Positions 1 to 64,000 of a stretch of DNA of 64,000 bases are shown here, in pieces (the stretch's first letter is position 1; each line of letters starts with the position of its first letter). Position numbers and translations under genes: made by a program. The DNA is from Pseudomonadota bacterium (lineage in GTDB: Bacteria; Desulfobacterota; Desulfobacteria; Desulfobacterales; RPRI01). The notes beneath the pieces are model-generated. The model did no database searches and was not told the DNA's origin. It worked only from the letters and a program-made list of their open reading frames with translations. The DNA lies in the NCBI GenBank assembly GCA_018817425.1, contig JAHITX010000034.1, positions 1 through 64,000 of the forward strand, written 5' to 3'.

Positions 1-1
1 A

Positions 2-100
2 ATAAAAAACATGAAAAACCGAGCTAAACAATTTGGCCTGAAACTGGTGGAAGCAGCTGATGTGGCTGGGACTGATATTGCTGTGCCATCAACAATATAA
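2..100 (+). CDS. C-terminal tail of an unidentified protein, cut by the window edge
   Basis: The frame is open from the first bases to a TAA at 98-100. An internal ATG at 11 would give only 29 residues, so this is either the end of a longer gene entering from the left or a chance ORF. The tail carries no recognisable motif. It points towards the convergent hflX gene. I do not recognise a family. Confidence 0.25.
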   Translation: MKNMKNRAKQFGLKLVEAADVAGTDIAVPSTI

Positions 101-130
101 TTTAAAGTTTATTGGGAGTATAGAATGTCT

Positions 131-1549
131 TTAAAAATCCCCCATCTTTTTTTGTAACCATATTAATGTTTCCGGGAAAGTCTTGAATGTTACTTGCGTT
201 CCTGTTTCGTCGTAGGATTCATTTATGATGCCGGCTTTGGTTCTTAACTGTCCTAAAAGGTGTCCTTTGTCGTACGGGATCAATATCGTGGTTTCGATCA
301 TATTTGATTCGAAATACTGAAGAATTTTCTTTCGTAGAAATGCGACATCCTCAGGGTTATGCGCAGAGATGAAGATTGCCTCTGGAAATTCACGTTGTAG
401 CTCTTCCAGCTCTCCGATTGTGAGTTTGTCAATTTTGTTCAGGATTATCCGGTTTGGAATTTTTTCACCACCGATCTCTTTCAGGACCGATTGCGTCACA
501 GCCAATTGAGATCGAAAAGCCGGATCGGAGGCATCGACCGTAAACAAAAGTAACGAAGCGGCAAGCGCCTCATCAAGAGTAGATTGGAAAGATGCAACTA
601 AATCGTGAGGTAATTTCTTTATAAATCCAACGGTATCGGAGATGAGTACCGGAGGAAAAGCCTCTGGCTGCAAAGATTTCACACGGGTATCAAGCGTTGC
701 AAATAATTTATCCTCTACCAATACATCGCTACCGGTCAGTTTTCGCATCAGCGACGATTTGCCGGCATTGGTATAACCGACCAGAGAGACCTGGAGATTT
801 TCTTTCCTGCGGCTGCGCCGTCTATTTTGCTCGTCGCGAATTCCAACAAGTTGTGACTTTAGTTCAGATATGCGGTCTCTGATACGACGCTTATCGAGTT
901 CGTGAGAAGTCTCTCCTGCGCCTTTAGATCCAATACCGCCGCCTTGACGATCACCTCCAAAATGAGATGCTCTCAGCCTTGGCGCCAAATAAGTCAACTT
1001 GGCGATCTCCACCTGAATGAGGGCCTCCCGGCTTTTGGCATGACGGCTGAATATTTCGAGGATCACACCGGTTCGATCCAAAACTTCGGCGCCGGTCGCT
1101 TTTTCAAGATTTTGCAATTGTTTAGTGGAAATTTCACCATCATAGACGACAACATCGGCTTGCACACTGTTTTTTGCCATTTGGTCATCGCTGGCACTCT
1201 CTTCATCTGAGCCGGCGAGACTGCCGACTGGATAATCGTCGTCCATGTCGTCGCAGGTTTCGTCGTCGCAGGTTTCATCTGGTGATTTCCGGCTGAATCC
1301 TTCAACAATTCCAGTGCCGCCGGTATAGCCGGCAAGTTTTTTTAATTTTCCTGCGCCCAATAAGGTTCCCATCTCAGGTTTTGGGCGGCGTTGGGTTAGC
1401 GTTGCGATGACTTCGAGACCCATGGTTTTAACCAGACGCCTGAGTTCGAGGAGAGACGAATCGTTCTCCTCATCGGAAACGCCATGAGTTTGAACTGAAA
1501 ACAAGACTGCCGTCTTCTTTCTTTTGTTATCATTTGATTGTTCGATCAT
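131..1549 (-). CDS. hflX: GTPase HflX
   Basis: Ribosome-associated GTPase of the HflX family, which in other bacteria binds 50S subunits and splits or rescues stalled ribosomes. The 472-residue product has the family order: an N-terminal HflX domain, a basic coiled-coil linker, then the G domain. G1 is GYTNAGKSS (about residues 257-265), G3 is DTVGF and G4 is NKID. The linker has the glycine-rich GGDRQGGGIGSKGAGE signature typical of HflX. Unusual is a very acidic, Cys-containing insertion at roughly residues 90-125, part of which comes from a 15-bp tandem duplication. The gene runs with rbgA on the minus strand, 50 bp downstream of it. Family assignment is secure; the role of the acidic insert is unknown. 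Confidence 0.95.
   Translation of the reverse strand: MIEQSNDNKRKKTAVLFSVQTHGVSDEENDSSLLELRRLVKTMGLEVIATLTQRRPKPEMGTLLGAGKLKKLAGYTGGTGIVEGFSRKSPDETCDDETCDDMDDDYPVGSLAGSDEESASDDQMAKNSVQADVVVYDGEISTKQLQNLEKATGAEVLDRTGVILEIFSRHAKSREALIQVEIAKLTYLAPRLRASHFGGDRQGGGIGSKGAGETSHELDKRRIRDRISELKSQLVGIRDEQNRRRSRRKENLQVSLVGYTNAGKSSLMRKLTGSDVLVEDKLFATLDTRVKSLQPEAFPPVLISDTVGFIKKLPHDLVASFQSTLDEALAASLLLFTVDASDPAFRSQLAVTQSVLKEIGGEKIPNRIILNKIDKLTIGELEELQREFPEAIFISAHNPEDVAFLRKKILQYFESNMIETTILIPYDKGHLLGQLRTKAGIINESYDETGTQVTFKTFPETLIWLQKKMGDF
1247..1276. repeat. Perfect 15-bp tandem repeat inside hflX
   Basis: Two adjacent identical copies of gtcgtcgcaggtttc (1247-1261 and 1262-1276) lie in the hflX coding sequence. 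Because the unit is a multiple of three it keeps the frame, producing a repeated DETCD motif in the acidic insertion. It looks like a recent slippage duplication. Confidence 0.85.
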
Positions 1550-1598
1550 ATTTTGTTTTGACCATCCGTATACAATTTAATAGGTTTCTTCGTTTCCA

Positions 1599-2441
1599 TT
1601 AACAACCTGGATATTCTAAAGTAATTTTACCCAGTTTCCCTTTCCTGAATTCACTCAAAACAATATTGGACGCTCGCATATAATCGACAATGCCAGTTTT
1701 TAAAAGGCAGCCCCTTTTGGCTGCAATATTTTCCAGAATTTCAAGGGTCGTTTTATCTTTAATATCAATTTTGAATCCGGCACATAATTCTTCCGGAACA
1801 ATTTCAATCAGTTTTTCTATAAGATTAGATGCAAGAGTCCTCACATCCAGAACATCATCATTTATGGTTCCGATAAAGGCGAGATTTGAAAAAGTTTCTT
1901 TATCTTCTCTGGGGCGCAAAATTCCAGGAGTATCCAGAAGTTCAAATTGTGATTTTGCCTCTATCCACTGTTTAGCCCGTGTAACTCCAGGTTTATTGGC
2001 AGCCTTGGCCTTTTTTTTCCCGGCTATGCAATTTATCAAAGTGGATTTGCCCACATTGGGTATACCTACCACCATGGCTCTTATGGATTTATTTTTGATT
2101 CCAGCCTTATTAATTGCATTACGGGCTAAATTCGCAATATTTTTCAAACCATCACCTGTAACAGCACTTACCAGCGCTACCTCGGTAACACCTCTTTTAA
2201 AAAAGGCAATCCACTTTTTGTTGCCATCATCACTGCTAAGGTCGCATTTATTCAAAATAATAATTTTTGCTTTTTGCCCGATTATTCTATCAATATTTAT
2301 ATCTTTACTGGATAAGGGAACCCTTGCATCCAAAACCTCGAAAACAATATCTACGGCTTTCAAGCTCTTTTTCAAAAGTTCCTCAGAAGTTTTCATATGT
2401 TTTGGAAACCAGCTTACATTTTCAGTCATTACAAACACCAT
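1599..2441 (-). CDS. rbgA: Ribosome biogenesis GTPase RbgA/YlqF
   Basis: Circularly permuted GTPase involved in late 50S subunit assembly in bacteria that carry it. The motif order shows the permutation: G4 NKCD comes first (about residue 63), followed by G1 GIPNVGKST (about 126-134) and G3 DTPG. The N-terminus has the WFPKHM signature close to the start, and a C-terminal ANTAR-like helical region follows. At 280 residues it has normal family length. Two in-frame ATGs exist; the second (2429) puts WFPKHM at the usual distance from the start and may be the true one, since neither has a strong ribosome binding site. It lies upstream of hflX on the same strand, so two ribosome-associated GTPases may be co-transcribed. 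Confidence 0.93.
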   Translation of the reverse strand: MVFVMTENVSWFPKHMKTSEELLKKSLKAVDIVFEVLDARVPLSSKDINIDRIIGQKAKIIILNKCDLSSDDGNKKWIAFFKRGVTEVALVSAVTGDGLKNIANLARNAINKAGIKNKSIRAMVVGIPNVGKSTLINCIAGKKKAKAANKPGVTRAKQWIEAKSQFELLDTPGILRPREDKETFSNLAFIGTINDDVLDVRTLASNLIEKLIEIVPEELCAGFKIDIKDKTTLEILENIAAKRGCLLKTGIVDYMRASNIVLSEFRKGKLGKITLEYPGC

Positions 2442-2469
2442 TTATTTTTTATATGCAGTTTTATTTTTT

Positions 2470-2499
2470 AGAGCAAGTAGGGTCAGAGCAAGTAAGGTC
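2470..2499. repeat. 15-bp near-perfect tandem repeat upstream of rbgA
   Basis: Two adjacent copies of agagcaagtaNggtc (2470-2484 and 2485-2499) differ at one base. They sit just upstream of the rbgA start in non-coding DNA. They could be a duplicated regulatory motif or a remnant of a REP-like element; neither is shown. Confidence 0.5.
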
Positions 2500-2646
2500 A
2501 CCCACCTTGATACGTGAATATTTAATCACTAATTAAGGTTTGAGCCCCGATCTTTTCTCTGATAGATGGTACCTGCTGATTCTTCTTTTTCTCCCGGTAC
2601 CAGACATCGTACTCACTTAAAAAACGGTATTAAGAATGGACACTAA

Positions 2647-2853
2647 CTAATTTTTTGGTAATATCAGAACAGGGATAGAAACCGTGTCTATAATGTTTTC
2701 ATCCGGAGTGTCAAAGGGAGATGAATACAGCTTATTGTGATGTTTATGCGCTGTAATTATTAAATCAATATTATCATTCCTCACATGCCTTTTGAGTTGA
2801 GTAGAATAGTTTTTCAATGGACCGCATGTTGATGTGATGTATGTTTTCTCCAT
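2647..2853 (-). pseudogene. Remnant of a universal stress protein (C-terminal part)
   Basis: The 68 residues match only the end of the UspA fold: a DLIIT strand, a basic HKHHNK stretch where the family has its nucleotide-binding glycine region, and a terminal IPVLILPKN strand. Full Usp domains are about 140 residues. The codon just upstream of the ATG is TAA, and no N-terminal half is evident in any frame nearby, so it appears to be a truncated relic rather than a working gene. It sits alone in an AT-rich spacer. An uncharacterised short protein is the alternative. Confidence 0.45.
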
Positions 2854-3599
2854 TTAACGCATGATTTCCCAGCTGTGACACAATATTTTAAACATGCGTC
2901 CCTTGGCCTCAGCCACTCACAGAACAGCTCATCAATATCATAATCGCTGAGAAAACAACAATATATATTTCTGTCTGAAATCAGGTATTTTCATTAACGC
3001 AAATATTTAAAGTAATAATTGTTTTAAAACCTACCTTAGGCAAGAACTTTGCAAAAAACCACAATATTGTCGGAAAACTTTACAATATTATTAATCACAT
3101 TACCTGCTATATAACTATTTAATCTATTCTATTAACATAATTTCAGATAGTTATAGCTATATTCATTTAAAAGCTTTGCAAGATTACAAGAATAGGTATT
3201 ATATTTGCAAACTGAACGAAGGTCATGAAGTTATATTTTCAACAAAATCCTTACACTATCTGAACAAAATAAATAATATACACGCTCCTAAGCATCTTTT
3301 TTCCAATATAAAAAACCTTTTAAATTTTAATTTATTCATTATGAATCCCAACGAGTTTGTTTATTAACATGCTTATAAAAATATCAGTTTAATTTAATAG
3401 CGGTTAGCTGCCCTGTTATTATCATTATTTGACTTTTTGCCTGATTATCATTATTTTATATTAAAGAAATTTTTAAAATAAACGATATTTTCTATATGAT
3501 CTTTGGGATAGTAAATATTTCGTTGTTTTAAAATTGTATTTATAAGAGATTAGAATCACCTTTAAGCAATTGTTATAAGTAATTTAATATATAAAATTT
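2854..3599. other. AT-rich spacer between the Usp remnant and clpS
   Basis: About 750 bases with no gene I can support. A 63-codon ORF at 3176-3367 needs a TTG start, has strongly AT-driven composition and no recognisable motif. The only candidate signal is a promoter-like pair near 3429-3457. Confidence 0.6.
3429..3457 (+). promoter_or_regulatory. Candidate sigma-70 promoter for clpS-clpA-aat
   Basis: TTGACT at 3429-3434 and TATTTT at 3452-3457 are separated by 17 bp. They lie about 140 bp upstream of the clpS ATG and are the best match in a very AT-rich spacer, where chance matches are common. Confidence 0.25.
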
Positions 3600-3917
3600 A
3601 TGGGAACCAATATAAGTCCGGAAATTGAAGAAAACATCATTTCTGAAACCAGGAAGGAAATTAAAGAACCTTCCATGTATACAATATTGCTCCACAATGA
3701 CGATTATACTACCATGGATTTTGTCGTTGAAATACTAATGAGCATATTCCATAAATCAACTGAAGAAGCAATATATATTATGCTGAATGTCCACAAAAAA
3801 GGGGTTGGAATATGCGGCATGTATGCATATGAAGTGGCTGAAACAAAAATGAATTCTGTGCATTCTCTTGCCCGTGAAAGGGGATTTCCACTAAGATGTT
3901 CTATAGAGAAGGGGTAA
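3600..3917 (+). CDS. clpS: ATP-dependent Clp protease adaptor ClpS
   Basis: N-recognin adaptor that binds proteins with destabilising N-terminal residues and delivers them to ClpAP. The core carries the family signature: HNDDYTTMDFVVEIL near residues 31-45, the IM..VH..G.G.CG.Y segment and the final EVAETK motif. At 105 residues it has normal length, with a flexible acidic N-terminal arm. The start at 3600 lacks a clear Shine-Dalgarno sequence. It is 4 bp upstream of clpA, indicating an operon and translational coupling. With aat two genes downstream, the operon encodes both the tagging and the recognition steps of the bacterial Leu/N-degron pathway. Confidence 0.95.
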   Translation: MGTNISPEIEENIISETRKEIKEPSMYTILLHNDDYTTMDFVVEILMSIFHKSTEEAIYIMLNVHKKGVGICGMYAYEVAETKMNSVHSLARERGFPLRCSIEKG

Positions 3918-3921
3918 TATA

Positions 3922-6162
3922 ATGATTAGCAGGGAACTGAGCGCTACACTTGGACTTGCAGTAAAGGAAGCAAAAAAAAGACGCCATGAATTTGCAGGCA
4001 CGGAGCATCTTTTGTTTGCGATTTTGCACGATACTACAGGAATTGAAATAATTGAAAATTGTGGCGGCAATGTAAAAAATCTTTATAATTCCTTGGAAAA
4101 TTATTTTAAAATGCGGGTTGAAACCACCCCTGAAGGAGTAAAATATGTGCTGCAACAAACAACCGGTTTCCAGAGGGTAATACAAAGAGCTTTCAACCAT
4201 GCCCGTTCTGCAGAAAAACAGGAAGTTGAAATAGGAGATATCCTGGTATCCATTTTTGATGAAAAAGATTCCTATGCAGAATATTTTTTGACATTAGAAG
4301 GAATTACACGGCTTGATGTCTTAAATTATATTTCTCATAATATTCCGAAAGCTTCTCCAGGACAAGCTGAGGGCGGATTTGTTAAAACAGATAAGGCGGA
4401 TAAGAAAAAGAAAGCGGATTTTCTCGAATCATTTACAATTGATCTTATCAAACTGGCGGCAGAAGGCAAACTTGATCCTTTAATCGGCCGTAATCTTGAA
4501 TTAGAACGCACCTTACAGATTCTTTGCAGAAGAAGAAAAAACAATCCGATTTTTGTTGGAGATCCCGGAGTTGGGAAAACAGCTCTGGCAGAAGGGCTTG
4601 CTCAGAAAATAATAGCAGGAGATGTCCCGGACTTGCTTAAAAATATTCATATTTATTCTCTTGATATGGGTTCTGTTCTTGCCGGAACAAAATTTAGGGG
4701 AGATTTTGAGCAACGGATGAAAGGAATCATTTCGGAACTTCGGGAAAGAAAGGATTCCGTATTGTTTATAGATGAAATCCATACGATTGTCGGAGCAGGT
4801 GCTACAAGCAGCGGTTCAATGGATGCATCCAATATATTAAAACCAGCTCTTGTGTCGGGTGACTTGCGATGTATCGGCTCTACTACTTACGAGGAGTATA
4901 AAAACTATTTTATAAAAGACAGAGCTTTATCCCGTCGTTTTGAAAAAATTGAACTTCCCGAACCGACGGTTACTGAAACTGTACGGATATTAAAAGGCTT
5001 GAAATGCCACTATGAAGCGCATCATGGCATCGAATATACTGATGCCTCACTGAAAGCTGCCGCCGAACTTTCTGCAAAGTATGTAAACGACAGATATCTG
5101 CCTGATAAGGCAATCGACGTAATAGACGAAGCAGGAGCTTTTGTAAGATTTTCAAACCCTGTTCGCAGAAAAAAAATACAGCCATCCGATATTGAAAAAA
5201 TTGTAGCAAAAATGGCAAGAATTCCGGAAAAAAGCGTATCTTCTTCCGACCGCGTAAAGCTTGAAAATCTTGAAAACAATTTAAAAAGCGTGGTTTTCGG
5301 ACAGGATGACGCTATAAAATCTCTTGTAACTTCAATAAAACGATCAAGAGCAGGGCTTGGAATTCTTCATCATCCTATTGGGTCATTTCTTTTTACAGGC
5401 CCCACAGGTGTAGGCAAAACAGAAGTCGCAAGGCAGATTTCACGCATCATGGGAATAGAATTCATGCGTTTTGACATGAGCGAATACATGGAAAAACATG
5501 CTGTAGCCCGTCTTATAGGAGCTCCGCCCGGTTATATCGGCTTTGATCAGGCTGGGCTTTTAACTGATGGAATACGCAAACATCCCCATTGTGTGTTGCT
5601 GTTCGATGAGATAGAAAAAGCACACCCCGATATTTATAATATTCTTCTTCAGGTTCTTGATCATGCCACACTTACCGACAACAACGGGAAAAAAGCGGAT
5701 TTTAGAAATGTTATAATTATCATGACATCAAATGCCGGAGCCCGTGAAATGAGCGCCCAGACAATCGGCTTTGCAGAAGTAAAATATGATCCTGAAAGCA
5801 AAGGGAATAAAGCAATTGAAAACCTTTTCAACCCGGAATTTAGAAACCGGCTTGATGATATAATTAATTTCAAACCATTAACTCTTGATATCATGGAGAT
5901 GGTTGTTGATAAATTCATGGATGAACTTAAAGAACAACTTACTGCAAAAAAAGTCTCTCTATCATATTCAACCAGTATAAGAACCTGGCTTGCACAAAAA
6001 GGCTATGACCTAAGATATGGAGCAAGACCTCTTGGAAGAGTTCTTCAGCTTGAAATTAAAGATGTTCTTTCGGATGAAATTTTGTTTGGAAAACTCAAAA
6101 AAGGTGGAAGCGTGGTTCTTGATATTGAAAATGACAAACCTGCTTTTTCTTTTGCATCTTAA
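3922..6162 (+). CDS. clpA: ATP-dependent Clp protease ATPase subunit ClpA
   Basis: Hsp100 unfoldase that feeds substrates to ClpP in the cytoplasm. The 746-residue protein has the full ClpA order: an N-terminal double Clp-N domain (about 1-140), AAA-1 with Walker A GDPGVGKTA from residue 213 and Walker B FIDEIHT, then AAA-2 with Walker A GPTGVGKTE from residue 493 and LLFDEIEKA. The short linker between the AAA modules, without the long ClpB middle domain, and the close coupling to clpS make it ClpA rather than ClpB or ClpC. No clpP gene is in the window. The C-terminus ends with the usual D2 small domain. Confidence 0.96.
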   Translation: MISRELSATLGLAVKEAKKRRHEFAGTEHLLFAILHDTTGIEIIENCGGNVKNLYNSLENYFKMRVETTPEGVKYVLQQTTGFQRVIQRAFNHARSAEKQEVEIGDILVSIFDEKDSYAEYFLTLEGITRLDVLNYISHNIPKASPGQAEGGFVKTDKADKKKKADFLESFTIDLIKLAAEGKLDPLIGRNLELERTLQILCRRRKNNPIFVGDPGVGKTALAEGLAQKIIAGDVPDLLKNIHIYSLDMGSVLAGTKFRGDFEQRMKGIISELRERKDSVLFIDEIHTIVGAGATSSGSMDASNILKPALVSGDLRCIGSTTYEEYKNYFIKDRALSRRFEKIELPEPTVTETVRILKGLKCHYEAHHGIEYTDASLKAAAELSAKYVNDRYLPDKAIDVIDEAGAFVRFSNPVRRKKIQPSDIEKIVAKMARIPEKSVSSSDRVKLENLENNLKSVVFGQDDAIKSLVTSIKRSRAGLGILHHPIGSFLFTGPTGVGKTEVARQISRIMGIEFMRFDMSEYMEKHAVARLIGAPPGYIGFDQAGLLTDGIRKHPHCVLLFDEIEKAHPDIYNILLQVLDHATLTDNNGKKADFRNVIIIMTSNAGAREMSAQTIGFAEVKYDPESKGNKAIENLFNPEFRNRLDDIINFKPLTLDIMEMVVDKFMDELKEQLTAKKVSLSYSTSIRTWLAQKGYDLRYGARPLGRVLQLEIKDVLSDEILFGKLKKGGSVVLDIENDKPAFSFAS

Positions 6163-6203
6163 TACATTGCTGAAAAATCAAGGTTTGCTTTTTAAGAATA
6201 TTA

Positions 6204-6890
6204 ATGCCAGTTTATCGTCTTAATAAAGAAATAATTTTCCCTCCGCCGCAACTTGCCGGCGAAGAAGGTCTTCTTGCTATAGGAGGCGATCTTAGTAAAG
6301 AGCGCCTCCTGCTTGCTTACAATCTTGGCATATTTCCATGGTATTCCAAAGGTGAGCCCATACTCTGGTGGTCGCCCGATCCTCGTCTTGTTTTATATCC
6401 GGATGAAATCAGGATTTCAAAAAGTCTTTATAAAGTCATTAAGAAAGAAATTTTTCATATAACTTTTGATTCGGCGTTTGAACAGGTTATCAATTCGTGT
6501 GCCTTCACAAATAACCGGAAAACCGAGGGTACCTGGATTGTGCCTGAAATGATAGATGCATATTGCATGCTTCATAAATCAGGCTATGCCCATTCGGTAG
6601 AAGCATGGAAAGACAATAAACTCGTGGGCGGACTCTACGGGGTTTCGCTGGGAAGATGCTTTTTCGGTGAATCCATGTTTTCTGTTGAAAGCAATGCTTC
6701 CAAGGTAGCATTTGTTGCTATTGTAAAATGCCTTAAAGATAATGCTTTTGATTTTATCGACTGTCAGATTGCAACCGAACATCTTAAACGTTTCGGGGCA
6801 AAAGAAATACCAAGAAGCCTTTTTTTAAAACAATTAAAAAAAGCTCTTATTTTACCAACTTTTAAAGGTAAATGGGAGTATGAAAATTAA
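6204..6890 (+). CDS. aat: Leucyl/phenylalanyl-tRNA--protein transferase
   Basis: Transfers Leu or Phe from aminoacyl-tRNA to N-terminal Lys or Arg of proteins, creating degrons that ClpS recognises. Family hallmarks are the FPPP start of the mature core (residues 12-15), YNLGIFPWYS followed by ILWWSPDPR, the SVE.W block and the GRCFFGESMFS motif. The 228-residue length is normal. It starts 41 bp after clpA and is surely in the same transcript. The clpS-clpA-aat order joins enzyme, adaptor and unfoldase in one unit. Confidence 0.96.
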   Translation: MPVYRLNKEIIFPPPQLAGEEGLLAIGGDLSKERLLLAYNLGIFPWYSKGEPILWWSPDPRLVLYPDEIRISKSLYKVIKKEIFHITFDSAFEQVINSCAFTNNRKTEGTWIVPEMIDAYCMLHKSGYAHSVEAWKDNKLVGGLYGVSLGRCFFGESMFSVESNASKVAFVAIVKCLKDNAFDFIDCQIATEHLKRFGAKEIPRSLFLKQLKKALILPTFKGKWEYEN

Positions 6891-7159
6891 TCTATAAATA
6901 TTTTTATCCTTGGGTTTAAATTATATATCTTGAAAAAACAGAATTTACTGATAATATATTGCAAATATTAATACCTGTCTGAAAACATTTAGCTAAAATG
7001 GCATTTATTTAATAAAATGAAATTATTTAAAATAATTTTAATTAGTTTTTGACAGCATTATTCCTTTGTGCTTTATTAACCAACCGCTATTTATGCGTCT
7101 GAAAATATGGTGGGCCGTTAAAACGTCCGTAAAGAATTTTTTTCCATAAGAGGTGGAAT

Positions 7160-7633
7160 ATGAAACAAAAATATATAATTACAAAAGATGATGAAAATAA
7201 TAATTTTATTATAAGTGAATATGCCGAGCTTGATAAAGAATTATTTTCAATGCTTTGCGAAGAAACTTATAATACGTCCATTATAAAGGATGCGATTTCA
7301 ATAGGAAAAGATGAATTGATTGCTGCTCTTCGTACTCACAATTTTTTCCCTCCTATTTTGCAGGCCGAAAAATTAGCTGAAGCAATATTAGCTTTGCATG
7401 ATTCGCAAAACGTTCAATCCACCGAAGTATTATTTGATGATGCCAGCCATCTTACCAAAGAGGTTGTTGAATTGTTGGAGGACGAACCCATAGACGAAGA
7501 ACCGGAAGAGATAGAGGAAATATTTGATGAAAGTTTTGATGAAAAATATGATGCTAAAACTCCGATAACCGGTCGCAAAGCAAGCATTTCAATTGCCGAA
7601 GATGAATTTGTTGAGGGCGATGAGGATATATAA
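7160..7633 (+). CDS. Conserved hypothetical acidic protein
   Basis: A 157-residue cytoplasmic protein without signal peptide or membrane segments. The first ~95 residues look globular and mixed alpha/beta; the rest is strongly acidic (runs of E and D at about 105-135) and probably disordered, ending in EFVEGDEDI. An AGGTGG ribosome binding site lies 8 bases before the ATG. It is monocistronic, preceded by 269 bases of AT-rich spacer, and converges on the bat operon across an inverted-repeat element. I do not recognise a family. Confidence 0.7.
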   Translation: MKQKYIITKDDENNNFIISEYAELDKELFSMLCEETYNTSIIKDAISIGKDELIAALRTHNFFPPILQAEKLAEAILALHDSQNVQSTEVLFDDASHLTKEVVELLEDEPIDEEPEEIEEIFDESFDEKYDAKTPITGRKASISIAEDEFVEGDEDI

Positions 7634-7660
7634 TTGGAATATCTTTACCTTATTTATTAT

Positions 7661-7805
7661 GAGCCAGTTTCAAAACGCCCCATTTTGGCCGATCTCTGCG
7701 TTGGGCTCAAATTTCAATCCTCGAAATACTAACTGTATTCCTGTGGTTGAAATTTTCTCCCGCCTTGAGCTTGACCAAACTGAAACGTTTTGAAAGTGGC
7801 TCATT
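7661..7805. mobile_element. MITE-like inverted-repeat element, copy 1
   Basis: About 145 bp bounded by near-perfect inverted repeats: gagccagtttcaaaacg on the left and cgttttgaaagtggctc on the right. ATTAT flanks both sides (7656-7660 and 7806-7810), a plausible 5-bp target duplication. Internally it has a second imperfect hairpin (cctcgaaatac / gtattcctgtgg). A second copy is at 40123-40287. It has no ORF of its own, so it is a non-autonomous element or large palindromic REP. It overlaps the 3' end of batE and lies between two convergent genes, where its folded transcript could also act as a bidirectional terminator. Confidence 0.8.
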
Positions 7806-8567
7806 ATTTATAATATTTTTCAGCGCCCCGTTATTGATCCATCCTCGTTTTTTATCAGGCAGGCTAATAATAGACCACCCTTCTTCTGATCTTTCATGGT
7901 GCACTACAGTACCTTCATGAAGCTTAAACAACAGCGTATCTTTAGCGTCCGGTCCGGCATGGATATTTGCCTCTTTTTCAAGTATTACCGCCCGGTCATC
8001 CGTATTTAAAAGATACCATTTTATGCCTAAAGAAGTACCGGAAATCATCCATACGATAAAAAGAATCATTGATGCATAGTATATCCATTCCGTTTTTTTA
8101 AAAAGCCTGACAAATAGAATCCCCCAGAAAAAGATGTTTAGACCGGCAAAACAGTAAAACAATTCCATCATATTTGTTGAGCCGATCCAAAAAAAAGCCA
8201 TTTCCAAAAAACCATGGGGTTCTTCTATAGCATCCTGAATCCTGTCACGGGCATATTTTAGATTATATTTCAAATCTGCATCTCTTGGAATCAGGATACG
8301 GGCACGCTCGTAATTTAAAATTGCATACCCGGAAAGATCCATGCGCAGGTAAGCGTTCCCCAGGTTATAATACATGTGCCCGTTTTTATATCCGGCCCTT
8401 ATTAACTGCGTATAACCATCTACTGATTCGGAAAAACGGCCTTGCTTGTATGCCATGTTGGCTTTGAAATAAGTCTCCTCCCATCCGCTTGTTTGGGAAT
8501 GGCTGGCAGTAATTGGAAGAATTGCCAATACGAAGATTATAATAATCAAAGCTTTAAAAGTTCTCAC
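7707..8567 (-). CDS. batE: BatE-like TPR/SH3 membrane protein
   Basis: Last gene of the Bat operon. The 286-residue product has an N-terminal signal/anchor (about 1-24), TPR helices with the YYNLGNAYLR motif (about 30-110), two hydrophobic membrane segments (about 120-170) and a bacterial SH3-like domain with EANIHAGP and WSIISLPD.RRG-type strands (about 195-255). This is the usual BatE layout. It overlaps batD by 4 bp. The last ~31 residues, from EPLSKRF onward, are encoded by the inverted-repeat element at 7661-7805, so the original C-terminus has been replaced or extended by element sequence. The exact role of BatE is unknown in general; a periplasmic or membrane scaffold for the VWA proteins is inferred. 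Confidence 0.82.
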   Translation of the reverse strand: MRTFKALIIIIFVLAILPITASHSQTSGWEETYFKANMAYKQGRFSESVDGYTQLIRAGYKNGHMYYNLGNAYLRMDLSGYAILNYERARILIPRDADLKYNLKYARDRIQDAIEEPHGFLEMAFFWIGSTNMMELFYCFAGLNIFFWGILFVRLFKKTEWIYYASMILFIVWMISGTSLGIKWYLLNTDDRAVILEKEANIHAGPDAKDTLLFKLHEGTVVHHERSEEGWSIISLPDKKRGWINNGALKNIINNEPLSKRFSLVKLKAGENFNHRNTVSISRIEI

Positions 8568-10330
8568 CGAATCTCCTTTTCAACCTTTTTTATAATCTCT
8601 ATGACCTTTCCTGCCAGATTACATACCTCATTTCCCTTGCCTGTATAAACTGCGCTTTCCAATTCCAGAATAATATCCCTAAATCTGTCTGCTGTTTCTA
8701 AGCTGACACCTTTTGATTTTAATACTTCCTGCGCTTCGTTTGCAGTAAGTAATCCAAGCTCAAGGCCAAAGCGGTTATTAAGGTAATTTCGCAATTCTGA
8801 TATCATATCGTTTGAACTTGTTTTCGCTTTGCTGCATTGCCGTATAAAAATCCCGGCAGCTTTTTTTATCCTAACCGCAGTCATTGCTTCTTTAGATTTT
8901 CTATTAAATTTTATAAGTATAAATGCTGATATGTAGCAAAGAAAAGGCGCGCCCAGCAGAAAAGAAATCAACAGCATTCTGTTATTCATCGGCAATTCTT
9001 TAGCCAAAACTGCAAGGGAATCATGCACAGGAAGGATATCCTGGCCGATTTCCTTAACCTCTTTTTTTACTATATTTTTGTTTTGCATAACATTAGAAGG
9101 CATAACAGATGAGACTAACTGCTCCTTTTCTCCAGGCAGAACCAAAAGTTGCAAAGGCTGGGTTTCTATAGTGCGATACTGCTGTTTTTGTGTATCAAAG
9201 AAATTTACGGTTAATGGAGATATTTCATATTGCCCTTCTTTCTCCGGTACAAGCGCCCATTTCAATGTTTTTGAACCTTTAATACCTTCTGAATCGACAG
9301 ATTCTTCAAGTACCGGACGATCCGCATATATCTTTATGTTTTGCTGCTTGGGGCCTTTTAAATCCGGTATCTTTTTGACATTGCCGTGACCTTCTATAAC
9401 AACTGCAAGAGTAGCGGATTCACCCTTTTTTATTTTCTTTGGTTCAATGCTTGCTTTCATATCGAATGTTCCGACCATCCCGGTATAATCGTATGGTCTT
9501 TCCTTTTCCGGAAGGGGCAAAATCTTTAACTCAAACGGCTCGCTGATTACATTCTGAGGAATAGCTTCTGTACTTAAGAAAAAAGGATCGTCAAACATTC
9601 TAAAACCGGGGCCGCGAAGTGACTCCCTGGCAATAAGACCTATCCTTGCCGGTTCGATGGCGCATGTTCCCTCTTTAGAAGGAATCATTACATAGCGAAC
9701 CTCCATAACGTGATAGGTTTTGCCATTATAAATGCTCTGGTATTCAGGAGGTTTTTCTATCTGTTTTAAGATAATACTCTCTGTTTGCGGAAGATAAAAT
9801 GAGACAATATTCACATTGCCCTGATGATATAATTTTAAAGTGTATACTGCCTGCTCTTCTATATAGATCTTTTTAGATGAAATATTTGCAGTTAGAAAAA
9901 CTCCCCCCCGGTTTATGCCGGAAGATTGTTTTGGTTTTGTGATAGTAATCTTTTCGGTATTACTTGTTATAGTTTTTCCGCTAATATCAAGTATGGCAGG
10001 TCCGATCTTATATGTTCCTTGAACTTTAGGCCGGATCATATAATTGTATTCCTTTGCCGAACTGAACTTACCTTTTATTATTTCCAAACGGCTTGAAGCT
10101 ACTCTCTGAATAACATCAAATGAATCAAGACCGTTAATTACAGGCCATGAATCAGTTAAATTAACACCTGATATCTTTACAACCATTCCAATACTATCCA
10201 AAGTGGTTGCTTCTTTTTTATTAAGACGTAAGGTAATTGAAATATTATTGGCAGCAAAACATGATATGGTCAGCCCAGTTAAAAAATACAGCACAAAAAG
10301 CAATATCAAAGCTTTTCTTGCTTTTTTCAT
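8564..10330 (-). CDS. batD: BatD family protein (oxygen tolerance)
   Basis: 588-residue protein with an N-terminal signal peptide ending near FAANN, several immunoglobulin-like beta modules over about residues 25-420 with the BatD-type VILRLNKKEATTLDS-like start, and a single membrane span near 455-475 followed by a cytoplasmic helical tail. Most of the protein should be periplasmic and anchored by the late membrane segment. Bat proteins were named from Bacteroides aerotolerance, but their molecular role is not established. It directly follows batC and overlaps batE by 4 bp. Confidence 0.88.
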   Translation of the reverse strand: MKKARKALILLFVLYFLTGLTISCFAANNISITLRLNKKEATTLDSIGMVVKISGVNLTDSWPVINGLDSFDVIQRVASSRLEIIKGKFSSAKEYNYMIRPKVQGTYKIGPAILDISGKTITSNTEKITITKPKQSSGINRGGVFLTANISSKKIYIEEQAVYTLKLYHQGNVNIVSFYLPQTESIILKQIEKPPEYQSIYNGKTYHVMEVRYVMIPSKEGTCAIEPARIGLIARESLRGPGFRMFDDPFFLSTEAIPQNVISEPFELKILPLPEKERPYDYTGMVGTFDMKASIEPKKIKKGESATLAVVIEGHGNVKKIPDLKGPKQQNIKIYADRPVLEESVDSEGIKGSKTLKWALVPEKEGQYEISPLTVNFFDTQKQQYRTIETQPLQLLVLPGEKEQLVSSVMPSNVMQNKNIVKKEVKEIGQDILPVHDSLAVLAKELPMNNRMLLISFLLGAPFLCYISAFILIKFNRKSKEAMTAVRIKKAAGIFIRQCSKAKTSSNDMISELRNYLNNRFGLELGLLTANEAQEVLKSKGVSLETADRFRDIILELESAVYTGKGNEVCNLAGKVIEIIKKVEKEIR

Positions 10331-11194
10331 TTACCAGTCCTTTCCTAAACGCATATTCCCTTTATTCCCAAAAGCTTTTAAGGAACGATTCTCTCTGACG
10401 CTGTCTAATAAGTCATTAGCCTTTTTCTTATCAAGCATTGCCCCGGCTTTTTCTGGTGTCATATCTTCTTTCTGCTGAGGCCTTTGCTGAGAAGGGTCCG
10501 GCCTTCTTGATAAATCTTTGGAAAGATTTTTAGATTCTTCCTGTTTATTGTTATTTCCAGGGTTTTCATTTTTCACCTTATTATTTTCAGCTTCTTTATG
10601 TTTTTCGGATTCATCCTTATTGTTTTTATTTTCTTTACTATCCGTAGACTTTTTATCGGAAGCTTTTTGATTTTTATTCTTATCGTTTTTATTTTCTCCT
10701 GACTGGCCCTGTTTGTCTTCTTTATTCTGTGAATCCTTTGGAGGCTCACGCTTCTGATCATTTTTGTTTTTCTTTTGTTTCTCAAGATATATCAACGAAA
10801 GTTCCATATTGTATGCGGCATCTTCGTTTCCGGGATTACTTATTATGGCCTGCTTGTAATATGATGCTGCAGATTTATAATCTTTTTGCTTAAAGGCGGT
10901 ATTTCCAAGATTATACAAAACCTTAAATTTTGTTTCTTTATCTGTTGTTCTTTTTAAAACACTGGAAAATGCGGCCGTAGCTGCTTTGTAATCGGAGTTT
11001 TTATATGCGGCGCAACCCCTGTTATAACGAAAGCGAATATCCTTTGGGTGATTCATATCTGCTTCGGCATACGCTTTCTGCGCTTCTGTAAATTTTCCCT
11101 GCTTGTAAAGAGTATCGGGATCATTTGCAGCTTTAGCAGCGGGTACATATAAAATAATAATTATTGTGATTACTGATAAAAAATATCGTATCAA
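10331..11194 (-). CDS. batC: BatC-like TPR protein with Lys/Asn/Glu-rich tail
   Basis: 287 residues: signal peptide (about 1-22), then three TPR units at about 25-140, recognisable from YNRGCAAY and YNLGNTAF blocks. A long low-complexity segment rich in K, N, D, E and Q follows (about 145-245), then a short conserved C-terminal block near KANDLLDSVRENR. This matches BatC-type proteins, which carry TPRs that probably contact the VWA subunits in the periplasm. It overlaps batB by 4 bp. The charged region is likely disordered. Confidence 0.83.
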   Translation of the reverse strand: MIRYFLSVITIIIILYVPAAKAANDPDTLYKQGKFTEAQKAYAEADMNHPKDIRFRYNRGCAAYKNSDYKAATAAFSSVLKRTTDKETKFKVLYNLGNTAFKQKDYKSAASYYKQAIISNPGNEDAAYNMELSLIYLEKQKKNKNDQKREPPKDSQNKEDKQGQSGENKNDKNKNQKASDKKSTDSKENKNNKDESEKHKEAENNKVKNENPGNNNKQEESKNLSKDLSRRPDPSQQRPQQKEDMTPEKAGAMLDKKKANDLLDSVRENRSLKAFGNKGNMRLGKDW

Positions 11195-12195
11195 TTTTTT
11201 ATCTTCTCCTTTTCACTTATCAATACTTCAAGAATCAATAATAAAAATACTGCTATCAAAAAAAAGCTGAAACGCTCTTCATAAACCTTGATTTTACCGC
11301 TTTTTAAGAGTTTTGCTGTTGTCAGTGTTTTTATCCCATCGAAATATATAAGATCAAGGTCAAGGTCTCCTGTAACGGATCGCGTATAACGACCTCCTGT
11401 CACAATTGCTATTTTTTTAAGAGACTCCTCATCCATTTTTGACATTATAACACTGCCATTTTGATCTTTTTTAAACCCTCCACTTCCATCAATAGCAGGG
11501 ATAGGCCCACCTGAAGTATCACCCATGCCAAACACAAATATTTTCACACCCTTTTTCTTCGCATTTTCCGCTGCGTTAATACCTCTTTTCTCATTATCTT
11601 CGCCATCTGTTATAAGTATAATTACTTTGTCTGTCTCTAATTTAAAGTCAAAAGATGAAATGCCCGTTTCAATAGCCGTTCCCAAATCCGTTCCCGCCAC
11701 AGGAATAACATCAGGCGTTAACTCATCCAGAAACATTTGTATGGCTCCGTAATCCAATGTAAGGGGACATTGGACAAATGCAATTCCTGAAAAGGCAACC
11801 AATCCTATGCGGTCACCCTGCACTATCTTCAAAAAATCCAGTACTTCACGTCTTGCTCTCTCAAGTCGGTTGGGTTTGATATCTTCCACCATCATGCTGT
11901 GTGAAACATCTACCAATATCATTATTTCAACACCTTTTTGAGAAACCTCCTGGTAATGGCTACCCCAACGAGGGCCTGCCAGAGCAAAAATCATTAAGCC
12001 CAAAGCACAAAGCAGTAATACCGCTTTAGCAAATATTCTGCCTTTATGCATTTTTCCGGCAATCCGGGCCAACAACTCCGGATCAGCCACAAGGTCAAGA
12101 GATTTCTTCTTTTGTCTGAATCCAAAAAGAATAAGTATCCCAATTGCGGGCAAAAGCCATAAAAAATGCAATATCCACAGGCGCGCAAATGTCAT
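11191..12195 (-). CDS. batB: BatB VWA-domain membrane protein
   Basis: 334-residue inner-membrane protein with two N-terminal hydrophobic helices (about 8-25 and 55-75), a von Willebrand A domain (about 88-290) and a C-terminal membrane helix (about 308-326). The MIDAS metal site is complete: DVSHS, a downstream threonine-containing loop (AGTDLG) and TDGEDN. It is paired with BatA, overlapping it by 4 bp, as in all Bat operons. The two VWA proteins are thought to form a membrane complex assembled by the MoxR ATPase; that is inference from the family. Confidence 0.9.
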   Translation of the reverse strand: MTFARLWILHFLWLLPAIGILILFGFRQKKKSLDLVADPELLARIAGKMHKGRIFAKAVLLLCALGLMIFALAGPRWGSHYQEVSQKGVEIMILVDVSHSMMVEDIKPNRLERARREVLDFLKIVQGDRIGLVAFSGIAFVQCPLTLDYGAIQMFLDELTPDVIPVAGTDLGTAIETGISSFDFKLETDKVIILITDGEDNEKRGINAAENAKKKGVKIFVFGMGDTSGGPIPAIDGSGGFKKDQNGSVIMSKMDEESLKKIAIVTGGRYTRSVTGDLDLDLIYFDGIKTLTTAKLLKSGKIKVYEERFSFFLIAVFLLLILEVLISEKEKIKN

Positions 12196-13184
12196 GATAT
12201 AACCCTCAATACAGTTGTTTTCAAAAATAGCTCCAACACAAAAAGAATTATAGCAGGGATAAGAAAATAATAGTAAAGCTCTTTAAAATTAAAAAATTCC
12301 TTTGTCTTTACTTCTGTCTTTTCCGCTTTGTTTATAATCTCATATATTTCGGCAAGCTGTTTACTGTCTGTTGCCCTGAAATATTTCCCCTTTCCTTTTA
12401 TCGCAATTCTTTTCAATGTTTCTTCATCAAACTCAACACTCTGCCTGACTATACGCGGGCCAAAAAATGTTTTGACTTTAAAAGGAGCAGGTCCGGTTCC
12501 ACCCACGCCTATAGTATAGATTTTAATTCCCAATGCTGCTGCCGCATCAGCGGCTTCTTCCGGTGTTATATCACCGCTATTGTTTTTTCCGTCTGTTAAG
12601 ATAATTATGATTTTAGATTTTGCTTTAAGATCTTTTAGCCTTTTTCCGGCAATGGCGATTGCGTTACCTATTGCCGTGCTGTCTCCGGCCATGCCGATCT
12701 CCATTTTATCCACAAGACTTAGAAGCATGCCCTTATCCATAGTTAAAGGAGACTGTGTAAATGCTTCTTCTCCAAATACAACAAGGCCTATCCTGTCTGC
12801 CTCTCTTTTTTTAATAAATTCACTTACTACCTTCTTAACAACCACAAGTCTGTTAACCGGTTTTTCATCAAACTTAAAATCTAAAGCCCGCATGGAACCT
12901 GAGGTATCAAGGCTTAACATGATATCCACACCGGAAGAACTGACATTTTTTTTAATATTATATAACTGGGGCCTTGCTGCGGCTATCACGAGAAGAATAA
13001 GACAAGATGTTCTAAAGATTATTGGAATCCTTGCCAAAAGCTGGTTTCCACCGCCTGTGATTACTAATAATCGGGATGTATATGAATGTATGATGCCTTG
13101 GTTTCTTCGTTTAAATATAATAAACAACAGCACCGGAATCGCCAAAAGCAGAAATAATAATGTAGGATATTCAAATCTAAACAT
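12192..13184 (-). CDS. batA: BatA VWA-domain membrane protein
   Basis: 330-residue inner-membrane VWA protein. It has two N-terminal membrane helices (about 5-24 and 55-75), a VWA domain (about 85-285) with an intact MIDAS motif DTSGS, AGDSTAIG loop and TDGKNNSGD, and a C-terminal membrane helix (about 305-325). It is a paralogue of the next gene, batB. Start and stop codons of neighbours overlap on both sides, so translation is probably coupled through the operon. Confidence 0.9.
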   Translation of the reverse strand: MFRFEYPTLLFLLLAIPVLLFIIFKRRNQGIIHSYTSRLLVITGGGNQLLARIPIIFRTSCLILLVIAAARPQLYNIKKNVSSSGVDIMLSLDTSGSMRALDFKFDEKPVNRLVVVKKVVSEFIKKREADRIGLVVFGEEAFTQSPLTMDKGMLLSLVDKMEIGMAGDSTAIGNAIAIAGKRLKDLKAKSKIIIILTDGKNNSGDITPEEAADAAAALGIKIYTIGVGGTGPAPFKVKTFFGPRIVRQSVEFDEETLKRIAIKGKGKYFRATDSKQLAEIYEIINKAEKTEVKTKEFFNFKELYYYFLIPAIILFVLELFLKTTVLRVIS

Positions 13185-14158
13185 TATTTATCACATCCTG
13201 CTTTGTTTTCGGGAGTATTTTTTGTCTCATAAACAGGAGTTGTTTCCTCAATGTATTTTTTTACCACAACAACTTCTTCTTCTTTTTTAGCCAACGTCGG
13301 GATATCATCTGCAAACTTAACAAGATCCGAATGTTGTAGCAGAGCAAGAATTTGTCTGTCTTTTTCATTATTAATATGAGAAGCAATCTCCTCGGTAGTA
13401 TATTCAACCGCCGGAAATCCGCGGATGTTTTCAATGTATCTCTTTATAATTTCTGAAAAACGAAAATAAAACTCTTTGGCGCTTCCTTTTTCAAAAAGCC
13501 CTTTAGCCTCAAGCTCTTCTATATCTTTTCTTGCACGGATATGCGGCGGATCAACATATTCTAAAATCAATTTTTTTTGCTTGTACATTTTGTACCAGCG
13601 AAAAAGGAAAAAACCGGCTATCAGCACTACAATAAAAGCAAATATCCATGGCCAGTATTTTAATAATAAGGATCTCGTTGGTATGATTCCCTGTATGGGT
13701 CGAAGCTGTATTTTTAATGGGTTATCTCCAAGATTGGACCATACTTTAAGCGAAATTGGTTTAGCAGTTAAAACCTGTTTTTTTTGGTCTTTATCAAGAT
13801 AGGAAAAAGAGAGCTCACCTGTTTTTAGCAACCCTGGCTGGTTTGCAAATAAGCTTATAGTAATTTTATCAGGATATATATGCTGTTTAACAATTGTAAA
13901 ACCTTCAAGCCCTTTGACTTCTATCGGCTTGTTTATAGTTGCTCCTTTGGGCAGATTAAAGGATAGTGTTAAGTTGATAATACTTCCGGCCTTTGCTGTA
14001 TCTCTGTCCAATGAAGTTTTAAGATTTATCGTTTTATCTGTTGTATTATCCGGTGTATTATCTTGTTTATTATCCAGGCAAAAACAGTATAAGGGATAGG
14101 TAAGCAAACATAAAAGAAGAATTGGTATGAAGCAGATTTTACAAACCGGCCTTTTCAC
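13184..14158 (-). CDS. BatD-like membrane protein between the DUF58 gene and batA
   Basis: 324 residues: a cleavable signal peptide (about 1-27), a periplasmic beta-rich domain with BatD-like strands (about 40-155), one membrane helix (about 168-187, WPWIFAFIVVLIAGFFLFRW) and a cytoplasmic helical domain ending in an acidic tail. The C-terminal part resembles proteins annotated DUF4381 that sit at this position in other MoxR operons. It overlaps both neighbours by 1-4 bp. A second, short BatD-type subunit is the simplest reading. Confidence 0.7.
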   Translation of the reverse strand: MKRPVCKICFIPILLLCLLTYPLYCFCLDNKQDNTPDNTTDKTINLKTSLDRDTAKAGSIINLTLSFNLPKGATINKPIEVKGLEGFTIVKQHIYPDKITISLFANQPGLLKTGELSFSYLDKDQKKQVLTAKPISLKVWSNLGDNPLKIQLRPIQGIIPTRSLLLKYWPWIFAFIVVLIAGFFLFRWYKMYKQKKLILEYVDPPHIRARKDIEELEAKGLFEKGSAKEFYFRFSEIIKRYIENIRGFPAVEYTTEEIASHINNEKDRQILALLQHSDLVKFADDIPTLAKKEEEVVVVKKYIEETTPVYETKNTPENKAGCDK

Positions 14159-15030
14159 AATCTTTTTCTCCTTTTTTCAAAAAGGCGCATTAAAGGTTCA
14201 ACTATCGGTCCATCTGTTGAAAGCTCCAATAGATCAATTCCTGATTTTTTTGTAATTTCTGACAGGTATTTTTTTTGCCTTTCCAGTTCTGTGAAAAATA
14301 TTTTTTTAAATTCCCTGCTTGATGTGTTAACCAGCAATTCCTGCTTAGTCTCAGGATCTCGAAGTATAGTAAAACCCACTTCAGGCAGTTTTTCTTCAGC
14401 CGGATCGGATATGCGGATAATTGTGAGATCATGCTTTTTAGCAGTTAGTTTTAATGATTTCTCAAAATCACTATCTAAAAAATCTGATATTAAAAAAACA
14501 ATGGCATGCCGCTTTACTACTCTGTTAAGATATATTAAAGCCTTATCGATATCAGTTTTAAGATCTTGCGGTTCATAACTGAATATTTCTTTGATAAGGC
14601 GCCATACATGAGATACTCCCTTTTTAGGAGGTATATATTTTTCTACCATTGAGCTAAACAGTACGGCCCCGACCTTATCATTAGTCCGGATGGCAAGAAA
14701 TGCGATCATACCGGCCACTTCTGCCAAAAGATCTCTTTTGAATTTTTTTCTTGTGCCAAACAGGTGTGAGCCGGAAAGATCCAGTAAAAGTATTACGGTA
14801 AGCTCTCTTTCCTCGTGAAATACTTTTACGAATGGGTGACCAGCACGAGCCGATACATTCCAGTCAATGTTACGGACATCATCACCCGGCTGGTATTCTC
14901 TTACTTCCGCAAACTCTATACCATGGCCTTTGAATGCGCTTTCATACTGACCGGCAAAAAGATCGCTGGCCATTTTGCTTGTTTTAAAATGAAGCTTTTG
15001 AATTTTTTTAAAAAGCTCTTCGGAAAGCAT
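14155..15030 (-). CDS. DUF58 domain protein of the MoxR/Bat operon
   Basis: 291-residue cytoplasmic protein. It has the DUF58 signature EYQPGDDVRNIDWN near residues 44-57, followed by a VWA-like fold with LLLDLSGS and FLISDFLD replacing a classical MIDAS. DUF58 proteins always accompany MoxR ATPases and may be their direct partners or targets. It begins 3 bp after moxR and overlaps the BatD-like gene by 4 bp, so it is part of the same transcript. Confidence 0.9.
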   Translation of the reverse strand: MLSEELFKKIQKLHFKTSKMASDLFAGQYESAFKGHGIEFAEVREYQPGDDVRNIDWNVSARAGHPFVKVFHEERELTVILLLDLSGSHLFGTRKKFKRDLLAEVAGMIAFLAIRTNDKVGAVLFSSMVEKYIPPKKGVSHVWRLIKEIFSYEPQDLKTDIDKALIYLNRVVKRHAIVFLISDFLDSDFEKSLKLTAKKHDLTIIRISDPAEEKLPEVGFTILRDPETKQELLVNTSSREFKKIFFTELERQKKYLSEITKKSGIDLLELSTDGPIVEPLMRLFEKRRKRL

Positions 15031-15033
15031 ATA

Positions 15034-16014
15034 TCATGGCACCTCAATCCGCTCAAGAAGTATCCTGATCAAATCGTCACTGCTCTTGCCCTCGGCTTCA
15101 GCCTCATAGCTTAATATAATTCGGTGCCGAAGAACATCAAAAGCCATGGATTTCACATCCTGTGGAGTTACATAGCCTCTTCCCGCAAGAAATGCATGAG
15201 CCCGTGCAGCCATACTCAGCCATATAGACGCCCTGGGAGAAGCTCCGTAATTTATCATGGGGCCTATTTCCAGTCCATACTCGCCTGGATTACGGGTAGC
15301 TCTTGATATATTTACGATATAGTCCGTAATTTTTTCTTCCATATGGATTAAGCGGAGAATTTTTGTAGCCGCTTCCACCTCACTTACTTCTACCACTCCT
15401 TGGACTTTTTCCGCTGCCATATCATTTACACGTTCTATTATCTTTTTCTCTTCTGCTGCTGTAGGATAATCCACTTTTATCTTCAACATAAAACGGTCTA
15501 TCTGCGCTTCGGGAAGTGGATATGTCCCTTCATGTTCAATCGGATTTTGAGTAGCAATTACTAAAAATGGCCTTTCAAGTATGAAACTCTTTTCACCGAT
15601 TGTTACCTGGCGCTCCTGCATGGCTTCCAAAAGGGCACTCTGAACTTTGGCAGGCGCCCGGTTGATCTCATCCGCCAAAATTATATTATGAAATATCGGA
15701 CCTTTTTTGATCTCAAAAGAGCTGTTATCCGGCCGGTAAATCTGTGTCCCAAGGATATCGGCAGGTAAAAGATCGGGAGTAAACTGTATTCTTTGAAAAG
15801 AAGTCTTGATAGCCGCAGCAAGTGTTTTAACCGCTGTTGTTTTGGCCAACCCTGGAAGCCCTTCCAGAAGAAGATGTCCGTCACATAGCAATCCTATAAG
15901 CATCTTTTCCAGAAGGTTTTTTTGTCCTACAATAACTTTTTCCACTTCCGCCAATATTTTTCGAAAAACCAGACTCTTGTTTTCTACTTCCGCGGTAATC
16001 TCCTGTATATTCAT
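15034..16014 (-). CDS. moxR: MoxR-family AAA ATPase
   Basis: First gene of the eight-gene Bat operon. MoxR ATPases act as chaperones that assemble or insert metal into VWA-containing complexes. The 326-residue product has Walker A GLPGLAKTT, Walker B ILADEINR and sensor 1 ATQNPIEHEGTYPLPEAQ, all typical. I place the start at the ATG at 16014 because GGAGGG lies 5 bases upstream; a longer ORF reaching 16065 has no such site and adds residues not found in the family. The 214-base region upstream presumably holds the operon promoter. Confidence 0.94.
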   Translation of the reverse strand: MNIQEITAEVENKSLVFRKILAEVEKVIVGQKNLLEKMLIGLLCDGHLLLEGLPGLAKTTAVKTLAAAIKTSFQRIQFTPDLLPADILGTQIYRPDNSSFEIKKGPIFHNIILADEINRAPAKVQSALLEAMQERQVTIGEKSFILERPFLVIATQNPIEHEGTYPLPEAQIDRFMLKIKVDYPTAAEEKKIIERVNDMAAEKVQGVVEVSEVEAATKILRLIHMEEKITDYIVNISRATRNPGEYGLEIGPMINYGASPRASIWLSMAARAHAFLAGRGYVTPQDVKSMAFDVLRHRIILSYEAEAEGKSSDDLIRILLERIEVP

Positions 16015-16228
16015 TAACCCTCCTTGCTCATACAAGACAATTTCATTAATAGCCGGACATCTCAAAAGTTTTTATCAGTGATCCCAATGGAGCTTATTTG
16101 TGCAAATATACGATTTCACACTAATCGTAAATTGCATGAAGAGCTTTATAAAAAATTGGCGGATATATATTGATACAATTTTATATTTTTTTCAACCTCT
16201 TGTTTTAATAAATTTTTGTTCAAAATTA

Positions 16229-17011
16229 TTATTTATTTAATATTTTGATCTTATCAGGCAGGGCAAAACGGTCTTTTGGCATGGCAACATTGGTTTTAAT
16301 GTCTTCAATAACAAGTTTGAACATTTCTTTTCCTCCTATAACTTGCAATAAGTTATATGGTATCCACAACCCGTTGATTTTTCTATAATCGCTTAAGTAA
16401 GATTCGAGCTTATTTCTATTACCAGCTATTTGAGCCGGAACAATTATTTTTATGAGTAAATAGGTGTCCTTTTCAAAAAAGTATGTTCTTTGTCCCCCCT
16501 GAAATGGTGTCATTACAACTTTATAACAATTCTTACCGTTGATATCTTCCATTCCTGCATATTGTATATTTTTAAAATAGGTTTGCCATGAAACAAGGGC
16601 ATCAAACGCATGGTTAATTAAAATATTTGCGCGTTCTTCTCCTGCTACTATTCTTCCGCTTGTTCTTGGTTCGATCTTCCAGACAATATTGCCATCTGTT
16701 CCCATTTCTTCGACTATTGGTACTCCCGAGAAATCTAATTCGGTAAAGGAATAAAAACGATTTGGTCTTTGCTTATAGAATGTGATTTTACCTTCTATTT
16801 TGTCCTGTAAAAGTGTTATTTTCATTTCCGTTATACTATTATTAATTTTTTCAAGTGCTTTCTTTCCACCAGTGGCTTCGATGTGCTTATCAATAATTTG
16901 TTCAGCGCTAAGATCAGTTTCTCGGCCATGTGCAGGCCTGCCGTATTGAAATAGAAAACAGGGAATAAGTAAAACGAGTATTATTGAAAATCTTCTTGTT
17001 TTTGTTTTCAT
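16229..17011 (-). CDS. LolA-like secreted protein, copy A
   Basis: 260 residues with an N-terminal signal peptide (about 1-29, ending near AHG) and a beta-rich mature domain resembling the outer-membrane lipoprotein-sorting (LolA/LppX-like) fold: an EQIIDKHIEATGGKKALEKI helix, then strands with FYKQRPNRFY and KTYFFEKD-type repeats. It probably binds a lipid or hydrophobic ligand in the periplasm, but no substrate can be named. It is a tandem paralogue of the next upstream gene; both share even the sequence around the ribosome binding site. Confidence 0.75.
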   Translation of the reverse strand: MKTKTRRFSIILVLLIPCFLFQYGRPAHGRETDLSAEQIIDKHIEATGGKKALEKINNSITEMKITLLQDKIEGKITFYKQRPNRFYSFTELDFSGVPIVEEMGTDGNIVWKIEPRTSGRIVAGEERANILINHAFDALVSWQTYFKNIQYAGMEDINGKNCYKVVMTPFQGGQRTYFFEKDTYLLIKIIVPAQIAGNRNKLESYLSDYRKINGLWIPYNLLQVIGGKEMFKLVIEDIKTNVAMPKDRFALPDKIKILNK

Positions 17012-17046
17012 CGTTATTCTCCTTTCTTATAAATGAGCCTTTTTAG

Positions 17047-17895
17047 CTATTTCGTTACGAGTTGTCGTTTGATTTTATCAGGCAAGTCAAACCGGTCCTT
17101 GGGCATGTCAATATTGGTTTTAAAGTTTTTTATTTCAACATTAAAAATTTTATACCCACCTGAAATCTGTAATATATTATGAGGTATCAGTATATCGTCA
17201 ACCTTTCTGTAATCGCTAAAATAATTTTCCAGCATATCATCTTGTGTCAAGGGCCCCTCGCCGGAATTTTCCTTGCTCCATGAGGTGATAACTTCATCTG
17301 TATCGAAATTGATTTTAGGTGGTGACACAATCGTTTTTATAACCAAATAAGTATCCTTATCAAAAAAGTATGTTCTTTTATCCCCCTGAAAAGGTATCAT
17401 TACAATTTTATGACACTTTTTCCCGTTAATGTCTTCGGTTCCGGCATATTGCACATCTTTGAAATAAGTTCTCCATAAAAAAAGTGTGTCCGGTGCGTTT
17501 TCAATTAAAAAGTTTGCGCGTTCTTCACCTTTTAAAATTTTTCCATTAGTTAACGCTTCAATCTTCCAGACGATATCGCCGTTTATCCCGGCTTCTTCGG
17601 CGGTTACCGGCATGCCCATTATATCTATTTTTAGAATGGAATAAAAACGGTTTGGTCTTTGTTTATAACGAGTGACATTACACTCTGTATTGTTCCGGTA
17701 AAGCTTTATTTTCATTTCCGTTATACTATTATAGATTTTTTCACGTGCTTTCTTTCCACCAGTGGCTTCAATGTACTTATCAATAATTTGTTCGGCGCTA
17801 AGCTCTGTCTCTATGCCATGTGCAGTCCTGCCGTATTGAAATAGAAAACAGGGAATAAGTAAAATAAATATTATTGAAAACATTCTTATTTTCAT
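17047..17895 (-). CDS. LolA-like secreted protein, copy B
   Basis: 282 residues, closely similar to the downstream neighbour over the signal peptide (PCFLFQYGR.AHG), the ATGGKKA helix, the KQRPNRFYS strand and the PKDRF.LPDKIK C-terminus. It differs by an insertion of about 20 residues near position 195 that contains a Trp-Ser-Lys-rich loop. The two genes are 35 bp apart and arose by tandem duplication including the gttattctcctttctt upstream segment. Similar paralogue pairs suggest ligand diversification; that is inference. Confidence 0.75.
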   Translation of the reverse strand: MKIRMFSIIFILLIPCFLFQYGRTAHGIETELSAEQIIDKYIEATGGKKAREKIYNSITEMKIKLYRNNTECNVTRYKQRPNRFYSILKIDIMGMPVTAEEAGINGDIVWKIEALTNGKILKGEERANFLIENAPDTLFLWRTYFKDVQYAGTEDINGKKCHKIVMIPFQGDKRTYFFDKDTYLVIKTIVSPPKINFDTDEVITSWSKENSGEGPLTQDDMLENYFSDYRKVDDILIPHNILQISGGYKIFNVEIKNFKTNIDMPKDRFDLPDKIKRQLVTK

Positions 17896-18121
17896 CGTTA
17901 TTCTCCTTTCTTTGTGACCATTTTATGATCCTCCTTTGATTTAGAAAACATGAATAACCTTAATATTCCAGGAAATTAATATTTTTTCAATCACCCGTTG
18001 GTATGATTTACAGGGTGATTTTGAAATTATAAAGGTGCGCTGAAGACTTGCTGAATTATAAGTTGTTTAGGAAACAGAGGTAGGCTACTTTAGAAAATAT
18101 ATATTTATTATTTGGAAGCAT

Positions 18122-20113
18122 TTATCCCATAAATACGGAAAGAACTTCTTTTCTAGCATTAACATGCATTATAGTTACCTGAATGAGATCTTCCGGTTTT
18201 AAATCTATGCCGCTTGAAGATGGCAGTTCGCATTCTATCATATATTCAGGTATGAGTATCTGGTAACTTCTCCTTCTTTTAGCAAGAACTATGGCTTCTT
18301 CTTTCTGCCCGGTTCTTGACTCAAGGTATTTTAAAAGCCAATAACGGTTTCGCCTGAACTGGATATTTAGCACATTCGTCATAGGTTTTTCAACAAGCTG
18401 TATAATTTTGTCTATTTCTTCGGATGTATGTGGAGTATCTATACCGCAAATCGCCCTTATCTGGCGCTGGGTTATAAGATCATAATATTTTCTGATTGGA
18501 GAAGTAGCAGTAACATAACAATTAAGACCAAGCCCTGAATGGCGCTGCGGAACTGAACCAAGAGTAAACCTGCTTAAAAACCGTCTTTGCATATAATTCT
18601 GAAACAAAGAGCCATCTTCCCCTTTGTAAAGTCGCTGCTTTGGATCTGGCTGCGACCTGAAAATTGCAGGAGTATTGTTTTGGGCAAGAAATTTTGCCAT
18701 AAGCCAGTTTGCCATAATCATTATCTCGGATATCATCATCCTTCCGGGACTTTCTCTGTTTATTTTGTTTATTGTGATTACCCGGTTTACATCTACCCAA
18801 ACATTGATATCAGGCATAGTAATATAAACCGCCCCTGAATCCAGCCTTGCACGGCGGAATTTTTTGGCCAGATCATATAGAACAGATATTTCCTTATTTC
18901 CGTCTATACAAGTATTTGCATCATAATATGTCATCTGGCGCTTTACTCTGATATAAGAAGGAAAAATTTCGTAATCGATAATATCGGCTGTGGGTCTGAT
19001 ATTTACCATAATACTTATACAGGAGCGTATTTCCCCTTCTTTAAGGCTGCAAATATCTTCTGCAATAACAGATGGAAGCATGGGTATTTTTTGGTCAGGC
19101 ATATAAATCGAACTTGCCCGGATAATCGCCTCAGTGTCAATAGCATCACCCTTCTTAACATATTGAGCAACATCTGCTATGTGTATACCAAGGCTATAAT
19201 AGCCGTCCTTATCCTCAATACTTATCGCATCGTCAAAATCAAGGGTAGACTGCCCGTCAATTGTAATTACCGAAAGATCCGTAAGGTCTTTTCGCTTATC
19301 GTATACTAAAAAATTATCGGGAAGAGATTTTATTTCTTCAAGTCTGCCTGATAAATTATCGGGAAAAGAGATGGGAACCCCCAGCCTGTGAAGATCTATG
19401 TTTTCGTCTTCATCGAATATGCCAAGTGCTACAAAAAGCCGGAAAAGCTCATCGTCGGGTTCTAATCCAGCTTTTTTTAAAATCGCTTTCGCTGTTTGAT
19501 AATGACTGCTCTCTTTTCCCCATAAAAACGCTGATTTTAAAATCTCTGCGAATTTGCTTGTATTACCATTTAAGCTGCCTTTTGCAAAAGGCTTATTCAC
19601 AGCGCTTCTTACCCAAAGCCCGGCTTCTTCTATCAGTTTGTTCATCCGGACTGTTTCTATTTCTCTTGCTTCTATCTGTTCAACCGCTTGTTCGGAATTA
19701 GGGAAAAACCTGTCAGAATCAAACTTGAAATACATTCTGTTATTAAAAAACGCCCTGATAACCGCAGACTCGTGATCACATGTAGGATTATCAGGATAAC
19801 AGAAATGCGTCATAGTAGGAAGGTCTATCCATTCATGCTCCGATTTCAATTTTTCCCATAACTCTTTGATATTTATATTATTAATAAGAGTTTTGCGCCT
19901 GTTTGAAATTTCTTTAAGGGCATTAACCATTTTGTTTCTACCCATAGACATGTCAAGTTGCACCTTACCCTTATGGGAAAGACGCTGAATGGGCACATTA
20001 ATTTCCCGATTTGCTTCGGTTAATAGCTTGAGCCTATGATTTTTAATTTCCAGTACAACCGCACAAATAATTTTCTGCAAGTCTATATATTCAACTATAT
20101 TTCCTGATTCCAT
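18122..20113 (-). CDS. RNase II/RNase R family exoribonuclease (RNB domain)
   Basis: 663-residue hydrolytic 3'-5' exoribonuclease. The RNB core occupies about residues 270-590: TLDFDDAISIED carries the catalytic aspartates, followed by LGIHIADVAQYV and the conserved YMPDQKIPMLP and TSPIRKYYDL blocks. N-terminal RNA-binding modules are not clearly visible; a winged-helix-like region and a short C-terminal segment that may be a reduced S1 domain are present. Length is close to RNase II (about 640) and shorter than RNase R (about 800). It is monocistronic and divergent from the cyclase-like gene at 20325. Confidence 0.88.
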   Translation of the reverse strand: MESGNIVEYIDLQKIICAVVLEIKNHRLKLLTEANREINVPIQRLSHKGKVQLDMSMGRNKMVNALKEISNRRKTLINNINIKELWEKLKSEHEWIDLPTMTHFCYPDNPTCDHESAVIRAFFNNRMYFKFDSDRFFPNSEQAVEQIEAREIETVRMNKLIEEAGLWVRSAVNKPFAKGSLNGNTSKFAEILKSAFLWGKESSHYQTAKAILKKAGLEPDDELFRLFVALGIFDEDENIDLHRLGVPISFPDNLSGRLEEIKSLPDNFLVYDKRKDLTDLSVITIDGQSTLDFDDAISIEDKDGYYSLGIHIADVAQYVKKGDAIDTEAIIRASSIYMPDQKIPMLPSVIAEDICSLKEGEIRSCISIMVNIRPTADIIDYEIFPSYIRVKRQMTYYDANTCIDGNKEISVLYDLAKKFRRARLDSGAVYITMPDINVWVDVNRVITINKINRESPGRMMISEIMIMANWLMAKFLAQNNTPAIFRSQPDPKQRLYKGEDGSLFQNYMQRRFLSRFTLGSVPQRHSGLGLNCYVTATSPIRKYYDLITQRQIRAICGIDTPHTSEEIDKIIQLVEKPMTNVLNIQFRRNRYWLLKYLESRTGQKEEAIVLAKRRRSYQILIPEYMIECELPSSSGIDLKPEDLIQVTIMHVNARKEVLSVFMG

Positions 20114-20324
20114 GAGGTTATAATAGCAATCAGGCAGTTCAAAGTCAATTAGCTTCTTGCAGTGATTTGGTGGTATATTTTCTTAAACAATACCAGTTGC
20201 ATGTTATTTAATTCTTGACCTAAGAGGCTATTTTCCTTATTATTCTGCTAACAAAATAAGCAAGCCCTTTACATTTTTAGCCTCACTAAACATTTTTATA
20301 ATGGTTAAAGGATAAAATTGGCTC

Positions 20325-22643
20325 ATGTTCGGTTTGTCAAAAAACTTATTGAAATTGCCACCTCTTAGCGTTTTTCCCCTCAAATATTATACTGCCGGTT
20401 TCTCTCTCGATCAATTGGTACCGGGAGTCGATAATATACGATATGATGTTTTGATAAGTTCTGTATTTATTAATGACACCCGCAAATTAATCAATCGATT
20501 GATGTCACATCATGCCGGAGTCGAAAAAAAAGGAGTTGGAGCATCTTCAGGCGAATGGAGCATAGAAGCAGAAAATTATAAGCAGATTTATAAAGAACTG
20601 ATGCTTGACGCCATAAACAATGCTAAACTTAACAAACGGATTTCTGTAGTATATCTGGCTCAATCAGCCATGCTTAAAATACTGCTTGATGAAATCAGAA
20701 CACAGTATGACATTCTAATAAATCAACTTAAAAAAACCGTACACCAGACCAATCTTTCCATATTTGACTATACTAATCCTGAAGAATCAATTGATTATAG
20801 GGGAAACCTGCGGAAGATCCATTTAGATCGTGATACTATCGAACAGAAGGTTTGCAAGGAAATATGCGGATTCTGGGCTGAAATTGAACAAAACGACATT
20901 CAACCAATGCTTGAAGCTATATTTGGTGATGACTCAAAGCTTTTTGAAAATCTTCTCGCTAATCCCATCCTGCATTCTCAGCAATATGATAATGCATTTA
21001 TAATGCTTAACGAATACGATTTATGCCTTGGTCGTCGTGCCAATGATCCTGATAAATATGAAAAGCTGATCTTTTTTGCTCATCAAATACTTAGTGCTAT
21101 CGGCTTAAATGATTCCGTTTCTTCCTCTGTCACAATCGAACAGCGTTTGAGCCCGCTTATCGAAGATAAAGAGGAGGCTTTAAATAACCGTCACGGCGAC
21201 GCTAAAAAAATTGAGGGAATAATTCAATCTCCTGAAAACATGGATTTGCTTTTCAACTGGTGGCGAACAAAAGTCAATTACAGGAACTCAAAAAAGCAAA
21301 AAGCCACCCATGACGAGCTTATACTTCTAAAAAAACTTATTAAAAATGAAAAGAAATTATTGCATTATTTATATAAGAAATTCAAACGAAAAGGATTGAT
21401 CGAGATTATTTCCGCATCTTATGAAATGCAGCCTGAGCATTTGAAATATTGCCCGCCCTTTAATCCCCAACAGATCGTACAATATCTGGTTTCACCAAAA
21501 TCGCGTAAAATCATAAAAAAAAGACTTAAAAGAATGAATAAAGACTATGGGCAATCCATTTCTCTTCGTCCGCTGAAAAAAAAAATTAAAGCGCTTAAAA
21601 ACACAACCGCATCCCAGCACAAAACCTTTCTTCTCCGTTTTATCAAAGCTTTTTCCCGTTATCATAGGGATGTATGTAATTTCAGATTAATACATGAATG
21701 CATGGAGCAGGTGAATATCGCCATAGACGATAAGATCATAAACCTTTCGCGGGCAAACAATACTTTATATCAATTCCTGTTGCCCCACGAGCGGCCTCCG
21801 GAAAAAGCAACTATTATAAATCATGCGGTAATTAAAGCTGATGTACGGGGATCTACAGATATCACCCACCGGATGATAGAGCGCGGTTTGAATCCAGCCT
21901 CATTTTTCAGCCTGAACTTTTTTGATCCAATATCTGACATTCTTTCCGAGTATGATGCAACAAAAAATTTTATCGAAGGCGATGCTGTAATTTTATCGAT
22001 ATTTGAGTACGAAAATGCGCCAGCCGGCTGGTTCAGTGTCTCAAAGGCATGCTGTATTGCTCTTAATATATTGATGATCATCAAGCGATATAATGAAAAA
22101 AGCGAAAAATTTCAGTTACCGATTCTCGAGCTTGGCATAGGAATAAGTTATTCAAACTCAGGCCCGACCTTTCTTTTCGACCGTGATAGCCGTATTATGA
22201 TTTCATCAGCCATAAATCAGGCAGATCGTTTATCAAGATGTTCTAAAGCAGGTTTGCAATTCTTTGCTGACAAGAATAACCTTTTTAATATTTATGTTTT
22301 TCAAACTATCGATGATAACAATATTAACGATACCACTGATGATATTTTCATAAGGTATAATATAAATGGCATTGAGTTAAATGAAAAAGGTTTTGAAAAA
22401 CTTTCCAATGAAATTGACTTGAAGCCTTTGCAAGGCAGTTTTGACGATATAATTAAAGTTAAATCGAATTTTTATACCGGTAAACTCCCAACAAAAAGTG
22501 GCTATTATCAACGCTTATTAATACGTGAAGCTCAGATTCCCATTATTGATCCTGCCACATTTGAAATAAAAAGCATATCCTCCCACAAATATTACGAAGT
22601 ATGTACCCATCCAAAACTTTATGAATGGGCAAATAAGACCTGA
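20325..22643 (+). CDS. Large protein with C-terminal class III nucleotide cyclase-like domain
   Basis: 772-residue soluble protein. Residues ~500-690 show the class III adenylate/guanylate cyclase pattern: ADVRGSTDI with the first metal Asp at 506, FIEGDAVILSIF with the second Asp at 553, a LGIGISYS strand and AINQADRL with the transition-state Asn631 and Arg635. These residues suggest it could be catalytic, although the substrate-base residues cannot be read with confidence. The ~500-residue N-terminal region is helical and charged and matches nothing I recognise; it has no membrane segment. The gene stands alone, 20 bp from the convergent FAD enzyme. A degenerate regulatory cyclase domain is the alternative. 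Confidence 0.65.
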   Translation: MFGLSKNLLKLPPLSVFPLKYYTAGFSLDQLVPGVDNIRYDVLISSVFINDTRKLINRLMSHHAGVEKKGVGASSGEWSIEAENYKQIYKELMLDAINNAKLNKRISVVYLAQSAMLKILLDEIRTQYDILINQLKKTVHQTNLSIFDYTNPEESIDYRGNLRKIHLDRDTIEQKVCKEICGFWAEIEQNDIQPMLEAIFGDDSKLFENLLANPILHSQQYDNAFIMLNEYDLCLGRRANDPDKYEKLIFFAHQILSAIGLNDSVSSSVTIEQRLSPLIEDKEEALNNRHGDAKKIEGIIQSPENMDLLFNWWRTKVNYRNSKKQKATHDELILLKKLIKNEKKLLHYLYKKFKRKGLIEIISASYEMQPEHLKYCPPFNPQQIVQYLVSPKSRKIIKKRLKRMNKDYGQSISLRPLKKKIKALKNTTASQHKTFLLRFIKAFSRYHRDVCNFRLIHECMEQVNIAIDDKIINLSRANNTLYQFLLPHERPPEKATIINHAVIKADVRGSTDITHRMIERGLNPASFFSLNFFDPISDILSEYDATKNFIEGDAVILSIFEYENAPAGWFSVSKACCIALNILMIIKRYNEKSEKFQLPILELGIGISYSNSGPTFLFDRDSRIMISSAINQADRLSRCSKAGLQFFADKNNLFNIYVFQTIDDNNINDTTDDIFIRYNINGIELNEKGFEKLSNEIDLKPLQGSFDDIIKVKSNFYTGKLPTKSGYYQRLLIREAQIPIIDPATFEIKSISSHKYYEVCTHPKLYEWANKT

Positions 22644-22662
22644 AAAACTTTTTCTTATTTTC

Positions 22663-24282
22663 CTAATAACCCGATAGTGAACGAATAACGGCTTCGGCAG
22701 CCATAATTCCGTCTACAGCCGAACTAACTATTCCTCCCGCATAACCTGCTCCTTCTCCTGAAGGGAAAAGGCCGGCTACACTTACCGATTCGCCCGATTC
22801 ATTACGCAGGATTCGACAAGGGCTTGAACTCCTTGTTTCAGCGGCATAAAGAAGAACTTCTTCCGGCACAATACCATTCATAAAACTTAACATTTTTGGA
22901 ATAGCGGCTGTTAGGGTTTCGCAGATAAAATCCGGAAGTATATTATGCAGGTCAGCAGGTCGAGATTTTTCCCAGGATCTGTTATTTGGAATAGCATATG
23001 GGTATTTTTTTGATAGAAATCCTGAAAGAGTCGCAACAGGAAGAGAATAATCACTTCCTCCTTCGGCATATGCAAAACGTTCTATTTTTTCCTGAAACTC
23101 TATTCCGGAAAGAAAAGTATTAGTTTTATCAACATAAACCGGAAAATCAGTTGGATCAACAGGTACGAGAAATGCAGCATTACCAAATTTGCCCGATCTT
23201 TTAGAAAGACTCATTCCGTTTGTGGTTAATGCTCCATGCGATGATGCGCAAGGGATAACTGTACCTCCGGGGCACATGCAAAATGTATAGCATGCGCGGT
23301 GCAAATTATCCTTTTTGGAAGTTAAGCGAAAAGATGCCGCTCCGAGACGCGGATGCCCTGCAAAGCGGCCCCATTGCGCACGGTTTATGCTCTGCTGGGA
23401 AAGCTCAAGGCGCACTCCTGCGGCAAATGGTTTCGGTTCAAGTATAACAGAAGATTGTGCAAGCATTGCGTAGATATCTCTCGCACTGTGTCCGCTTGCA
23501 AGTATGCAGTGGCTTGTTTCAATTTCTTTTCCGTTAACAACAATGCCGGCAAGCTTGTCCTTTTCAATATGGAGGCTTTCAAGCCGGGAATTAAATCGTA
23601 CTTCTCCACCATTAACTTCAATAAGCCTTCTAAAGGATTGCACGATTTTTCTAAGTATGTCACTTCCAAGATGTGGTTCCGCATCTATAAGGATATCTTC
23701 TTCTGCTCCGCATTTTACAAGGGTTTGAAGAAATTTTTGCGTTGCCGCCCTGTTCTTGCTTCGTGAAGTAAGCTTGCCGTCAGAAAAAAGCCCGGCTCCA
23801 CCTTCACCAAAAAGGACATTGCTTTCGGTATTAAGGGTTCCTTTTTTCCAGAATTGAGAAACCTGTAAAGTTCGTTCTTGAACAGGGACCCCCTGTTCAA
23901 TTAAAAGCGGAGAAAGCCCGGCTTCCGCCAGTAATAGTGCTGCCATCAATCCGGAAGGCCCGGCACCAACTACAACAACGGGAGTTTTTGGTTTTCTTGA
24001 TATTTTTCTGATATCGGATTCAGATGAAGCTGCTGCCTCTTTGATTTGTTCTATGTCAACATCAACCGGAAGCACAAAACCGCTTAAGCTTTTGATTTCA
24101 ATTTCTGCCGTAAGTGAAAATACGGGAGCTTCCCTGTGCTTGCGTGCATCAATAGATCTGCGGACAATTTTTACATAAGAGATATTGTCTTCACTGCATC
24201 TAAGCTTTGCAGCAACAACAATTTTGATATCATTACCTTTATAATCAAGAGGAAGTAAAAGCTGGCGGATTTTTATGCGCAT
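22663..24282 (-). CDS. FAD-dependent oxidoreductase (COG2509-type)
   Basis: 539-residue flavoprotein with a small N-terminal RNA-binding-like or thiamine-like alpha/beta domain (about 1-95), then a Rossmann dinucleotide fold beginning VVVGAGPSGLMAALL (about 102-116) and a second FAD-contact block GLFPSGEGAGYAGGI near the C-terminus. The HCILASGHSARD block is typical of this uncharacterised family, annotated as FAD-dependent or NAD(FAD)-utilising dehydrogenase. The substrate is unknown. It is monocistronic; a 200-base region without a gene separates it from truA. Confidence 0.85.
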   Translation of the reverse strand: MRIKIRQLLLPLDYKGNDIKIVVAAKLRCSEDNISYVKIVRRSIDARKHREAPVFSLTAEIEIKSLSGFVLPVDVDIEQIKEAAASSESDIRKISRKPKTPVVVVGAGPSGLMAALLLAEAGLSPLLIEQGVPVQERTLQVSQFWKKGTLNTESNVLFGEGGAGLFSDGKLTSRSKNRAATQKFLQTLVKCGAEEDILIDAEPHLGSDILRKIVQSFRRLIEVNGGEVRFNSRLESLHIEKDKLAGIVVNGKEIETSHCILASGHSARDIYAMLAQSSVILEPKPFAAGVRLELSQQSINRAQWGRFAGHPRLGAASFRLTSKKDNLHRACYTFCMCPGGTVIPCASSHGALTTNGMSLSKRSGKFGNAAFLVPVDPTDFPVYVDKTNTFLSGIEFQEKIERFAYAEGGSDYSLPVATLSGFLSKKYPYAIPNNRSWEKSRPADLHNILPDFICETLTAAIPKMLSFMNGIVPEEVLLYAAETRSSSPCRILRNESGESVSVAGLFPSGEGAGYAGGIVSSAVDGIMAAEAVIRSLSGY

Positions 24283-24484
24283 ATATAATTCTTCACAGTC
24301 TTTTTAATGTATGCAAATTCCTAACCGGACATTGCCGACTATTTATAAAATTATTCAAACATCCTTTACCAAAGAACGGCCATTTTATAAACTGAAAATT
24401 TATTGTTCTTGTTTAAAAGTTGAAGGACTTCTAAATTCTTTTGTGCGATCAGCAGCCGGTCAAATGGATCATTATGATTTTTTT

Positions 24485-25225
24485 TCAATATTTTACTTTA
24501 ACAAGAAAAAGTCCGTGGGGCGGAGCTGTAGCAGGGGCTTTGCGGCGATCTTTTGAATCAAGGATTATTTTTATATCTGAAGGCTTCAGTTTTCCAAGGC
24601 CTACACTTACAAGAGCCCCTACTATATTTCTTACCATAAACCTTAAATACCCGTTAGCCTCTATTTCAAATTGAATAACATTGTCCTTTTCTTTTGTAAG
24701 CTCTGCTCTTAAAACTGTTCTTGTCGAAGTTTTTTTCGGGCTGCCGCTTGCTTCAAAAGCTTTGAAATCTTTAGTACCGACAAGCAAAAGAACTGCTTCT
24801 TTCATTGCATTAAAATCAAGGGGCCTTTTTATGAACCATGCATAATTTCTTCCTATAGCGGGCGGAAGTTCCCTGTTTAGTATTTTATATCTATATAACT
24901 TACTTTTGGCATCATAGCGTGAATGAAAATTTTCATTTATTTCTTCACATTGTTTGATAATGATATCTTTTGGTAGAAGGCTGTTTAGACCTCTAAAAAA
25001 AGAATCGGGTTTAAGGTTTGTATCGCAAATGAAGTTGGCAATCTGGGCAAGAGCATGAACACCAGCATCTGTACGTCCCGAGCCTGTAAGAGTTATCTTT
25101 TGTTTAGTCATGACCGAGATAGCTTTTTCAATTTCTTCTTGTATTGTACGGTAATTGTTTTGTATTTGCCAACCACTGAATTCGGTACCATCATATTCTA
25201 TAGTAAGCTTAAAATTTTTTATCAT
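24485..25225 (-). CDS. truA: tRNA pseudouridine synthase A
   Basis: Makes pseudouridine at positions 38-40 of tRNA anticodon arms. The 246-residue product shows the LTIEYDGTEFSGWQ start, the catalytic-Asp block GRTDAGVHALAQ (Asp near residue 52) and the C-terminal FLRFMVRNIVG.L-like segment. I choose the ATG at 25225 because it gives the family's usual N-terminus; an in-frame TTG at 25261 would add 12 hydrophobic residues not seen in TruA. It ends in PHGLFLVKVKY, a normal terminus. Confidence 0.95.
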   Translation of the reverse strand: MIKNFKLTIEYDGTEFSGWQIQNNYRTIQEEIEKAISVMTKQKITLTGSGRTDAGVHALAQIANFICDTNLKPDSFFRGLNSLLPKDIIIKQCEEINENFHSRYDAKSKLYRYKILNRELPPAIGRNYAWFIKRPLDFNAMKEAVLLLVGTKDFKAFEASGSPKKTSTRTVLRAELTKEKDNVIQFEIEANGYLRFMVRNIVGALVSVGLGKLKPSDIKIILDSKDRRKAPATAPPHGLFLVKVKY

Positions 25226-25316
25226 CGCTTTTAAATAAAGCCCTATTACAAATATAGCCAAATATTAATATTGTGAATAAAGGTTTAGCTATATACATAA
25301 CATTTATCAGTTATTT

Positions 25317-25332
25317 TATCTTGATTTATTAA
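25317..25332. repeat. 16-bp direct repeat, left copy
   Basis: ttatcttgatttatta occurs here and again at 25696-25711. The two copies bracket the small membrane-protein ORF at 25409-25672. They could be the footprints of a small insertion; no transposase or inverted ends are associated. Confidence 0.6.
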
Positions 25333-25408
25333 ACCTGATAAGTAAAAATAGTAAATAAACAAAATAATACGTCTGTTTTAGGGAATTATAAATCATAAGG
25401 TTTTCAGC

Positions 25409-25672
25409 GTGCCATTAAAATCACAACCAATTTTCAGAAAGGTTGTATACCCTTTCTATGATACAGAAACAGCAAGCATCATTATTATAATAATAATGAT
25501 GCTTGTAATTTTATTCGGGATTACAGGAATAATTGTTGCGGTAGAAAGCCCTGAATATATTGGTTGTATATGGGTACCTTTACTTCTCGTATGTTTAAGT
25601 TTTCTGATTTTTATTTTGGAACTAGTCCGTTTTATAAAGAATTATGTTGCTGCACTTCATAACAATCAATAA
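25409..25672 (+). CDS. Small two-helix membrane protein
   Basis: 87 residues starting at GTG, with an AAGG sequence about 10 bases upstream. Two hydrophobic helices (about 23-45 and 50-74) are separated by a short acidic loop (ESPEYIG), so it should sit in the inner membrane with both ends in the cytoplasm. The run of six Ile codons in the first helix is encoded by one arm and centre of a perfect 33-bp palindrome. It is the only plus-strand gene between truA and the Nudix gene and is flanked by 16-bp direct repeats. I do not recognise a family. Confidence 0.5.
   Translation: MPLKSQPIFRKVVYPFYDTETASIIIIIIMMLVILFGITGIIVAVESPEYIGCIWVPLLLVCLSFLIFILELVRFIKNYVAALHNNQ
25473..25505. repeat. Perfect 33-bp palindrome within a coding region
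   Basis: Arms of 16 bases, caagcatcattattat and its exact reverse complement, surround one central A. It lies inside the small membrane-protein ORF and would fold into a very stable hairpin in the mRNA. Confidence 0.85.
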
Positions 25673-25695
25673 AAGTAGCTTGCCCAAAATTGCAT

Positions 25696-25711
25696 TTATC
25701 TTGATTTATTA
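25696..25711. repeat. 16-bp direct repeat, right copy
   Basis: Identical to 25317-25332; see the left copy. Confidence 0.6.
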
Positions 25712-25716
25712 GAAAG

Positions 25717-26346
25717 TTAACTACTATCCTCATCCTTAATTGTATTAGAACACCTTAAAATAAGTTCTATAAAGTGATGCAATATTCTTGCAGTAACACC
25801 CCAGATTTCAACATCATCCAATGGGTAAATAAGTTCATGGATGTCAGGTATTCGCCCGTAATATTTTGAGTCAATATGTTTTTCAACAAGAGTGTTTAGT
25901 GGTATTTCAAGCACTCTGGATATTTCCACAGGATCAAATCTAATATTACTTCTCTTTTTCCATATGCCGGTATATACTTTAATATCTTTATGCTGTATTG
26001 TTTGGAAATGACCCAGAGAACCTATCAGTTCGACCTGGTTTTTTCTTATATTAAGTTCTTCTTCAAGTTCTCTATAAGCAGCTTCAACAAAACTGACATC
26101 TTCCTTTTCTACATGTCCTCCGGGAAGGGCAACCTGATTTCGCCATGGATAGCCTTCATTATCAGTCTTTTGTATCGCAAGAATATGAAGTGAACTGTTT
26201 TTATTAAAAATAAGCAGAAATACACAGGTAGAATCATAAGATAATGCGGGAGGCAGGGTTGACCGATTGGCATTTTTGATTATATCCGAGATAATTGAAA
26301 GATCGGTTTCTATTGAGGTGCTATTAAGGCAAAACTGCTTTGTCAT
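25717..26346 (-). CDS. Nudix hydrolase (CoA pyrophosphatase-like)
   Basis: 209 residues. The Nudix box spans about residues 75-98: LPGGHVEKED followed by AAYRELEEEL, which supplies the metal-binding glutamates. The LPGG start and the spacing resemble the NudL/CoA diphosphatase branch, and the earlier block WRNQVALPGG fits the same group. Substrate assignment is tentative. The gene begins 13 bp downstream of the thioredoxin-like gene on the same strand and may be co-transcribed with it and ccdA. Confidence 0.82.
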   Translation of the reverse strand: MTKQFCLNSTSIETDLSIISDIIKNANRSTLPPALSYDSTCVFLLIFNKNSSLHILAIQKTDNEGYPWRNQVALPGGHVEKEDVSFVEAAYRELEEELNIRKNQVELIGSLGHFQTIQHKDIKVYTGIWKKRSNIRFDPVEISRVLEIPLNTLVEKHIDSKYYGRIPDIHELIYPLDDVEIWGVTARILHHFIELILRCSNTIKDEDSS

Positions 26347-26359
26347 GATGCTATCATTG

Positions 26360-26836
26360 CTATTTTTCCGAAGAGCTGATGCTTTCCATATATGATTTTA
26401 TAGACATGGTCTTATAGCTGTCGGTATAAACGTATTTTAGGATGGATTTAAACATTTCGGGAGGAATATATCCCAAATGTTTAAATATAACTTCTTCTTT
26501 GTCGTCAACAAATAAAAGGCCTGGCCAACCTCTTACCTTGTATGTAAATGTAAGATTGCGTTCATTATCCCCATTAATTTTTACAGGGATAAAATTATTA
26601 TTTAATATATCTGTGACGGTTTTATCTTTAAAAGTTTTATTTTCCATTTCCCTGCAATATCTGCACGAATCTGAATAAAAATAGATAAACAGTTTTTCCT
26701 GATTATTATTGCAGAGTTTTTTTGCTTCATCATATTTATGCCATTTGATGTCATCAGTTGCAAAAGTATTGGCGGATATCGTTACGAAAAATAAAAAAAA
26801 AGAGAATAAGAGGCTGGCGATTTTTATTTTTTTCAT
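26360..26836 (-). CDS. Thioredoxin-like periplasmic protein
   Basis: 158 residues: signal peptide (about 1-26), then a thioredoxin fold with active-site CRYC in FYSDSCRYCREMENK and the GWPGLLFVD strand carrying the cis-proline region. It resembles DUF255/SoxW-type thioredoxins. The start at 26836 is preferred because TTGGAG lies 8 bases upstream; an ATG 18 bases earlier has none. It lies 73 bp downstream of ccdA on the same strand, so CcdA probably supplies its electrons across the membrane, for example in cytochrome c or periplasmic thiol reduction. Confidence 0.85.
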   Translation of the reverse strand: MKKIKIASLLFSFFLFFVTISANTFATDDIKWHKYDEAKKLCNNNQEKLFIYFYSDSCRYCREMENKTFKDKTVTDILNNNFIPVKINGDNERNLTFTYKVRGWPGLLFVDDKEEVIFKHLGYIPPEMFKSILKYVYTDSYKTMSIKSYMESISSSEK

Positions 26837-26927
26837 TAAATACTCCAATATCATATAATAAATAACAATTTAATTCAATAAGATAAAGATTTATTCGCTT
26901 TGCCTCTTGATGGAATTTGCCGGAAGA

Positions 26928-27620
26928 TTATAAAAATATATTTGATAAAAGGAAAATTCCAACTAATACAAGCAGTATTCCTGCAGCAGTATTAATATAT
27001 TTCATGGCAAAAGAGACTTTTTTAATAAATTTAATAAAAAGATTGATGAAAATAGATATCGCAAGAAATGGAATTGCAAGGCCTGCGGAATAAATGGCAA
27101 GAAGAATGATGCCATCAGAGACTGTGTCAATACTGCCGGCATATATCAGAATTGAACCTAACAACGGTCCTATGCAAGGACTCCACCCTGCCGCAAAAGC
27201 CATTCCTACAAACATTACGCCTAAATAGGTCAAAGGCCTGTTATTTACCTGAATTCGCTTTTCAAACTCAAGGCTCTTGATTCGGACAATTCCTGTCAAA
27301 TGGATTCCAAGTAAAATAACAATAAGGCCGCCGACTATTCTGATAATAGGCCGGTATTTAAAAATAATTCCGCCTATAAATGAAGCGGATGCGCCCATCA
27401 TAATAAAAACAGAAGAAAACCCTATGACATATGCGATGGTAGAAAAAAAGACTTTCTTTCTTATTTGGGCATCATACTCTGTAGTCAATTGATCCAGAGA
27501 AAACCCTGTGATAAAAGTAAAGTATCCCGGAATAAGCGGAAATATACAGGGAGAAGAAAAAGAAATAAGCCCTGCAATAAAAGCTGCCGGATATGATATC
27601 GACTCAGCAAACATATTCAT
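26928..27620 (-). CDS. ccdA: Cytochrome c biogenesis protein CcdA
   Basis: About 230-residue polytopic membrane protein with six hydrophobic helices. The two redox Cys motifs typical of CcdA/DsbD are present: SPCIFPLIPGY in helix 1 and GWSPCIGP in helix 4. It carries reducing equivalents from cytoplasmic thioredoxin to the periplasm. The ORF is open to 27737, but the extra 39 residues lack the family pattern; I start at the ATG at 27620, with a second ATG at 27614. It precedes a thioredoxin-like gene, and the resB-ccsA pair 18 kb away would complete system II cytochrome c maturation. Confidence 0.88.
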   Translation of the reverse strand: MNMFAESISYPAAFIAGLISFSSPCIFPLIPGYFTFITGFSLDQLTTEYDAQIRKKVFFSTIAYVIGFSSVFIMMGASASFIGGIIFKYRPIIRIVGGLIVILLGIHLTGIVRIKSLEFEKRIQVNNRPLTYLGVMFVGMAFAAGWSPCIGPLLGSILIYAGSIDTVSDGIILLAIYSAGLAIPFLAISIFINLFIKFIKKVSFAMKYINTAAGILLVLVGIFLLSNIFL

Positions 27621-28110
27621 AACTTGACAATATAAATACCAAAATACGGTTTTTGTGAAAGAATAGTTACAAGCCTGATGTTCTGATTTAACAAAAGCAA
27701 TTGGCGTAATATATATTACAGTTAAAAAATATGTCAATATTAAACATTTTTATTCAAGAACTTTGTATGATAATGCCTTTACCATAAATATGTTTCTTTA
27801 TAATTTATTATAAAGAGTTATAAAATATTTTTTAAAAGGTATTGACATAATATGTTATGATAATTAAATTAAAAATTTAAATATTAAAACGGTTCAGCAA
27901 ATTAAATAGATTAAACAAATTTTTTCAAGAATTATAGATATAATATTGAGATCTTTAACGATTGATGTTGTGTATAGGTCTCAAGTATTATTTGCTAAAT
28001 TTTTTTACGCTCATGTACGAAGGAAGATTGTAAACTGTCACTCCTAAATTATTAAGGCCTTCCGTTTTTTTATGCGTCATTTCAGTTAGATAAGTTGGAG
28101 GGTGCTTTTC
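27621..28110. other. Divergent intergenic region between ccdA and dnaG
   Basis: About 490 bases of AT-rich DNA with no supported gene. It should contain promoters for both directions. One sigma-70-like candidate for dnaG is noted at 27842-27870; no riboswitch-like or conserved RNA structure is evident. Confidence 0.55.
27842..27870 (+). promoter_or_regulatory. Candidate promoter for dnaG-rpoD
   Basis: A consensus TTGACA at 27842-27847 is followed after 17 bp by TAAATT at 27865-27870. The distance to dnaG (about 240 bases) and the AT-rich background make this tentative. Confidence 0.25.
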
Positions 28111-29970
28111 TTGGTTTTTTTTATTCCTGAAGAAAAAATTTTTGAAATAAAAAACGCGACAGACATTGTTGATGTTGTGTCCGAGTCGGTGCTGTTGAAA
28201 AAGTCCGGAAGGAATCACCTTGGGCTCTGTCCTTTTCATTCGGAAAAAACACCTTCTTTTACAGTAAGTTATGAGAAACAGATATTTTATTGTTTTGGAT
28301 GTGGGGCCGGGGGCAATGTTTTTGCATATCTGATGAAAAAAGAAGGGTTTACTTTTCCGGAGGCAGTTAAGCATCTTGCCGAAAAGTATGGGATTGACAT
28401 TCCTGTTGAAAAAACAACTCCGGAAAAGAGCAAAAAAAATAGCGAAAGAGACAGTATATTTTCAATTAACAAACAGGCTATGGAGTTTTTTGAAAATTGC
28501 CTTTTAAATGGTGTTGCCGGCAAGAAAGCTCTTGAATATCTTAATAAAAGGGAAATATCTGAAAAAATTATAGCAGATTATCATCTTGGATATGCCCATG
28601 ATGGATGGAATACGCTTTTTAATTTTTTTAATAATAATAATATTTCAACATCACTTATTGAAAAAGCCGGATTGATTGTTAAAAAAAATAAATCTGATGG
28701 TTTTTATGATCGTTTCAGAAATAGAATAATTTTTCCGATATTTGATATAAACTCACAGGTAATAGGTTTCGGGGGGCGTGTTATGGACGATTCACTTCCC
28801 AAATACCTTAATTCGCCTGAAACTATTGTGTTTAACAAAAGCGGGTCACTGTATGGCCTTAATATAGCAAAGAGTGAGTGCAGGCTTACCGAAACGGTTT
28901 TTATTGTTGAGGGTTATTTTGATCTTCTTGCTCTTCATAAAAACGGAATAAAAAACAGCGTTGCCACGCTGGGGACTTCTATAACTTCTGAACATGTTAA
29001 GATTTTAAGAGCAATTATAGGCAAAGACGGTAAATTTATTCTTGTATATGATTCTGATGATGCAGGAATAAAAGCAGCACAAAGGAGTATAGAAATATTT
29101 GATAAAGGCTTTGCTGATGCAAAGGTGTTGGTGCTTCCTACAGGTTATGATCCTGATTCATATCTTTCTGAATTCGGTTTGGAAGCTTTTAACAAAGCTG
29201 TTTCAAACGCTTATGGTACGGTTTCTTTTGTAATAAACAGCGCTATAAAAAAATATGGGCAGTCAGTTGAAGGGAAAATCCGTATAATTTCAGAACTGAC
29301 TAAGATTTTATCTTCAATTGAGGATAATGTAGCAAGATCACTTTACATAAGAGAACTTTCGGAAAAAATTGATATAGATGAAGCGGCAATACATGAAAAA
29401 ATCAGAGAAGCTCTTGCGAATATAAAAACCGGTAAATATATTAATGGATCAGATGCAAACCAGGTTGCCGGCAACACGTATGCGGGAGGTTTGGGGTCTG
29501 AAAATACGGTTGTTGAAAATAGTCAAAGAGGTACAAGGTTTGAGAGGCAAATAATAGCAATGATGCTTCAATTTCCTGAAATAATTCCTGAAATCAAAAA
29601 GCGGGATCTGTTGAGCGGTCTCTCTGATGATGTTTTAAGGGCAATAGGAAATGCTATTATAGAACATAAAAACTTACCTGGGTTAAATTTAGAAGAAATT
29701 CCGGTATTTGATAATAATGAAAAAAATAGTATAGCAGCTTTTTTGAGTATTACTGATGAAGTATGGGATCGTAAGAGCTGTTTGAGTCTGATAAGGCAGT
29801 TTGAATATGTGTGTAAACGAAAGAAAGATACGAGTATAAAAAGAATTAAGGAAGCTGAAGAAACAAAGGATGAAAAATTGCTTTTGGAATTATTAAGAGA
29901 AAAGCAATTTCAGGCAAAAGATAAGAGAACCAATAGGATGAAAGCTTTAGGAGGCGAAACTATATGGTGA
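28111..29970 (+). CDS. dnaG: DNA primase DnaG
   Basis: Synthesises RNA primers for replication. The 619-residue protein has the CHC2 zinc finger first (CPFH then CFGCGAGG, about residues 32-65), then the TOPRIM core with [10 protein letters not shown] and [10 protein letters not shown], and a C-terminal helicase-binding domain. The ORF opens at a GTG at 28102, but that codon overlaps the GGAGGG Shine-Dalgarno (28097-28102); the TTG at 28111 has ideal 8-base spacing, so I use it. TTG starts are rare and may lower expression. It overlaps rpoD by 7 bp, a macromolecular-synthesis operon without rpsU. Confidence 0.93.
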
Positions 29971-31790
29971 GCAAACCTGCTGAGACATTAAAAATAAAGA
30001 AGAAAACGGAAAAAAAGACAGTGACAAAGAAATCTGTAGCTACAAAAGCTAAAAGCACAAAGAAAGCAGAAAAAGGAGATTTAAAGGAGCTTATATCAAA
30101 AGGTAAGCAAAAGGGGTATGTTACCTATGATGAGCTTAATGAAGAAATGCCTGACAATGTTATTTCTCTGGAAAAAATAAATGAAACGTTTGATATGCTT
30201 GACAGCAATGACATCGAAATTGTTGATGAAAATAAAACTAAGGCAGAAGATGATAAGGCATCAGATGAGAAAAAAGTAAAAACGAGTGATCTGGCGGCAG
30301 CAAATTTTGGAACTGTAACCGATCCGGTTAAAATGTATTTACGTGAGATGGGTCTTGTAACTTTGTTAAGCAGGGAAGGGGAAGTTGAGATTGCAAAAAA
30401 AATCGAAGATGGCGAGCAGGAAGTCTTAAAAGCCATGGTTTCAACACCTGTCGGGATGGAATGTATTATTGATCTCGGACTCCAGATTGAAAGCGGAAGC
30501 CTCAGGCCAAAGCATGTACTTAAGGATTTTGATGAAAGTGATAGCTATGTAGATGAAATGATTCAGGTAGATAACTTTGTTAAAATGATTCATTCTATAA
30601 AAGAAGTCCATGAAAAAAATAATGAGTTATTTAAAACAGTAGATTCTCTGAAACCTGATGAAAAAAGCGAACTGCGCCAGATAAAAAAAATGATTTCAGC
30701 AAATCATAACGAAATATTTGGGCTTCTTAAAGAATGGCGGCTTGAAACAGGTGTTTTGGACAGAATTGAATTATTAATAAAATCTCATATAAAATGGTTC
30801 GAGTCTATGGCGAAAAATATTATGGACTGTGCTGCTAAAACTAATATTTCAGCAACTGATCTTAAAGCAAATATTGACTCCAAAACCGGTTTCTTAAAAT
30901 GCGCAAAGTCTTGTTGCAAGCTGACAAAAGATGAAATCGCTTTAGTTTTTGACGAGATTAATAAATTCAATAATATTATAGCTGAAAATGAACAAAAAAT
31001 CAGGACCGATTGCAAGACGTTAAAAAAAGTTATGACCTGTGTAGGAGAGGGACGATTTAGGGCAAAATTGGCAAAGAGCGATTTGACAAAAGCTAATTTG
31101 CGTCTTGTAGTCAGTATCGCAAAAAAATATACGAACAGAGGGCTGCAGTTTTTGGATCTGATTCAGGAAGGTAACATAGGTCTTATGAAAGCTGTAGATA
31201 AGTTTGAATACCGTAGGGGCTATAAATTCAGCACATATGCTACTTGGTGGATAAGGCAGGCAATTACAAGAGCTATTGCCGACCAGGCGAGAACTATCCG
31301 TATTCCGGTGCATATGATTGAAACGATAAATAAGTTAATCAGAACATCAAGGTATCTTGTGCAAGAGCAGGGACGCGAACCTTCTCCTGAAGAGATTGCA
31401 GAAAAAATGGAAATTCCGCTTGAAAAAGTAAGAAAGGTTTTGAAGATAGCAAGAGAGCCTATATCCCTTGAAACTCCGATTGGGGAAGAAGAAGACAGCC
31501 ATCTGGGAGATTTTATAGAGGACAAGAAGTTTATGCTTCCTTCAGATGCGGCTATAAATCAAAATCTTGCGGAACAAACAAGGAAAGTACTTGCTACTCT
31601 TACCCCAAGGGAGGAGAAGGTCCTTAGGATGCGTTTTGGAATCGGAGAAAGGGCTGATCATACATTAGAAGAAGTTGGACAGGATTTTCAGGTTACACGT
31701 GAGCGCATAAGACAAATTGAGGCCAAGGCGTTAAGGAAATTGAGGCACCCAACAAGAAGCCGCAAGCTAAAAAACTTTATTGAAATGTGA
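29964..31790 (+). CDS. rpoD: RNA polymerase primary sigma factor RpoD
   Basis: 608-residue sigma-70. After a Lys-rich start and region 1.1-like segment, region 1.2 begins [11 protein letters not shown] (about 115-125). A non-conserved region (about 140-370) is followed by region 2 with [19 protein letters not shown] and [10 protein letters not shown], region 3, and region 4 ending in [18 protein letters not shown]. Unusually, the non-conserved region carries six cysteines, including an SCC pair (coding 30826-31040). A GGAGG site lies 9 bases before the ATG, inside the end of dnaG, so translation of the two is coupled. Confidence 0.96.
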
Positions 31791-31840
31791 TCTTATTTCA
31801 AAAGAGATGTGTTTTTTACGAATTCCATCAAAGGTAGCAC

Positions 31841-31868
31841 TTGACAAATTATTTTTATGAATATAAAC
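31841..31868 (+). promoter_or_regulatory. Promoter for the tRNA gene
   Basis: A consensus TTGACA at 31841-31846 is followed after 15 bp by TATAAA at 31862-31867. The predicted start is about 15 bases upstream of the mature tRNA, a sensible arrangement. Confidence 0.45.
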
Positions 31869-31890
31869 GTCAGACATCAAAATGCATTGA

Positions 31891-31963
31891 GGGCCCATAG
31901 CTCAGCTGGAAGAGCCACCGGCTCATAACCGGTAGGTCCCTGGTTCGAACCCAGGTGGGCCCA
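31891..31963 (+). tRNA. tRNA with anticodon CAT (Met elongator, or Ile2)
   Basis: A full cloverleaf: 7-bp acceptor stem GGGCCCA/TGGGCCC, D arm GCTC..GAGC, anticodon stem ACCGG/CCGGT with loop CTCATAA (anticodon at 31924-31926), T arm CCTGG-TTCGAAC-CCAGG and discriminator A. CCA is not encoded. The anticodon stem lacks the GGG/CCC of initiator tRNA, so it is not tRNA-fMet. CAT can be elongator Met or, after lysidine modification, Ile2 (AUA); I cannot separate these by eye. Confidence 0.93.
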
Positions 31964-32067
31964 TATCCGTTATCGGAGAAGTAGATGACAACTGCTGACA
32001 ATGGGCATCAACAATCGGGTACTGTTTTGGCTTTAAACAACCTGATATTTCAACCAAAATGGCAAAC

Positions 32068-32119
32068 AAGAGTTATTCATAACTCTTAAGGCATGGTTAT
32101 CTTGACCATGCCTTTTTTT
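32068..32119 (+). terminator. Tandem hairpins and rho-independent terminator after the tRNA
   Basis: A 9-bp perfect hairpin aagagttat-tc-ataactctt (32068-32087) is immediately followed by a 10-bp hairpin aaggcatggt/accatgcctt with a 7-base loop (32088-32114), ending in a run of T (32113-32119). The second is a textbook intrinsic terminator; the first may reinforce it. Confidence 0.85.
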
Positions 32120-32181
32120 ATTTAAAAATTAGCAGATCAGTAAGAAAGGTCATTACAATTGCGTAAGCCGGTATTTATACA

Positions 32182-33300
32182 ATGCAAGTCACAGTCTATG
32201 ATATAATCAAATTGATTGAAAAAATAGCACCATCCCGGCTTGCTGAAAAATGGGATAATTCAGGCCTTCAGGCAGGTAAATTGGATTGGCCGGTTAAAAA
32301 AGTATTAATTGCTCTTGATCCGACTCCCAATGTTATCGAAGTTGCATGCAGCAAAAGGGCCGATCTTCTGGTTACTCATCATCCGATGATTTTTAATCCG
32401 CTTAAATCAATTGATTTTAGTTCATCGATAGGCTCTCTTATATATAAATCGGCGATAAATAATCTGGCGATTTTTTCTGCACATACAAATCTTGACAGTG
32501 TATCAGACGGTATAAATGATTTGCTTGCTTTGTCTATAGGGCTTAAAAATATTAAGACATTATGTAAAAGTGCCGATACAGATAAGTGCAAGTTGGTTGT
32601 ATATGTACCCGCAGACTACGAACATAAGGTGATTAAAGCTCTTTTCGAAACAAAAGCAGGAGTAATTGGTTCTTATGCGTGCTGCTCTTTCAGAAATACC
32701 GGAAAAGGGACTTTTAAACCAGGAGCTTCTGCAAAGCCTTTTATCGGAAATAAGGATGAAATATCCCATGTTGATGAGATAAGGATAGAAGTTGTGGCAT
32801 ATAAGCAGGATATTAGCGAAATTGTTTCGCATATCAGGCGATACCATCCTTATGAAACAATGGCATACGATGTATATCCACTGTATGAATATGATAAAAC
32901 TGAAGGGTTAGGCCGTATCGGTGAGCTTGAAGAAAAACAAAAGCTTTATATTTTTGCTGAAAAGATAAAACAAAAACTTGCTTTAGATAGTGTAAGAATT
33001 GTCGGAAATCCTGAACTCATTGTAAGTGAAGTTGCTATCTGTTCGGGAAGCGGATCAGATCTTCTGAAAGATTTTTTCAGATCCGGCGCTCAGGTATACA
33101 TTAGTGGTGATTTACGTTACCATGATGCAAAATCTGTTGAATCTGAAGGGCGTGGCCTTATTGATATAGGACATTTTGCGTCCGAGCATTTAATTGTTGA
33201 AAAGTTGACTGAAAAGCTTAACATCATGATTCTTGAAGAAAGTTATGATGTGATAGCAGAGGCATGCGGGATTGAGCGAGATCCGTTTGTTATTTTATAA
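32182..33300 (+). CDS. Nif3-like dinuclear metal-centre protein
   Basis: 372-residue member of the NIF3/YbgI (DUF34) family, often annotated GTP cyclohydrolase I type 2. Histidine-rich blocks that bind the metal pair are THHPMIF (about 69-75), SAHTNLD (about 100-106) and the C-terminal GHFASEH (about 330-336). A PII/CutA-like insertion of roughly 110 residues (about 130-240), with the HPYE block, separates the halves, as in the longer members. The biochemical role is not established. It is followed by the zinc-ribbon gene and rnpB. Confidence 0.9.
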   Translation: MQVTVYDIIKLIEKIAPSRLAEKWDNSGLQAGKLDWPVKKVLIALDPTPNVIEVACSKRADLLVTHHPMIFNPLKSIDFSSSIGSLIYKSAINNLAIFSAHTNLDSVSDGINDLLALSIGLKNIKTLCKSADTDKCKLVVYVPADYEHKVIKALFETKAGVIGSYACCSFRNTGKGTFKPGASAKPFIGNKDEISHVDEIRIEVVAYKQDISEIVSHIRRYHPYETMAYDVYPLYEYDKTEGLGRIGELEEKQKLYIFAEKIKQKLALDSVRIVGNPELIVSEVAICSGSGSDLLKDFFRSGAQVYISGDLRYHDAKSVESEGRGLIDIGHFASEHLIVEKLTEKLNIMILEESYDVIAEACGIERDPFVIL

Positions 33301-33343
33301 ATATTTATATAAATAACCTATTTAACAAAGAAGACATATTAAA

Positions 33344-34060
33344 ATGATTGATATTAAAGAACAGATAGAAATTTTGATTAAATTACAAGCTATTGAAACC
33401 GAAAGAAATAAGATTAGCTTAGCACTTGCCGGTGTTTCCGAAAAAAATGATAGTCTTGATTTGAAAATAAATAATTCTGAGACTATTGTTGAACTAAAGC
33501 AGTCCTTTATTGAAGATTTAAGAAAAAAATATAAAGAGTTGGAGTTTAATAACCAGGCGAACGTTTCTAATTTGTCAAAAAGCCAGGAAAAACTCGCATC
33601 AGTTAAGACGAACAAGGAATATCAGTCTGTTTTGAAGGAAATTGATGATATTAAATCCAAAAATTCAGATATTGAAGAAGAAATGTTAAATACCCTGGAA
33701 GCTATTGAAACAGCAGAGAAAGAAATTTCCGACCTGGAAAAAGAATTTCTTCAAATAAAAGAAACGGTTAATGGACAAAAGGCAATCATAAATAAAGAAG
33801 CCGAGCAGAACAGGGAAGGTATTGTGGCTTGTGAAGAAAAGTGGAATAATATCTCAAAAAATGTAGCCACAGAAATAATGGCTAAATATAATATGGTTAG
33901 GGAGTTTATAAAAGATACGGCGATTGCGCCGACTATAGATTCAATTTGTCAGGGATGTAATATGAATATCCCGCCACAGATGTATAATGAGCTTTTAAGA
34001 TTTGACAGTATTAAATACTGTCCTCACTGTCAGAGAATAATTTACTGGGGAAAGACTTGA
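33344..34060 (+). CDS. Coiled-coil protein with C4 zinc ribbon
   Basis: 238 residues. Residues 1-185 form a long antiparallel coiled coil typical of the DUF164/CdsZ family. The C-terminus holds a zinc ribbon: CQGC (about 205) and, 24 residues later, CPHC, followed by RIIYW. Proteins of this family bind nucleic acid or ribosome-related partners in some bacteria, but a precise function is unknown. Its gene sits directly upstream of rnpB, an arrangement seen in several Desulfobacterota and suggestive of RNA-related work. Confidence 0.88.
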   Translation: MIDIKEQIEILIKLQAIETERNKISLALAGVSEKNDSLDLKINNSETIVELKQSFIEDLRKKYKELEFNNQANVSNLSKSQEKLASVKTNKEYQSVLKEIDDIKSKNSDIEEEMLNTLEAIETAEKEISDLEKEFLQIKETVNGQKAIINKEAEQNREGIVACEEKWNNISKNVATEIMAKYNMVREFIKDTAIAPTIDSICQGCNMNIPPQMYNELLRFDSIKYCPHCQRIIYWGKT

Positions 34061-34064
34061 TATA

Positions 34065-34449
34065 AACGGTTGGAGCAATCTAAACGATCGCAGGATCAGT
34101 TAAACTGCTCCTGAGGAAAGTCCGAACACCATAGGGCAGGGTGCTCCATAACATGGAGTCGTGGCAACACGAAGGAAAGTGCAACAGAAAGTATACCGCC
34201 TTGCAATTGCAGGGTAAGGGTGAAAAGGTGCGGTAAGAGCGCACCAGATTTCCGGGTGACCGGAGATCTCGGTAAACCCCACCCGGTGCAAGACCAAATA
34301 GGGGAGTGCTTGAGGGCTGCCCGTCCGAGCTCCCGGGTAGGTCGCAAGAGATGTAGGGTAACCTGCATCCTTAGATGAATGATCGTTATCTTTTTTAGAG
34401 TAATCTGAAAAAGGAAACAGAATTCGGCTTATAGATTGCTCCGGCCGTT
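34065..34449 (+). ncRNA. rnpB: RNase P RNA (class A)
   Basis: Catalytic RNA of RNase P. Outer helix P1 pairs aacggttggagcaatct with agattgctccggccgtt. The universal 5' core motif gaggaaagtccgaac is at about 34111-34125, the cruciform region agggcagggtgctcc follows, and the 3' core acagaattcggcttat is at about 34417-34432. About 385 nt, normal for a class A molecule. Its start is within a few bases of the upstream gene's stop codon. ORFs on the opposite strand here are artefacts. Confidence 0.95.
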
Positions 34450-34538
34450 ATATTGGTTTTTATAGTTTTAAATAACTCACATTGCGGATTTTTTATTTTT
34501 CCGCAGCCATTGATCAAACAAGGATACGACAATAAGCG

Positions 34539-35849
34539 ATGCAATTACAGGAAAATGCTAAGGACGGCAGTTTTGCCGAAAAGATTGGAGTATTTTCATA
34601 TGACTATCTTAAATGTTGTTCATCCCTTTTAATCGGTGAAGATCCGAAGCGGTTTTTTGTTAAGAAGTTTATTTTATCTTTTATATCATCATCACAACTT
34701 CTTGAAGATTTTTTAGATTACCACGGAGCAAAAAATAATAAAAACTGGTACTACTACCGGGAACTTTCTGCTGCTGTAAGACATTTAAGCCTTGCCTGCT
34801 ATTCCCAGACGCATATTTTAAATAGAATCGACTTCTATGATCTACCTGTGCTTGAAAATTTCGTGGATGAAGGCAAGGCTACTCTTAATTTTCTTATAGA
34901 GGCAATTTTAAAAATGGCTCCTGAAATACTTACAGAAGCACGCCGCCTTGGTATTCCTATCCCTAAAGAAATATTTTATCCTGTTGATTTCCCAAGTATC
35001 ACTACCACAGATAAATTCGAATATGATATAGATGATGAAAACAAGGACCAAGAGAAGGAGAGTATAGTTAAAATAGCAAGTGAATTTCTAAATATAGCCA
35101 ATGATTTGGATCATTACAGTTTTTATGAACCTTATAACAATGATGGTATACGTTCTTTGGTTCCGGGAAGAATAAATGAGGTTGAAATCAGACATTTTGA
35201 AATGCTTGTTCACAATCTTCAATCTTCTTTCGATACTTATGTAATACACGGAGGTTATCAGTTCGGCAACAGGAAATTAAAGCAGCTTCGCGGTTTTTTT
35301 TCAGTGGTATTTCATCTTCTTCAGATAATCGGGCGCCTTCTTCATTTTTATGAAAGACATCTTCATGATGCAGGGTATAAGAGCCTTTACAAAAAATCCC
35401 AGGAAAAACTATCCTTGGTGATTGATCCGGATATACTTTTAGAACGTACCATTAATTATGGTCTTTACTATGTCTGTTATTTTTTGACCAACGGAAAAGA
35501 TCTTGCAAAAGAAATATTAAACGAGAATATTGAGCGTTCGTCAATTACTGTCGGCATACCTGTTTCACTCGGTTTTCACAGCAGGCCCAGCTTGCTTGTA
35601 GCCAAAATAGTACAGCATTACGGGGGCCAGGTCGAGCTTTGTGTTGGTACTGACAGATTTGATGCAAGTAATGTCCTTGACATACAATGGGCAGGAGGCA
35701 AGATTCAGAAAGAAAATACACAGGAGGTCGTTTTCGATGGTGATCTGCGAGCCTTGAAAGATATTAAAATACTCGCAAATATCAATTACGGAGAAGATTC
35801 AATGGGCAAAGGGGTACCTCTTCCCAAAGAGCTGAAATATCTCAAGTAA
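34539..35849 (+). CDS. HPr-domain protein with a large unknown N-terminal region
   Basis: 436 residues. The last ~95 residues match HPr of the phosphotransferase system: GFHSRPSLLVAKIVQ, with His347 at the phosphorylation position, then strands and DIQWAGGK. The N-terminal 340 residues are helical, with a conserved-looking YYRELSAAVRHL block and several HF/LH motifs, and resemble nothing I know. No EI or EII genes are nearby. It could be a phosphate-sensing regulator using an HPr module; that is inference. It is followed by ispD. Confidence 0.7.
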   Translation: MQLQENAKDGSFAEKIGVFSYDYLKCCSSLLIGEDPKRFFVKKFILSFISSSQLLEDFLDYHGAKNNKNWYYYRELSAAVRHLSLACYSQTHILNRIDFYDLPVLENFVDEGKATLNFLIEAILKMAPEILTEARRLGIPIPKEIFYPVDFPSITTTDKFEYDIDDENKDQEKESIVKIASEFLNIANDLDHYSFYEPYNNDGIRSLVPGRINEVEIRHFEMLVHNLQSSFDTYVIHGGYQFGNRKLKQLRGFFSVVFHLLQIIGRLLHFYERHLHDAGYKSLYKKSQEKLSLVIDPDILLERTINYGLYYVCYFLTNGKDLAKEILNENIERSSITVGIPVSLGFHSRPSLLVAKIVQHYGGQVELCVGTDRFDASNVLDIQWAGGKIQKENTQEVVFDGDLRALKDIKILANINYGEDSMGKGVPLPKELKYLK

Positions 35850-35894
35850 ATTTTAAAATTGGCTCTTTGGTCAATTGATTCTCATGGAATTAAT

Positions 35895-36590
35895 ATGGTT
35901 TATGCTATCATAGTCGCAGGCGGAAAAGGTAACAGGATGGACAGCTCAATCCGCAAGCAGTATCTTGAAATTGACGGAAGTCCTTTGTTGTGTGCCACCC
36001 TTAAAGCCTTTAACTTATGCACTCTTATTGAAAATATAATTCTTGTTGTTCCCGCCGATGATATAAAATACTGTATCGATCGAATAATAGATCCGTTGAA
36101 GATAAAAAAGAAAGTAAAGCTTATAAAGGGTGGCAAAGAGCGTCAAGAGTCTGTATATAACGGATTACTTGAGATTGATGAAAAAGACGCCACTGTAGTT
36201 ATACATGATGGCGTTCGTCCATTTGTCAGTTCCGGCCTGATTGAAGAATGTGTCAGGGGGGCTCTTTTGCATAAAGCTTGCGTATCGGGATTGCCTGCAT
36301 CCGATACATTAAAGTTAGTAGATGATACCGGATGTATTGAAAGTACTCTTTCCAGGGATTCGGTATGGCTTGTCCAGACGCCGCAGGCCTTTGACTACAG
36401 TCTTATTAAAAAAGCTCATGATATTGCTATAAAGGATGGTTTTACAGGTACTGATGATGCGATGCTTGTAGAAAGGATTGGCGAAAAAGTAAAAATATTA
36501 AAAGGAAGCAAAAATAATATAAAGATTACAACAAAAGAAGATCTTATTCTGGCGCAGGCAATATTCCAGATTATTAAATCCGGCAATTAA
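35895..36590 (+). CDS. ispD: 2-C-methyl-D-erythritol 4-phosphate cytidylyltransferase
   Basis: Third enzyme of the MEP isoprenoid pathway; couples MEP with CTP. The 231-residue product begins YAIIVAGGKGNRM, the nucleotide-binding loop, and has VIHDGVRPFV, QTPQAF and TDDAMLVE motifs of IspD. An ORF opens 36 bases earlier, but the ATG at 35895 gives the standard N-terminus. ispF is not adjacent and is not seen in the window. Confidence 0.94.
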   Translation: MVYAIIVAGGKGNRMDSSIRKQYLEIDGSPLLCATLKAFNLCTLIENIILVVPADDIKYCIDRIIDPLKIKKKVKLIKGGKERQESVYNGLLEIDEKDATVVIHDGVRPFVSSGLIEECVRGALLHKACVSGLPASDTLKLVDDTGCIESTLSRDSVWLVQTPQAFDYSLIKKAHDIAIKDGFTGTDDAMLVERIGEKVKILKGSKNNIKITTKEDLILAQAIFQIIKSGN

Positions 36591-36661
36591 AGTGTGGCAA
36601 AAATATACAATATCTTCTTGGTAAATAGCGGCCCGTATATTTTGTAAGGAGTTTGTTTTTT

Positions 36662-38629
36662 ATGAAAAAAATTATGGTGGTAGATAATGATTTAATGATG
36701 TTAACTTTTATGTCGGATTTGCTTGAAGGCGAAGGTTACAAAGTTTTAACGGCAAAAAACGGTCTTATGGCTTTAGAGATGCTTGAAAGCAGTATCCCGG
36801 ATATTATGTTTATTGATCTTGTTATGCCGAATATCAGCGGAGATAAATTATGTGGTGCAATCAGAAGAAACCCAAAATACAAAGATATTTATATAATTAT
36901 TGTGTCTGCCATTGCTGCGGAACAGGAAATAAATTTTACTGAAATTGGTGCCGATGCCTGCATAGCTAAAGCTTCTTTTTCCAAGATGTCTAAACATATA
37001 TTATACATATTAAAGCGATTGAACAATAAAATGCCGGATGAGATGACAAGTGAAATACTAGGGCTTGAAGATGTTTATTCCCGCACGGTTGTTAAAGAAC
37101 TTTTAAATTATAAAAGACATGTTGAAGTAATATTCGATAATGTTTCTGAAGGAGTTTTAGAACTCAATATAAATAAAAAGATAATTTATGCCAACCAATT
37201 TGCTAACGAGCTTATTGGTTTAAGCGAGAAAGAACCTTTGGGTTTATATTTTCATAAACTTTTTGAGGTTCCTCATAAACAAAGAATAGAAGAACTTCTC
37301 GATTTGGTTGATAACGGTCCGCAGGAAATACCTGAAGACAAGCCTGTAATGCTCAAAGGTAAAATAATATCTATGAATATTTTACCTATCAATTATAAGG
37401 AACATAAATCTATAATTATCATATTAAGTGATATTACGAAAAACAAAAAGGCAGAAGATGAGCGGCGGTATATGCAGGAACGTCTTCAACGATTTGATAA
37501 GATGAATGCCCTGGGAGAACTGGCAGGTGGTGTTGCGCATGATCTGAATAATGTTTTAGGCAGTCTTATAGGTTATTCGGAACTGCTTCTCAGGAAAACT
37601 GATGAATCCAGTCCCATAAGCCGCTATGTTACAAATATAATGAACAGCGGAGAAAAAGCGGCGGCTATTGTTCAGGATCTTTTGACCATGGCAAGAAGAA
37701 ACGTTTATACGGAAAATATTGTCAATCTGAATTCCATAATCAGAAAATATCTGGTTACCCCGGAATATAATAAGCTATGTTCTTATTACCCTGATGTTGA
37801 GGTTAAGGTAAACCTTAAATCAGACCTGCTCAATATCATGGGTTCTCCGGTACATCTGGATAAGATGATAATGAACCTTGTTTCAAATGCCGCTGAAGCC
37901 ATGTCTGAAGGGGGAATATTAACAATTACTACTGATAATCAATACCTGGACAGGCCAGTTGAGGGATATGATCATATAAGTGATGGGGAATACGCCGTTC
38001 TTTCCGTTGCTGATACAGGTGAAGGCATATCCGCTTCGGATTTAAAGCTGATATTCGAACCTTTTTATACAAAAAAGGTGATGGGAAGAAGTGGAACCGG
38101 GCTTGGATTGGCTGTGGTTTGGGGTACGGTAAAGGATCATAACGGCTATATAAATGTTTATAGTAAAGAGAAAACAGGAACTACTTTTACTTTGTATTTT
38201 CCTGTAACAAGAGAAGATATATCCGAAGGTAAAATTCTGTCGCCGGAGCCTGAATATATGGGTAAGGGGGAATCACTTTTGGTTGTTGATGATGTTGATG
38301 AACAGCGGGAGATTGCCACTCTTATGCTTAGTGAAATTAACTACAAAGTGGTGGTGGCTTCAAGTGGTGAAGAAGCAATAGAATATTTGAAAAGCAATAA
38401 GGTGGATTTAATTGTTTTAGATATGATTATGTCCCCCGGCATTGACGGGCTTGATACTTACAAGCAAATTATTGAAATGCACCCAAAACAAAAGGCTGTT
38501 ATAGTTAGCGGTTTTTCCGAGACGGATCGTGTAGCCAGGGCTATTAAACTGGGTGCAGGAGCCTATGTAAGAAAACCCTATCTTTTGGAAAAAATCGGAT
38601 TAGCAATCAGGCAAGAACTTGATAAGTAA
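36662..38629 (+). CDS. Hybrid sensor kinase: receiver-PAS-histidine kinase-receiver
   Basis: 655-residue cytoplasmic hybrid kinase without a membrane segment. Order: receiver 1 (about 1-118, phospho-Asp in IDLVMPN), PAS domain (about 155-265), HisKA with phospho-His in GGVAHDLNN (about 295), HATPase with NLVSNAAEA and DTGEGISASDL (about 370-505) and receiver 2 (about 540-655, phospho-Asp in VLDMIMS). The N-terminal receiver may let another kinase control it. The ATG at 36662 is preferred because AAGGAG lies 11 bases upstream. No partner regulator is adjacent. Confidence 0.9.
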   Translation: MKKIMVVDNDLMMLTFMSDLLEGEGYKVLTAKNGLMALEMLESSIPDIMFIDLVMPNISGDKLCGAIRRNPKYKDIYIIIVSAIAAEQEINFTEIGADACIAKASFSKMSKHILYILKRLNNKMPDEMTSEILGLEDVYSRTVVKELLNYKRHVEVIFDNVSEGVLELNINKKIIYANQFANELIGLSEKEPLGLYFHKLFEVPHKQRIEELLDLVDNGPQEIPEDKPVMLKGKIISMNILPINYKEHKSIIIILSDITKNKKAEDERRYMQERLQRFDKMNALGELAGGVAHDLNNVLGSLIGYSELLLRKTDESSPISRYVTNIMNSGEKAAAIVQDLLTMARRNVYTENIVNLNSIIRKYLVTPEYNKLCSYYPDVEVKVNLKSDLLNIMGSPVHLDKMIMNLVSNAAEAMSEGGILTITTDNQYLDRPVEGYDHISDGEYAVLSVADTGEGISASDLKLIFEPFYTKKVMGRSGTGLGLAVVWGTVKDHNGYINVYSKEKTGTTFTLYFPVTREDISEGKILSPEPEYMGKGESLLVVDDVDEQREIATLMLSEINYKVVVASSGEEAIEYLKSNKVDLIVLDMIMSPGIDGLDTYKQIIEMHPKQKAVIVSGFSETDRVARAIKLGAGAYVRKPYLLEKIGLAIRQELDK

Positions 38630-38649
38630 ATTATCTCCTTATATTGGTA

Positions 38650-40083
38650 TCAGTTTTGGTTATGAGATTTACAACTTTTTTTTAAATGAATCGCTCTTTT
38701 GCGAAGGGAATTCTCACCAATGTAAGCCCATAAAGTATCTAAGTCAGACTGAGATACACTCAGTTTTTCAATAAGCATAGCATCAATTTTTCCTCTCTGT
38801 CCGGCAGCAATTGTAAGCCAGCGCCGGACAGTATCAAACTTTACTTTCATGACATTTGCCGTAGCTGTAAGAGACATTCCCTTAATCAGAAGATTGAGGA
38901 CAGCAATAATTTTTTCTTCGGAAGATTTAAGGCCGTAAAAAATACTTCCTGCTTTAGTGCAAAATGATCTGTTGCATGTTTTACATATAAACCTGCGGCG
39001 TAAGACCCCCTGTTTTGTTCTGTAAGTTCCGTTGCAGACTATATTGCCTTCTTTTTTTTTATTGTTTCTTACACAATCAGGATTTGGGCAGGTTATTTCC
39101 TTTATATCGATTTCACTCTCTTTTGTATCCGGGCTCATATCGTCAACGGGTTGAGGAGTGTCAACGGGTTGGGGAAGAGAATAACTCTCAAACCGGTTAA
39201 TCAGATTATCCAACTCAATTTCAAGAATTTCCGGAACATCATCAGAAATTACATCCCCGAATTCATGGGCATTCCATGCTGTTTTTAAACCCAGATCAGT
39301 GTAAAACTCTTTTCCTTTTGATATGGATGTATGGAAAGCTGCAAGATATCTTTCTTTTTGATTTATTGTTGCAAGATATTTCAAATTGTTAACCATCATA
39401 GGATATGCTACACCTAAATTTGTTGCAAACATGGAATAATGGAAAAAAACTCCTTTATTCATAGTTAAGATATTGCTGATTTTATCTGCTGTAAGATAAT
39501 CTTCGAGCGTTTTTTGCTTTATAAGCTTTTGAAATATATCTATTCTGATGGGCAAACATATAACATAACCTACCATAAGACCCCAGTGATCAAATGTAAT
39601 GCGGTTTAAATCAGGCAACATTTTTATAGCTTTTGCCAAAACATCTTTATTCAAAGGTTTCTTGGTTCCGTAGGTATCATTATGATAAGAAAGCACTACA
39701 TCTATATACTTATCAGTTAGACATTTATCGTTTTCTGCCGTAATTTTTCTACCCGGCTGTTTGTAGCTTTTGAGTAAATCCTTTACTCTTATAAGATCCG
39801 CTTCAATTAATGTGTAGGCGAATCTCTTTTTTTTCAGCGAATACCATAACGGATTATCAGCATTAAGCGAAATGCAAACTTCCATGGGTATTTTAGTAAT
39901 ATTGGCAATATCCTGAAGATTTTCTATGGAAGCGTGTGAGAGGTCAGCTTCCCATCTTCGCAATTGTCTTACGCTGACTTCTGTCAATTCAGCAAATTCA
40001 TCCTGGCTTTGCTTTCGCCATTGCCGGTAGTCTTTGATAAGCTGACCAAGTGTCTTGTAACATTTATAATTATCAGAGGACAT
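38650..40083 (-). CDS. XRE-HTH protein fused to an IS1-like transposase N-terminal region
   Basis: 477 residues in three parts. Residues 8-70 are an XRE helix-turn-helix. Residues ~80-300 are an unrecognised mixed alpha/beta region. From about 335 it resembles the InsA-type head of IS1/IS1595 transposases: a zinc ribbon with CPNPDC and, after a gap, CKTCNRSF, then a helix-turn-helix with GMSLTATANVMKVKFDTVRRW, and the first DDE-like strand SDLDTLWAYIGE, where the protein stops. The catalytic domain is therefore missing, so transposition is unlikely and a DNA-binding regulator built from transposase parts is more plausible. A tandem PQPVDTPQPVD linker joins the parts. It is divergent from the UroD-family gene. 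Confidence 0.68.
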   Translation of the reverse strand: MSSDNYKCYKTLGQLIKDYRQWRKQSQDEFAELTEVSVRQLRRWEADLSHASIENLQDIANITKIPMEVCISLNADNPLWYSLKKKRFAYTLIEADLIRVKDLLKSYKQPGRKITAENDKCLTDKYIDVVLSYHNDTYGTKKPLNKDVLAKAIKMLPDLNRITFDHWGLMVGYVICLPIRIDIFQKLIKQKTLEDYLTADKISNILTMNKGVFFHYSMFATNLGVAYPMMVNNLKYLATINQKERYLAAFHTSISKGKEFYTDLGLKTAWNAHEFGDVISDDVPEILEIELDNLINRFESYSLPQPVDTPQPVDDMSPDTKESEIDIKEITCPNPDCVRNNKKKEGNIVCNGTYRTKQGVLRRRFICKTCNRSFCTKAGSIFYGLKSSEEKIIAVLNLLIKGMSLTATANVMKVKFDTVRRWLTIAAGQRGKIDAMLIEKLSVSQSDLDTLWAYIGENSLRKRAIHLKKSCKSHNQN

Positions 40084-40122
40084 ATTTAGGCCTTGTAAAG
40101 CTGAGATGGCGGATATTATATT

Positions 40123-40287
40123 GAGTCAGTTTCAAAACGCCCCATTTTGGCCGATCTTAAGCGTTGGGCTCAAATTTCGCACGAAGTGAAGCATTAGCGC
40201 TATCCTCGAAATACTTAATGTATTCCTGTGGTTGAAATTTTCTCCCGCCTTGAGCTTGACCAAACTGAAACGTTTTGAAAGTGACTC
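40123..40287. mobile_element. MITE-like inverted-repeat element, copy 2
   Basis: About 165 bp with ends gagtcagtttcaaaacg and cgttttgaaagtgactc. It matches copy 1 (7661-7805) along its length, except for an extra ~23-bp internal segment (gcacgaagtgaagcattagcgct) and scattered changes. Flanks TATT/TATT are a possible target duplication. It lies between the divergent XRE-chimera and UroD genes, so it could affect both promoters. Confidence 0.8.
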
Positions 40288-40373
40288 TATTATTAAAAGA
40301 TAAAACTGTAAGTGTTTATTGCTTAACAGTAAAACAATAGAAAAACAATATTACAATGGAGGGAAATAACGAT

Positions 40374-41612
40374 ATGATTAAGCTTGGTAAAATGGAAGAT
40401 GCCGGGCCGTATTACGGTAAGACCCTTGATGAATTGGGCGATATACAGTGGAGCCTTGAAGAAGAAAGGGAGATTGAAAGATACTGTGAACAAATTCACA
40501 AGAACTGCCTTGAAGAAGAGATGACTCCTATGGAGCGTTACAAGGCTACTTTTGCAGGCAAGGAAAGGGACCGTCTTATGGTTGAGATGGAATACCATGT
40601 CTCGTTTGCAGTGAGAACACTTGATGGCTTTGCTGATGCATTAAAACCAATCGATGCTTATCAATTACCCAAATTATTAGTTAAATCCCATTTAGCAACT
40701 ACAGCAAGATATAAGCCGGATAATCTTTTCTTAGGCCCACTTTCCTATGGTGAAAACCTGTACGGCTGCGATGCAAAACTTATAGAATACGGCAATCCGG
40801 TGCATATCGGAGAAATGCCGATAAAAACCGAGGAAGATCTTATTGGTTTGGAAATACCCGATCCGGACAAACACGGCATGTACCCTCAATATTTGTGGTG
40901 GCTTAGAGAATCGAGAAAAATATTCGACAAATACGGTTTAAGCGGACTTATGCCCATTGAGGGCTCCCATTGTCACGGTCCGGACGGTTTTACTGCTAAT
41001 CATTTATTGGGCTACAATCAGATGATGAAAGCTTTACGCAAAAATCCCGATCTTGTCAAAAAGACTATAGCTTTGGCTACGCAGTGGCAAATAAAGCTTG
41101 GCAAGGCCGTTACACTTCTTGGTAATGTTGATTACAGCTACCAGTGCGGCAGTATGGGTTTTGTTCCCCACATACCGGATAATTTATGGATTGCCGATGA
41201 ATATTGTAAAATCGGCAAGGCCATTAAAAATGCAATTCCAGCTGAAAATCCGATTGTATATGCATGGGCAATGGAAGGATGTGTCGAATGGCTGCCTACT
41301 GTATGGGAGAAAAATGTAGCCGGTCCAGGCAGTTTTGATGGAATTATGGTTACAGGTGATATCAAAAGCTTTAAGAAATTATATGAATTTTGTCAGGAAC
41401 ATGATCTTTACGCGTCCAGTGCGCCATCTGATAAAACACTTGTAAGCGGTCCGATTTCAGCTATTGAAGAAGAAGTTAAAGCCCGCAGCGATTGTGCAAA
41501 AACATCCCGTACCAACAGGTGTACCCTTTCTGTCGGGGCTGTAGACTACTATACTACTCCAAAGCATCTTGATGCCACCATAGCGGCGTCCAAGAAGTTC
41601 GGCAGATATTAA
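40374..41612 (+). CDS. Uroporphyrinogen decarboxylase (URO-D) family protein
   Basis: 412-residue protein of the UroD superfamily, which contains true heme-pathway decarboxylases and corrinoid/CoM methyltransferases. It has an unusual ~45-residue acidic N-terminal extension and the family's TIM-barrel blocks, including a GSHCHGPDGF segment and GNVDYSYQCG near the C-terminal half. The lack of adjacent heme or corrinoid genes leaves the substrate open; a one-carbon methyl transfer role is as likely as decarboxylation. The ATG at 40374 is chosen because GGAGGG precedes it by about 11 bases. A regulator-like XRE chimera lies divergently upstream. Confidence 0.75.
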   Translation: MIKLGKMEDAGPYYGKTLDELGDIQWSLEEEREIERYCEQIHKNCLEEEMTPMERYKATFAGKERDRLMVEMEYHVSFAVRTLDGFADALKPIDAYQLPKLLVKSHLATTARYKPDNLFLGPLSYGENLYGCDAKLIEYGNPVHIGEMPIKTEEDLIGLEIPDPDKHGMYPQYLWWLRESRKIFDKYGLSGLMPIEGSHCHGPDGFTANHLLGYNQMMKALRKNPDLVKKTIALATQWQIKLGKAVTLLGNVDYSYQCGSMGFVPHIPDNLWIADEYCKIGKAIKNAIPAENPIVYAWAMEGCVEWLPTVWEKNVAGPGSFDGIMVTGDIKSFKKLYEFCQEHDLYASSAPSDKTLVSGPISAIEEEVKARSDCAKTSRTNRCTLSVGAVDYYTTPKHLDATIAASKKFGRY

Positions 41613-41725
41613 CAATATAATTTTATATCTTTTTTTCTGATAGCGGTATGCTTTATCTGGTCAGAGAGTGTTTGAAATTTTACCAAATACTTTTCTGTAA
41701 TTTGGGGGTAGTGGATATCACAACT

Positions 41726-42829
41726 TTACTCGATAAGAAATTTTTTCCCCGAGCTTGTTGTTGTTATTCCTTTTGAAATTACAAGATTTTTACCTATATT
41801 AATTCCATCCTGAAGAACTTTTGCATCACAACTTGAGCTTTTAGAAGATATATTTGCAATATGCGGATACTTGTATTTTATATATTTGTTAAGCATAGGA
41901 TCGCCGGTTTTTATCAGGGCATTAGATACATTATGTTTACTTTTGATGTCTCCCTTTAATTTTGAACTAAAGCCTTTTATAATCCCTGTAGCAAAGTCTG
42001 TTTTGCGATAGCGGTTTAAAGATTTTTTACTGTTATATTCTGACCATCTGCTTTCAATATGATGTTTTATAAAATCATGGACATAAGATGCTATCTCGAT
42101 ATTTTCCAAAGTCCCGGAAAGTTCAAGAATACGCCCCATTTTTTCCTTTTCAATCATAAATGCAGGAACCCATATGGTCCAGACGAAATAATAATCTCTT
42201 AGCAATCCTGCAAGATAATAATCTTCTTTCGGATGACGGAGAGCCGGAGCACCCACTGATATGCTTTCGAACTGACGATTTATATTATTTGTAATTACAT
42301 CAACATTATATTTTGCAACCAACTCATGCGCTTTTTTCATGGCTGATTCAGCTTCGTTTTGATTGCTGCTTTCGGCAAGAGCAAATAACTTTTTTATGCG
42401 AAGTAATATTGTTGGATCATCTGATTCATTATCGTTTCTATTTTTGTCGCAGTTTTCTGTAGCTCTGTAATCAGCTCTTAAGATATAACATGCTTTTTTA
42501 AATAAAGGGCCATGAGGTGTTTCGGATTTTGCTCCAAATATTTGTTCTGCCACCTGGTGAGCCATTTCGTGAAGCAGGATTTTTTTTATATAATCCCAAT
42601 TGCATGTTAATGCCGTATTGCGGTTTATACAAATCTCGTTTTTTTCGCTTGACCAGTATCCCAGCCTGCTTTTCATATCTTTTAAGCAAAATGAAGGTAT
42701 ATTTAAAAACTTGCGGTATTTTGAGTCGATAAGATACCGGGCTGTTTCCCATTCGAGGGCAAGGCCGTGAAGAATCTTTCTTTCCAGTTTTTCTATTATA
42801 GCAGCAGATTCAGGTTTATATTTGTGCAT
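41726..42829 (-). CDS. SprT-like zinc metalloprotease with DUF2786 domain
   Basis: 367 residues. The N-terminal SprT-like part holds the HEMAHQVAEQ zinc site (about residue 88) and a PHGPLFKKAC block. A DUF2786 segment follows (about 138-180, KIKKLFALAESSNQNEAESA-like). The C-terminal third is helical and unknown. Proteins with this pairing are found in many bacteria without known function; eukaryotic SprT relatives (SPRTN) cleave DNA-protein crosslinks. It converges with the UroD gene. Confidence 0.8.
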   Translation of the reverse strand: MHKYKPESAAIIEKLERKILHGLALEWETARYLIDSKYRKFLNIPSFCLKDMKSRLGYWSSEKNEICINRNTALTCNWDYIKKILLHEMAHQVAEQIFGAKSETPHGPLFKKACYILRADYRATENCDKNRNDNESDDPTILLRIKKLFALAESSNQNEAESAMKKAHELVAKYNVDVITNNINRQFESISVGAPALRHPKEDYYLAGLLRDYYFVWTIWVPAFMIEKEKMGRILELSGTLENIEIASYVHDFIKHHIESRWSEYNSKKSLNRYRKTDFATGIIKGFSSKLKGDIKSKHNVSNALIKTGDPMLNKYIKYKYPHIANISSKSSSCDAKVLQDGINIGKNLVISKGITTTSSGKKFLIE

Positions 42830-42978
42830 GTTAAAAAATGTATTTGGATTAAAAAGGCCTTAAATTTTGACTTATTGCCAACTTGTAATTATTATTTTAT
42901 AATGCAATCTTTTGTAAAATTGTTCATGATGTTAACGCCTATTTTAACAAAAAGCTATACCAAAGTTGGAATTAAATA

Positions 42979-45861
42979 ATGATAAAACTATTTATTAAAA
43001 ACCATCGTTTTATAATATCGACTCTTATTATCTGTTTTTTACTTTTATTTTGCGCTGATACGGTGTTAGCCAAGAGCAGTAATTTGCTCCCTCTTTGGCC
43101 GCATGAGCAAAGCGATCTTAAACCTGATCCGGCTGCAATTTACGGACGTCTTGCCAATGGATTCAGATATGTGCTTATGCAGAACCATGAGCCCAAGAAC
43201 AGAGTGAATATATGTATTAATGTCCAGACAGGGTCTATGCAGGAAGAAGATGGGCAAGAAGGTTTGGCACACTATCTTGAGCACATACTTTTTTGTGGTT
43301 CTACGCATTTTAAGCCAGGTGAACTTATAAAATATTTTCAGGACATGGGGATGGATTTCGGTCCTGATGCTAATGCCCATACGGGGTTTAATGAAACAGT
43401 TTATGAAATTTTACTGCCTGACGGAAAAAAAGAGAGTATTGATAAAGGTCTTTTAATATCGGATGATTTTATTAAAGGTGCTCTTATACTTGATTCGGAA
43501 GTAAATAGAGAAAGACGGGTTATACTTGCAGAAAAAAGATCCAGAGATTCCTCATCATACCGAACTGTTGTTTCGACCATGAAATTCAAATTTCCGGATG
43601 CCTTAATTTCAAAGAGGTTACCTATAGGTGAGAAGGAAACAATTGAAAATATTACGGGTAAACAATTGAAAGATTTTTATCAGGCATGGTACAGACCGGA
43701 AGATATTGTTCTGATAATTGTGGGAGATTTTGATCCCAAAACAGCCGATGGACTTATTAAAGAAAAATTTTCAACGCTATCTGAAATGGCGCCGGTAAAA
43801 AGCGCTCCTTTGTTTGGGGATATTAAGCATAAAGGAATAAAACCCTTTTACCATTATGAAAAAGATGAGGGTAATACTACGGTAAGTATTGAGATTGTCA
43901 GCAAAGTTGAAGAGGAGGTGGAAACTTCAAAAGTTCGCAGAAAGCGATTTATAGCTAATGTTGCAGACCGTATTGTCCGTAACAGGCTTGATGCCATGGT
44001 AACAAAAAACAAGGCCCCGTTTACTTCGGCTTCCATCAGTTCCGGGACTTTTCTTAACCATATTCGATATGCCGGCATTTCAGCCGAGTGCAGCCCTGAA
44101 AACTGGGAAGAATCATTATCTGCTATTGAGCAGGTATTAAGAGGCGCTCTTGAAAACGGTTTTACACATTCTGAGTTTGAAAGGGTAAAAAAAGATCTTA
44201 TGGCGATGTTTTCCAATGCTGTTAAACAGGCCTCTACACGGGACAGCCGGATGCTTGCAAATGATATAATAAGGGATACAAACAATCATAGAGTATTTCA
44301 ATCTCCATTGCAGGAAGAGCAGTTTTATGCCGGCGTTTTGGATTCGATTTCTGTAAAAGATTTGTATGATTCGTTTAAAAATACATGGAAACCGGAGCAT
44401 AGACTTGTAATTGTCACCGGAAATACTAAAATTGGCGGTAACACTGATCCAAAAGCGCAGATAGCTAAAGTATATGAAAAAAGTACTTTAGTGGAGATAC
44501 CGAAAAATATTGAGAGCAAACCGGTTTTTTTTCCTTATCTTTCCCAGCCCAAAACAAAGGGTAATATTAAACAAAGAAAAAACATACCTGATCTTGGTAT
44601 TGTGCAAATAGATTTTGAAAACAAAGTGCGCCTTAATCTTAAAAAAACCGATTTTGAAGCAAATGAAATTATGGCAAATATTTCTTTCGGACTTGGAAGT
44701 TCGCAAGAGCCTGAAGGTTTGGAAGGTATATCCCATTTTTCTCAAGAGGTTGTTAATGAGAGTGGGCTTGGTAAGCTGGACAAGGATGAGTTGGATAGAG
44801 CGCTTGCAGGGAAAAGCACTAATATTTCATTTGCTGTTAAGGATGGATCTTTTCTTTTAAGAGGGAAAACGGTATCAAATGAAATCGAACTTCTTTTTCA
44901 GCTTTTTTATGCAAAGCTCATGGATCCGGGATTCAGGAAAGAATCATACCTGCTGTCAATGGAAAGATTAAACCAGAAATACAAGGAGCTTTCAGGTTCA
45001 ATAGATGGTGTAATGCCGCTTTTGGGCGAACGTTTTCTTGCAGGCGGCGATACACGTTTTGGTGTTGCTGTACCTGAAAAAATTAAAATAATATCACTGG
45101 ATGATATTATTTCATGGATTGTTCCAAAATTAAAAAATGAGCCTATAGAAATTTCAATAGTGGGGGATTTTGACGAGAACCGGGTTATAGAACTTGCTTG
45201 CCTGTACTTTGGCAGTATGCCTGAAAGAACATCCGGCTTAGCGCAAAAAAGATCCGTTAATATAAATTTTCCTTCAGATAAATCCATTAATATAGATGTT
45301 GAAACAGAAATTAAAAAAGGTGCTGTATATGTAGCATATCCAACTAAAGACATATGGGATATTGATACTACACGACGTTTAAATGTTCTTGCGGAAGTTT
45401 TTTCGGAAAAAATACGCCAGGAGGTCAGGGAGGATATGGGCGCATCTTACTCTTATTTCGTATATAATGACCCAAGCAGGGTATATCCCGGATATGGCAT
45501 CTTATTATCAAGAGCAGATGTGAATCCTCAAGAGTCAGTAGCTGTGGAAAATAAAATTAAAAAAATAGCATCCGATATTGCAAAAAACGGGGTCAGCAAA
45601 GAAAATATGAAAAGGGCACTTGATCCGATATTAACCAGAATAAAGGATATTTTGAGAAATAATGGTTACTGGCTCAGAGTATTAACAGAGTCTCAAAAAT
45701 ATCCGCAGCAAATAGAGTGGGCCAGGAATTTAGAAAAAGATTACGAAAAAATAACTGCTGATGAAGTTTCTATGCTTGCAAAAAAATATCTTGTTAATTC
45801 CAGAGCTGCTTCAATTATTGCAAAACCTGCCAAAGGATCTTTTTCTGATGAAAAAAAATAA
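42979..45861 (+). CDS. M16 family zinc peptidase (insulinase-like), secreted
   Basis: 960-residue periplasmic or outer-membrane-associated peptidase. A signal peptide (about 1-31, ending near VLAKS) precedes two M16 halves. The inverted zinc motif HYLEH (His98, Glu101, His102) is intact in the first half, with the downstream Glu region near NRERRVILAEK; the second half lacks it, as expected for the inactive partner lobe. Length fits the two-domain pitrilysin type. It overlaps resB by 14 bp, a surprising pairing that suggests a shared transcript. Confidence 0.9.
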   Translation: MIKLFIKNHRFIISTLIICFLLLFCADTVLAKSSNLLPLWPHEQSDLKPDPAAIYGRLANGFRYVLMQNHEPKNRVNICINVQTGSMQEEDGQEGLAHYLEHILFCGSTHFKPGELIKYFQDMGMDFGPDANAHTGFNETVYEILLPDGKKESIDKGLLISDDFIKGALILDSEVNRERRVILAEKRSRDSSSYRTVVSTMKFKFPDALISKRLPIGEKETIENITGKQLKDFYQAWYRPEDIVLIIVGDFDPKTADGLIKEKFSTLSEMAPVKSAPLFGDIKHKGIKPFYHYEKDEGNTTVSIEIVSKVEEEVETSKVRRKRFIANVADRIVRNRLDAMVTKNKAPFTSASISSGTFLNHIRYAGISAECSPENWEESLSAIEQVLRGALENGFTHSEFERVKKDLMAMFSNAVKQASTRDSRMLANDIIRDTNNHRVFQSPLQEEQFYAGVLDSISVKDLYDSFKNTWKPEHRLVIVTGNTKIGGNTDPKAQIAKVYEKSTLVEIPKNIESKPVFFPYLSQPKTKGNIKQRKNIPDLGIVQIDFENKVRLNLKKTDFEANEIMANISFGLGSSQEPEGLEGISHFSQEVVNESGLGKLDKDELDRALAGKSTNISFAVKDGSFLLRGKTVSNEIELLFQLFYAKLMDPGFRKESYLLSMERLNQKYKELSGSIDGVMPLLGERFLAGGDTRFGVAVPEKIKIISLDDIISWIVPKLKNEPIEISIVGDFDENRVIELACLYFGSMPERTSGLAQKRSVNINFPSDKSINIDVETEIKKGAVYVAYPTKDIWDIDTTRRLNVLAEVFSEKIRQEVREDMGASYSYFVYNDPSRVYPGYGILLSRADVNPQESVAVENKIKKIASDIAKNGVSKENMKRALDPILTRIKDILRNNGYWLRVLTESQKYPQQIEWARNLEKDYEKITADEVSMLAKKYLVNSRAASIIAKPAKGSFSDEKK

Positions 45862-47215
45862 AGCTTCCAATGACCCAATAAACAAGGTGTGGAAATATTT
45901 TGCTTCGATAAAACTTACCATAACTTTACTTATCATTCTTGCAATTACCTGCATTATAGGAACGCTGATACCACAAAATGAAAGTTCCGCGGCATATTTT
46001 TTAAAGTACGGAGAATTTATTTGCAAAGTATTTTCTGCTCTAGATATCTTTGATATGTATCATTCGTGGTGGTTTCAGCTATTAGTCTTTATTCTGACGG
46101 CAAATATTATTGTATGTTCAATTGACCGCCTTTCTTCAACATGGAAAGTAATTTTTAAAAAAACACCTACCTTTGATATTGCCAAATTAAAAAGTTCTTA
46201 CAAGGAAGAATTTAATGTTGCTCATACTCCGGCAGAGCTTAAGGCTAAATTTACAACAGCATTATCGAGGTTATTTAAATACACAAGAATAGAAGATAAA
46301 GAGAATGGATTTGTTATTTATGCAGAAAAAGGTCGCTGGAGTCGGCTTGGAGTTTACGCGGTTCATTTTAGCGTTATTTTGTTGCTTATTGGCGGATTAA
46401 TTGGTTCCTATTTTGGATTTGATGGTTCCGTTACTATCCCTGAGGGAAAAAGTGTTAAAAATGTAATATTGAGAAATACGGGTGACAAGCAACCCCTTGG
46501 TTTTGAAATAAGGTGTGATGATTTTAATGTAACTTTTTATAAGTCGGGCATGCCTAAAGAATATCGTTCAGCACTTACTATTCTTGAAAACGGCAAACCT
46601 GTTTTAAAAAAAGATATAATTGTTAATGATCCTCTCCGCTACAAAGGAATTAATGTTTTTCAGTCAAATTACGGAATGCAGGCGCCTGAAGATATATCGC
46701 TTAGCTTTACTGATCGTAAAACCGGAACAGTGTATAGAAAAAAAATATCTGTAGAAGAAGAAATCGATCTTCCGGGAATATCTGCTAAGTTTGTTTTGAA
46801 TAAGTATTTCCGCTCATATAATTTCAGAGGACATAATCTTGGAGAAGCTTTTGTGGGAACATTGACTCCATTAAAAGGAGAACCTGCTGATATAATACTT
46901 CCAATAAATTATCCCGGTTTTGACAAAATGCGAGGTGGTGAGATTGTTATATCTGCGGAAAATACCGAAAAGCGTTACTATACAGGGCTTCAGGTAACAA
47001 GAGATCCCGGAGTTCGGGTTGTTTACAGCGGATTTATATTGATGATTATAGGATGCTTTATTACTTTTTTTGTGTCTCATATCAGATTTTGTGTCGAGGT
47101 TGTTGAAAAGCATGGAAAAAGCATTGTTATCATTGCCGGAAATTCAAATAAAAATATAATAGGAATGGAAGCCAGTACAAAAAAGATAGCAAAGCTGCTG
47201 TCAAAAAAAGTATAG
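45848..47215 (+). CDS. resB: Cytochrome c biogenesis protein ResB
   Basis: 455-residue membrane protein of system II cytochrome c maturation. It has N-terminal membrane helices (about 20-45, 60-90), a further helix near 165-185, a large periplasmic domain and a final helix near 400-425, the usual ResB topology. The ORF extends upstream inside the M16 gene, but the ATG at 45848 gives the typical start KVWKYFASIKLTI. It is directly followed by ccsA, forming the ResBC heme-delivery and ligation complex. Confidence 0.9.
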   Translation: MKKNKASNDPINKVWKYFASIKLTITLLIILAITCIIGTLIPQNESSAAYFLKYGEFICKVFSALDIFDMYHSWWFQLLVFILTANIIVCSIDRLSSTWKVIFKKTPTFDIAKLKSSYKEEFNVAHTPAELKAKFTTALSRLFKYTRIEDKENGFVIYAEKGRWSRLGVYAVHFSVILLLIGGLIGSYFGFDGSVTIPEGKSVKNVILRNTGDKQPLGFEIRCDDFNVTFYKSGMPKEYRSALTILENGKPVLKKDIIVNDPLRYKGINVFQSNYGMQAPEDISLSFTDRKTGTVYRKKISVEEEIDLPGISAKFVLNKYFRSYNFRGHNLGEAFVGTLTPLKGEPADIILPINYPGFDKMRGGEIVISAENTEKRYYTGLQVTRDPGVRVVYSGFILMIIGCFITFFVSHIRFCVEVVEKHGKSIVIIAGNSNKNIIGMEASTKKIAKLLSKKV

Positions 47216-47216
47216 G

Positions 47217-48062
47217 ATGAATATAATGAACAGTTCAATATTGTTGTCAGTAACTACCTTTGTGTATGGATTTGCAGCATTTTTTTATGTTTCTTCTGTA
47301 GTTTTTAAAAAACCTTTCTTGGGAAGAATGGGAACCTGGACTGCTCTTGCCGGTATTTTAGGAAATGTATGCGGAATATTATTGAGATGGCTTGAATCAT
47401 ACCAGTTTGGAATAGGCCATGCCCCTCTTTCAAATTTATATGAATCTTTAATTTTCTTTTCTTTTGTTATTGCAGTAATATATCTTGTTGTTGAAAAAAC
47501 TTATGAAAACCGCTCGATTGGAGCTTTCACGATTCCCCTTGCTTTTTTTGCCATGGCCTATGCTTCTCTTTCTCCAAATATAAGCGAGAGGATTCAACCG
47601 CTTTTGCCTGCATTAAAAAGCAATTGGCTGATTGCGCATGTTGTTGCCTGTTTTATAGGCTATGCAGCCTTTGCTATAGCCTTTGGTCTTGGTATTATGT
47701 TTCTCCTTAAGCAAAAAGACTCAAGCCATGGAGCCCCTTTATTAAAGTTCTTTCCTGACTTGTATTTAATAGATGAGCTTTCGCACCAGATGATAATGTT
47801 TGGTTTTCTCTTCCTTACTACAGGGATAATAACCGGTGCTGTGTGGGCTAATTCGGCATGGGGCAGATATTGGGGATGGGATCCAAAGGAAACATGGTCG
47901 CTTATTACGTGGTTTATTTATGCTACACTTCTTCATGCAAGATTTATGAGGGGATGGCGCGGAAAACGGCTGGCATATCTTTCAATAATAGGGTTTACGG
48001 CAGTACTTTTTACATATTTCGGCGTAAATTATCTTCCCGGACTTCATAGCTACGGGCAGTAA
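47217..48062 (+). CDS. ccsA: Cytochrome c biogenesis protein CcsA/ResC
   Basis: 281-residue polytopic protein with about eight membrane helices and the heme-handling WWD-type motif WGRYWGWDPKETW near residues 220-232. A His in LHARFMRGW and another upstream are plausible heme ligands. It starts 1 bp after resB. An in-frame ATG at 47226 has a better upstream purine stretch and could be the true start. Together with ResB it ligates heme to apocytochromes on the outer face of the membrane. Confidence 0.93.
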   Translation: MNIMNSSILLSVTTFVYGFAAFFYVSSVVFKKPFLGRMGTWTALAGILGNVCGILLRWLESYQFGIGHAPLSNLYESLIFFSFVIAVIYLVVEKTYENRSIGAFTIPLAFFAMAYASLSPNISERIQPLLPALKSNWLIAHVVACFIGYAAFAIAFGLGIMFLLKQKDSSHGAPLLKFFPDLYLIDELSHQMIMFGFLFLTTGIITGAVWANSAWGRYWGWDPKETWSLITWFIYATLLHARFMRGWRGKRLAYLSIIGFTAVLFTYFGVNYLPGLHSYGQ

Positions 48063-48294
48063 TTTTATATGGGCTTGTATGGGAGACCTTATTCTTGCAA
48101 AAAGTTTGTCAATAGGTTATATATATTCCAAATTATTTTAGATGATTGCTGATTATTCGGAAGAATTGTAATAATTCTTTAATCTTTTTGGAAATCCCTT
48201 TGTATGAGGAGAAAATCGGAACTGTAGAAATTCCTGTTAATCTATCAGTATTGTCAATCTTTAACTATTTGTCAGGATGAGAGGGAGGTTCGCT

Positions 48295-48966
48295 TTGAAA
48301 ATCTGTAAAACAATCTTGTACCGTTTTATTATTGTCGGGATAATGGCCTTATTCATGTGTGCCTGTGCTTCTACACAGAGCACGAAAGTTGACCTGAAGC
48401 CTTTGACTTCATTTGAGTTTGGGCAAAGACATATAGTCGCGGTTATCCCTTTTAAATACAAGGCTGAGCAGGAACAGTATAAAAACCTGAGCAATAAACT
48501 GGTTGACCTGACCCTCGATGAGCTTCTTGAAAGTAAAAGATTCCGGGCTATTGAACGTAGCCGCATTGATGCCGTTCTAAAAGAAATACAATTGAGCCAA
48601 ACGGGTATCATAGATGAAAAAGCAGCAAACCGGATCGGCAAGCAACTGGGAGCCGAAATGATTTTGGTGGGAAATTTGATTTCAATTAAGCCGACCATGT
48701 CACGCGACAGCATGGGTATTATGTGGCAAGAAACCCGTGGATTTGAGATTAGCTTGCAGGGACGTATCATTAATGTAGAAACCGGCGAAATCATGGCCTC
48801 AGCAAAAGCAACCGGTATGGAAGGACAGCAAGAAAAAATGGCTTTGGGTGCCAAAACAGGAGTTATTGCAGCCGAAGAAACCTTAATTAACAAAGCCGCA
48901 GAAACTGCGATAAGAATATTGGTGAATGATTTATCAAGCCAGATATCGCCTAAGCCTGACCTATAG
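48295..48966 (+). CDS. CsgG-family lipoprotein
   Basis: 223 residues from a TTG at 48295 with GGGAGG 6 bases upstream; an ATG at 48277 in the same frame overlaps that ribosome site and is less likely. The signal peptide ends in a lipobox FMCAC, so Cys becomes the lipidated N-terminus. The mature part shows the CsgG/HfaB/TolB-N-like pattern IVAVIPFKY, FRAIERSRIDAVLKE and a GAEMILVGNL strand. Relatives form outer-membrane channels or sense envelope state; which applies here is open. It begins a long plus-strand run of accessory genes. Confidence 0.75.
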   Translation: MKICKTILYRFIIVGIMALFMCACASTQSTKVDLKPLTSFEFGQRHIVAVIPFKYKAEQEQYKNLSNKLVDLTLDELLESKRFRAIERSRIDAVLKEIQLSQTGIIDEKAANRIGKQLGAEMILVGNLISIKPTMSRDSMGIMWQETRGFEISLQGRIINVETGEIMASAKATGMEGQQEKMALGAKTGVIAAEETLINKAAETAIRILVNDLSSQISPKPDL

Positions 48967-49081
48967 CGAAACTATGAAATCATACTTATTTTCTTGATAC
49001 AGCGAAGCTTAAGCATATTTGCTTTAATGTTGAGATTATCTAAACAGTAAAACTTTTGAAAGTAGTTGGAAATATAAAGCT

Positions 49082-49837
49082 ATGGAAAAAACAGACAAGT
49101 TAGCAGTTTTAATAGATGCGGAAAATGCTCAACCAAGCATTGTGGATGGTTTACTGGCAGAAATAGCGAATTACGGCGTAGCCAGTGTCAAGAGAATCTA
49201 TGGTGATTGGACAGGGCCCGGCTTAAAAGGTTGGAAAGAGGTTCTGTTGCAATATTCGATACAACCAATGCAGCAATTCGCGTACACAAAAGGAAAAAAC
49301 GCAACTGACAGCGCAATGATTATTGATGCAATGGACTTATTATACACCGGAAACTTTAACGGATTTTGTATAGTATCGAGTGATAGTGATTTTACCAAGC
49401 TGGCATCAAGAATAAGAGAAGCGGGATTAATAGTATATGGTTTTGGAGAGCAAAAAACACCTTCCGCTTTTGTTTCAGCCTGTGACAAATTCATTTACAC
49501 AGAAGTACTTCGTGCAAAGACCGGTGAAAGTGAAGCGATTGCCAAAAAATCCAGCAATGATTTAAGAAAAGATACAAAACTGGTAAGCTTGTTACGTAAT
49601 GCAGTAGAAGCATCCTCTGATGAAAGCGGATGGGCTCATCTTGCACATGTTGGTAGTAATATTGCAAAACAATCACCTGAATTTGACCCGCGTAATTACG
49701 GATATGGAAAGCTTGGTGAGCTGGTTTCCGCAACTAAGCTTTTTGATATGGATGAAAGGCAAATAGGTAGCACTGCCTCAAAGGTCATTTATGTTCGTGA
49801 TAAGCGAAATAGACAGATCGAATCTTCAGATAATTGA
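49082..49837 (+). CDS. NYN-domain ribonuclease-like protein with LOTUS/OST-HTH domain
   Basis: 251 residues. The NYN (PIN-like) domain covers about 5-145, with LIDAEN holding the first catalytic Asp, TDSAMIIDAMD the second and SSDSDFTKL the third. The C-terminal LOTUS/OST-HTH region is about 165-235 (SLLRNAVEA.. GYGKLGELV). Such proteins are predicted RNases with an RNA-binding winged helix and are annotated DUF88. No toxin-antitoxin partner is adjacent. Confidence 0.82.
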   Translation: MEKTDKLAVLIDAENAQPSIVDGLLAEIANYGVASVKRIYGDWTGPGLKGWKEVLLQYSIQPMQQFAYTKGKNATDSAMIIDAMDLLYTGNFNGFCIVSSDSDFTKLASRIREAGLIVYGFGEQKTPSAFVSACDKFIYTEVLRAKTGESEAIAKKSSNDLRKDTKLVSLLRNAVEASSDESGWAHLAHVGSNIAKQSPEFDPRNYGYGKLGELVSATKLFDMDERQIGSTASKVIYVRDKRNRQIESSDN

Positions 49838-49889
49838 AGCTCGGGGGGTTTTTTTAAGAACGGACACTTGACTCTAAAGGTGTAAATCC

Positions 49890-50987
49890 ATGAAAAGATT
49901 ACCATTATTTATAATTGTGTTTTTTAATATGTTTATTTTCAATCTTGCTTACGCAAATGTAGGAGTATTCACTGGCTATGGTCAAACAATAGAGCTGATT
50001 GAGTCTAATGATATTCAAATGGTGAGTGAAGATATTACAATTATACCGGGAAGGGGAAAATTTTTATTTGATGGCGGCATTGCCGGAATGGATAGAGTTG
50101 AATATAAATGTAAATTTATATTAAAAAACCGTAATAATAAAAATGTAAGCATCAAGGCTGGATTTCCACTCAGCACACAGTTCTATGGAGAGAACAATAA
50201 AACAAGTATACTTTTATCAGAATATCAATTCATTGCTCAAGAAGAAGGTAAAATATATAATGTTAGTTACTCACCATTTGATAAAGAGAAAAAGTTGAAT
50301 AAAATATTTCTCTGGGATATGGAATTTCTCCCAAATGAGGAAAAAGAGTTGTTGGTGTCATATTCGATGCCGATATCATTTACATTAGCTACTACAGCAA
50401 ACAACCGTAAAGAATCAAAGTATAGCAAAAAATGGTATAATAAACTTGAATACTGCGCTTTGGAATGGTTTGGTTATGTTACTGAAACAGGCAAAAGTTG
50501 GTATGGTCCTATTGAGAAAGCTTCTTTTCGTGTTTATCTAAAGGGCTTTGAAAAATATATCTTCAATCGCCCTTTTGCGGAGGGGATAAGTAGTAAAAAT
50601 AAAGAAAAGATCTTAAAAAGATATTCTGTTTGGGAACCTTTAGTGTTCCGAGATACTGAACCAGACGTATGGGAGAAAGATGATAAAGGATATATTACAT
50701 TGTTATTCAATAATTATAAACCTGAAAAGGATTTAATTTTTTCATATTATATACTTTTCTTCCCAAAAACAAAGGATGATTTAGAACGACTTATATCCAG
50801 ACTTTCTTATGATAGCTTCACGAAAGAAGACTATGAGGATTTGCGTGATATTTTTATCGAATATAATGGGGAAAAAACAAACAATGAAAGAATTCATGAA
50901 TTTCTTATAAACCAGAAATGGTATGGGAAGAAAATTCAAAATCCAATTCCTGGCGAAGTACTTAATACAATAGAAATTTATAAATAA
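49890..50987 (+). CDS. Secreted protein resembling DUF4424
   Basis: 365 residues with a signal peptide (about 1-23, cleavage near AYANV). The mature N-terminus GVFTGYGQTIEL.. IQMVSEDITIIPG is characteristic of a family of secreted beta-rich proteins of unknown function. The rest continues as a single soluble domain rich in Lys, Tyr and Phe; no catalytic motif is visible. An AAGGTG ribosome site is about 8 bases upstream. Confidence 0.6.
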   Translation: MKRLPLFIIVFFNMFIFNLAYANVGVFTGYGQTIELIESNDIQMVSEDITIIPGRGKFLFDGGIAGMDRVEYKCKFILKNRNNKNVSIKAGFPLSTQFYGENNKTSILLSEYQFIAQEEGKIYNVSYSPFDKEKKLNKIFLWDMEFLPNEEKELLVSYSMPISFTLATTANNRKESKYSKKWYNKLEYCALEWFGYVTETGKSWYGPIEKASFRVYLKGFEKYIFNRPFAEGISSKNKEKILKRYSVWEPLVFRDTEPDVWEKDDKGYITLLFNNYKPEKDLIFSYYILFFPKTKDDLERLISRLSYDSFTKEDYEDLRDIFIEYNGEKTNNERIHEFLINQKWYGKKIQNPIPGEVLNTIEIYK

Positions 50988-51094
50988 TAACCTCTTATAA
51001 ACTGTATTGGTTGCAATCAGTGTCGCAATACTTTCAAATTAACAGCTAAAGTATTTATCGTGAATAGTCGTGTGATTAACGGAAAGGGGATGTA

Positions 51095-51895
51095 ATGAAT
51101 ACGGATAATATCATAAAGCTTACAAACCGTATTTCACTGCTTTCAATTATTTTGTTGATATATTGGGTTTTTATTTTTTGTGCTAACACGGTTTTTGGTT
51201 TTAAAGTATTCAAAGCAAATATCACGGAATCTTTTTATTTAAGTGTTATCGGAATACTTGCCTTGTTGGTAGGCTCAGTTGTTGTAAATATCATGTTTAA
51301 TCTAACCAAGATATCCGATTCTATTGGAAACAAACCCGAGCTTTCATCAAGAATTATAAAAAAGAAAAAGTCCGTTATTCTATTATCTTTTCTTTTATCA
51401 TTTCCCATAATATTTGCATTGCTGTATTACGGTGATATTAAAACATCAGAAAGAAAAGAGAACTTTCTGGTTGATTCGGCAAAATATATGCTAAATAACA
51501 ACAAAAACATTATTGATCAGTTTGGGCAGTATAAATTTGACCCGGAATATATCAAAAAGACAAGCAGCTCATTAAAAATATTATCCAAGGAAGATGAAAG
51601 TTTTCCTTCAGTATCCATGATAATCCAGGACCAAATTGATCAGAAAAAAGTTTTCCTGCTTTTTGGAAGTTATTATTATCCTAAAACGGAAGAGCCCGTA
51701 AAAGCCGATTATATCTTCCCCTGTTCTAAAGATGAGAGAGAATATTTAAAGAAAGTCTTTGAAGGTAATGTATTGTCATATAGTTTCAGCGCATCCGATG
51801 GGACATATGAGCTTTACTTTCCTGTTAAAAATGATAACCGTATTATTGTACTGTATTTTACGGATAGGCAAAGATATGGTAAATTAGGTTCCTAA
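51095..51895 (+). CDS. Hypothetical membrane protein
   Basis: 266 residues with three hydrophobic helices (about 14-34, 47-70 and 92-112) and a soluble C-terminal domain of ~150 residues, probably outside the cytoplasm, containing YYYPKTEEPVKADYIFPC. AAAGGGG lies 6 bases before the ATG. I recognise no family. It stands between two unrelated genes in the same direction. Confidence 0.55.
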   Translation: MNTDNIIKLTNRISLLSIILLIYWVFIFCANTVFGFKVFKANITESFYLSVIGILALLVGSVVVNIMFNLTKISDSIGNKPELSSRIIKKKKSVILLSFLLSFPIIFALLYYGDIKTSERKENFLVDSAKYMLNNNKNIIDQFGQYKFDPEYIKKTSSSLKILSKEDESFPSVSMIIQDQIDQKKVFLLFGSYYYPKTEEPVKADYIFPCSKDEREYLKKVFEGNVLSYSFSASDGTYELYFPVKNDNRIIVLYFTDRQRYGKLGS

Positions 51896-51993
51896 GCTCA
51901 TGGATAGGCTGGCATGACTTATGAATAGTGAATAATGTCTTCTGCATATGTAGTTTTTTAATGGTAAGTGATTAATAAAAGGAAATATGAACA

Positions 51994-52884
51994 ATGAAAG
52001 ATCAAAAATGGTTAACAACTTCTGCAGGCGTGAAAATGCCGTGGATTATTTATGGAACTGCCTGGAAAAAGGAGCGCACGGCAGATCTTGTTGTAAAAGC
52101 TGTTCAGGCTGGATTCAGAGGAATTGACACTGCTGGCCAGCCTAAACATTATGATGAAGCCGGCATAGGTGCAGCACTTTTAAGACTGAAAAAAGATTAT
52201 GGTATCGAGCGTGAAGAATTGTATTTACAAACCAAGTTTACTCCGCTTCCGGGCCATGATCCGGAACAAGTGCCATATGATAAGAACGCTACTGTGGAAG
52301 TGCAGGTTTTACAGTCTTTTGAAACATCAATGAAAAAACTGCAAACTGAATATGTTGATACTTTACTGCTTCATACAATGATAGAACCATATCCGCTCTT
52401 AATGAAAGTATGGGAAGCAATGGAGTCAATTCAACAATCCGGTAGAGCGCGTCAGATCGGAATCAGCAATTTTTATTATATATATATGGTGAAAAAACTT
52501 TATGCAGATGCCAACATAAAACCTGCAGTACTGCAAAATCGTTTTTATAAAGATACTGGATATGATCCTGAATTGCGTTCCTGGTGTTCCGATAATGGAG
52601 TTATTTACCAGAGTTTCTGGACTCTAACCGCAAACCGTTATATTTTATTCGATAATATTGTTCAGACCCTTGCCAGAAAGCATAATAAAACCGATGCACA
52701 AATTTTCTTTAGATATCTCAATCAATCCGGCATTGTTCCTCTTACCGGCACAACTTCCGATCAACACATGGCAGAAGATCTTAATGTTTTTGATTTTAAG
52801 CTTTCTCCTGGTGATTTAAAGAATGTGAGTTCCTTGCTTAGTGTAAAAGATATAATTACACCTCAAGCTGGTATTATTTTATAA
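51994..52884 (+). CDS. Aldo/keto reductase
   Basis: 296-residue NADPH-dependent reductase of the AKR superfamily. The catalytic pattern is present: GIDTA with Asp near 50, Tyr in YDEAGIGAAL, Lys in YLQTKF and the His of LLLHTMIEPYP. The GISNFY strand and cofactor block near DAQIFFRYL also fit. The natural substrate cannot be inferred. A multicopper oxidase gene starts 23 bp downstream. Confidence 0.9.
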   Translation: MKDQKWLTTSAGVKMPWIIYGTAWKKERTADLVVKAVQAGFRGIDTAGQPKHYDEAGIGAALLRLKKDYGIEREELYLQTKFTPLPGHDPEQVPYDKNATVEVQVLQSFETSMKKLQTEYVDTLLLHTMIEPYPLLMKVWEAMESIQQSGRARQIGISNFYYIYMVKKLYADANIKPAVLQNRFYKDTGYDPELRSWCSDNGVIYQSFWTLTANRYILFDNIVQTLARKHNKTDAQIFFRYLNQSGIVPLTGTTSDQHMAEDLNVFDFKLSPGDLKNVSSLLSVKDIITPQAGIIL

Positions 52885-52907
52885 TTTTAAGGTAAAAAAA
52901 TGAAAGT

Positions 52908-55349
52908 ATGGATACGGTAGATAAAAAGTGGATGTTTTTTGTTGTAGCTGCAACAGCCGGCGTATTGTCGTTGCTATTCACAGCTATCTTAAATCGTTCG
53001 CGCAGTCCAAAAATTTTAGCCACATTAATATTCCTGCTTTCTCTCTTTATCTTGGGTGAGAATACTCTGCGTGCCGATACAGTGGAATATAAACTCACAA
53101 TTGCTCAAGAGACGGTCAGTTTTACAGGAAAAGAACGTCCTGCGATGACTATTAACGGTAACATCCCAGGGCCGACGCTACGATTCCATGTAGGAGATTC
53201 AGCCGTCATTCATGTCCACAACGCTATGAATGTCAACACCTCGATTCATTGGCACGGAATTCTTTTGCCGAATGGCCAGGACGGTGTTCCGTATTTGACC
53301 TATCCACCCATTGCTCCGGGATCAACGTTTACATATCGTTTTATGATCAGACATGCAGGGACGTATTGGTATCATTCGCACAGTGGATTACAGGAACAGC
53401 AGGGAATTTATGGATCAATTGCAATCGAGACTGAAAATAGGATCTATGAAGAAGTCCGCGATGAGGTAGTTCTTCTCTCTGACTGGAGTGATGAGAACCC
53501 GCATGAGATAATGCGCAAACTCAAGCGTGGCAGTGAATGGTATGCGGTAAAGAAGAACAGTGCACAGAGCGTGCTGGGCGCATACAGAGCTGGCAAAGTT
53601 GGTTCATTTTTTCAACGCGAGTTAAGTCGAATGCCGGCAATGGATATATCCGACGTGGCCTATGACAGATTCCTTGCAAACGGAAAGTCGTCATATAAAA
53701 TACACGCAAGTCCTGGCGAGACTCTTCGATTAAGAATTATTAACGGTTCTGCAACGACGTATTTTCTTTTAGAGTTCGCCGGTGGTCCAATGAAGATTAT
53801 CGCAGCTGACGGGATTGATGTTAGACCATTTGAAGAGCAAAGATTTCTTATCGGTGTTGCTGAAACATACGATGTTCTCATTCGCGTTCCACAAAACGGT
53901 AGTTATGAACTGCGCGCTACGGCACACGACGGATCGGGGCATGCCTCGGTTTGGATTGGAGAGGGTGAGCCGAATGCCGCGCCTGACATCCCAAAGCCGG
54001 ATCTTTACGCTGCAATGGGTGAAGTTACATTAAGGAGTCTGTTCGCACTCACACCTGAGGGTAGCATGGGAATGACAACAGGCGATGTGGAAGCCGGGAA
54101 GTTTGACCGGCCGGGAATGAACATGCAGGGGCATAGCGGTGTCGCTATGAATCATGGCAAGATGCCAATGGGCATGCCGATGTCACACAAAAACCAAACC
54201 GGGCACAACATAAGTATGCCGGTAGACGAGATGGCCCACGACCCTGATCTTATGCCGATGCCAATGGCTCACCAATCGACAGATCATGGGACCAAGGATC
54301 AGGATGAAGGCACAGGGCGGAAATCTCCTGAGAATATGCACGATGGCCACCAAATGGGCGCTGTGGAAACCGTAGTGGATGGTAAGGACCCGCGCCGTCC
54401 ATGGCCTATTTATGAAAAGCTTAGGGCTCTTGAGCCGACGGTGTTTCCTCCTGAACAGTCGCGTCAAGTTATTCGCCTCACACTTGATGGAGACATGGAC
54501 CGATATGTCTGGTACTTCAATAACAAGGCCCTGCATGAACAGGACAAGGTTACCATCCGAAAGGGCCAAGTGGCGCGCTTTGTTATGATTAACCGTACAA
54601 TGATGCATCACCCTATACATCTCCACGGCCATTTTTTTCGCGTTATCAACGGCCAGGGTGATTACTCCCCATTAAAACATACGGTCAACGTTGCGCCTAT
54701 GTCTACCAGCGTTATCGAATTCGATGCCAATGATGCGGGCGACTGGTTTTTTCACTGTCACCTGCTCTATCACATGCACAGCGGAATGGCGCGCATTCTC
54801 CACTACGAAAGTTTTAAACCCGATGCAGAGGTATCATCTATTCGGCATAAGCTTCTTGAAGATCCCATATATTTCTGGGGCGAAGCTACTGCCATGAGCC
54901 ATATGACCGAAGGGTCACTCGTCCTGTCGAACACCCGCAATATTCTTACCGCTGACTGGCAGGCAGGGTGGCAGGACGTCGAAGATACTGATTACGAAAT
55001 TGATCTAACATGGGATTATTCGTTCAACCGGTATGCCAGCGTTTTTGCAGGAGCAGAGATCACAAACGAGGAACTTGGCGACCGGGGAATTTTTGGTGGC
55101 CGTTACTTGCTGCCTCTTCTCATTCAAACAACCGGATGGGTTGACACAGAGGGTGAATTACGTTTATCACTATCAAAGGAGTTGCCGTTAACATCGCGTT
55201 TGAGCGCCTTTGGCGAGATCGAATATGACACTGCAACCAAATGGGAATGTCAAGCAGGCGCAATTTTCCTAATCGATAAGCGTTTCTCGATAATGGCCAG
55301 TTATCATACCGAGTTTGGTATCGGCGCAGGACTTGTGATACGATTCTGA
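52908..55349 (+). CDS. CopA-type multicopper oxidase with C-terminal CopB-like region
   Basis: 813 residues. Two hydrophobic helices open the protein (about 9-27 and 38-52). The oxidase follows (about 60-640) with all four copper clusters: HWHG, WYHSHSG, HPIHLHGH and HCHLLYHMHSGM. A Met/His-rich loop (about 395-480; GMPMSHKNQ, MPMPMAH) matches the periplasmic copper-binding stretch of CopA. From about 650 onward the sequence changes to short amphipathic strands ending in aromatic-glycine residues (AGLVIRF-type end), like an outer-membrane CopB barrel. Base composition here is visibly richer in G+C than neighbouring genes, consistent with transfer. It may oxidise Cu(I) or phenols in the periplasm. 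Confidence 0.8.
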   Translation: MDTVDKKWMFFVVAATAGVLSLLFTAILNRSRSPKILATLIFLLSLFILGENTLRADTVEYKLTIAQETVSFTGKERPAMTINGNIPGPTLRFHVGDSAVIHVHNAMNVNTSIHWHGILLPNGQDGVPYLTYPPIAPGSTFTYRFMIRHAGTYWYHSHSGLQEQQGIYGSIAIETENRIYEEVRDEVVLLSDWSDENPHEIMRKLKRGSEWYAVKKNSAQSVLGAYRAGKVGSFFQRELSRMPAMDISDVAYDRFLANGKSSYKIHASPGETLRLRIINGSATTYFLLEFAGGPMKIIAADGIDVRPFEEQRFLIGVAETYDVLIRVPQNGSYELRATAHDGSGHASVWIGEGEPNAAPDIPKPDLYAAMGEVTLRSLFALTPEGSMGMTTGDVEAGKFDRPGMNMQGHSGVAMNHGKMPMGMPMSHKNQTGHNISMPVDEMAHDPDLMPMPMAHQSTDHGTKDQDEGTGRKSPENMHDGHQMGAVETVVDGKDPRRPWPIYEKLRALEPTVFPPEQSRQVIRLTLDGDMDRYVWYFNNKALHEQDKVTIRKGQVARFVMINRTMMHHPIHLHGHFFRVINGQGDYSPLKHTVNVAPMSTSVIEFDANDAGDWFFHCHLLYHMHSGMARILHYESFKPDAEVSSIRHKLLEDPIYFWGEATAMSHMTEGSLVLSNTRNILTADWQAGWQDVEDTDYEIDLTWDYSFNRYASVFAGAEITNEELGDRGIFGGRYLLPLLIQTTGWVDTEGELRLSLSKELPLTSRLSAFGEIEYDTATKWECQAGAIFLIDKRFSIMASYHTEFGIGAGLVIRF

Positions 55350-55522
55350 CCCCTTTTCTCACAGGGTATTTATCAGTGGCAATTTTAGCAATAAGTGCTG
55401 GAGGCCCTTAATATTTAAATAATGATAAATCTTATTCATTTACTGGTGGATTAAGTGTAACAGCCACCCTGGATTATGCAAGCTTCATCCCGGCACACTT
55501 GTTACAGCGTTGAGGTAGAAAA
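55350..55522. other. Spacer with imperfect inverted repeat upstream of the cassette-like ORFs
   Basis: 173 bases after the copper gene. It contains AAGTGT and GCC separated by AACA on the left and GGCACACTT on the right (about 55455-55500), an imperfect inverted repeat reminiscent of, but not conforming to, an attC layout. GTTACAG follows. I do not call it a recombination site. Confidence 0.3.
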
Positions 55523-55897
55523 ATGAAAGTATTTATTAGATTCATTATTATATGGCTTATAGCCTTTCCTCCATTTGCTCTTGCAGAAGATAAAGGCTCG
55601 GTTTGTTTGGGGCCTTTTTTAAGCATTATAATGTATGCACCTTCAAATAGGCCATATCTCACTATAGGAGATTATGGCCCTTTTCATTTTGAACAAACCA
55701 GCCAAACTTGCAGACTGGTTGCTGAAGACCTTGATCTGAAAAAAGTATATAGGGTCAAAGTCCACTTTGGAGATAAAGTAGTAACATCCTGGAACCTCGA
55801 CTTTAAAAAAATCGGCAGTAATATGGTTTATATCTGGAGAGATAAAGGCGCATGGCGTATGGAACCTATTAAAAACGGCAAATGCGAACGGCCATGA
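55523..55897 (+). CDS. Small secreted protein of unknown function
   Basis: 124 residues with a signal peptide (about 1-21, FALAED). Mature part has three cysteines (near 29, 63 and 121) and an even mix of strands; no known family. AGGTAG is about 7 bases upstream. It is followed 28 bp later by a candidate attC site, so it may be a mobile gene cassette. Confidence 0.55.
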   Translation: MKVFIRFIIIWLIAFPPFALAEDKGSVCLGPFLSIIMYAPSNRPYLTIGDYGPFHFEQTSQTCRLVAEDLDLKKVYRVKVHFGDKVVTSWNLDFKKIGSNMVYIWRDKGAWRMEPIKNGKCERP

Positions 55898-55925
55898 AGA
55901 TAATATTTAAAGATAGAATCGGGAT

Positions 55926-55988
55926 CTATAACAATCTAATGCACTGAAATGCAAAAAGTATCGCCCAGTGATTAGTATGTTGTTACGA
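55926..55988 (+). other. Candidate attC-like site (non-canonical), after the 124-residue ORF
   Basis: CTATAAC (55926-55932) and GTTACGA (55982-55988) form a partly complementary outer pair, extended by AA/TT to TAACAA/TTGTTA. Inside, CTAATGCACTG (55936-55946) pairs with CAGTGATTAG (55966-55975) over 10 bases with one bulged G. The 19-base centre is unpaired. Total 63 bp, in the size range of short attC sites. Spacer lengths (3 and 6) and bulge position differ from the usual pattern, so this is the weakest of the three. Confidence 0.45.
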
Positions 55989-56014
55989 TTACATCAAATT
56001 CAAAAGGGGGGCTT

Positions 56015-56512
56015 ATGGGAGTCGGTCTTTTTATATTGTTTGAACCATATTTATCTGATGCATCAATAGATTCAGATGGTAAATTAATTGCGAAAGTGCT
56101 TCCTGAGATTGACGACATCGCAAAAAAAATGGGTGTGACTCCTTTATCCAACTTTGGTCTAAATCCTGATATTTCTGATGACTACAAAAATAAACTTGAA
56201 AAAGCTGCTAACGTTTTCTTTTCAGAAGATACTCAATCTGGGGGGATAGGAACCAACTTTGGAGAGCAATTTGAGAAATTAATTGATGGAGTTGAAGATT
56301 ATGTCGATAATGAGGAATTTTTTGATATTTCAGATGGAATAAATACAATCTCCTCTATATTAAATTACATACAAAATCTTAAAAAAAATGATCCGGATTA
56401 TTCGACAAGAATAGATGGATTTGATTTTATATTAGAGGAATTGGAAGAATATTGTAAATGTTTGGAGATTGGAAAAAAACAAGGGGCGCGGTTTCGTTTT
56501 GAAATGTGGTAA
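56015..56512 (+). CDS. Hypothetical cytoplasmic protein in a cassette-like setting
   Basis: 165 residues, soluble and acidic, with helices in DDYKNKLEKAANVF and GFDFILEELEEYCKC. AAAGGGGGG lies 4 bases before the ATG. The gene starts 27 bases after one candidate attC and ends 11 bases before another, the compact single-ORF layout of integron cassettes. No family recognised; an immunity- or stress-type cassette protein is possible but unsupported. Confidence 0.55.
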   Translation: MGVGLFILFEPYLSDASIDSDGKLIAKVLPEIDDIAKKMGVTPLSNFGLNPDISDDYKNKLEKAANVFFSEDTQSGGIGTNFGEQFEKLIDGVEDYVDNEEFFDISDGINTISSILNYIQNLKKNDPDYSTRIDGFDFILEELEEYCKCLEIGKKQGARFRFEMW

Positions 56513-56523
56513 CGGTTGATAAT

Positions 56524-56617
56524 GCCCAAGAAGTCATTCAATCTGGCAGCAAGTGCCAGCATCTGATGCAACATCAATTTATCAAGCCCTTGCTGCCAGG
56601 TTAATTCTACGTTATGT
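56524..56617 (+). other. attC-like integron recombination site
   Basis: Order of parts: R'' GCCCAAG (56524-56530), 5-nt spacer AAGTC, L'' ATTCAATCTGGCAGCAAG (56536-56553), variable loop of 35 nt, L' CTTGCTGCCAGGTTAAT (56589-56605), 5-nt spacer TCTAC, R' GTTATGT (56611-56617). L''/L' pair over 16 of 17 bases with one extrahelical C at position 4 of L'' in TTCAA, as in known attC sites. The R'' box ends AAG instead of AAC, a weakness. It starts 11 bases after a stop codon. Confidence 0.7.
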
Positions 56618-56634
56618 TTGAGCATTTATAAAAG

Positions 56635-56952
56635 ATGGGAAGTATAAATAAAAAAATTAACGCTCTGGACTATTTCTTTACAGCTATCACGTTAGTCGGT
56701 GTAATTTGCACATGGTGGTTGGCAAGGGATGACTCAAATTTTCCTGTGTTCCTCATTTTGAGTATCGTATTCTTGCCGCTTCTAACCTTCAAAATTATTT
56801 CTTCGCTACTAGCAAATGAAACCATGTTTAGTGGCATGCCGTGTGTCGTGCGAAAAGCCGATAATCCAAGTCTTTATTGGCTGGTAGTTTACACTTATGC
56901 GTTTTTTGATTCACTATGCGCTATATATTTGATTTACTACGTATTCACATGA
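56635..56952 (+). CDS. Small three-helix membrane protein in a cassette-like setting
   Basis: 105 residues with hydrophobic helices at about 12-30, 37-60 and 78-103 and short hydrophilic loops. Starts 18 bases after the attC-like site, with a weak ribosome site. No family recognised. A second small membrane protein follows in the same presumed cassette. Confidence 0.5.
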   Translation: MGSINKKINALDYFFTAITLVGVICTWWLARDDSNFPVFLILSIVFLPLLTFKIISSLLANETMFSGMPCVVRKADNPSLYWLVVYTYAFFDSLCAIYLIYYVFT

Positions 56953-57081
56953 ATAAATGGAAATAACAACACCATGTACTGGATTCGCAGGGGCGGACCG
57001 CTTCAGCCGTATCGGGGTTCGGTGTTAACGTGGCTTTATCGAAGTCATCATTCCCTGTTCTCCAGTGATGGTGAGGGTTGT

Positions 57082-57498
57082 ATGTCCAATACTATAAAGG
57101 TCATTTTTATAATTATATCATTTATAACTGCCTTATCAGCACCCATGTTGATCTTGGTCTTTGATTGGTTAGGAGATAGTTCAAATTGGGATCTGTTTGC
57201 GGGTTATTTTTTTATTGTTCTTCTACCTAGTATTTTTTCACGTGGCCTGCATGAAAGAAAAGGACTTTTAAAAGTTAATGTAACATTTGGTAAATGCCTG
57301 CGAACATTATACTATGCTGTAATTGCTAATTTATTAATCTGGTTAATATTAACTGTTTTTAAGATAAATTATGGACCTGTTCTTTTAGCCTCTTTCATTT
57401 TATGGTTTTCAATGAGCACCTTGTATCATAATTTATTTGGTGTTAAAGAATTAAACTCTTTTAAAAGAAAATGGCTGATAACAAATAATGATCTATAG
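57082..57498 (+). CDS. Small four-helix membrane protein in a cassette-like setting
   Basis: 139 residues from the ATG at 57082, preceded by GAGGGT; an upstream in-frame ATG at 56974 would add a Arg-rich 36-residue leader lacking family support. Hydrophobic helices near 6-25, 40-57, 78-98 and 103-118. The stop codon is 4 bases before the R'' box of the attC-like site at 57503, the usual cassette spacing. Unknown function. Confidence 0.5.
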   Translation: MSNTIKVIFIIISFITALSAPMLILVFDWLGDSSNWDLFAGYFFIVLLPSIFSRGLHERKGLLKVNVTFGKCLRTLYYAVIANLLIWLILTVFKINYGPVLLASFILWFSMSTLYHNLFGVKELNSFKRKWLITNNDL

Positions 57499-57502
57499 TG
57501 AT

Positions 57503-57629
57503 TTCTAACTTGGCACTCAACGTGACAAGCTACTATCTCGCCGAATCAATCTGTATAGGTTGTCGGCATATTTTTTCTTAATAACCTTATGTTTGCAGGT
57601 ACCCCTTGCTTGTTAGTTTTTCGTTATCT
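57503..57629 (+). other. attC-like integron recombination site, canonical layout
   Basis: R'' TTCTAAC (57503-57509), 5-nt spacer TTGGC, L'' ACTCAAC (57515-57521), long variable loop, L' GTTAGT (57612-57617), 5-nt spacer TTTTC, R' GTTATCT (57623-57629). L''/L' pair fully with one extrahelical C at position 4, identical in placement to the site at 56524. The stem continues after a 5-nt bulge (CAAGC/GCTTG). Internal GCCGA/TCGGC arms fit a folded variable region. Confidence 0.72.
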
Positions 57630-57643
57630 TCCAAGGAGGTAAA

Positions 57644-58324
57644 ATGAAAGTGTCCCGTACAAAACTCAGTATCATAATTAGTTCTCTTGTTCTTATTTTT
57701 CTGTTTGCGGGTTGTGCAACACAGGCTCGACCTTTGCGCTCTTCCTCTATGTTTGCTGAAGACACAACAGAAAATAGGCCTGAAGCGGATCGTATGATTA
57801 TCTGGACGGCCTCACTTACACTTGAAGTTAACAATATTAGTGATTCTATAAATGAAATCACCTCAATTATTAAGGGTAGTGGGGGATATATTGAAAACAA
57901 AAGCATTAGTGGAGAAGAAAGTGGTCATTTAAAATTACGTGTTCCGTCAAAAAACATTACTTCTATTGTTGATAAGATAGCAAAACTGGGAAGTGAAAAA
58001 CGCCGTAATATTTCTTCAGAAGATGTCACGGAGCAATACATCGATACCGAGGCACGTCTTAAAAATGCAATTGCTTTAAGAAACCGTTTAAAAGATCTTC
58101 TTGATAAAGCTAAAGATGTAAAAGATATCCTTGCGATAGAAAGAGAATTAACCCGCATTCAAAGTGACATAGATTCCATGGAAGGCCGTCTTAAAAAATT
58201 AAAGGGTAAAATTGATTTTGCTTCTATTGACCTTTATTTGGAACAAAAAACTATTTTAGGACCACTTGGTTATCTGGCAAAAGGTATTGGCTGGTTTATC
58301 AAGAAACTATTTATTCTAAAATAA
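57644..58324 (+). CDS. DUF4349 lipoprotein
   Basis: 226 residues; lipobox in FLFAGCATQ gives a lipidated protein. The DUF4349 block follows: ASLTLEVNNI, GGYIENKS, LRVPSKNI and a long coiled coil (about 120-185, RNRLKDLLDKAKDVKDILAI). One C-terminal hydrophobic segment (about 205-222) ends the protein. GGAGG is 6 bases before the ATG and only 5 bases past an attC-like site. It is followed 4 bp later by a VanZ-like gene. Function of the domain is unknown. Confidence 0.85.
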   Translation: MKVSRTKLSIIISSLVLIFLFAGCATQARPLRSSSMFAEDTTENRPEADRMIIWTASLTLEVNNISDSINEITSIIKGSGGYIENKSISGEESGHLKLRVPSKNITSIVDKIAKLGSEKRRNISSEDVTEQYIDTEARLKNAIALRNRLKDLLDKAKDVKDILAIERELTRIQSDIDSMEGRLKKLKGKIDFASIDLYLEQKTILGPLGYLAKGIGWFIKKLFILK

Positions 58325-58328
58325 TTTT

Positions 58329-58727
58329 ATGAATATAAGCGCAAAGAAAATCTTAAGAGTACTTGGGATTCTTTTTGTCATATTTTTGGCTTATGTAATA
58401 TATTCAGCCGACAAAGGTTTGCTGCCTCTTTTCATTCGCAAAATATATATGTTTCCCGGTGGTGATAAGGCAGGACATATCGTTTTGTTGGGGTTGCTGG
58501 CATTTTTTGTTAATTATTTTCTATATCCGCGCTGTCTTCGTGTTTTTGGCAAAACAATACTTATCGGAAGCCTGATTGTCTTTTGCCTGATTACAATTGA
58601 AGAAGTCAGCCAGATATTTATATCAAACCGGACTTTTGACTTGCTTGACCTGTTCTGCAGTTATATTGGCATTATTGCTGGCGATCTTACAGTTAAATAT
58701 ATAAAAAGAGAAAGGGGGTTGTTGTGA
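58329..58727 (+). CDS. VanZ-like membrane protein
   Basis: 132 residues, four membrane helices. VanZ-family features: GGDKAGHIVLLGLLAFF near residues 41-57 and EEVSQIF...RTFDLLDLFCSYIG near 90-115. VanZ gives low-level teicoplanin resistance in enterococci, but most family members have other unknown roles. Starts 4 bp after the DUF4349 gene and overlaps the flavoprotein gene by 4 bp, so the three form an operon. Confidence 0.85.
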   Translation: MNISAKKILRVLGILFVIFLAYVIYSADKGLLPLFIRKIYMFPGGDKAGHIVLLGLLAFFVNYFLYPRCLRVFGKTILIGSLIVFCLITIEEVSQIFISNRTFDLLDLFCSYIGIIAGDLTVKYIKRERGLL

Positions 58728-59410
58728 AGGTAATGGCATTTAACGGAAGTCCGCGTAAAAAGACATGGAATACCATAACCCTGTTGAATAACGCTCTTCA
58801 AGGCGCTAAATCTGCAGGTGCTAAGACTGAACTGGTTCAACTTTACGACCTGAATTATTCCGGCTGTATAAGCTGTTTTTCCTGTAAGAAACTTGATCGT
58901 AAGGAGGACGGAGTTTGCGCAGTTCAGGATGATCTGACCGCCGTGCTGGATCGTGTCAAAGACGCCGATGCTCTGATTATAGGCACTCCTGTTTATTATG
59001 GCACCGAATCTTCCGCCACTCGGGCTTTTTTAGAACGACTTTGCTTTCCTTACCTGAAATACACAAAAGATATGCGATCTCTTTTTCCAAGACGCATAAA
59101 TACTGCTATAATTTATACAATGGGTGTAACGGAAGAAATGCTCGAACAAACGGGATTTAGCCAGGTTTTTGCTACGACTAAAATTATGCTTGGGATACAT
59201 TTCGGAGCGTGTGAGTTGCTATTATCCCTAGATACTCTCCAATACAGCGACTATGACAAGTATGAAGCGGAAATGTTTGACAAAGAGGCAAAATACGAGC
59301 GTCATGCCAAAGTTTTCCCACAGGATTGTAAGCGTGCCTTTGAATTGGGTGTTCGTATGGCATCCGGCGAAGTCCCTGATCCGGAGCCGATTCCAAACTA
59401 TGAATATTGA
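58724..59410 (+). CDS. NADPH-dependent FMN reductase / iron-sulfur flavoprotein
   Basis: 228 residues with a flavodoxin-like fold: MAFNGSPRKK phosphate loop (about 4-13) and a cysteine cluster CISCFSCKKLDRKEDGVC (about 48-65) typical of iron-sulfur flavoproteins that bind 4Fe-4S and FMN. TPVYYGTESSATRAFLERL is the usual FMN contact segment. Starts at GTG with AAAGGGGG 8 bases upstream, overlapping the VanZ-like gene by 4 bp. Likely an anaerobic electron carrier or O2/ROS-reducing enzyme; unproven. Confidence 0.85.
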   Translation: MKVMAFNGSPRKKTWNTITLLNNALQGAKSAGAKTELVQLYDLNYSGCISCFSCKKLDRKEDGVCAVQDDLTAVLDRVKDADALIIGTPVYYGTESSATRAFLERLCFPYLKYTKDMRSLFPRRINTAIIYTMGVTEEMLEQTGFSQVFATTKIMLGIHFGACELLLSLDTLQYSDYDKYEAEMFDKEAKYERHAKVFPQDCKRAFELGVRMASGEVPDPEPIPNYEY

Positions 59411-59510
59411 TAATACGCTAAATTATACTGCTTCGATTTAAGTTATCTTGCAAATAAGGCAAAAGTATCCTTTGTATTCAAATGTTGCCGTTGATTCCCG
59501 GAGAGAAATC

Positions 59511-60467
59511 ATGGAAATAATCGTTAAACTAATTATCTTACCTGTCTTAATCCTTGCCACTTTGCTTTCATGCGGAGGCAAAAACACGCATTTCGCGCAT
59601 CCTGATCCTGATATCAGTATTGATAATTTAAAACAGACCGTTCAATATCTTTCTTCCATGAGCCCGGCGCGTAGTTTCAGTTATCCCGAATCGCTTGAAA
59701 ATTCGGCGCAGTACATCTCGCAAAAATTTATTGAATATGGTCTTGAGCCGAAAAGTCAAAAATTTGAAGTCTCAGGCTATGTATATGAAAATATTATCGC
59801 CAGTGCCGGCCCAAAGGAAGGTGAACGCATTATAGTTGGTGCCCATTTCGATGTATGCGGCGATCAGCCGGGAGCCGATGATAATGCGAGCGCTGTAGCA
59901 GGTTTGCTTGAAATAGCCCGTTTTGCAAAAAAACATGAAACAAAATTACCTTACAGGGTAGATTTTGTAGCTTACAATTTAGAAGAACCTCCTTTCTTCG
60001 GTACCGAAAATATGGGAAGTTATTTTCATGCGAAATCGTTGTATGATAATAATATAAAGATACGAGGCATGATTTGTCTTGAGATGATAGGATTCTTTTC
60101 AGAAAAGAAGAAATCACAGACATACCCTCTTGGTTTAATACGCCTGTTCTACCCGGACACAGGAGATTTTATTTGTGTGGTAAGCAACTATGGCAGCTCA
60201 TCTTTGGCAAAACAATTATCTTTGCATCTTAAAGCCACATCGGTAAATGTTGAAACTTTAAAGGCTCCGTCAATTATTACAGGAGTTGATTTCTCCGATC
60301 ACAGAAATTACTGGCATTTTGGATATGATGCCGTTATGATAACAGATACGGCTTTCTACAGAAATCCCAACTATCATCAGGTTTCCGATACGATTGACAC
60401 TCTGGATTTTACCAGAATGAAGGAGGTAGTAAAAGGTGTCTGCTGGTCGCTATTGAATATTAAGTGA
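59511..60467 (+). CDS. M28 family peptidase, lipoprotein
   Basis: 318 residues. The ATG at 59511 has GGAGAG 6 bases upstream; an earlier in-frame ATG at 59448 has none. The lipobox LLSC gives a lipidated enzyme. Zinc ligands of the M28 fold are visible: GAHFDVCG (His), GADDNASAVAG (Asp), EEPPFFGTENMGS (Glu pair) and a final His in NYHQVSDTIDTL. Probably an outer-membrane or periplasmic aminopeptidase. It follows the flavoprotein gene by about 100 bp. Confidence 0.88.
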   Translation: MEIIVKLIILPVLILATLLSCGGKNTHFAHPDPDISIDNLKQTVQYLSSMSPARSFSYPESLENSAQYISQKFIEYGLEPKSQKFEVSGYVYENIIASAGPKEGERIIVGAHFDVCGDQPGADDNASAVAGLLEIARFAKKHETKLPYRVDFVAYNLEEPPFFGTENMGSYFHAKSLYDNNIKIRGMICLEMIGFFSEKKKSQTYPLGLIRLFYPDTGDFICVVSNYGSSSLAKQLSLHLKATSVNVETLKAPSIITGVDFSDHRNYWHFGYDAVMITDTAFYRNPNYHQVSDTIDTLDFTRMKEVVKGVCWSLLNIK

Positions 60468-60494
60468 CTGATTCACAATATAATGAGGTGAACC

Positions 60495-63400
60495 ATGAGT
60501 AATGGCAAAGATTCAGGTTCTATCATACCGATTTCGGGAATAATTGCCCTGTTGGCAGTTATTGGTTTTACATTATTTCCACAGATCCCGTTAAAAGGAA
60601 CGCGTCCTTATTCCGCTGAAATTCAACATGAACCTTATGACAAGGTTATAGCCCGGCTCTGGCAGGACCCGTTTGATGCGGTTCTAAAACACCTGGAGTT
60701 GTTAAAAAAATGCGACAGTGAATCAACATATCTGATGGATCAGACAGGGACAGATCAATGCGGAAAGGAGAAAAATGGGGAAAAAGATCCCCAGGATTCA
60801 CAAAGCAAGCTGAAAAACGAAATCGAAAAAAAAATAAATAACAACGGGGAAGTAACTGTTTTAGGCGTTATGGTTCCGGGAACGGAATATGCCGAAGATA
60901 AAGAAAACCGTATGCGTCAGAGATATGCCGTATTATCCGGTCTTCGAAGCCGGCAATTTCTACCTGAAGATTCCGAACATATTAATTTCGTTTTCTTAAC
61001 ATCCGCTAATAAACAGAAGAATAAGCAGCACCTTTTAACGGAAATTATGCCTTATGAATGGTTTACTCATAAATCCGGCAATAAGAAATATGTTCTGCTG
61101 GTATGGCTTAACGAAAAAACATTCCGGAATAATCCTTTGTCCCAGCTATCCTGCCTCATAACACGGTTAAGCATTGAGGCAAAAAATTTTAAAATCATCG
61201 GGCCCTGGGAATCACAAACTTTAAAGAATATGCTTTCAGAGCTAAAAAATGATAAAATAAACAAAGAAGATAATCCCATAAAAAAACTAAAAGGACTCAG
61301 GATATACTCTGCATTTGCAACTGCTGATGCGTCAGGCTTGATAGAAGAATACACTGCAACAGGCAACGGTGACGCTGAGATTAGAAAAATATTTAATTAC
61401 AAAGATATTATTTTTTCCCGCATAATAGGTTCCGATAAAGCTCTTGCCGAAAAAATAGTTAAAGAATTAGGCAACCGCAGAGTTGCTTTTAATGACAAAG
61501 AGAACACTATAATATTGGTTTCGGAATCCGATTCACTCTATGCCGGCTCTTTGCATGATGTTTTCCATCACGAATTATCCAAACAAATTAACAAAACTGC
61601 AAAGACCGAAAAGAATAAAGGAGCGAATCTGGTATGTATATCCTATTTACGGGGCATAGACGGTTTTTTGCCGGGGGAAAAGGAAAGCAAAGCAGATAAA
61701 AATGAAGATGGAAACAAGCAAAACAATAAGTCAGGTTTTGATCTGGATAAGCTTGCAAAGCCGGCCGGAACAAGTCAGTATGATTATCTGAGGCGTCAGG
61801 CAGACGATATATACCATAATCTTCAGCGCAGGCATCGAAAGGTTTCGGCTATCGGCATGCTGGGTTCCGACTTTCATGATAAATATCTTGTGCTTCAGGC
61901 ATTCCACCAGCGCTTTCCCCAGGCCATTTACTTTACTACCGATCTGGATGCCATGTGGATACACCCGGCCAATCTGCAATGGACGAGGAATCTTCTGGTA
62001 GCTTCCTATTTTGATCTTACCGCACATAATGACCTTGAAGATGCCAACCAGGAAAGTATCCCGTCTTTTCGCGACAGCTATCAGACATCTGCTTTTACAG
62101 CAATAAGACAGGCATTTCCCGACAAACAGCAAAACGACCGGCAGTGTATACCCAAGCTCTTTGAAATTGGCAACAAAAGAGCTGTCAATTTACTTGAAGC
62201 GAAAAACACAACAAATTATGGGTGCACTCTTCGTGCTATAGCTGTTATGGCCTTTCTTGTTTTACTTATATTGTTTTATGCTAATAGTAATGTGAACCAG
62301 GCGGTAATGTGGATATTTAAATGTCGAAAAAATTTTATCATTATAATATTTACTACCGCATTCGTTATATTGCTGATCTATTTATTTAATATATATATTA
62401 AGCCGTATTTTTCAAACAATCCATGGGAGGAACACTTCTCCCTTTTCGACGGCATCAGTGTCTGGCCGTCGAATATGTTACGGATATTGGCTTTTATTCT
62501 ATCCGTTTGTTTCCTGTATTTTTCGGACAGGTCGCTGGAAAACAACAGGAAAGAAATTGAAAACAAATTTTGTTTTAATACGCAGGAAAAAGAGAAACAT
62601 GATAAAAGAGAAAAGACTAAAGGAAAAATTATCAGATATTTGAAAAGGGCAGTCAGTTATAATTTTTTGAAGGAATACAAAGATACAAATATCGCAGAAC
62701 TATGGTATGAATATAAAACAAGAAACAAATGGAAATATCGCATTGTATGGGTTGCTATATCTTTTATTATATATTTTATTTCGTGCCGTTTTATCTTGGA
62801 AGCTTTCGGTTTTCCTTCATCGCCTGTCCGCGGGGATTATAGCTATCGGATAACATATATAATATTAATGGCTGCTATCATATCTTTTTCATGGTTGTTT
62901 CTGTACGTTTTTGATTTAACACGGCTATGTCATCAATTCATTGTTAACGCAACTGAGAATAAACCGATTTGGCCTCCTGCATCGATAAAAGAGTGTTCGT
63001 ATGGAATCTATGAAAATATATGCCACCTTCCTGATAATAAACAGGTACAGGAGAAAAGAGAGAAGATTTTAGAAGAACAAAAAATATTTCTTTCTGAATG
63101 GATGCTTGTCAATATAGTTGCAAAAAGAACCAAAGCTGTCGGAAAATTGATTTTTTATCCATTGATAAGCTGGGTTGTTATTTATATTGCCAGGCATAGC
63201 TATTTCGACGACTGGAATACAACCATTGGGCTTACAGTAATTATGACAGGCAGTGTTGCTATAACGTGGATGTGCGCATTGATGCAGCGCTACGATGCGG
63301 AAAATCTTCGAAAGGCATCCGTTTCCCGTCTTAAGGAACAGCAGATGCGCATTATTTTCTCCAAAGAACTTGAGGATTTAAAATCTCAAATTGAACTTGT

Positions 63401-63539
63401 GATCAAGGAAATACAGGCCATACGGGAAGGCGCATTTTCACCGTTTTTTCAACACCCCGTTTTCCGCTCCGTACTGCTGGCCTTAAGCAGTGTAGGCGGA
63501 ACATATATTATGGAATACACAAATATATTTAATTTTTAG
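60495..63539 (+). CDS. Large membrane protein with receptor-like (PBP type 1) region
   Basis: 1014 residues. An N-terminal helix (about 11-31) leads to a large extracytoplasmic region (about 32-570) with blocks VLGVMVPGTEYAEDKENRMR near 115-135 and, later, IGMLGSDFHDKYLVLQAF and YFTTDLDAMWIHPANLQW, a pattern like type 1 periplasmic ligand-binding domains. Then come about six membrane helices between 575 and 930, a coiled coil, and a conserved-looking end GAFSPFFQHPVFRS. I know similar uncharacterised proteins from several bacterial phyla but no function. AGGTGAA is 6 bases upstream. It is the last gene of the long plus-strand run. Confidence 0.65.
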   Translation: MSNGKDSGSIIPISGIIALLAVIGFTLFPQIPLKGTRPYSAEIQHEPYDKVIARLWQDPFDAVLKHLELLKKCDSESTYLMDQTGTDQCGKEKNGEKDPQDSQSKLKNEIEKKINNNGEVTVLGVMVPGTEYAEDKENRMRQRYAVLSGLRSRQFLPEDSEHINFVFLTSANKQKNKQHLLTEIMPYEWFTHKSGNKKYVLLVWLNEKTFRNNPLSQLSCLITRLSIEAKNFKIIGPWESQTLKNMLSELKNDKINKEDNPIKKLKGLRIYSAFATADASGLIEEYTATGNGDAEIRKIFNYKDIIFSRIIGSDKALAEKIVKELGNRRVAFNDKENTIILVSESDSLYAGSLHDVFHHELSKQINKTAKTEKNKGANLVCISYLRGIDGFLPGEKESKADKNEDGNKQNNKSGFDLDKLAKPAGTSQYDYLRRQADDIYHNLQRRHRKVSAIGMLGSDFHDKYLVLQAFHQRFPQAIYFTTDLDAMWIHPANLQWTRNLLVASYFDLTAHNDLEDANQESIPSFRDSYQTSAFTAIRQAFPDKQQNDRQCIPKLFEIGNKRAVNLLEAKNTTNYGCTLRAIAVMAFLVLLILFYANSNVNQAVMWIFKCRKNFIIIIFTTAFVILLIYLFNIYIKPYFSNNPWEEHFSLFDGISVWPSNMLRILAFILSVCFLYFSDRSLENNRKEIENKFCFNTQEKEKHDKREKTKGKIIRYLKRAVSYNFLKEYKDTNIAELWYEYKTRNKWKYRIVWVAISFIIYFISCRFILEAFGFPSSPVRGDYSYRITYIILMAAIISFSWLFLYVFDLTRLCHQFIVNATENKPIWPPASIKECSYGIYENICHLPDNKQVQEKREKILEEQKIFLSEWMLVNIVAKRTKAVGKLIFYPLISWVVIYIARHSYFDDWNTTIGLTVIMTGSVAITWMCALMQRYDAENLRKASVSRLKEQQMRIIFSKELEDLKSQIELVIKEIQAIREGAFSPFFQHPVFRSVLLALSSVGGTYIMEYTNIFNF

Positions 63540-63613
63540 GGAAACCTGATGAATAAGATCCATATAATTGGTCATCCTTCTCTATGCGATTCCGGAGATA
63601 GATATTTCGGAAC

Positions 63614-64000
63614 TTAAACACCGCAACTTCTTGATTTAGGAGGTGGGGATGACAGGTATCCGTCGATACAAACCGCTTTGACACTGCTTATAGAAGCCGG
63701 AAGATCCGAAGGCTCTCCCTGTACAGCAATAAAGCTGGCCGGCTTATCTTTTCCTATAATTCCGAAATCGTTTATACCAAGTAATTTTGCTCCGTTATAA
63801 GTAGCACATTTAATGGCTTCCGGCAGCAAATATCCTGCGGCTATAAGCAAACCAAGTTCATGTATTACTGCCGATCCATGATGAACGCCGATACTTCCCG
63901 CATCCGTGCCGAGCGCAATTGTAACTCCAAGTTCTCTTGCCTTTGAAATCTGTTTTAGCTGGTGCTCAAGATTCATGCATGTTACATCATATTCAATACT
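63614..64000 (-). CDS. Amidohydrolase family protein, C-terminal part (cut by window end)
   Basis: The frame is open from the window edge (SIEYDVTC...) to the stop at 63614, so the true start lies outside. The visible 129 residues contain the last metal-site Asp of amidohydrolases in LGTDAG, the GLSPLEAIK-like block LLPEAIKCATYNGAKLLG and the final GKDKPASFIAV strand. This resembles imidazolonepropionase-like or dihydroorotase-like enzymes; the substrate cannot be told from this end. It converges on the 1014-residue gene with only ~75 bases between. Confidence 0.82.
   Translation of the reverse strand, partial: SIEYDVTCMNLEHQLKQISKARELGVTIALGTDAGSIGVHHGSAVIHELGLLIAAGYLLPEAIKCATYNGAKLLGINDFGIIGKDKPASFIAVQGEPSDLPASISSVKAVCIDGYLSSPPPKSRSCGV

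Follow-up and report, generated by a model that had tools for sequence, protein, structure and literature searches.

Introduction

The bottom strand of an attC site forms an imperfect hairpin in which some bases stay extrahelical, the integron integrase (IntI) cuts the site at the G/TT of its R' box, and the excised cassette is a circle which can be re-inserted at attI or attC. Clusters in which at least two attC sites lie close together, with cassette-like ORFs between them and no integrase nearby, are referred to as CALINs, and they have been proposed to be degraded integrons (PMC9024848). About two thirds of the integron-associated genes in environmental metagenomes have no known function (PMC7370490).

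We analyzed a stretch of 64,000 nucleotides (hereafter the window), which belongs to a 175-kb contig (C34) of a draft genome of 5.1 Mb in 147 contigs. It contains a locus which is very probably a chromosomal integron cassette cluster without an integrase of its own, that is, a CALIN, in which each cassette consists of one ORF and one attC site. Similar to described CALINs, the locus has clustered attC sites, cassette-like ORFs, and no nearby integrase (PMC9024848); the difference is that three of its four sites were recognized by their geometry, and not by the covariance model of this analysis. CALINs themselves are a known kind of mobile-gene cluster, and the four proteins encoded here are almost unknown elsewhere.

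Organization of the Locus

The locus comprises four small ORFs on the plus strand, located between a multicopper oxidase gene (ending at 55349) and a gene for a DUF4349 protein (starting at 57644). Its features, all on the plus strand, are as follows.

52908–55349, plus strand: multicopper oxidase, left flank, with Pfam Cu-oxidase domains
55523–55897, plus strand: ORF1, 124 aa, signal-like N-terminus
55926–55988, plus strand: attC 1, found by the covariance model, geometry score 23.4 (third in the window)
56015–56512, plus strand: ORF2, 165 aa, no hydrophobic segment and no family match
56524–56617, plus strand: attC 2, geometry score 27.6 (top of the window)
56635–56952, plus strand: ORF3, 105 aa, hydrophobic
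56961–57083, plus strand: attC 3, geometry score 26.8 (second in the window)
57082–57498, plus strand: ORF4, 138 aa, hydrophobic
57503–57629, plus strand: attC 4, geometry score 23.3 (fourth in the window)
57644–58324, plus strand: DUF4349 protein, right flank (Pfam PF14257, 169 bits)

The DUF4349 gene is followed by a VanZ-like gene, whose match to Pfam VanZ is under the cut-off of that family. An ortholog of the multicopper oxidase was found in another gene context in a further genome (G009). The frame of ORF4 is listed from 56974; we set its start at the ATG at 57082, which overlaps the R' box of attC 3, because the cassette boundary at 57077 implies this codon.

As in gene cassettes, each ORF is followed by its own attC site at a spacing of 4–28 bp (28, 11, 8, and 4 bp past the stop codons of ORF1, ORF2, ORF3, and ORF4, respectively), and the units measured from R' box to R' box are 629, 466, and 546 bp long. 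A preliminary description of this DNA had reported four small plus-strand ORFs between attC-like sites, and both the ORF coordinates and our geometry scan agree with this. The three R' boxes it had named are exactly as described (GTTACGA at 55982, GTTATGT at 56611, and GTTATCT at 57623), and so are the distances of 629 and 1012 bp between them. What has to be revised is the reading of the 1012-bp stretch as a single unit: it consists of two cassettes (466 and 546 bp), because attC 3, with its R' box at 57077, had been overlooked, and the sites bounding the cassettes number four instead of three.

The leftmost unit, that of ORF1, has neither an attC nor an attI site on its left side to define its left end. 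A hairpin ahead of ORF1 (55440–55525) was considered as a left attC site and rejected, as it folds no better than shuffled sequences.

Architecture of the attC Sites

The architecture of attC sites (R'' and R' boxes, spacers of approximately 5 nt, paired L boxes, and an extrahelical base) fits all four sites, with several deviations. In attC 1, the R'' box is CTATAAC, the L'' box is TAATgCACTG (extrahelical g), and the L' box is CAGTGATTA, and the R' box is ambiguous, being either GTTGTTA (55979) or GTTACGA (55982). Of 200 shuffles, 197 folded less well than the bottom strand of this site. attC 2 has the R'' box GCCCAAG, which ends in AAG and whose final base departs from the consensus RYYYAAC, the R' box GTTATGT at 56611, and a strong inner stem (CTGGCAGCAAG/CTTGCTGCCAG); the folding of its bottom strand beats all 200 shuffles (z = -3.9). 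In attC 3, the R'' box AAATAAC and the R' box GTTGTAT at 57077 enclose the pair CCATgTACTGGA/TCCAGTGATGG with an extrahelical g. Finally, attC 4 has the R'' box TTCTAAC, the pair ACTcAAC/GTTAGT with an extrahelical c, and the R' box GTTATCT at 57623, and its stem is short, the weakest among the four. A direct-repeat search revealed no repeat family common to attC 1–4. Pairwise identities of the attC sites were computed with free end gaps and are left without interpretation.

Are the attC Sites More than Chance?

A geometry scorer was run over both strands of the window (2 x 64 kb). It uses a fixed attC geometry, and its training set consisted of 33 attC sites from elsewhere, most of them taken from arrays next to an integrase in other, related genomes, with the array on contig C33 described below as a further source. 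The scorer was devised after the sites had been inspected, whereas the training sites are independent of them. Its four best matches were attC 2, attC 3, attC 1 (matched at 55926–55985), and attC 4, in this order, one in each gap and all on the plus strand, and the ranking was unchanged when the search was restricted to a canonical single extrahelical base. The four sites lie within 1.7 kb on one strand, as is characteristic of a CALIN. In 70 dinucleotide shuffles of the window, at most two of the top five matches fell within 2.3 kb on one strand. The maxima of 40 shuffled windows ranged from 23.4 to 28.1, so the scores of single attC sites are modest, and the case rests on the four sites jointly because each score is ordinary for the best match of a shuffled window.

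A covariance model was built from the same 33 sites and used here instead of IntegronFinder's own model. attC 1 was its top match in the window (E = 0.008, again at 55926–55985), and the model did not find attC 2–4 well. Matches to Rfam were far under the gathering scores and were disregarded.

These modest single scores would also be expected if the four ORFs were ordinary strain-specific genes, separated by chance hairpins or terminators and not organized in cassettes. Terminator-like and promoter-like sites occur at chance level, and one weak terminator-like hairpin is present inside attC 4, which could be read in the same way. However, the top four geometry matches fill exactly the four gaps on one strand, and apart from that weak hairpin the usual terminators are missing from the attC sites. 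We consider this explanation very unlikely.

An earlier scanner, which searched for paired R boxes with an inner stem and required exact AAC and GTT, gave attC 3 as the best match in 2 x 64 kb (19.6), with a palindromic repeat as the runner-up (17.0). It was set aside, as only attC 3 ranked first, since attC 2 lacks AAC. The palindromic matches at 7670–7793 and 40132–40278 (TCAAAAC/GTTTTGA) were rejected as attC sites, being copies of a MITE-like repeat. This palindromic repeat of approximately 150 bp is located at 7650–7817 and 40114–40297 of the window, has ends GAGCCA..TTTCAAAACG / CGTTTTGAAAGTGGCTC, and mimics attC in naive scans. Further copies were found in this genome and in a congener, G006 (L021 9822–9976, L022 312–471, L024, and L076). 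One of them (L022 312–471, contig C119) interrupts an integrase-like gene and has TACT on both sides by inspection. The window also encodes a protein of 477 aa whose start resembles a helix-turn-helix (38650–40083, minus strand), and a paralog of this protein is present on the same contig near 66–68 kb (L023 3151–4623).

Integron Components Elsewhere in the Genome

The preliminary description had noted no intI at the locus. This holds for the whole 175-kb contig C34, on which no match to TIGR02249 or to the integrase family was detected. The genome-wide search for intI and further attC sites that it had proposed revealed a full-length IntI on contig C33 (410 bits, cut-off 265). Upstream of the IntI gene, the opposite strand carries cassette-like ORFs together with three or more attC sites, and this array runs off the contig end. 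In addition, partial IntI copies are present at the ends of contigs C114, C94, and C119, and the covariance model gave 18 matches at E < 0.1 across the genome, including groups on C24, C131, C100, C96, and C14. Thus, the genome possesses an integron system.

Several observations were made along with this search. One and the same part of an integrase-like gene recurs at the end of C114 and at the starts of C94 and C119, as if the assembly had split a repeated gene, and the copy on C114 has an in-frame TGA. On C34 itself, approximately 66 kb from the cluster, there is a further attC-like match (123368–123452 in G000, 27 bits, E = 0.007).

The complete integron on C33 offers a comparison within the same genome. 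Both loci have one ORF and one attC site per cassette, but the window cluster lacks both the integrase and the well-conserved attC sites (E 1e-7) of the C33 integron; the IntI sits on C33 and not on C34, which sets the cluster apart from a complete integron. In principle, the cluster could belong to a complete integron and have been cut off from its integrase by misassembly, considering that the genome is a draft of 147 contigs and that the C33 array is truncated by its contig. On the other hand, the cluster is embedded 55 kb deep in an uninterrupted 175-kb contig on which no integrase-family match was detected, genes flank it left and right, and such a misassembly is highly improbable.

Relatives of the Four ORFs

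We searched for relatives of the ORFs in 339 other genomes of the order. No relative of ORF4 and no credible relative of ORF2 was found among them; a weak ORF2 match in G021 was discarded because it falls in the frame of an unrelated gene (446 aa). ORF3 has one relative, in a member of another family (G150), with 36% identity over 90 aa and one stop. There, the ORF3 relative is followed by an attC site (L110 1802–2004), a Phd/PIN-like gene pair, another attC site (2775–2882), and a GNAT-like gene, the Phd/PIN-like and GNAT-like genes being named by inspection only, and by eye a degenerate attC-like stem also precedes it. A wider search in 389 genomes of the class gave nothing further. No relative was detected in genome contigs (searched for ORF3 and ORF1), viral contigs (ORF2 and ORF4), plasmids (ORF1–ORF3), or PDB sequences (ORF1 and ORF2). 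Conservation of the four ORFs in the same order across related species, which had been named as the observation that would speak against cassettes, was not found.

The sole relative found for ORF1 is a decayed piece of 110 bp in the congener G006. It lies shortly behind an attC-like end, and behind it come fragments of the genes for the VanZ-like protein and the peptidase, in the same order as in the window. Judging from this arrangement, ORF1 could be an old neighbor of the right flank. It is conceivable that ORF1 is a resident of the right-flank group, behind which only ORF2–ORF4 were inserted as cassettes; the collinear pieces in G006 fit such a history, as does the left side of ORF1, where no attC or attI was found and the hairpin folds like shuffles. 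However, attC 1, the best site according to the covariance model, stands behind ORF1, and the ORF1 piece in G006 lies directly behind an attC-like end. We regard a resident ORF1 as a real possibility, although less likely than not.

The cassette units are absent in the congeners, but the flanks are likewise not conserved there. The DUF4349 gene was not found in the nine congeners searched, and for this reason no clean empty site is available in relatives. In contig C166 of G006, an accessory gene run (L024 8858–14208) carries several weak attC-like sites and includes epoxide-hydrolase-like and peroxiredoxin-like genes, named by inspection; this run is perhaps a decayed cassette array.

Assignment as a CALIN and a Proposed Mechanism

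We assign the locus as a CALIN because the four best geometry matches coincide with its four gaps, a clustering not seen in any of the 70 shuffles; because attC 1 leads the window by covariance model and each attC site closely follows an ORF stop; because an IntI with its array is present on C33, along with many attC sites elsewhere, and no IntI-family match exists on C34; and because the ORFs are not conserved in order and the ORF3 relative in another family adjoins attC sites. Counting against this assignment are the single scores within the shuffle range, the poor covariance-model matches of attC 2–4, the design of the scorer after site inspection, the missing left attC or attI of ORF1, the collinearity of the decayed ORF1 in G006 with right-flank genes, and the lack of a clean empty site.

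Under the CALIN assignment, the bottom strands of the four attC sites would fold as hairpins recognized in trans by an IntI encoded elsewhere, which would cut at the G/TT of the R' boxes, and the cassettes would leave as circles and re-enter at attI or attC sites. We infer that the IntI on C33 may act on this cluster. The cluster is most likely a remnant or spill-over of such integrase activity.

Predicted Cargo Proteins

The preliminary description had predicted two small membrane proteins and one secreted protein, and the sequences are in line with this. ORF1 has a hydrophobic, signal-like segment at its N-terminus and is probably exported, ORF3 and ORF4 look like membrane proteins in view of their hydrophobic sequences, and ORF2 is probably soluble. 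No Pfam or NCBIfam family fits any of the four. Single-sequence structure models were too poor to use for ORF2 (pLDDT 47) and ORF1 (pLDDT 65), and for ORF1 there was no PDB fold match with E < 0.001.

An anti-phage role had also been suggested for such cassette proteins. It found no support here, as PADLOC matched none of the four proteins to a defense model. The cargo probably serves accessory functions. That at least one of these orphan proteins represents a new kind of function carried by cassettes and not covered by current family models, such as phage defense or stress response by a small membrane or exported protein, appears rather unlikely.

Significance

Similar to the cassette genes of environmental metagenomes (PMC7370490), the ORFs of the cluster are small and without database match, a parallel of size and annotation. 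As two thirds of the integron-associated genes in metagenomes lack a known function (PMC7370490), orphan cargo is to be expected here and is not surprising. The results also suggest that geometry can reveal attC sites which have degenerated beyond the reach of a covariance model, when these are lined up behind consecutive ORFs. With a small cluster, a full-length integrase, and scattered attC sites in one genome, movement in trans becomes testable, and the cargo of the cluster counts among the large fraction of cassette genes without known function.
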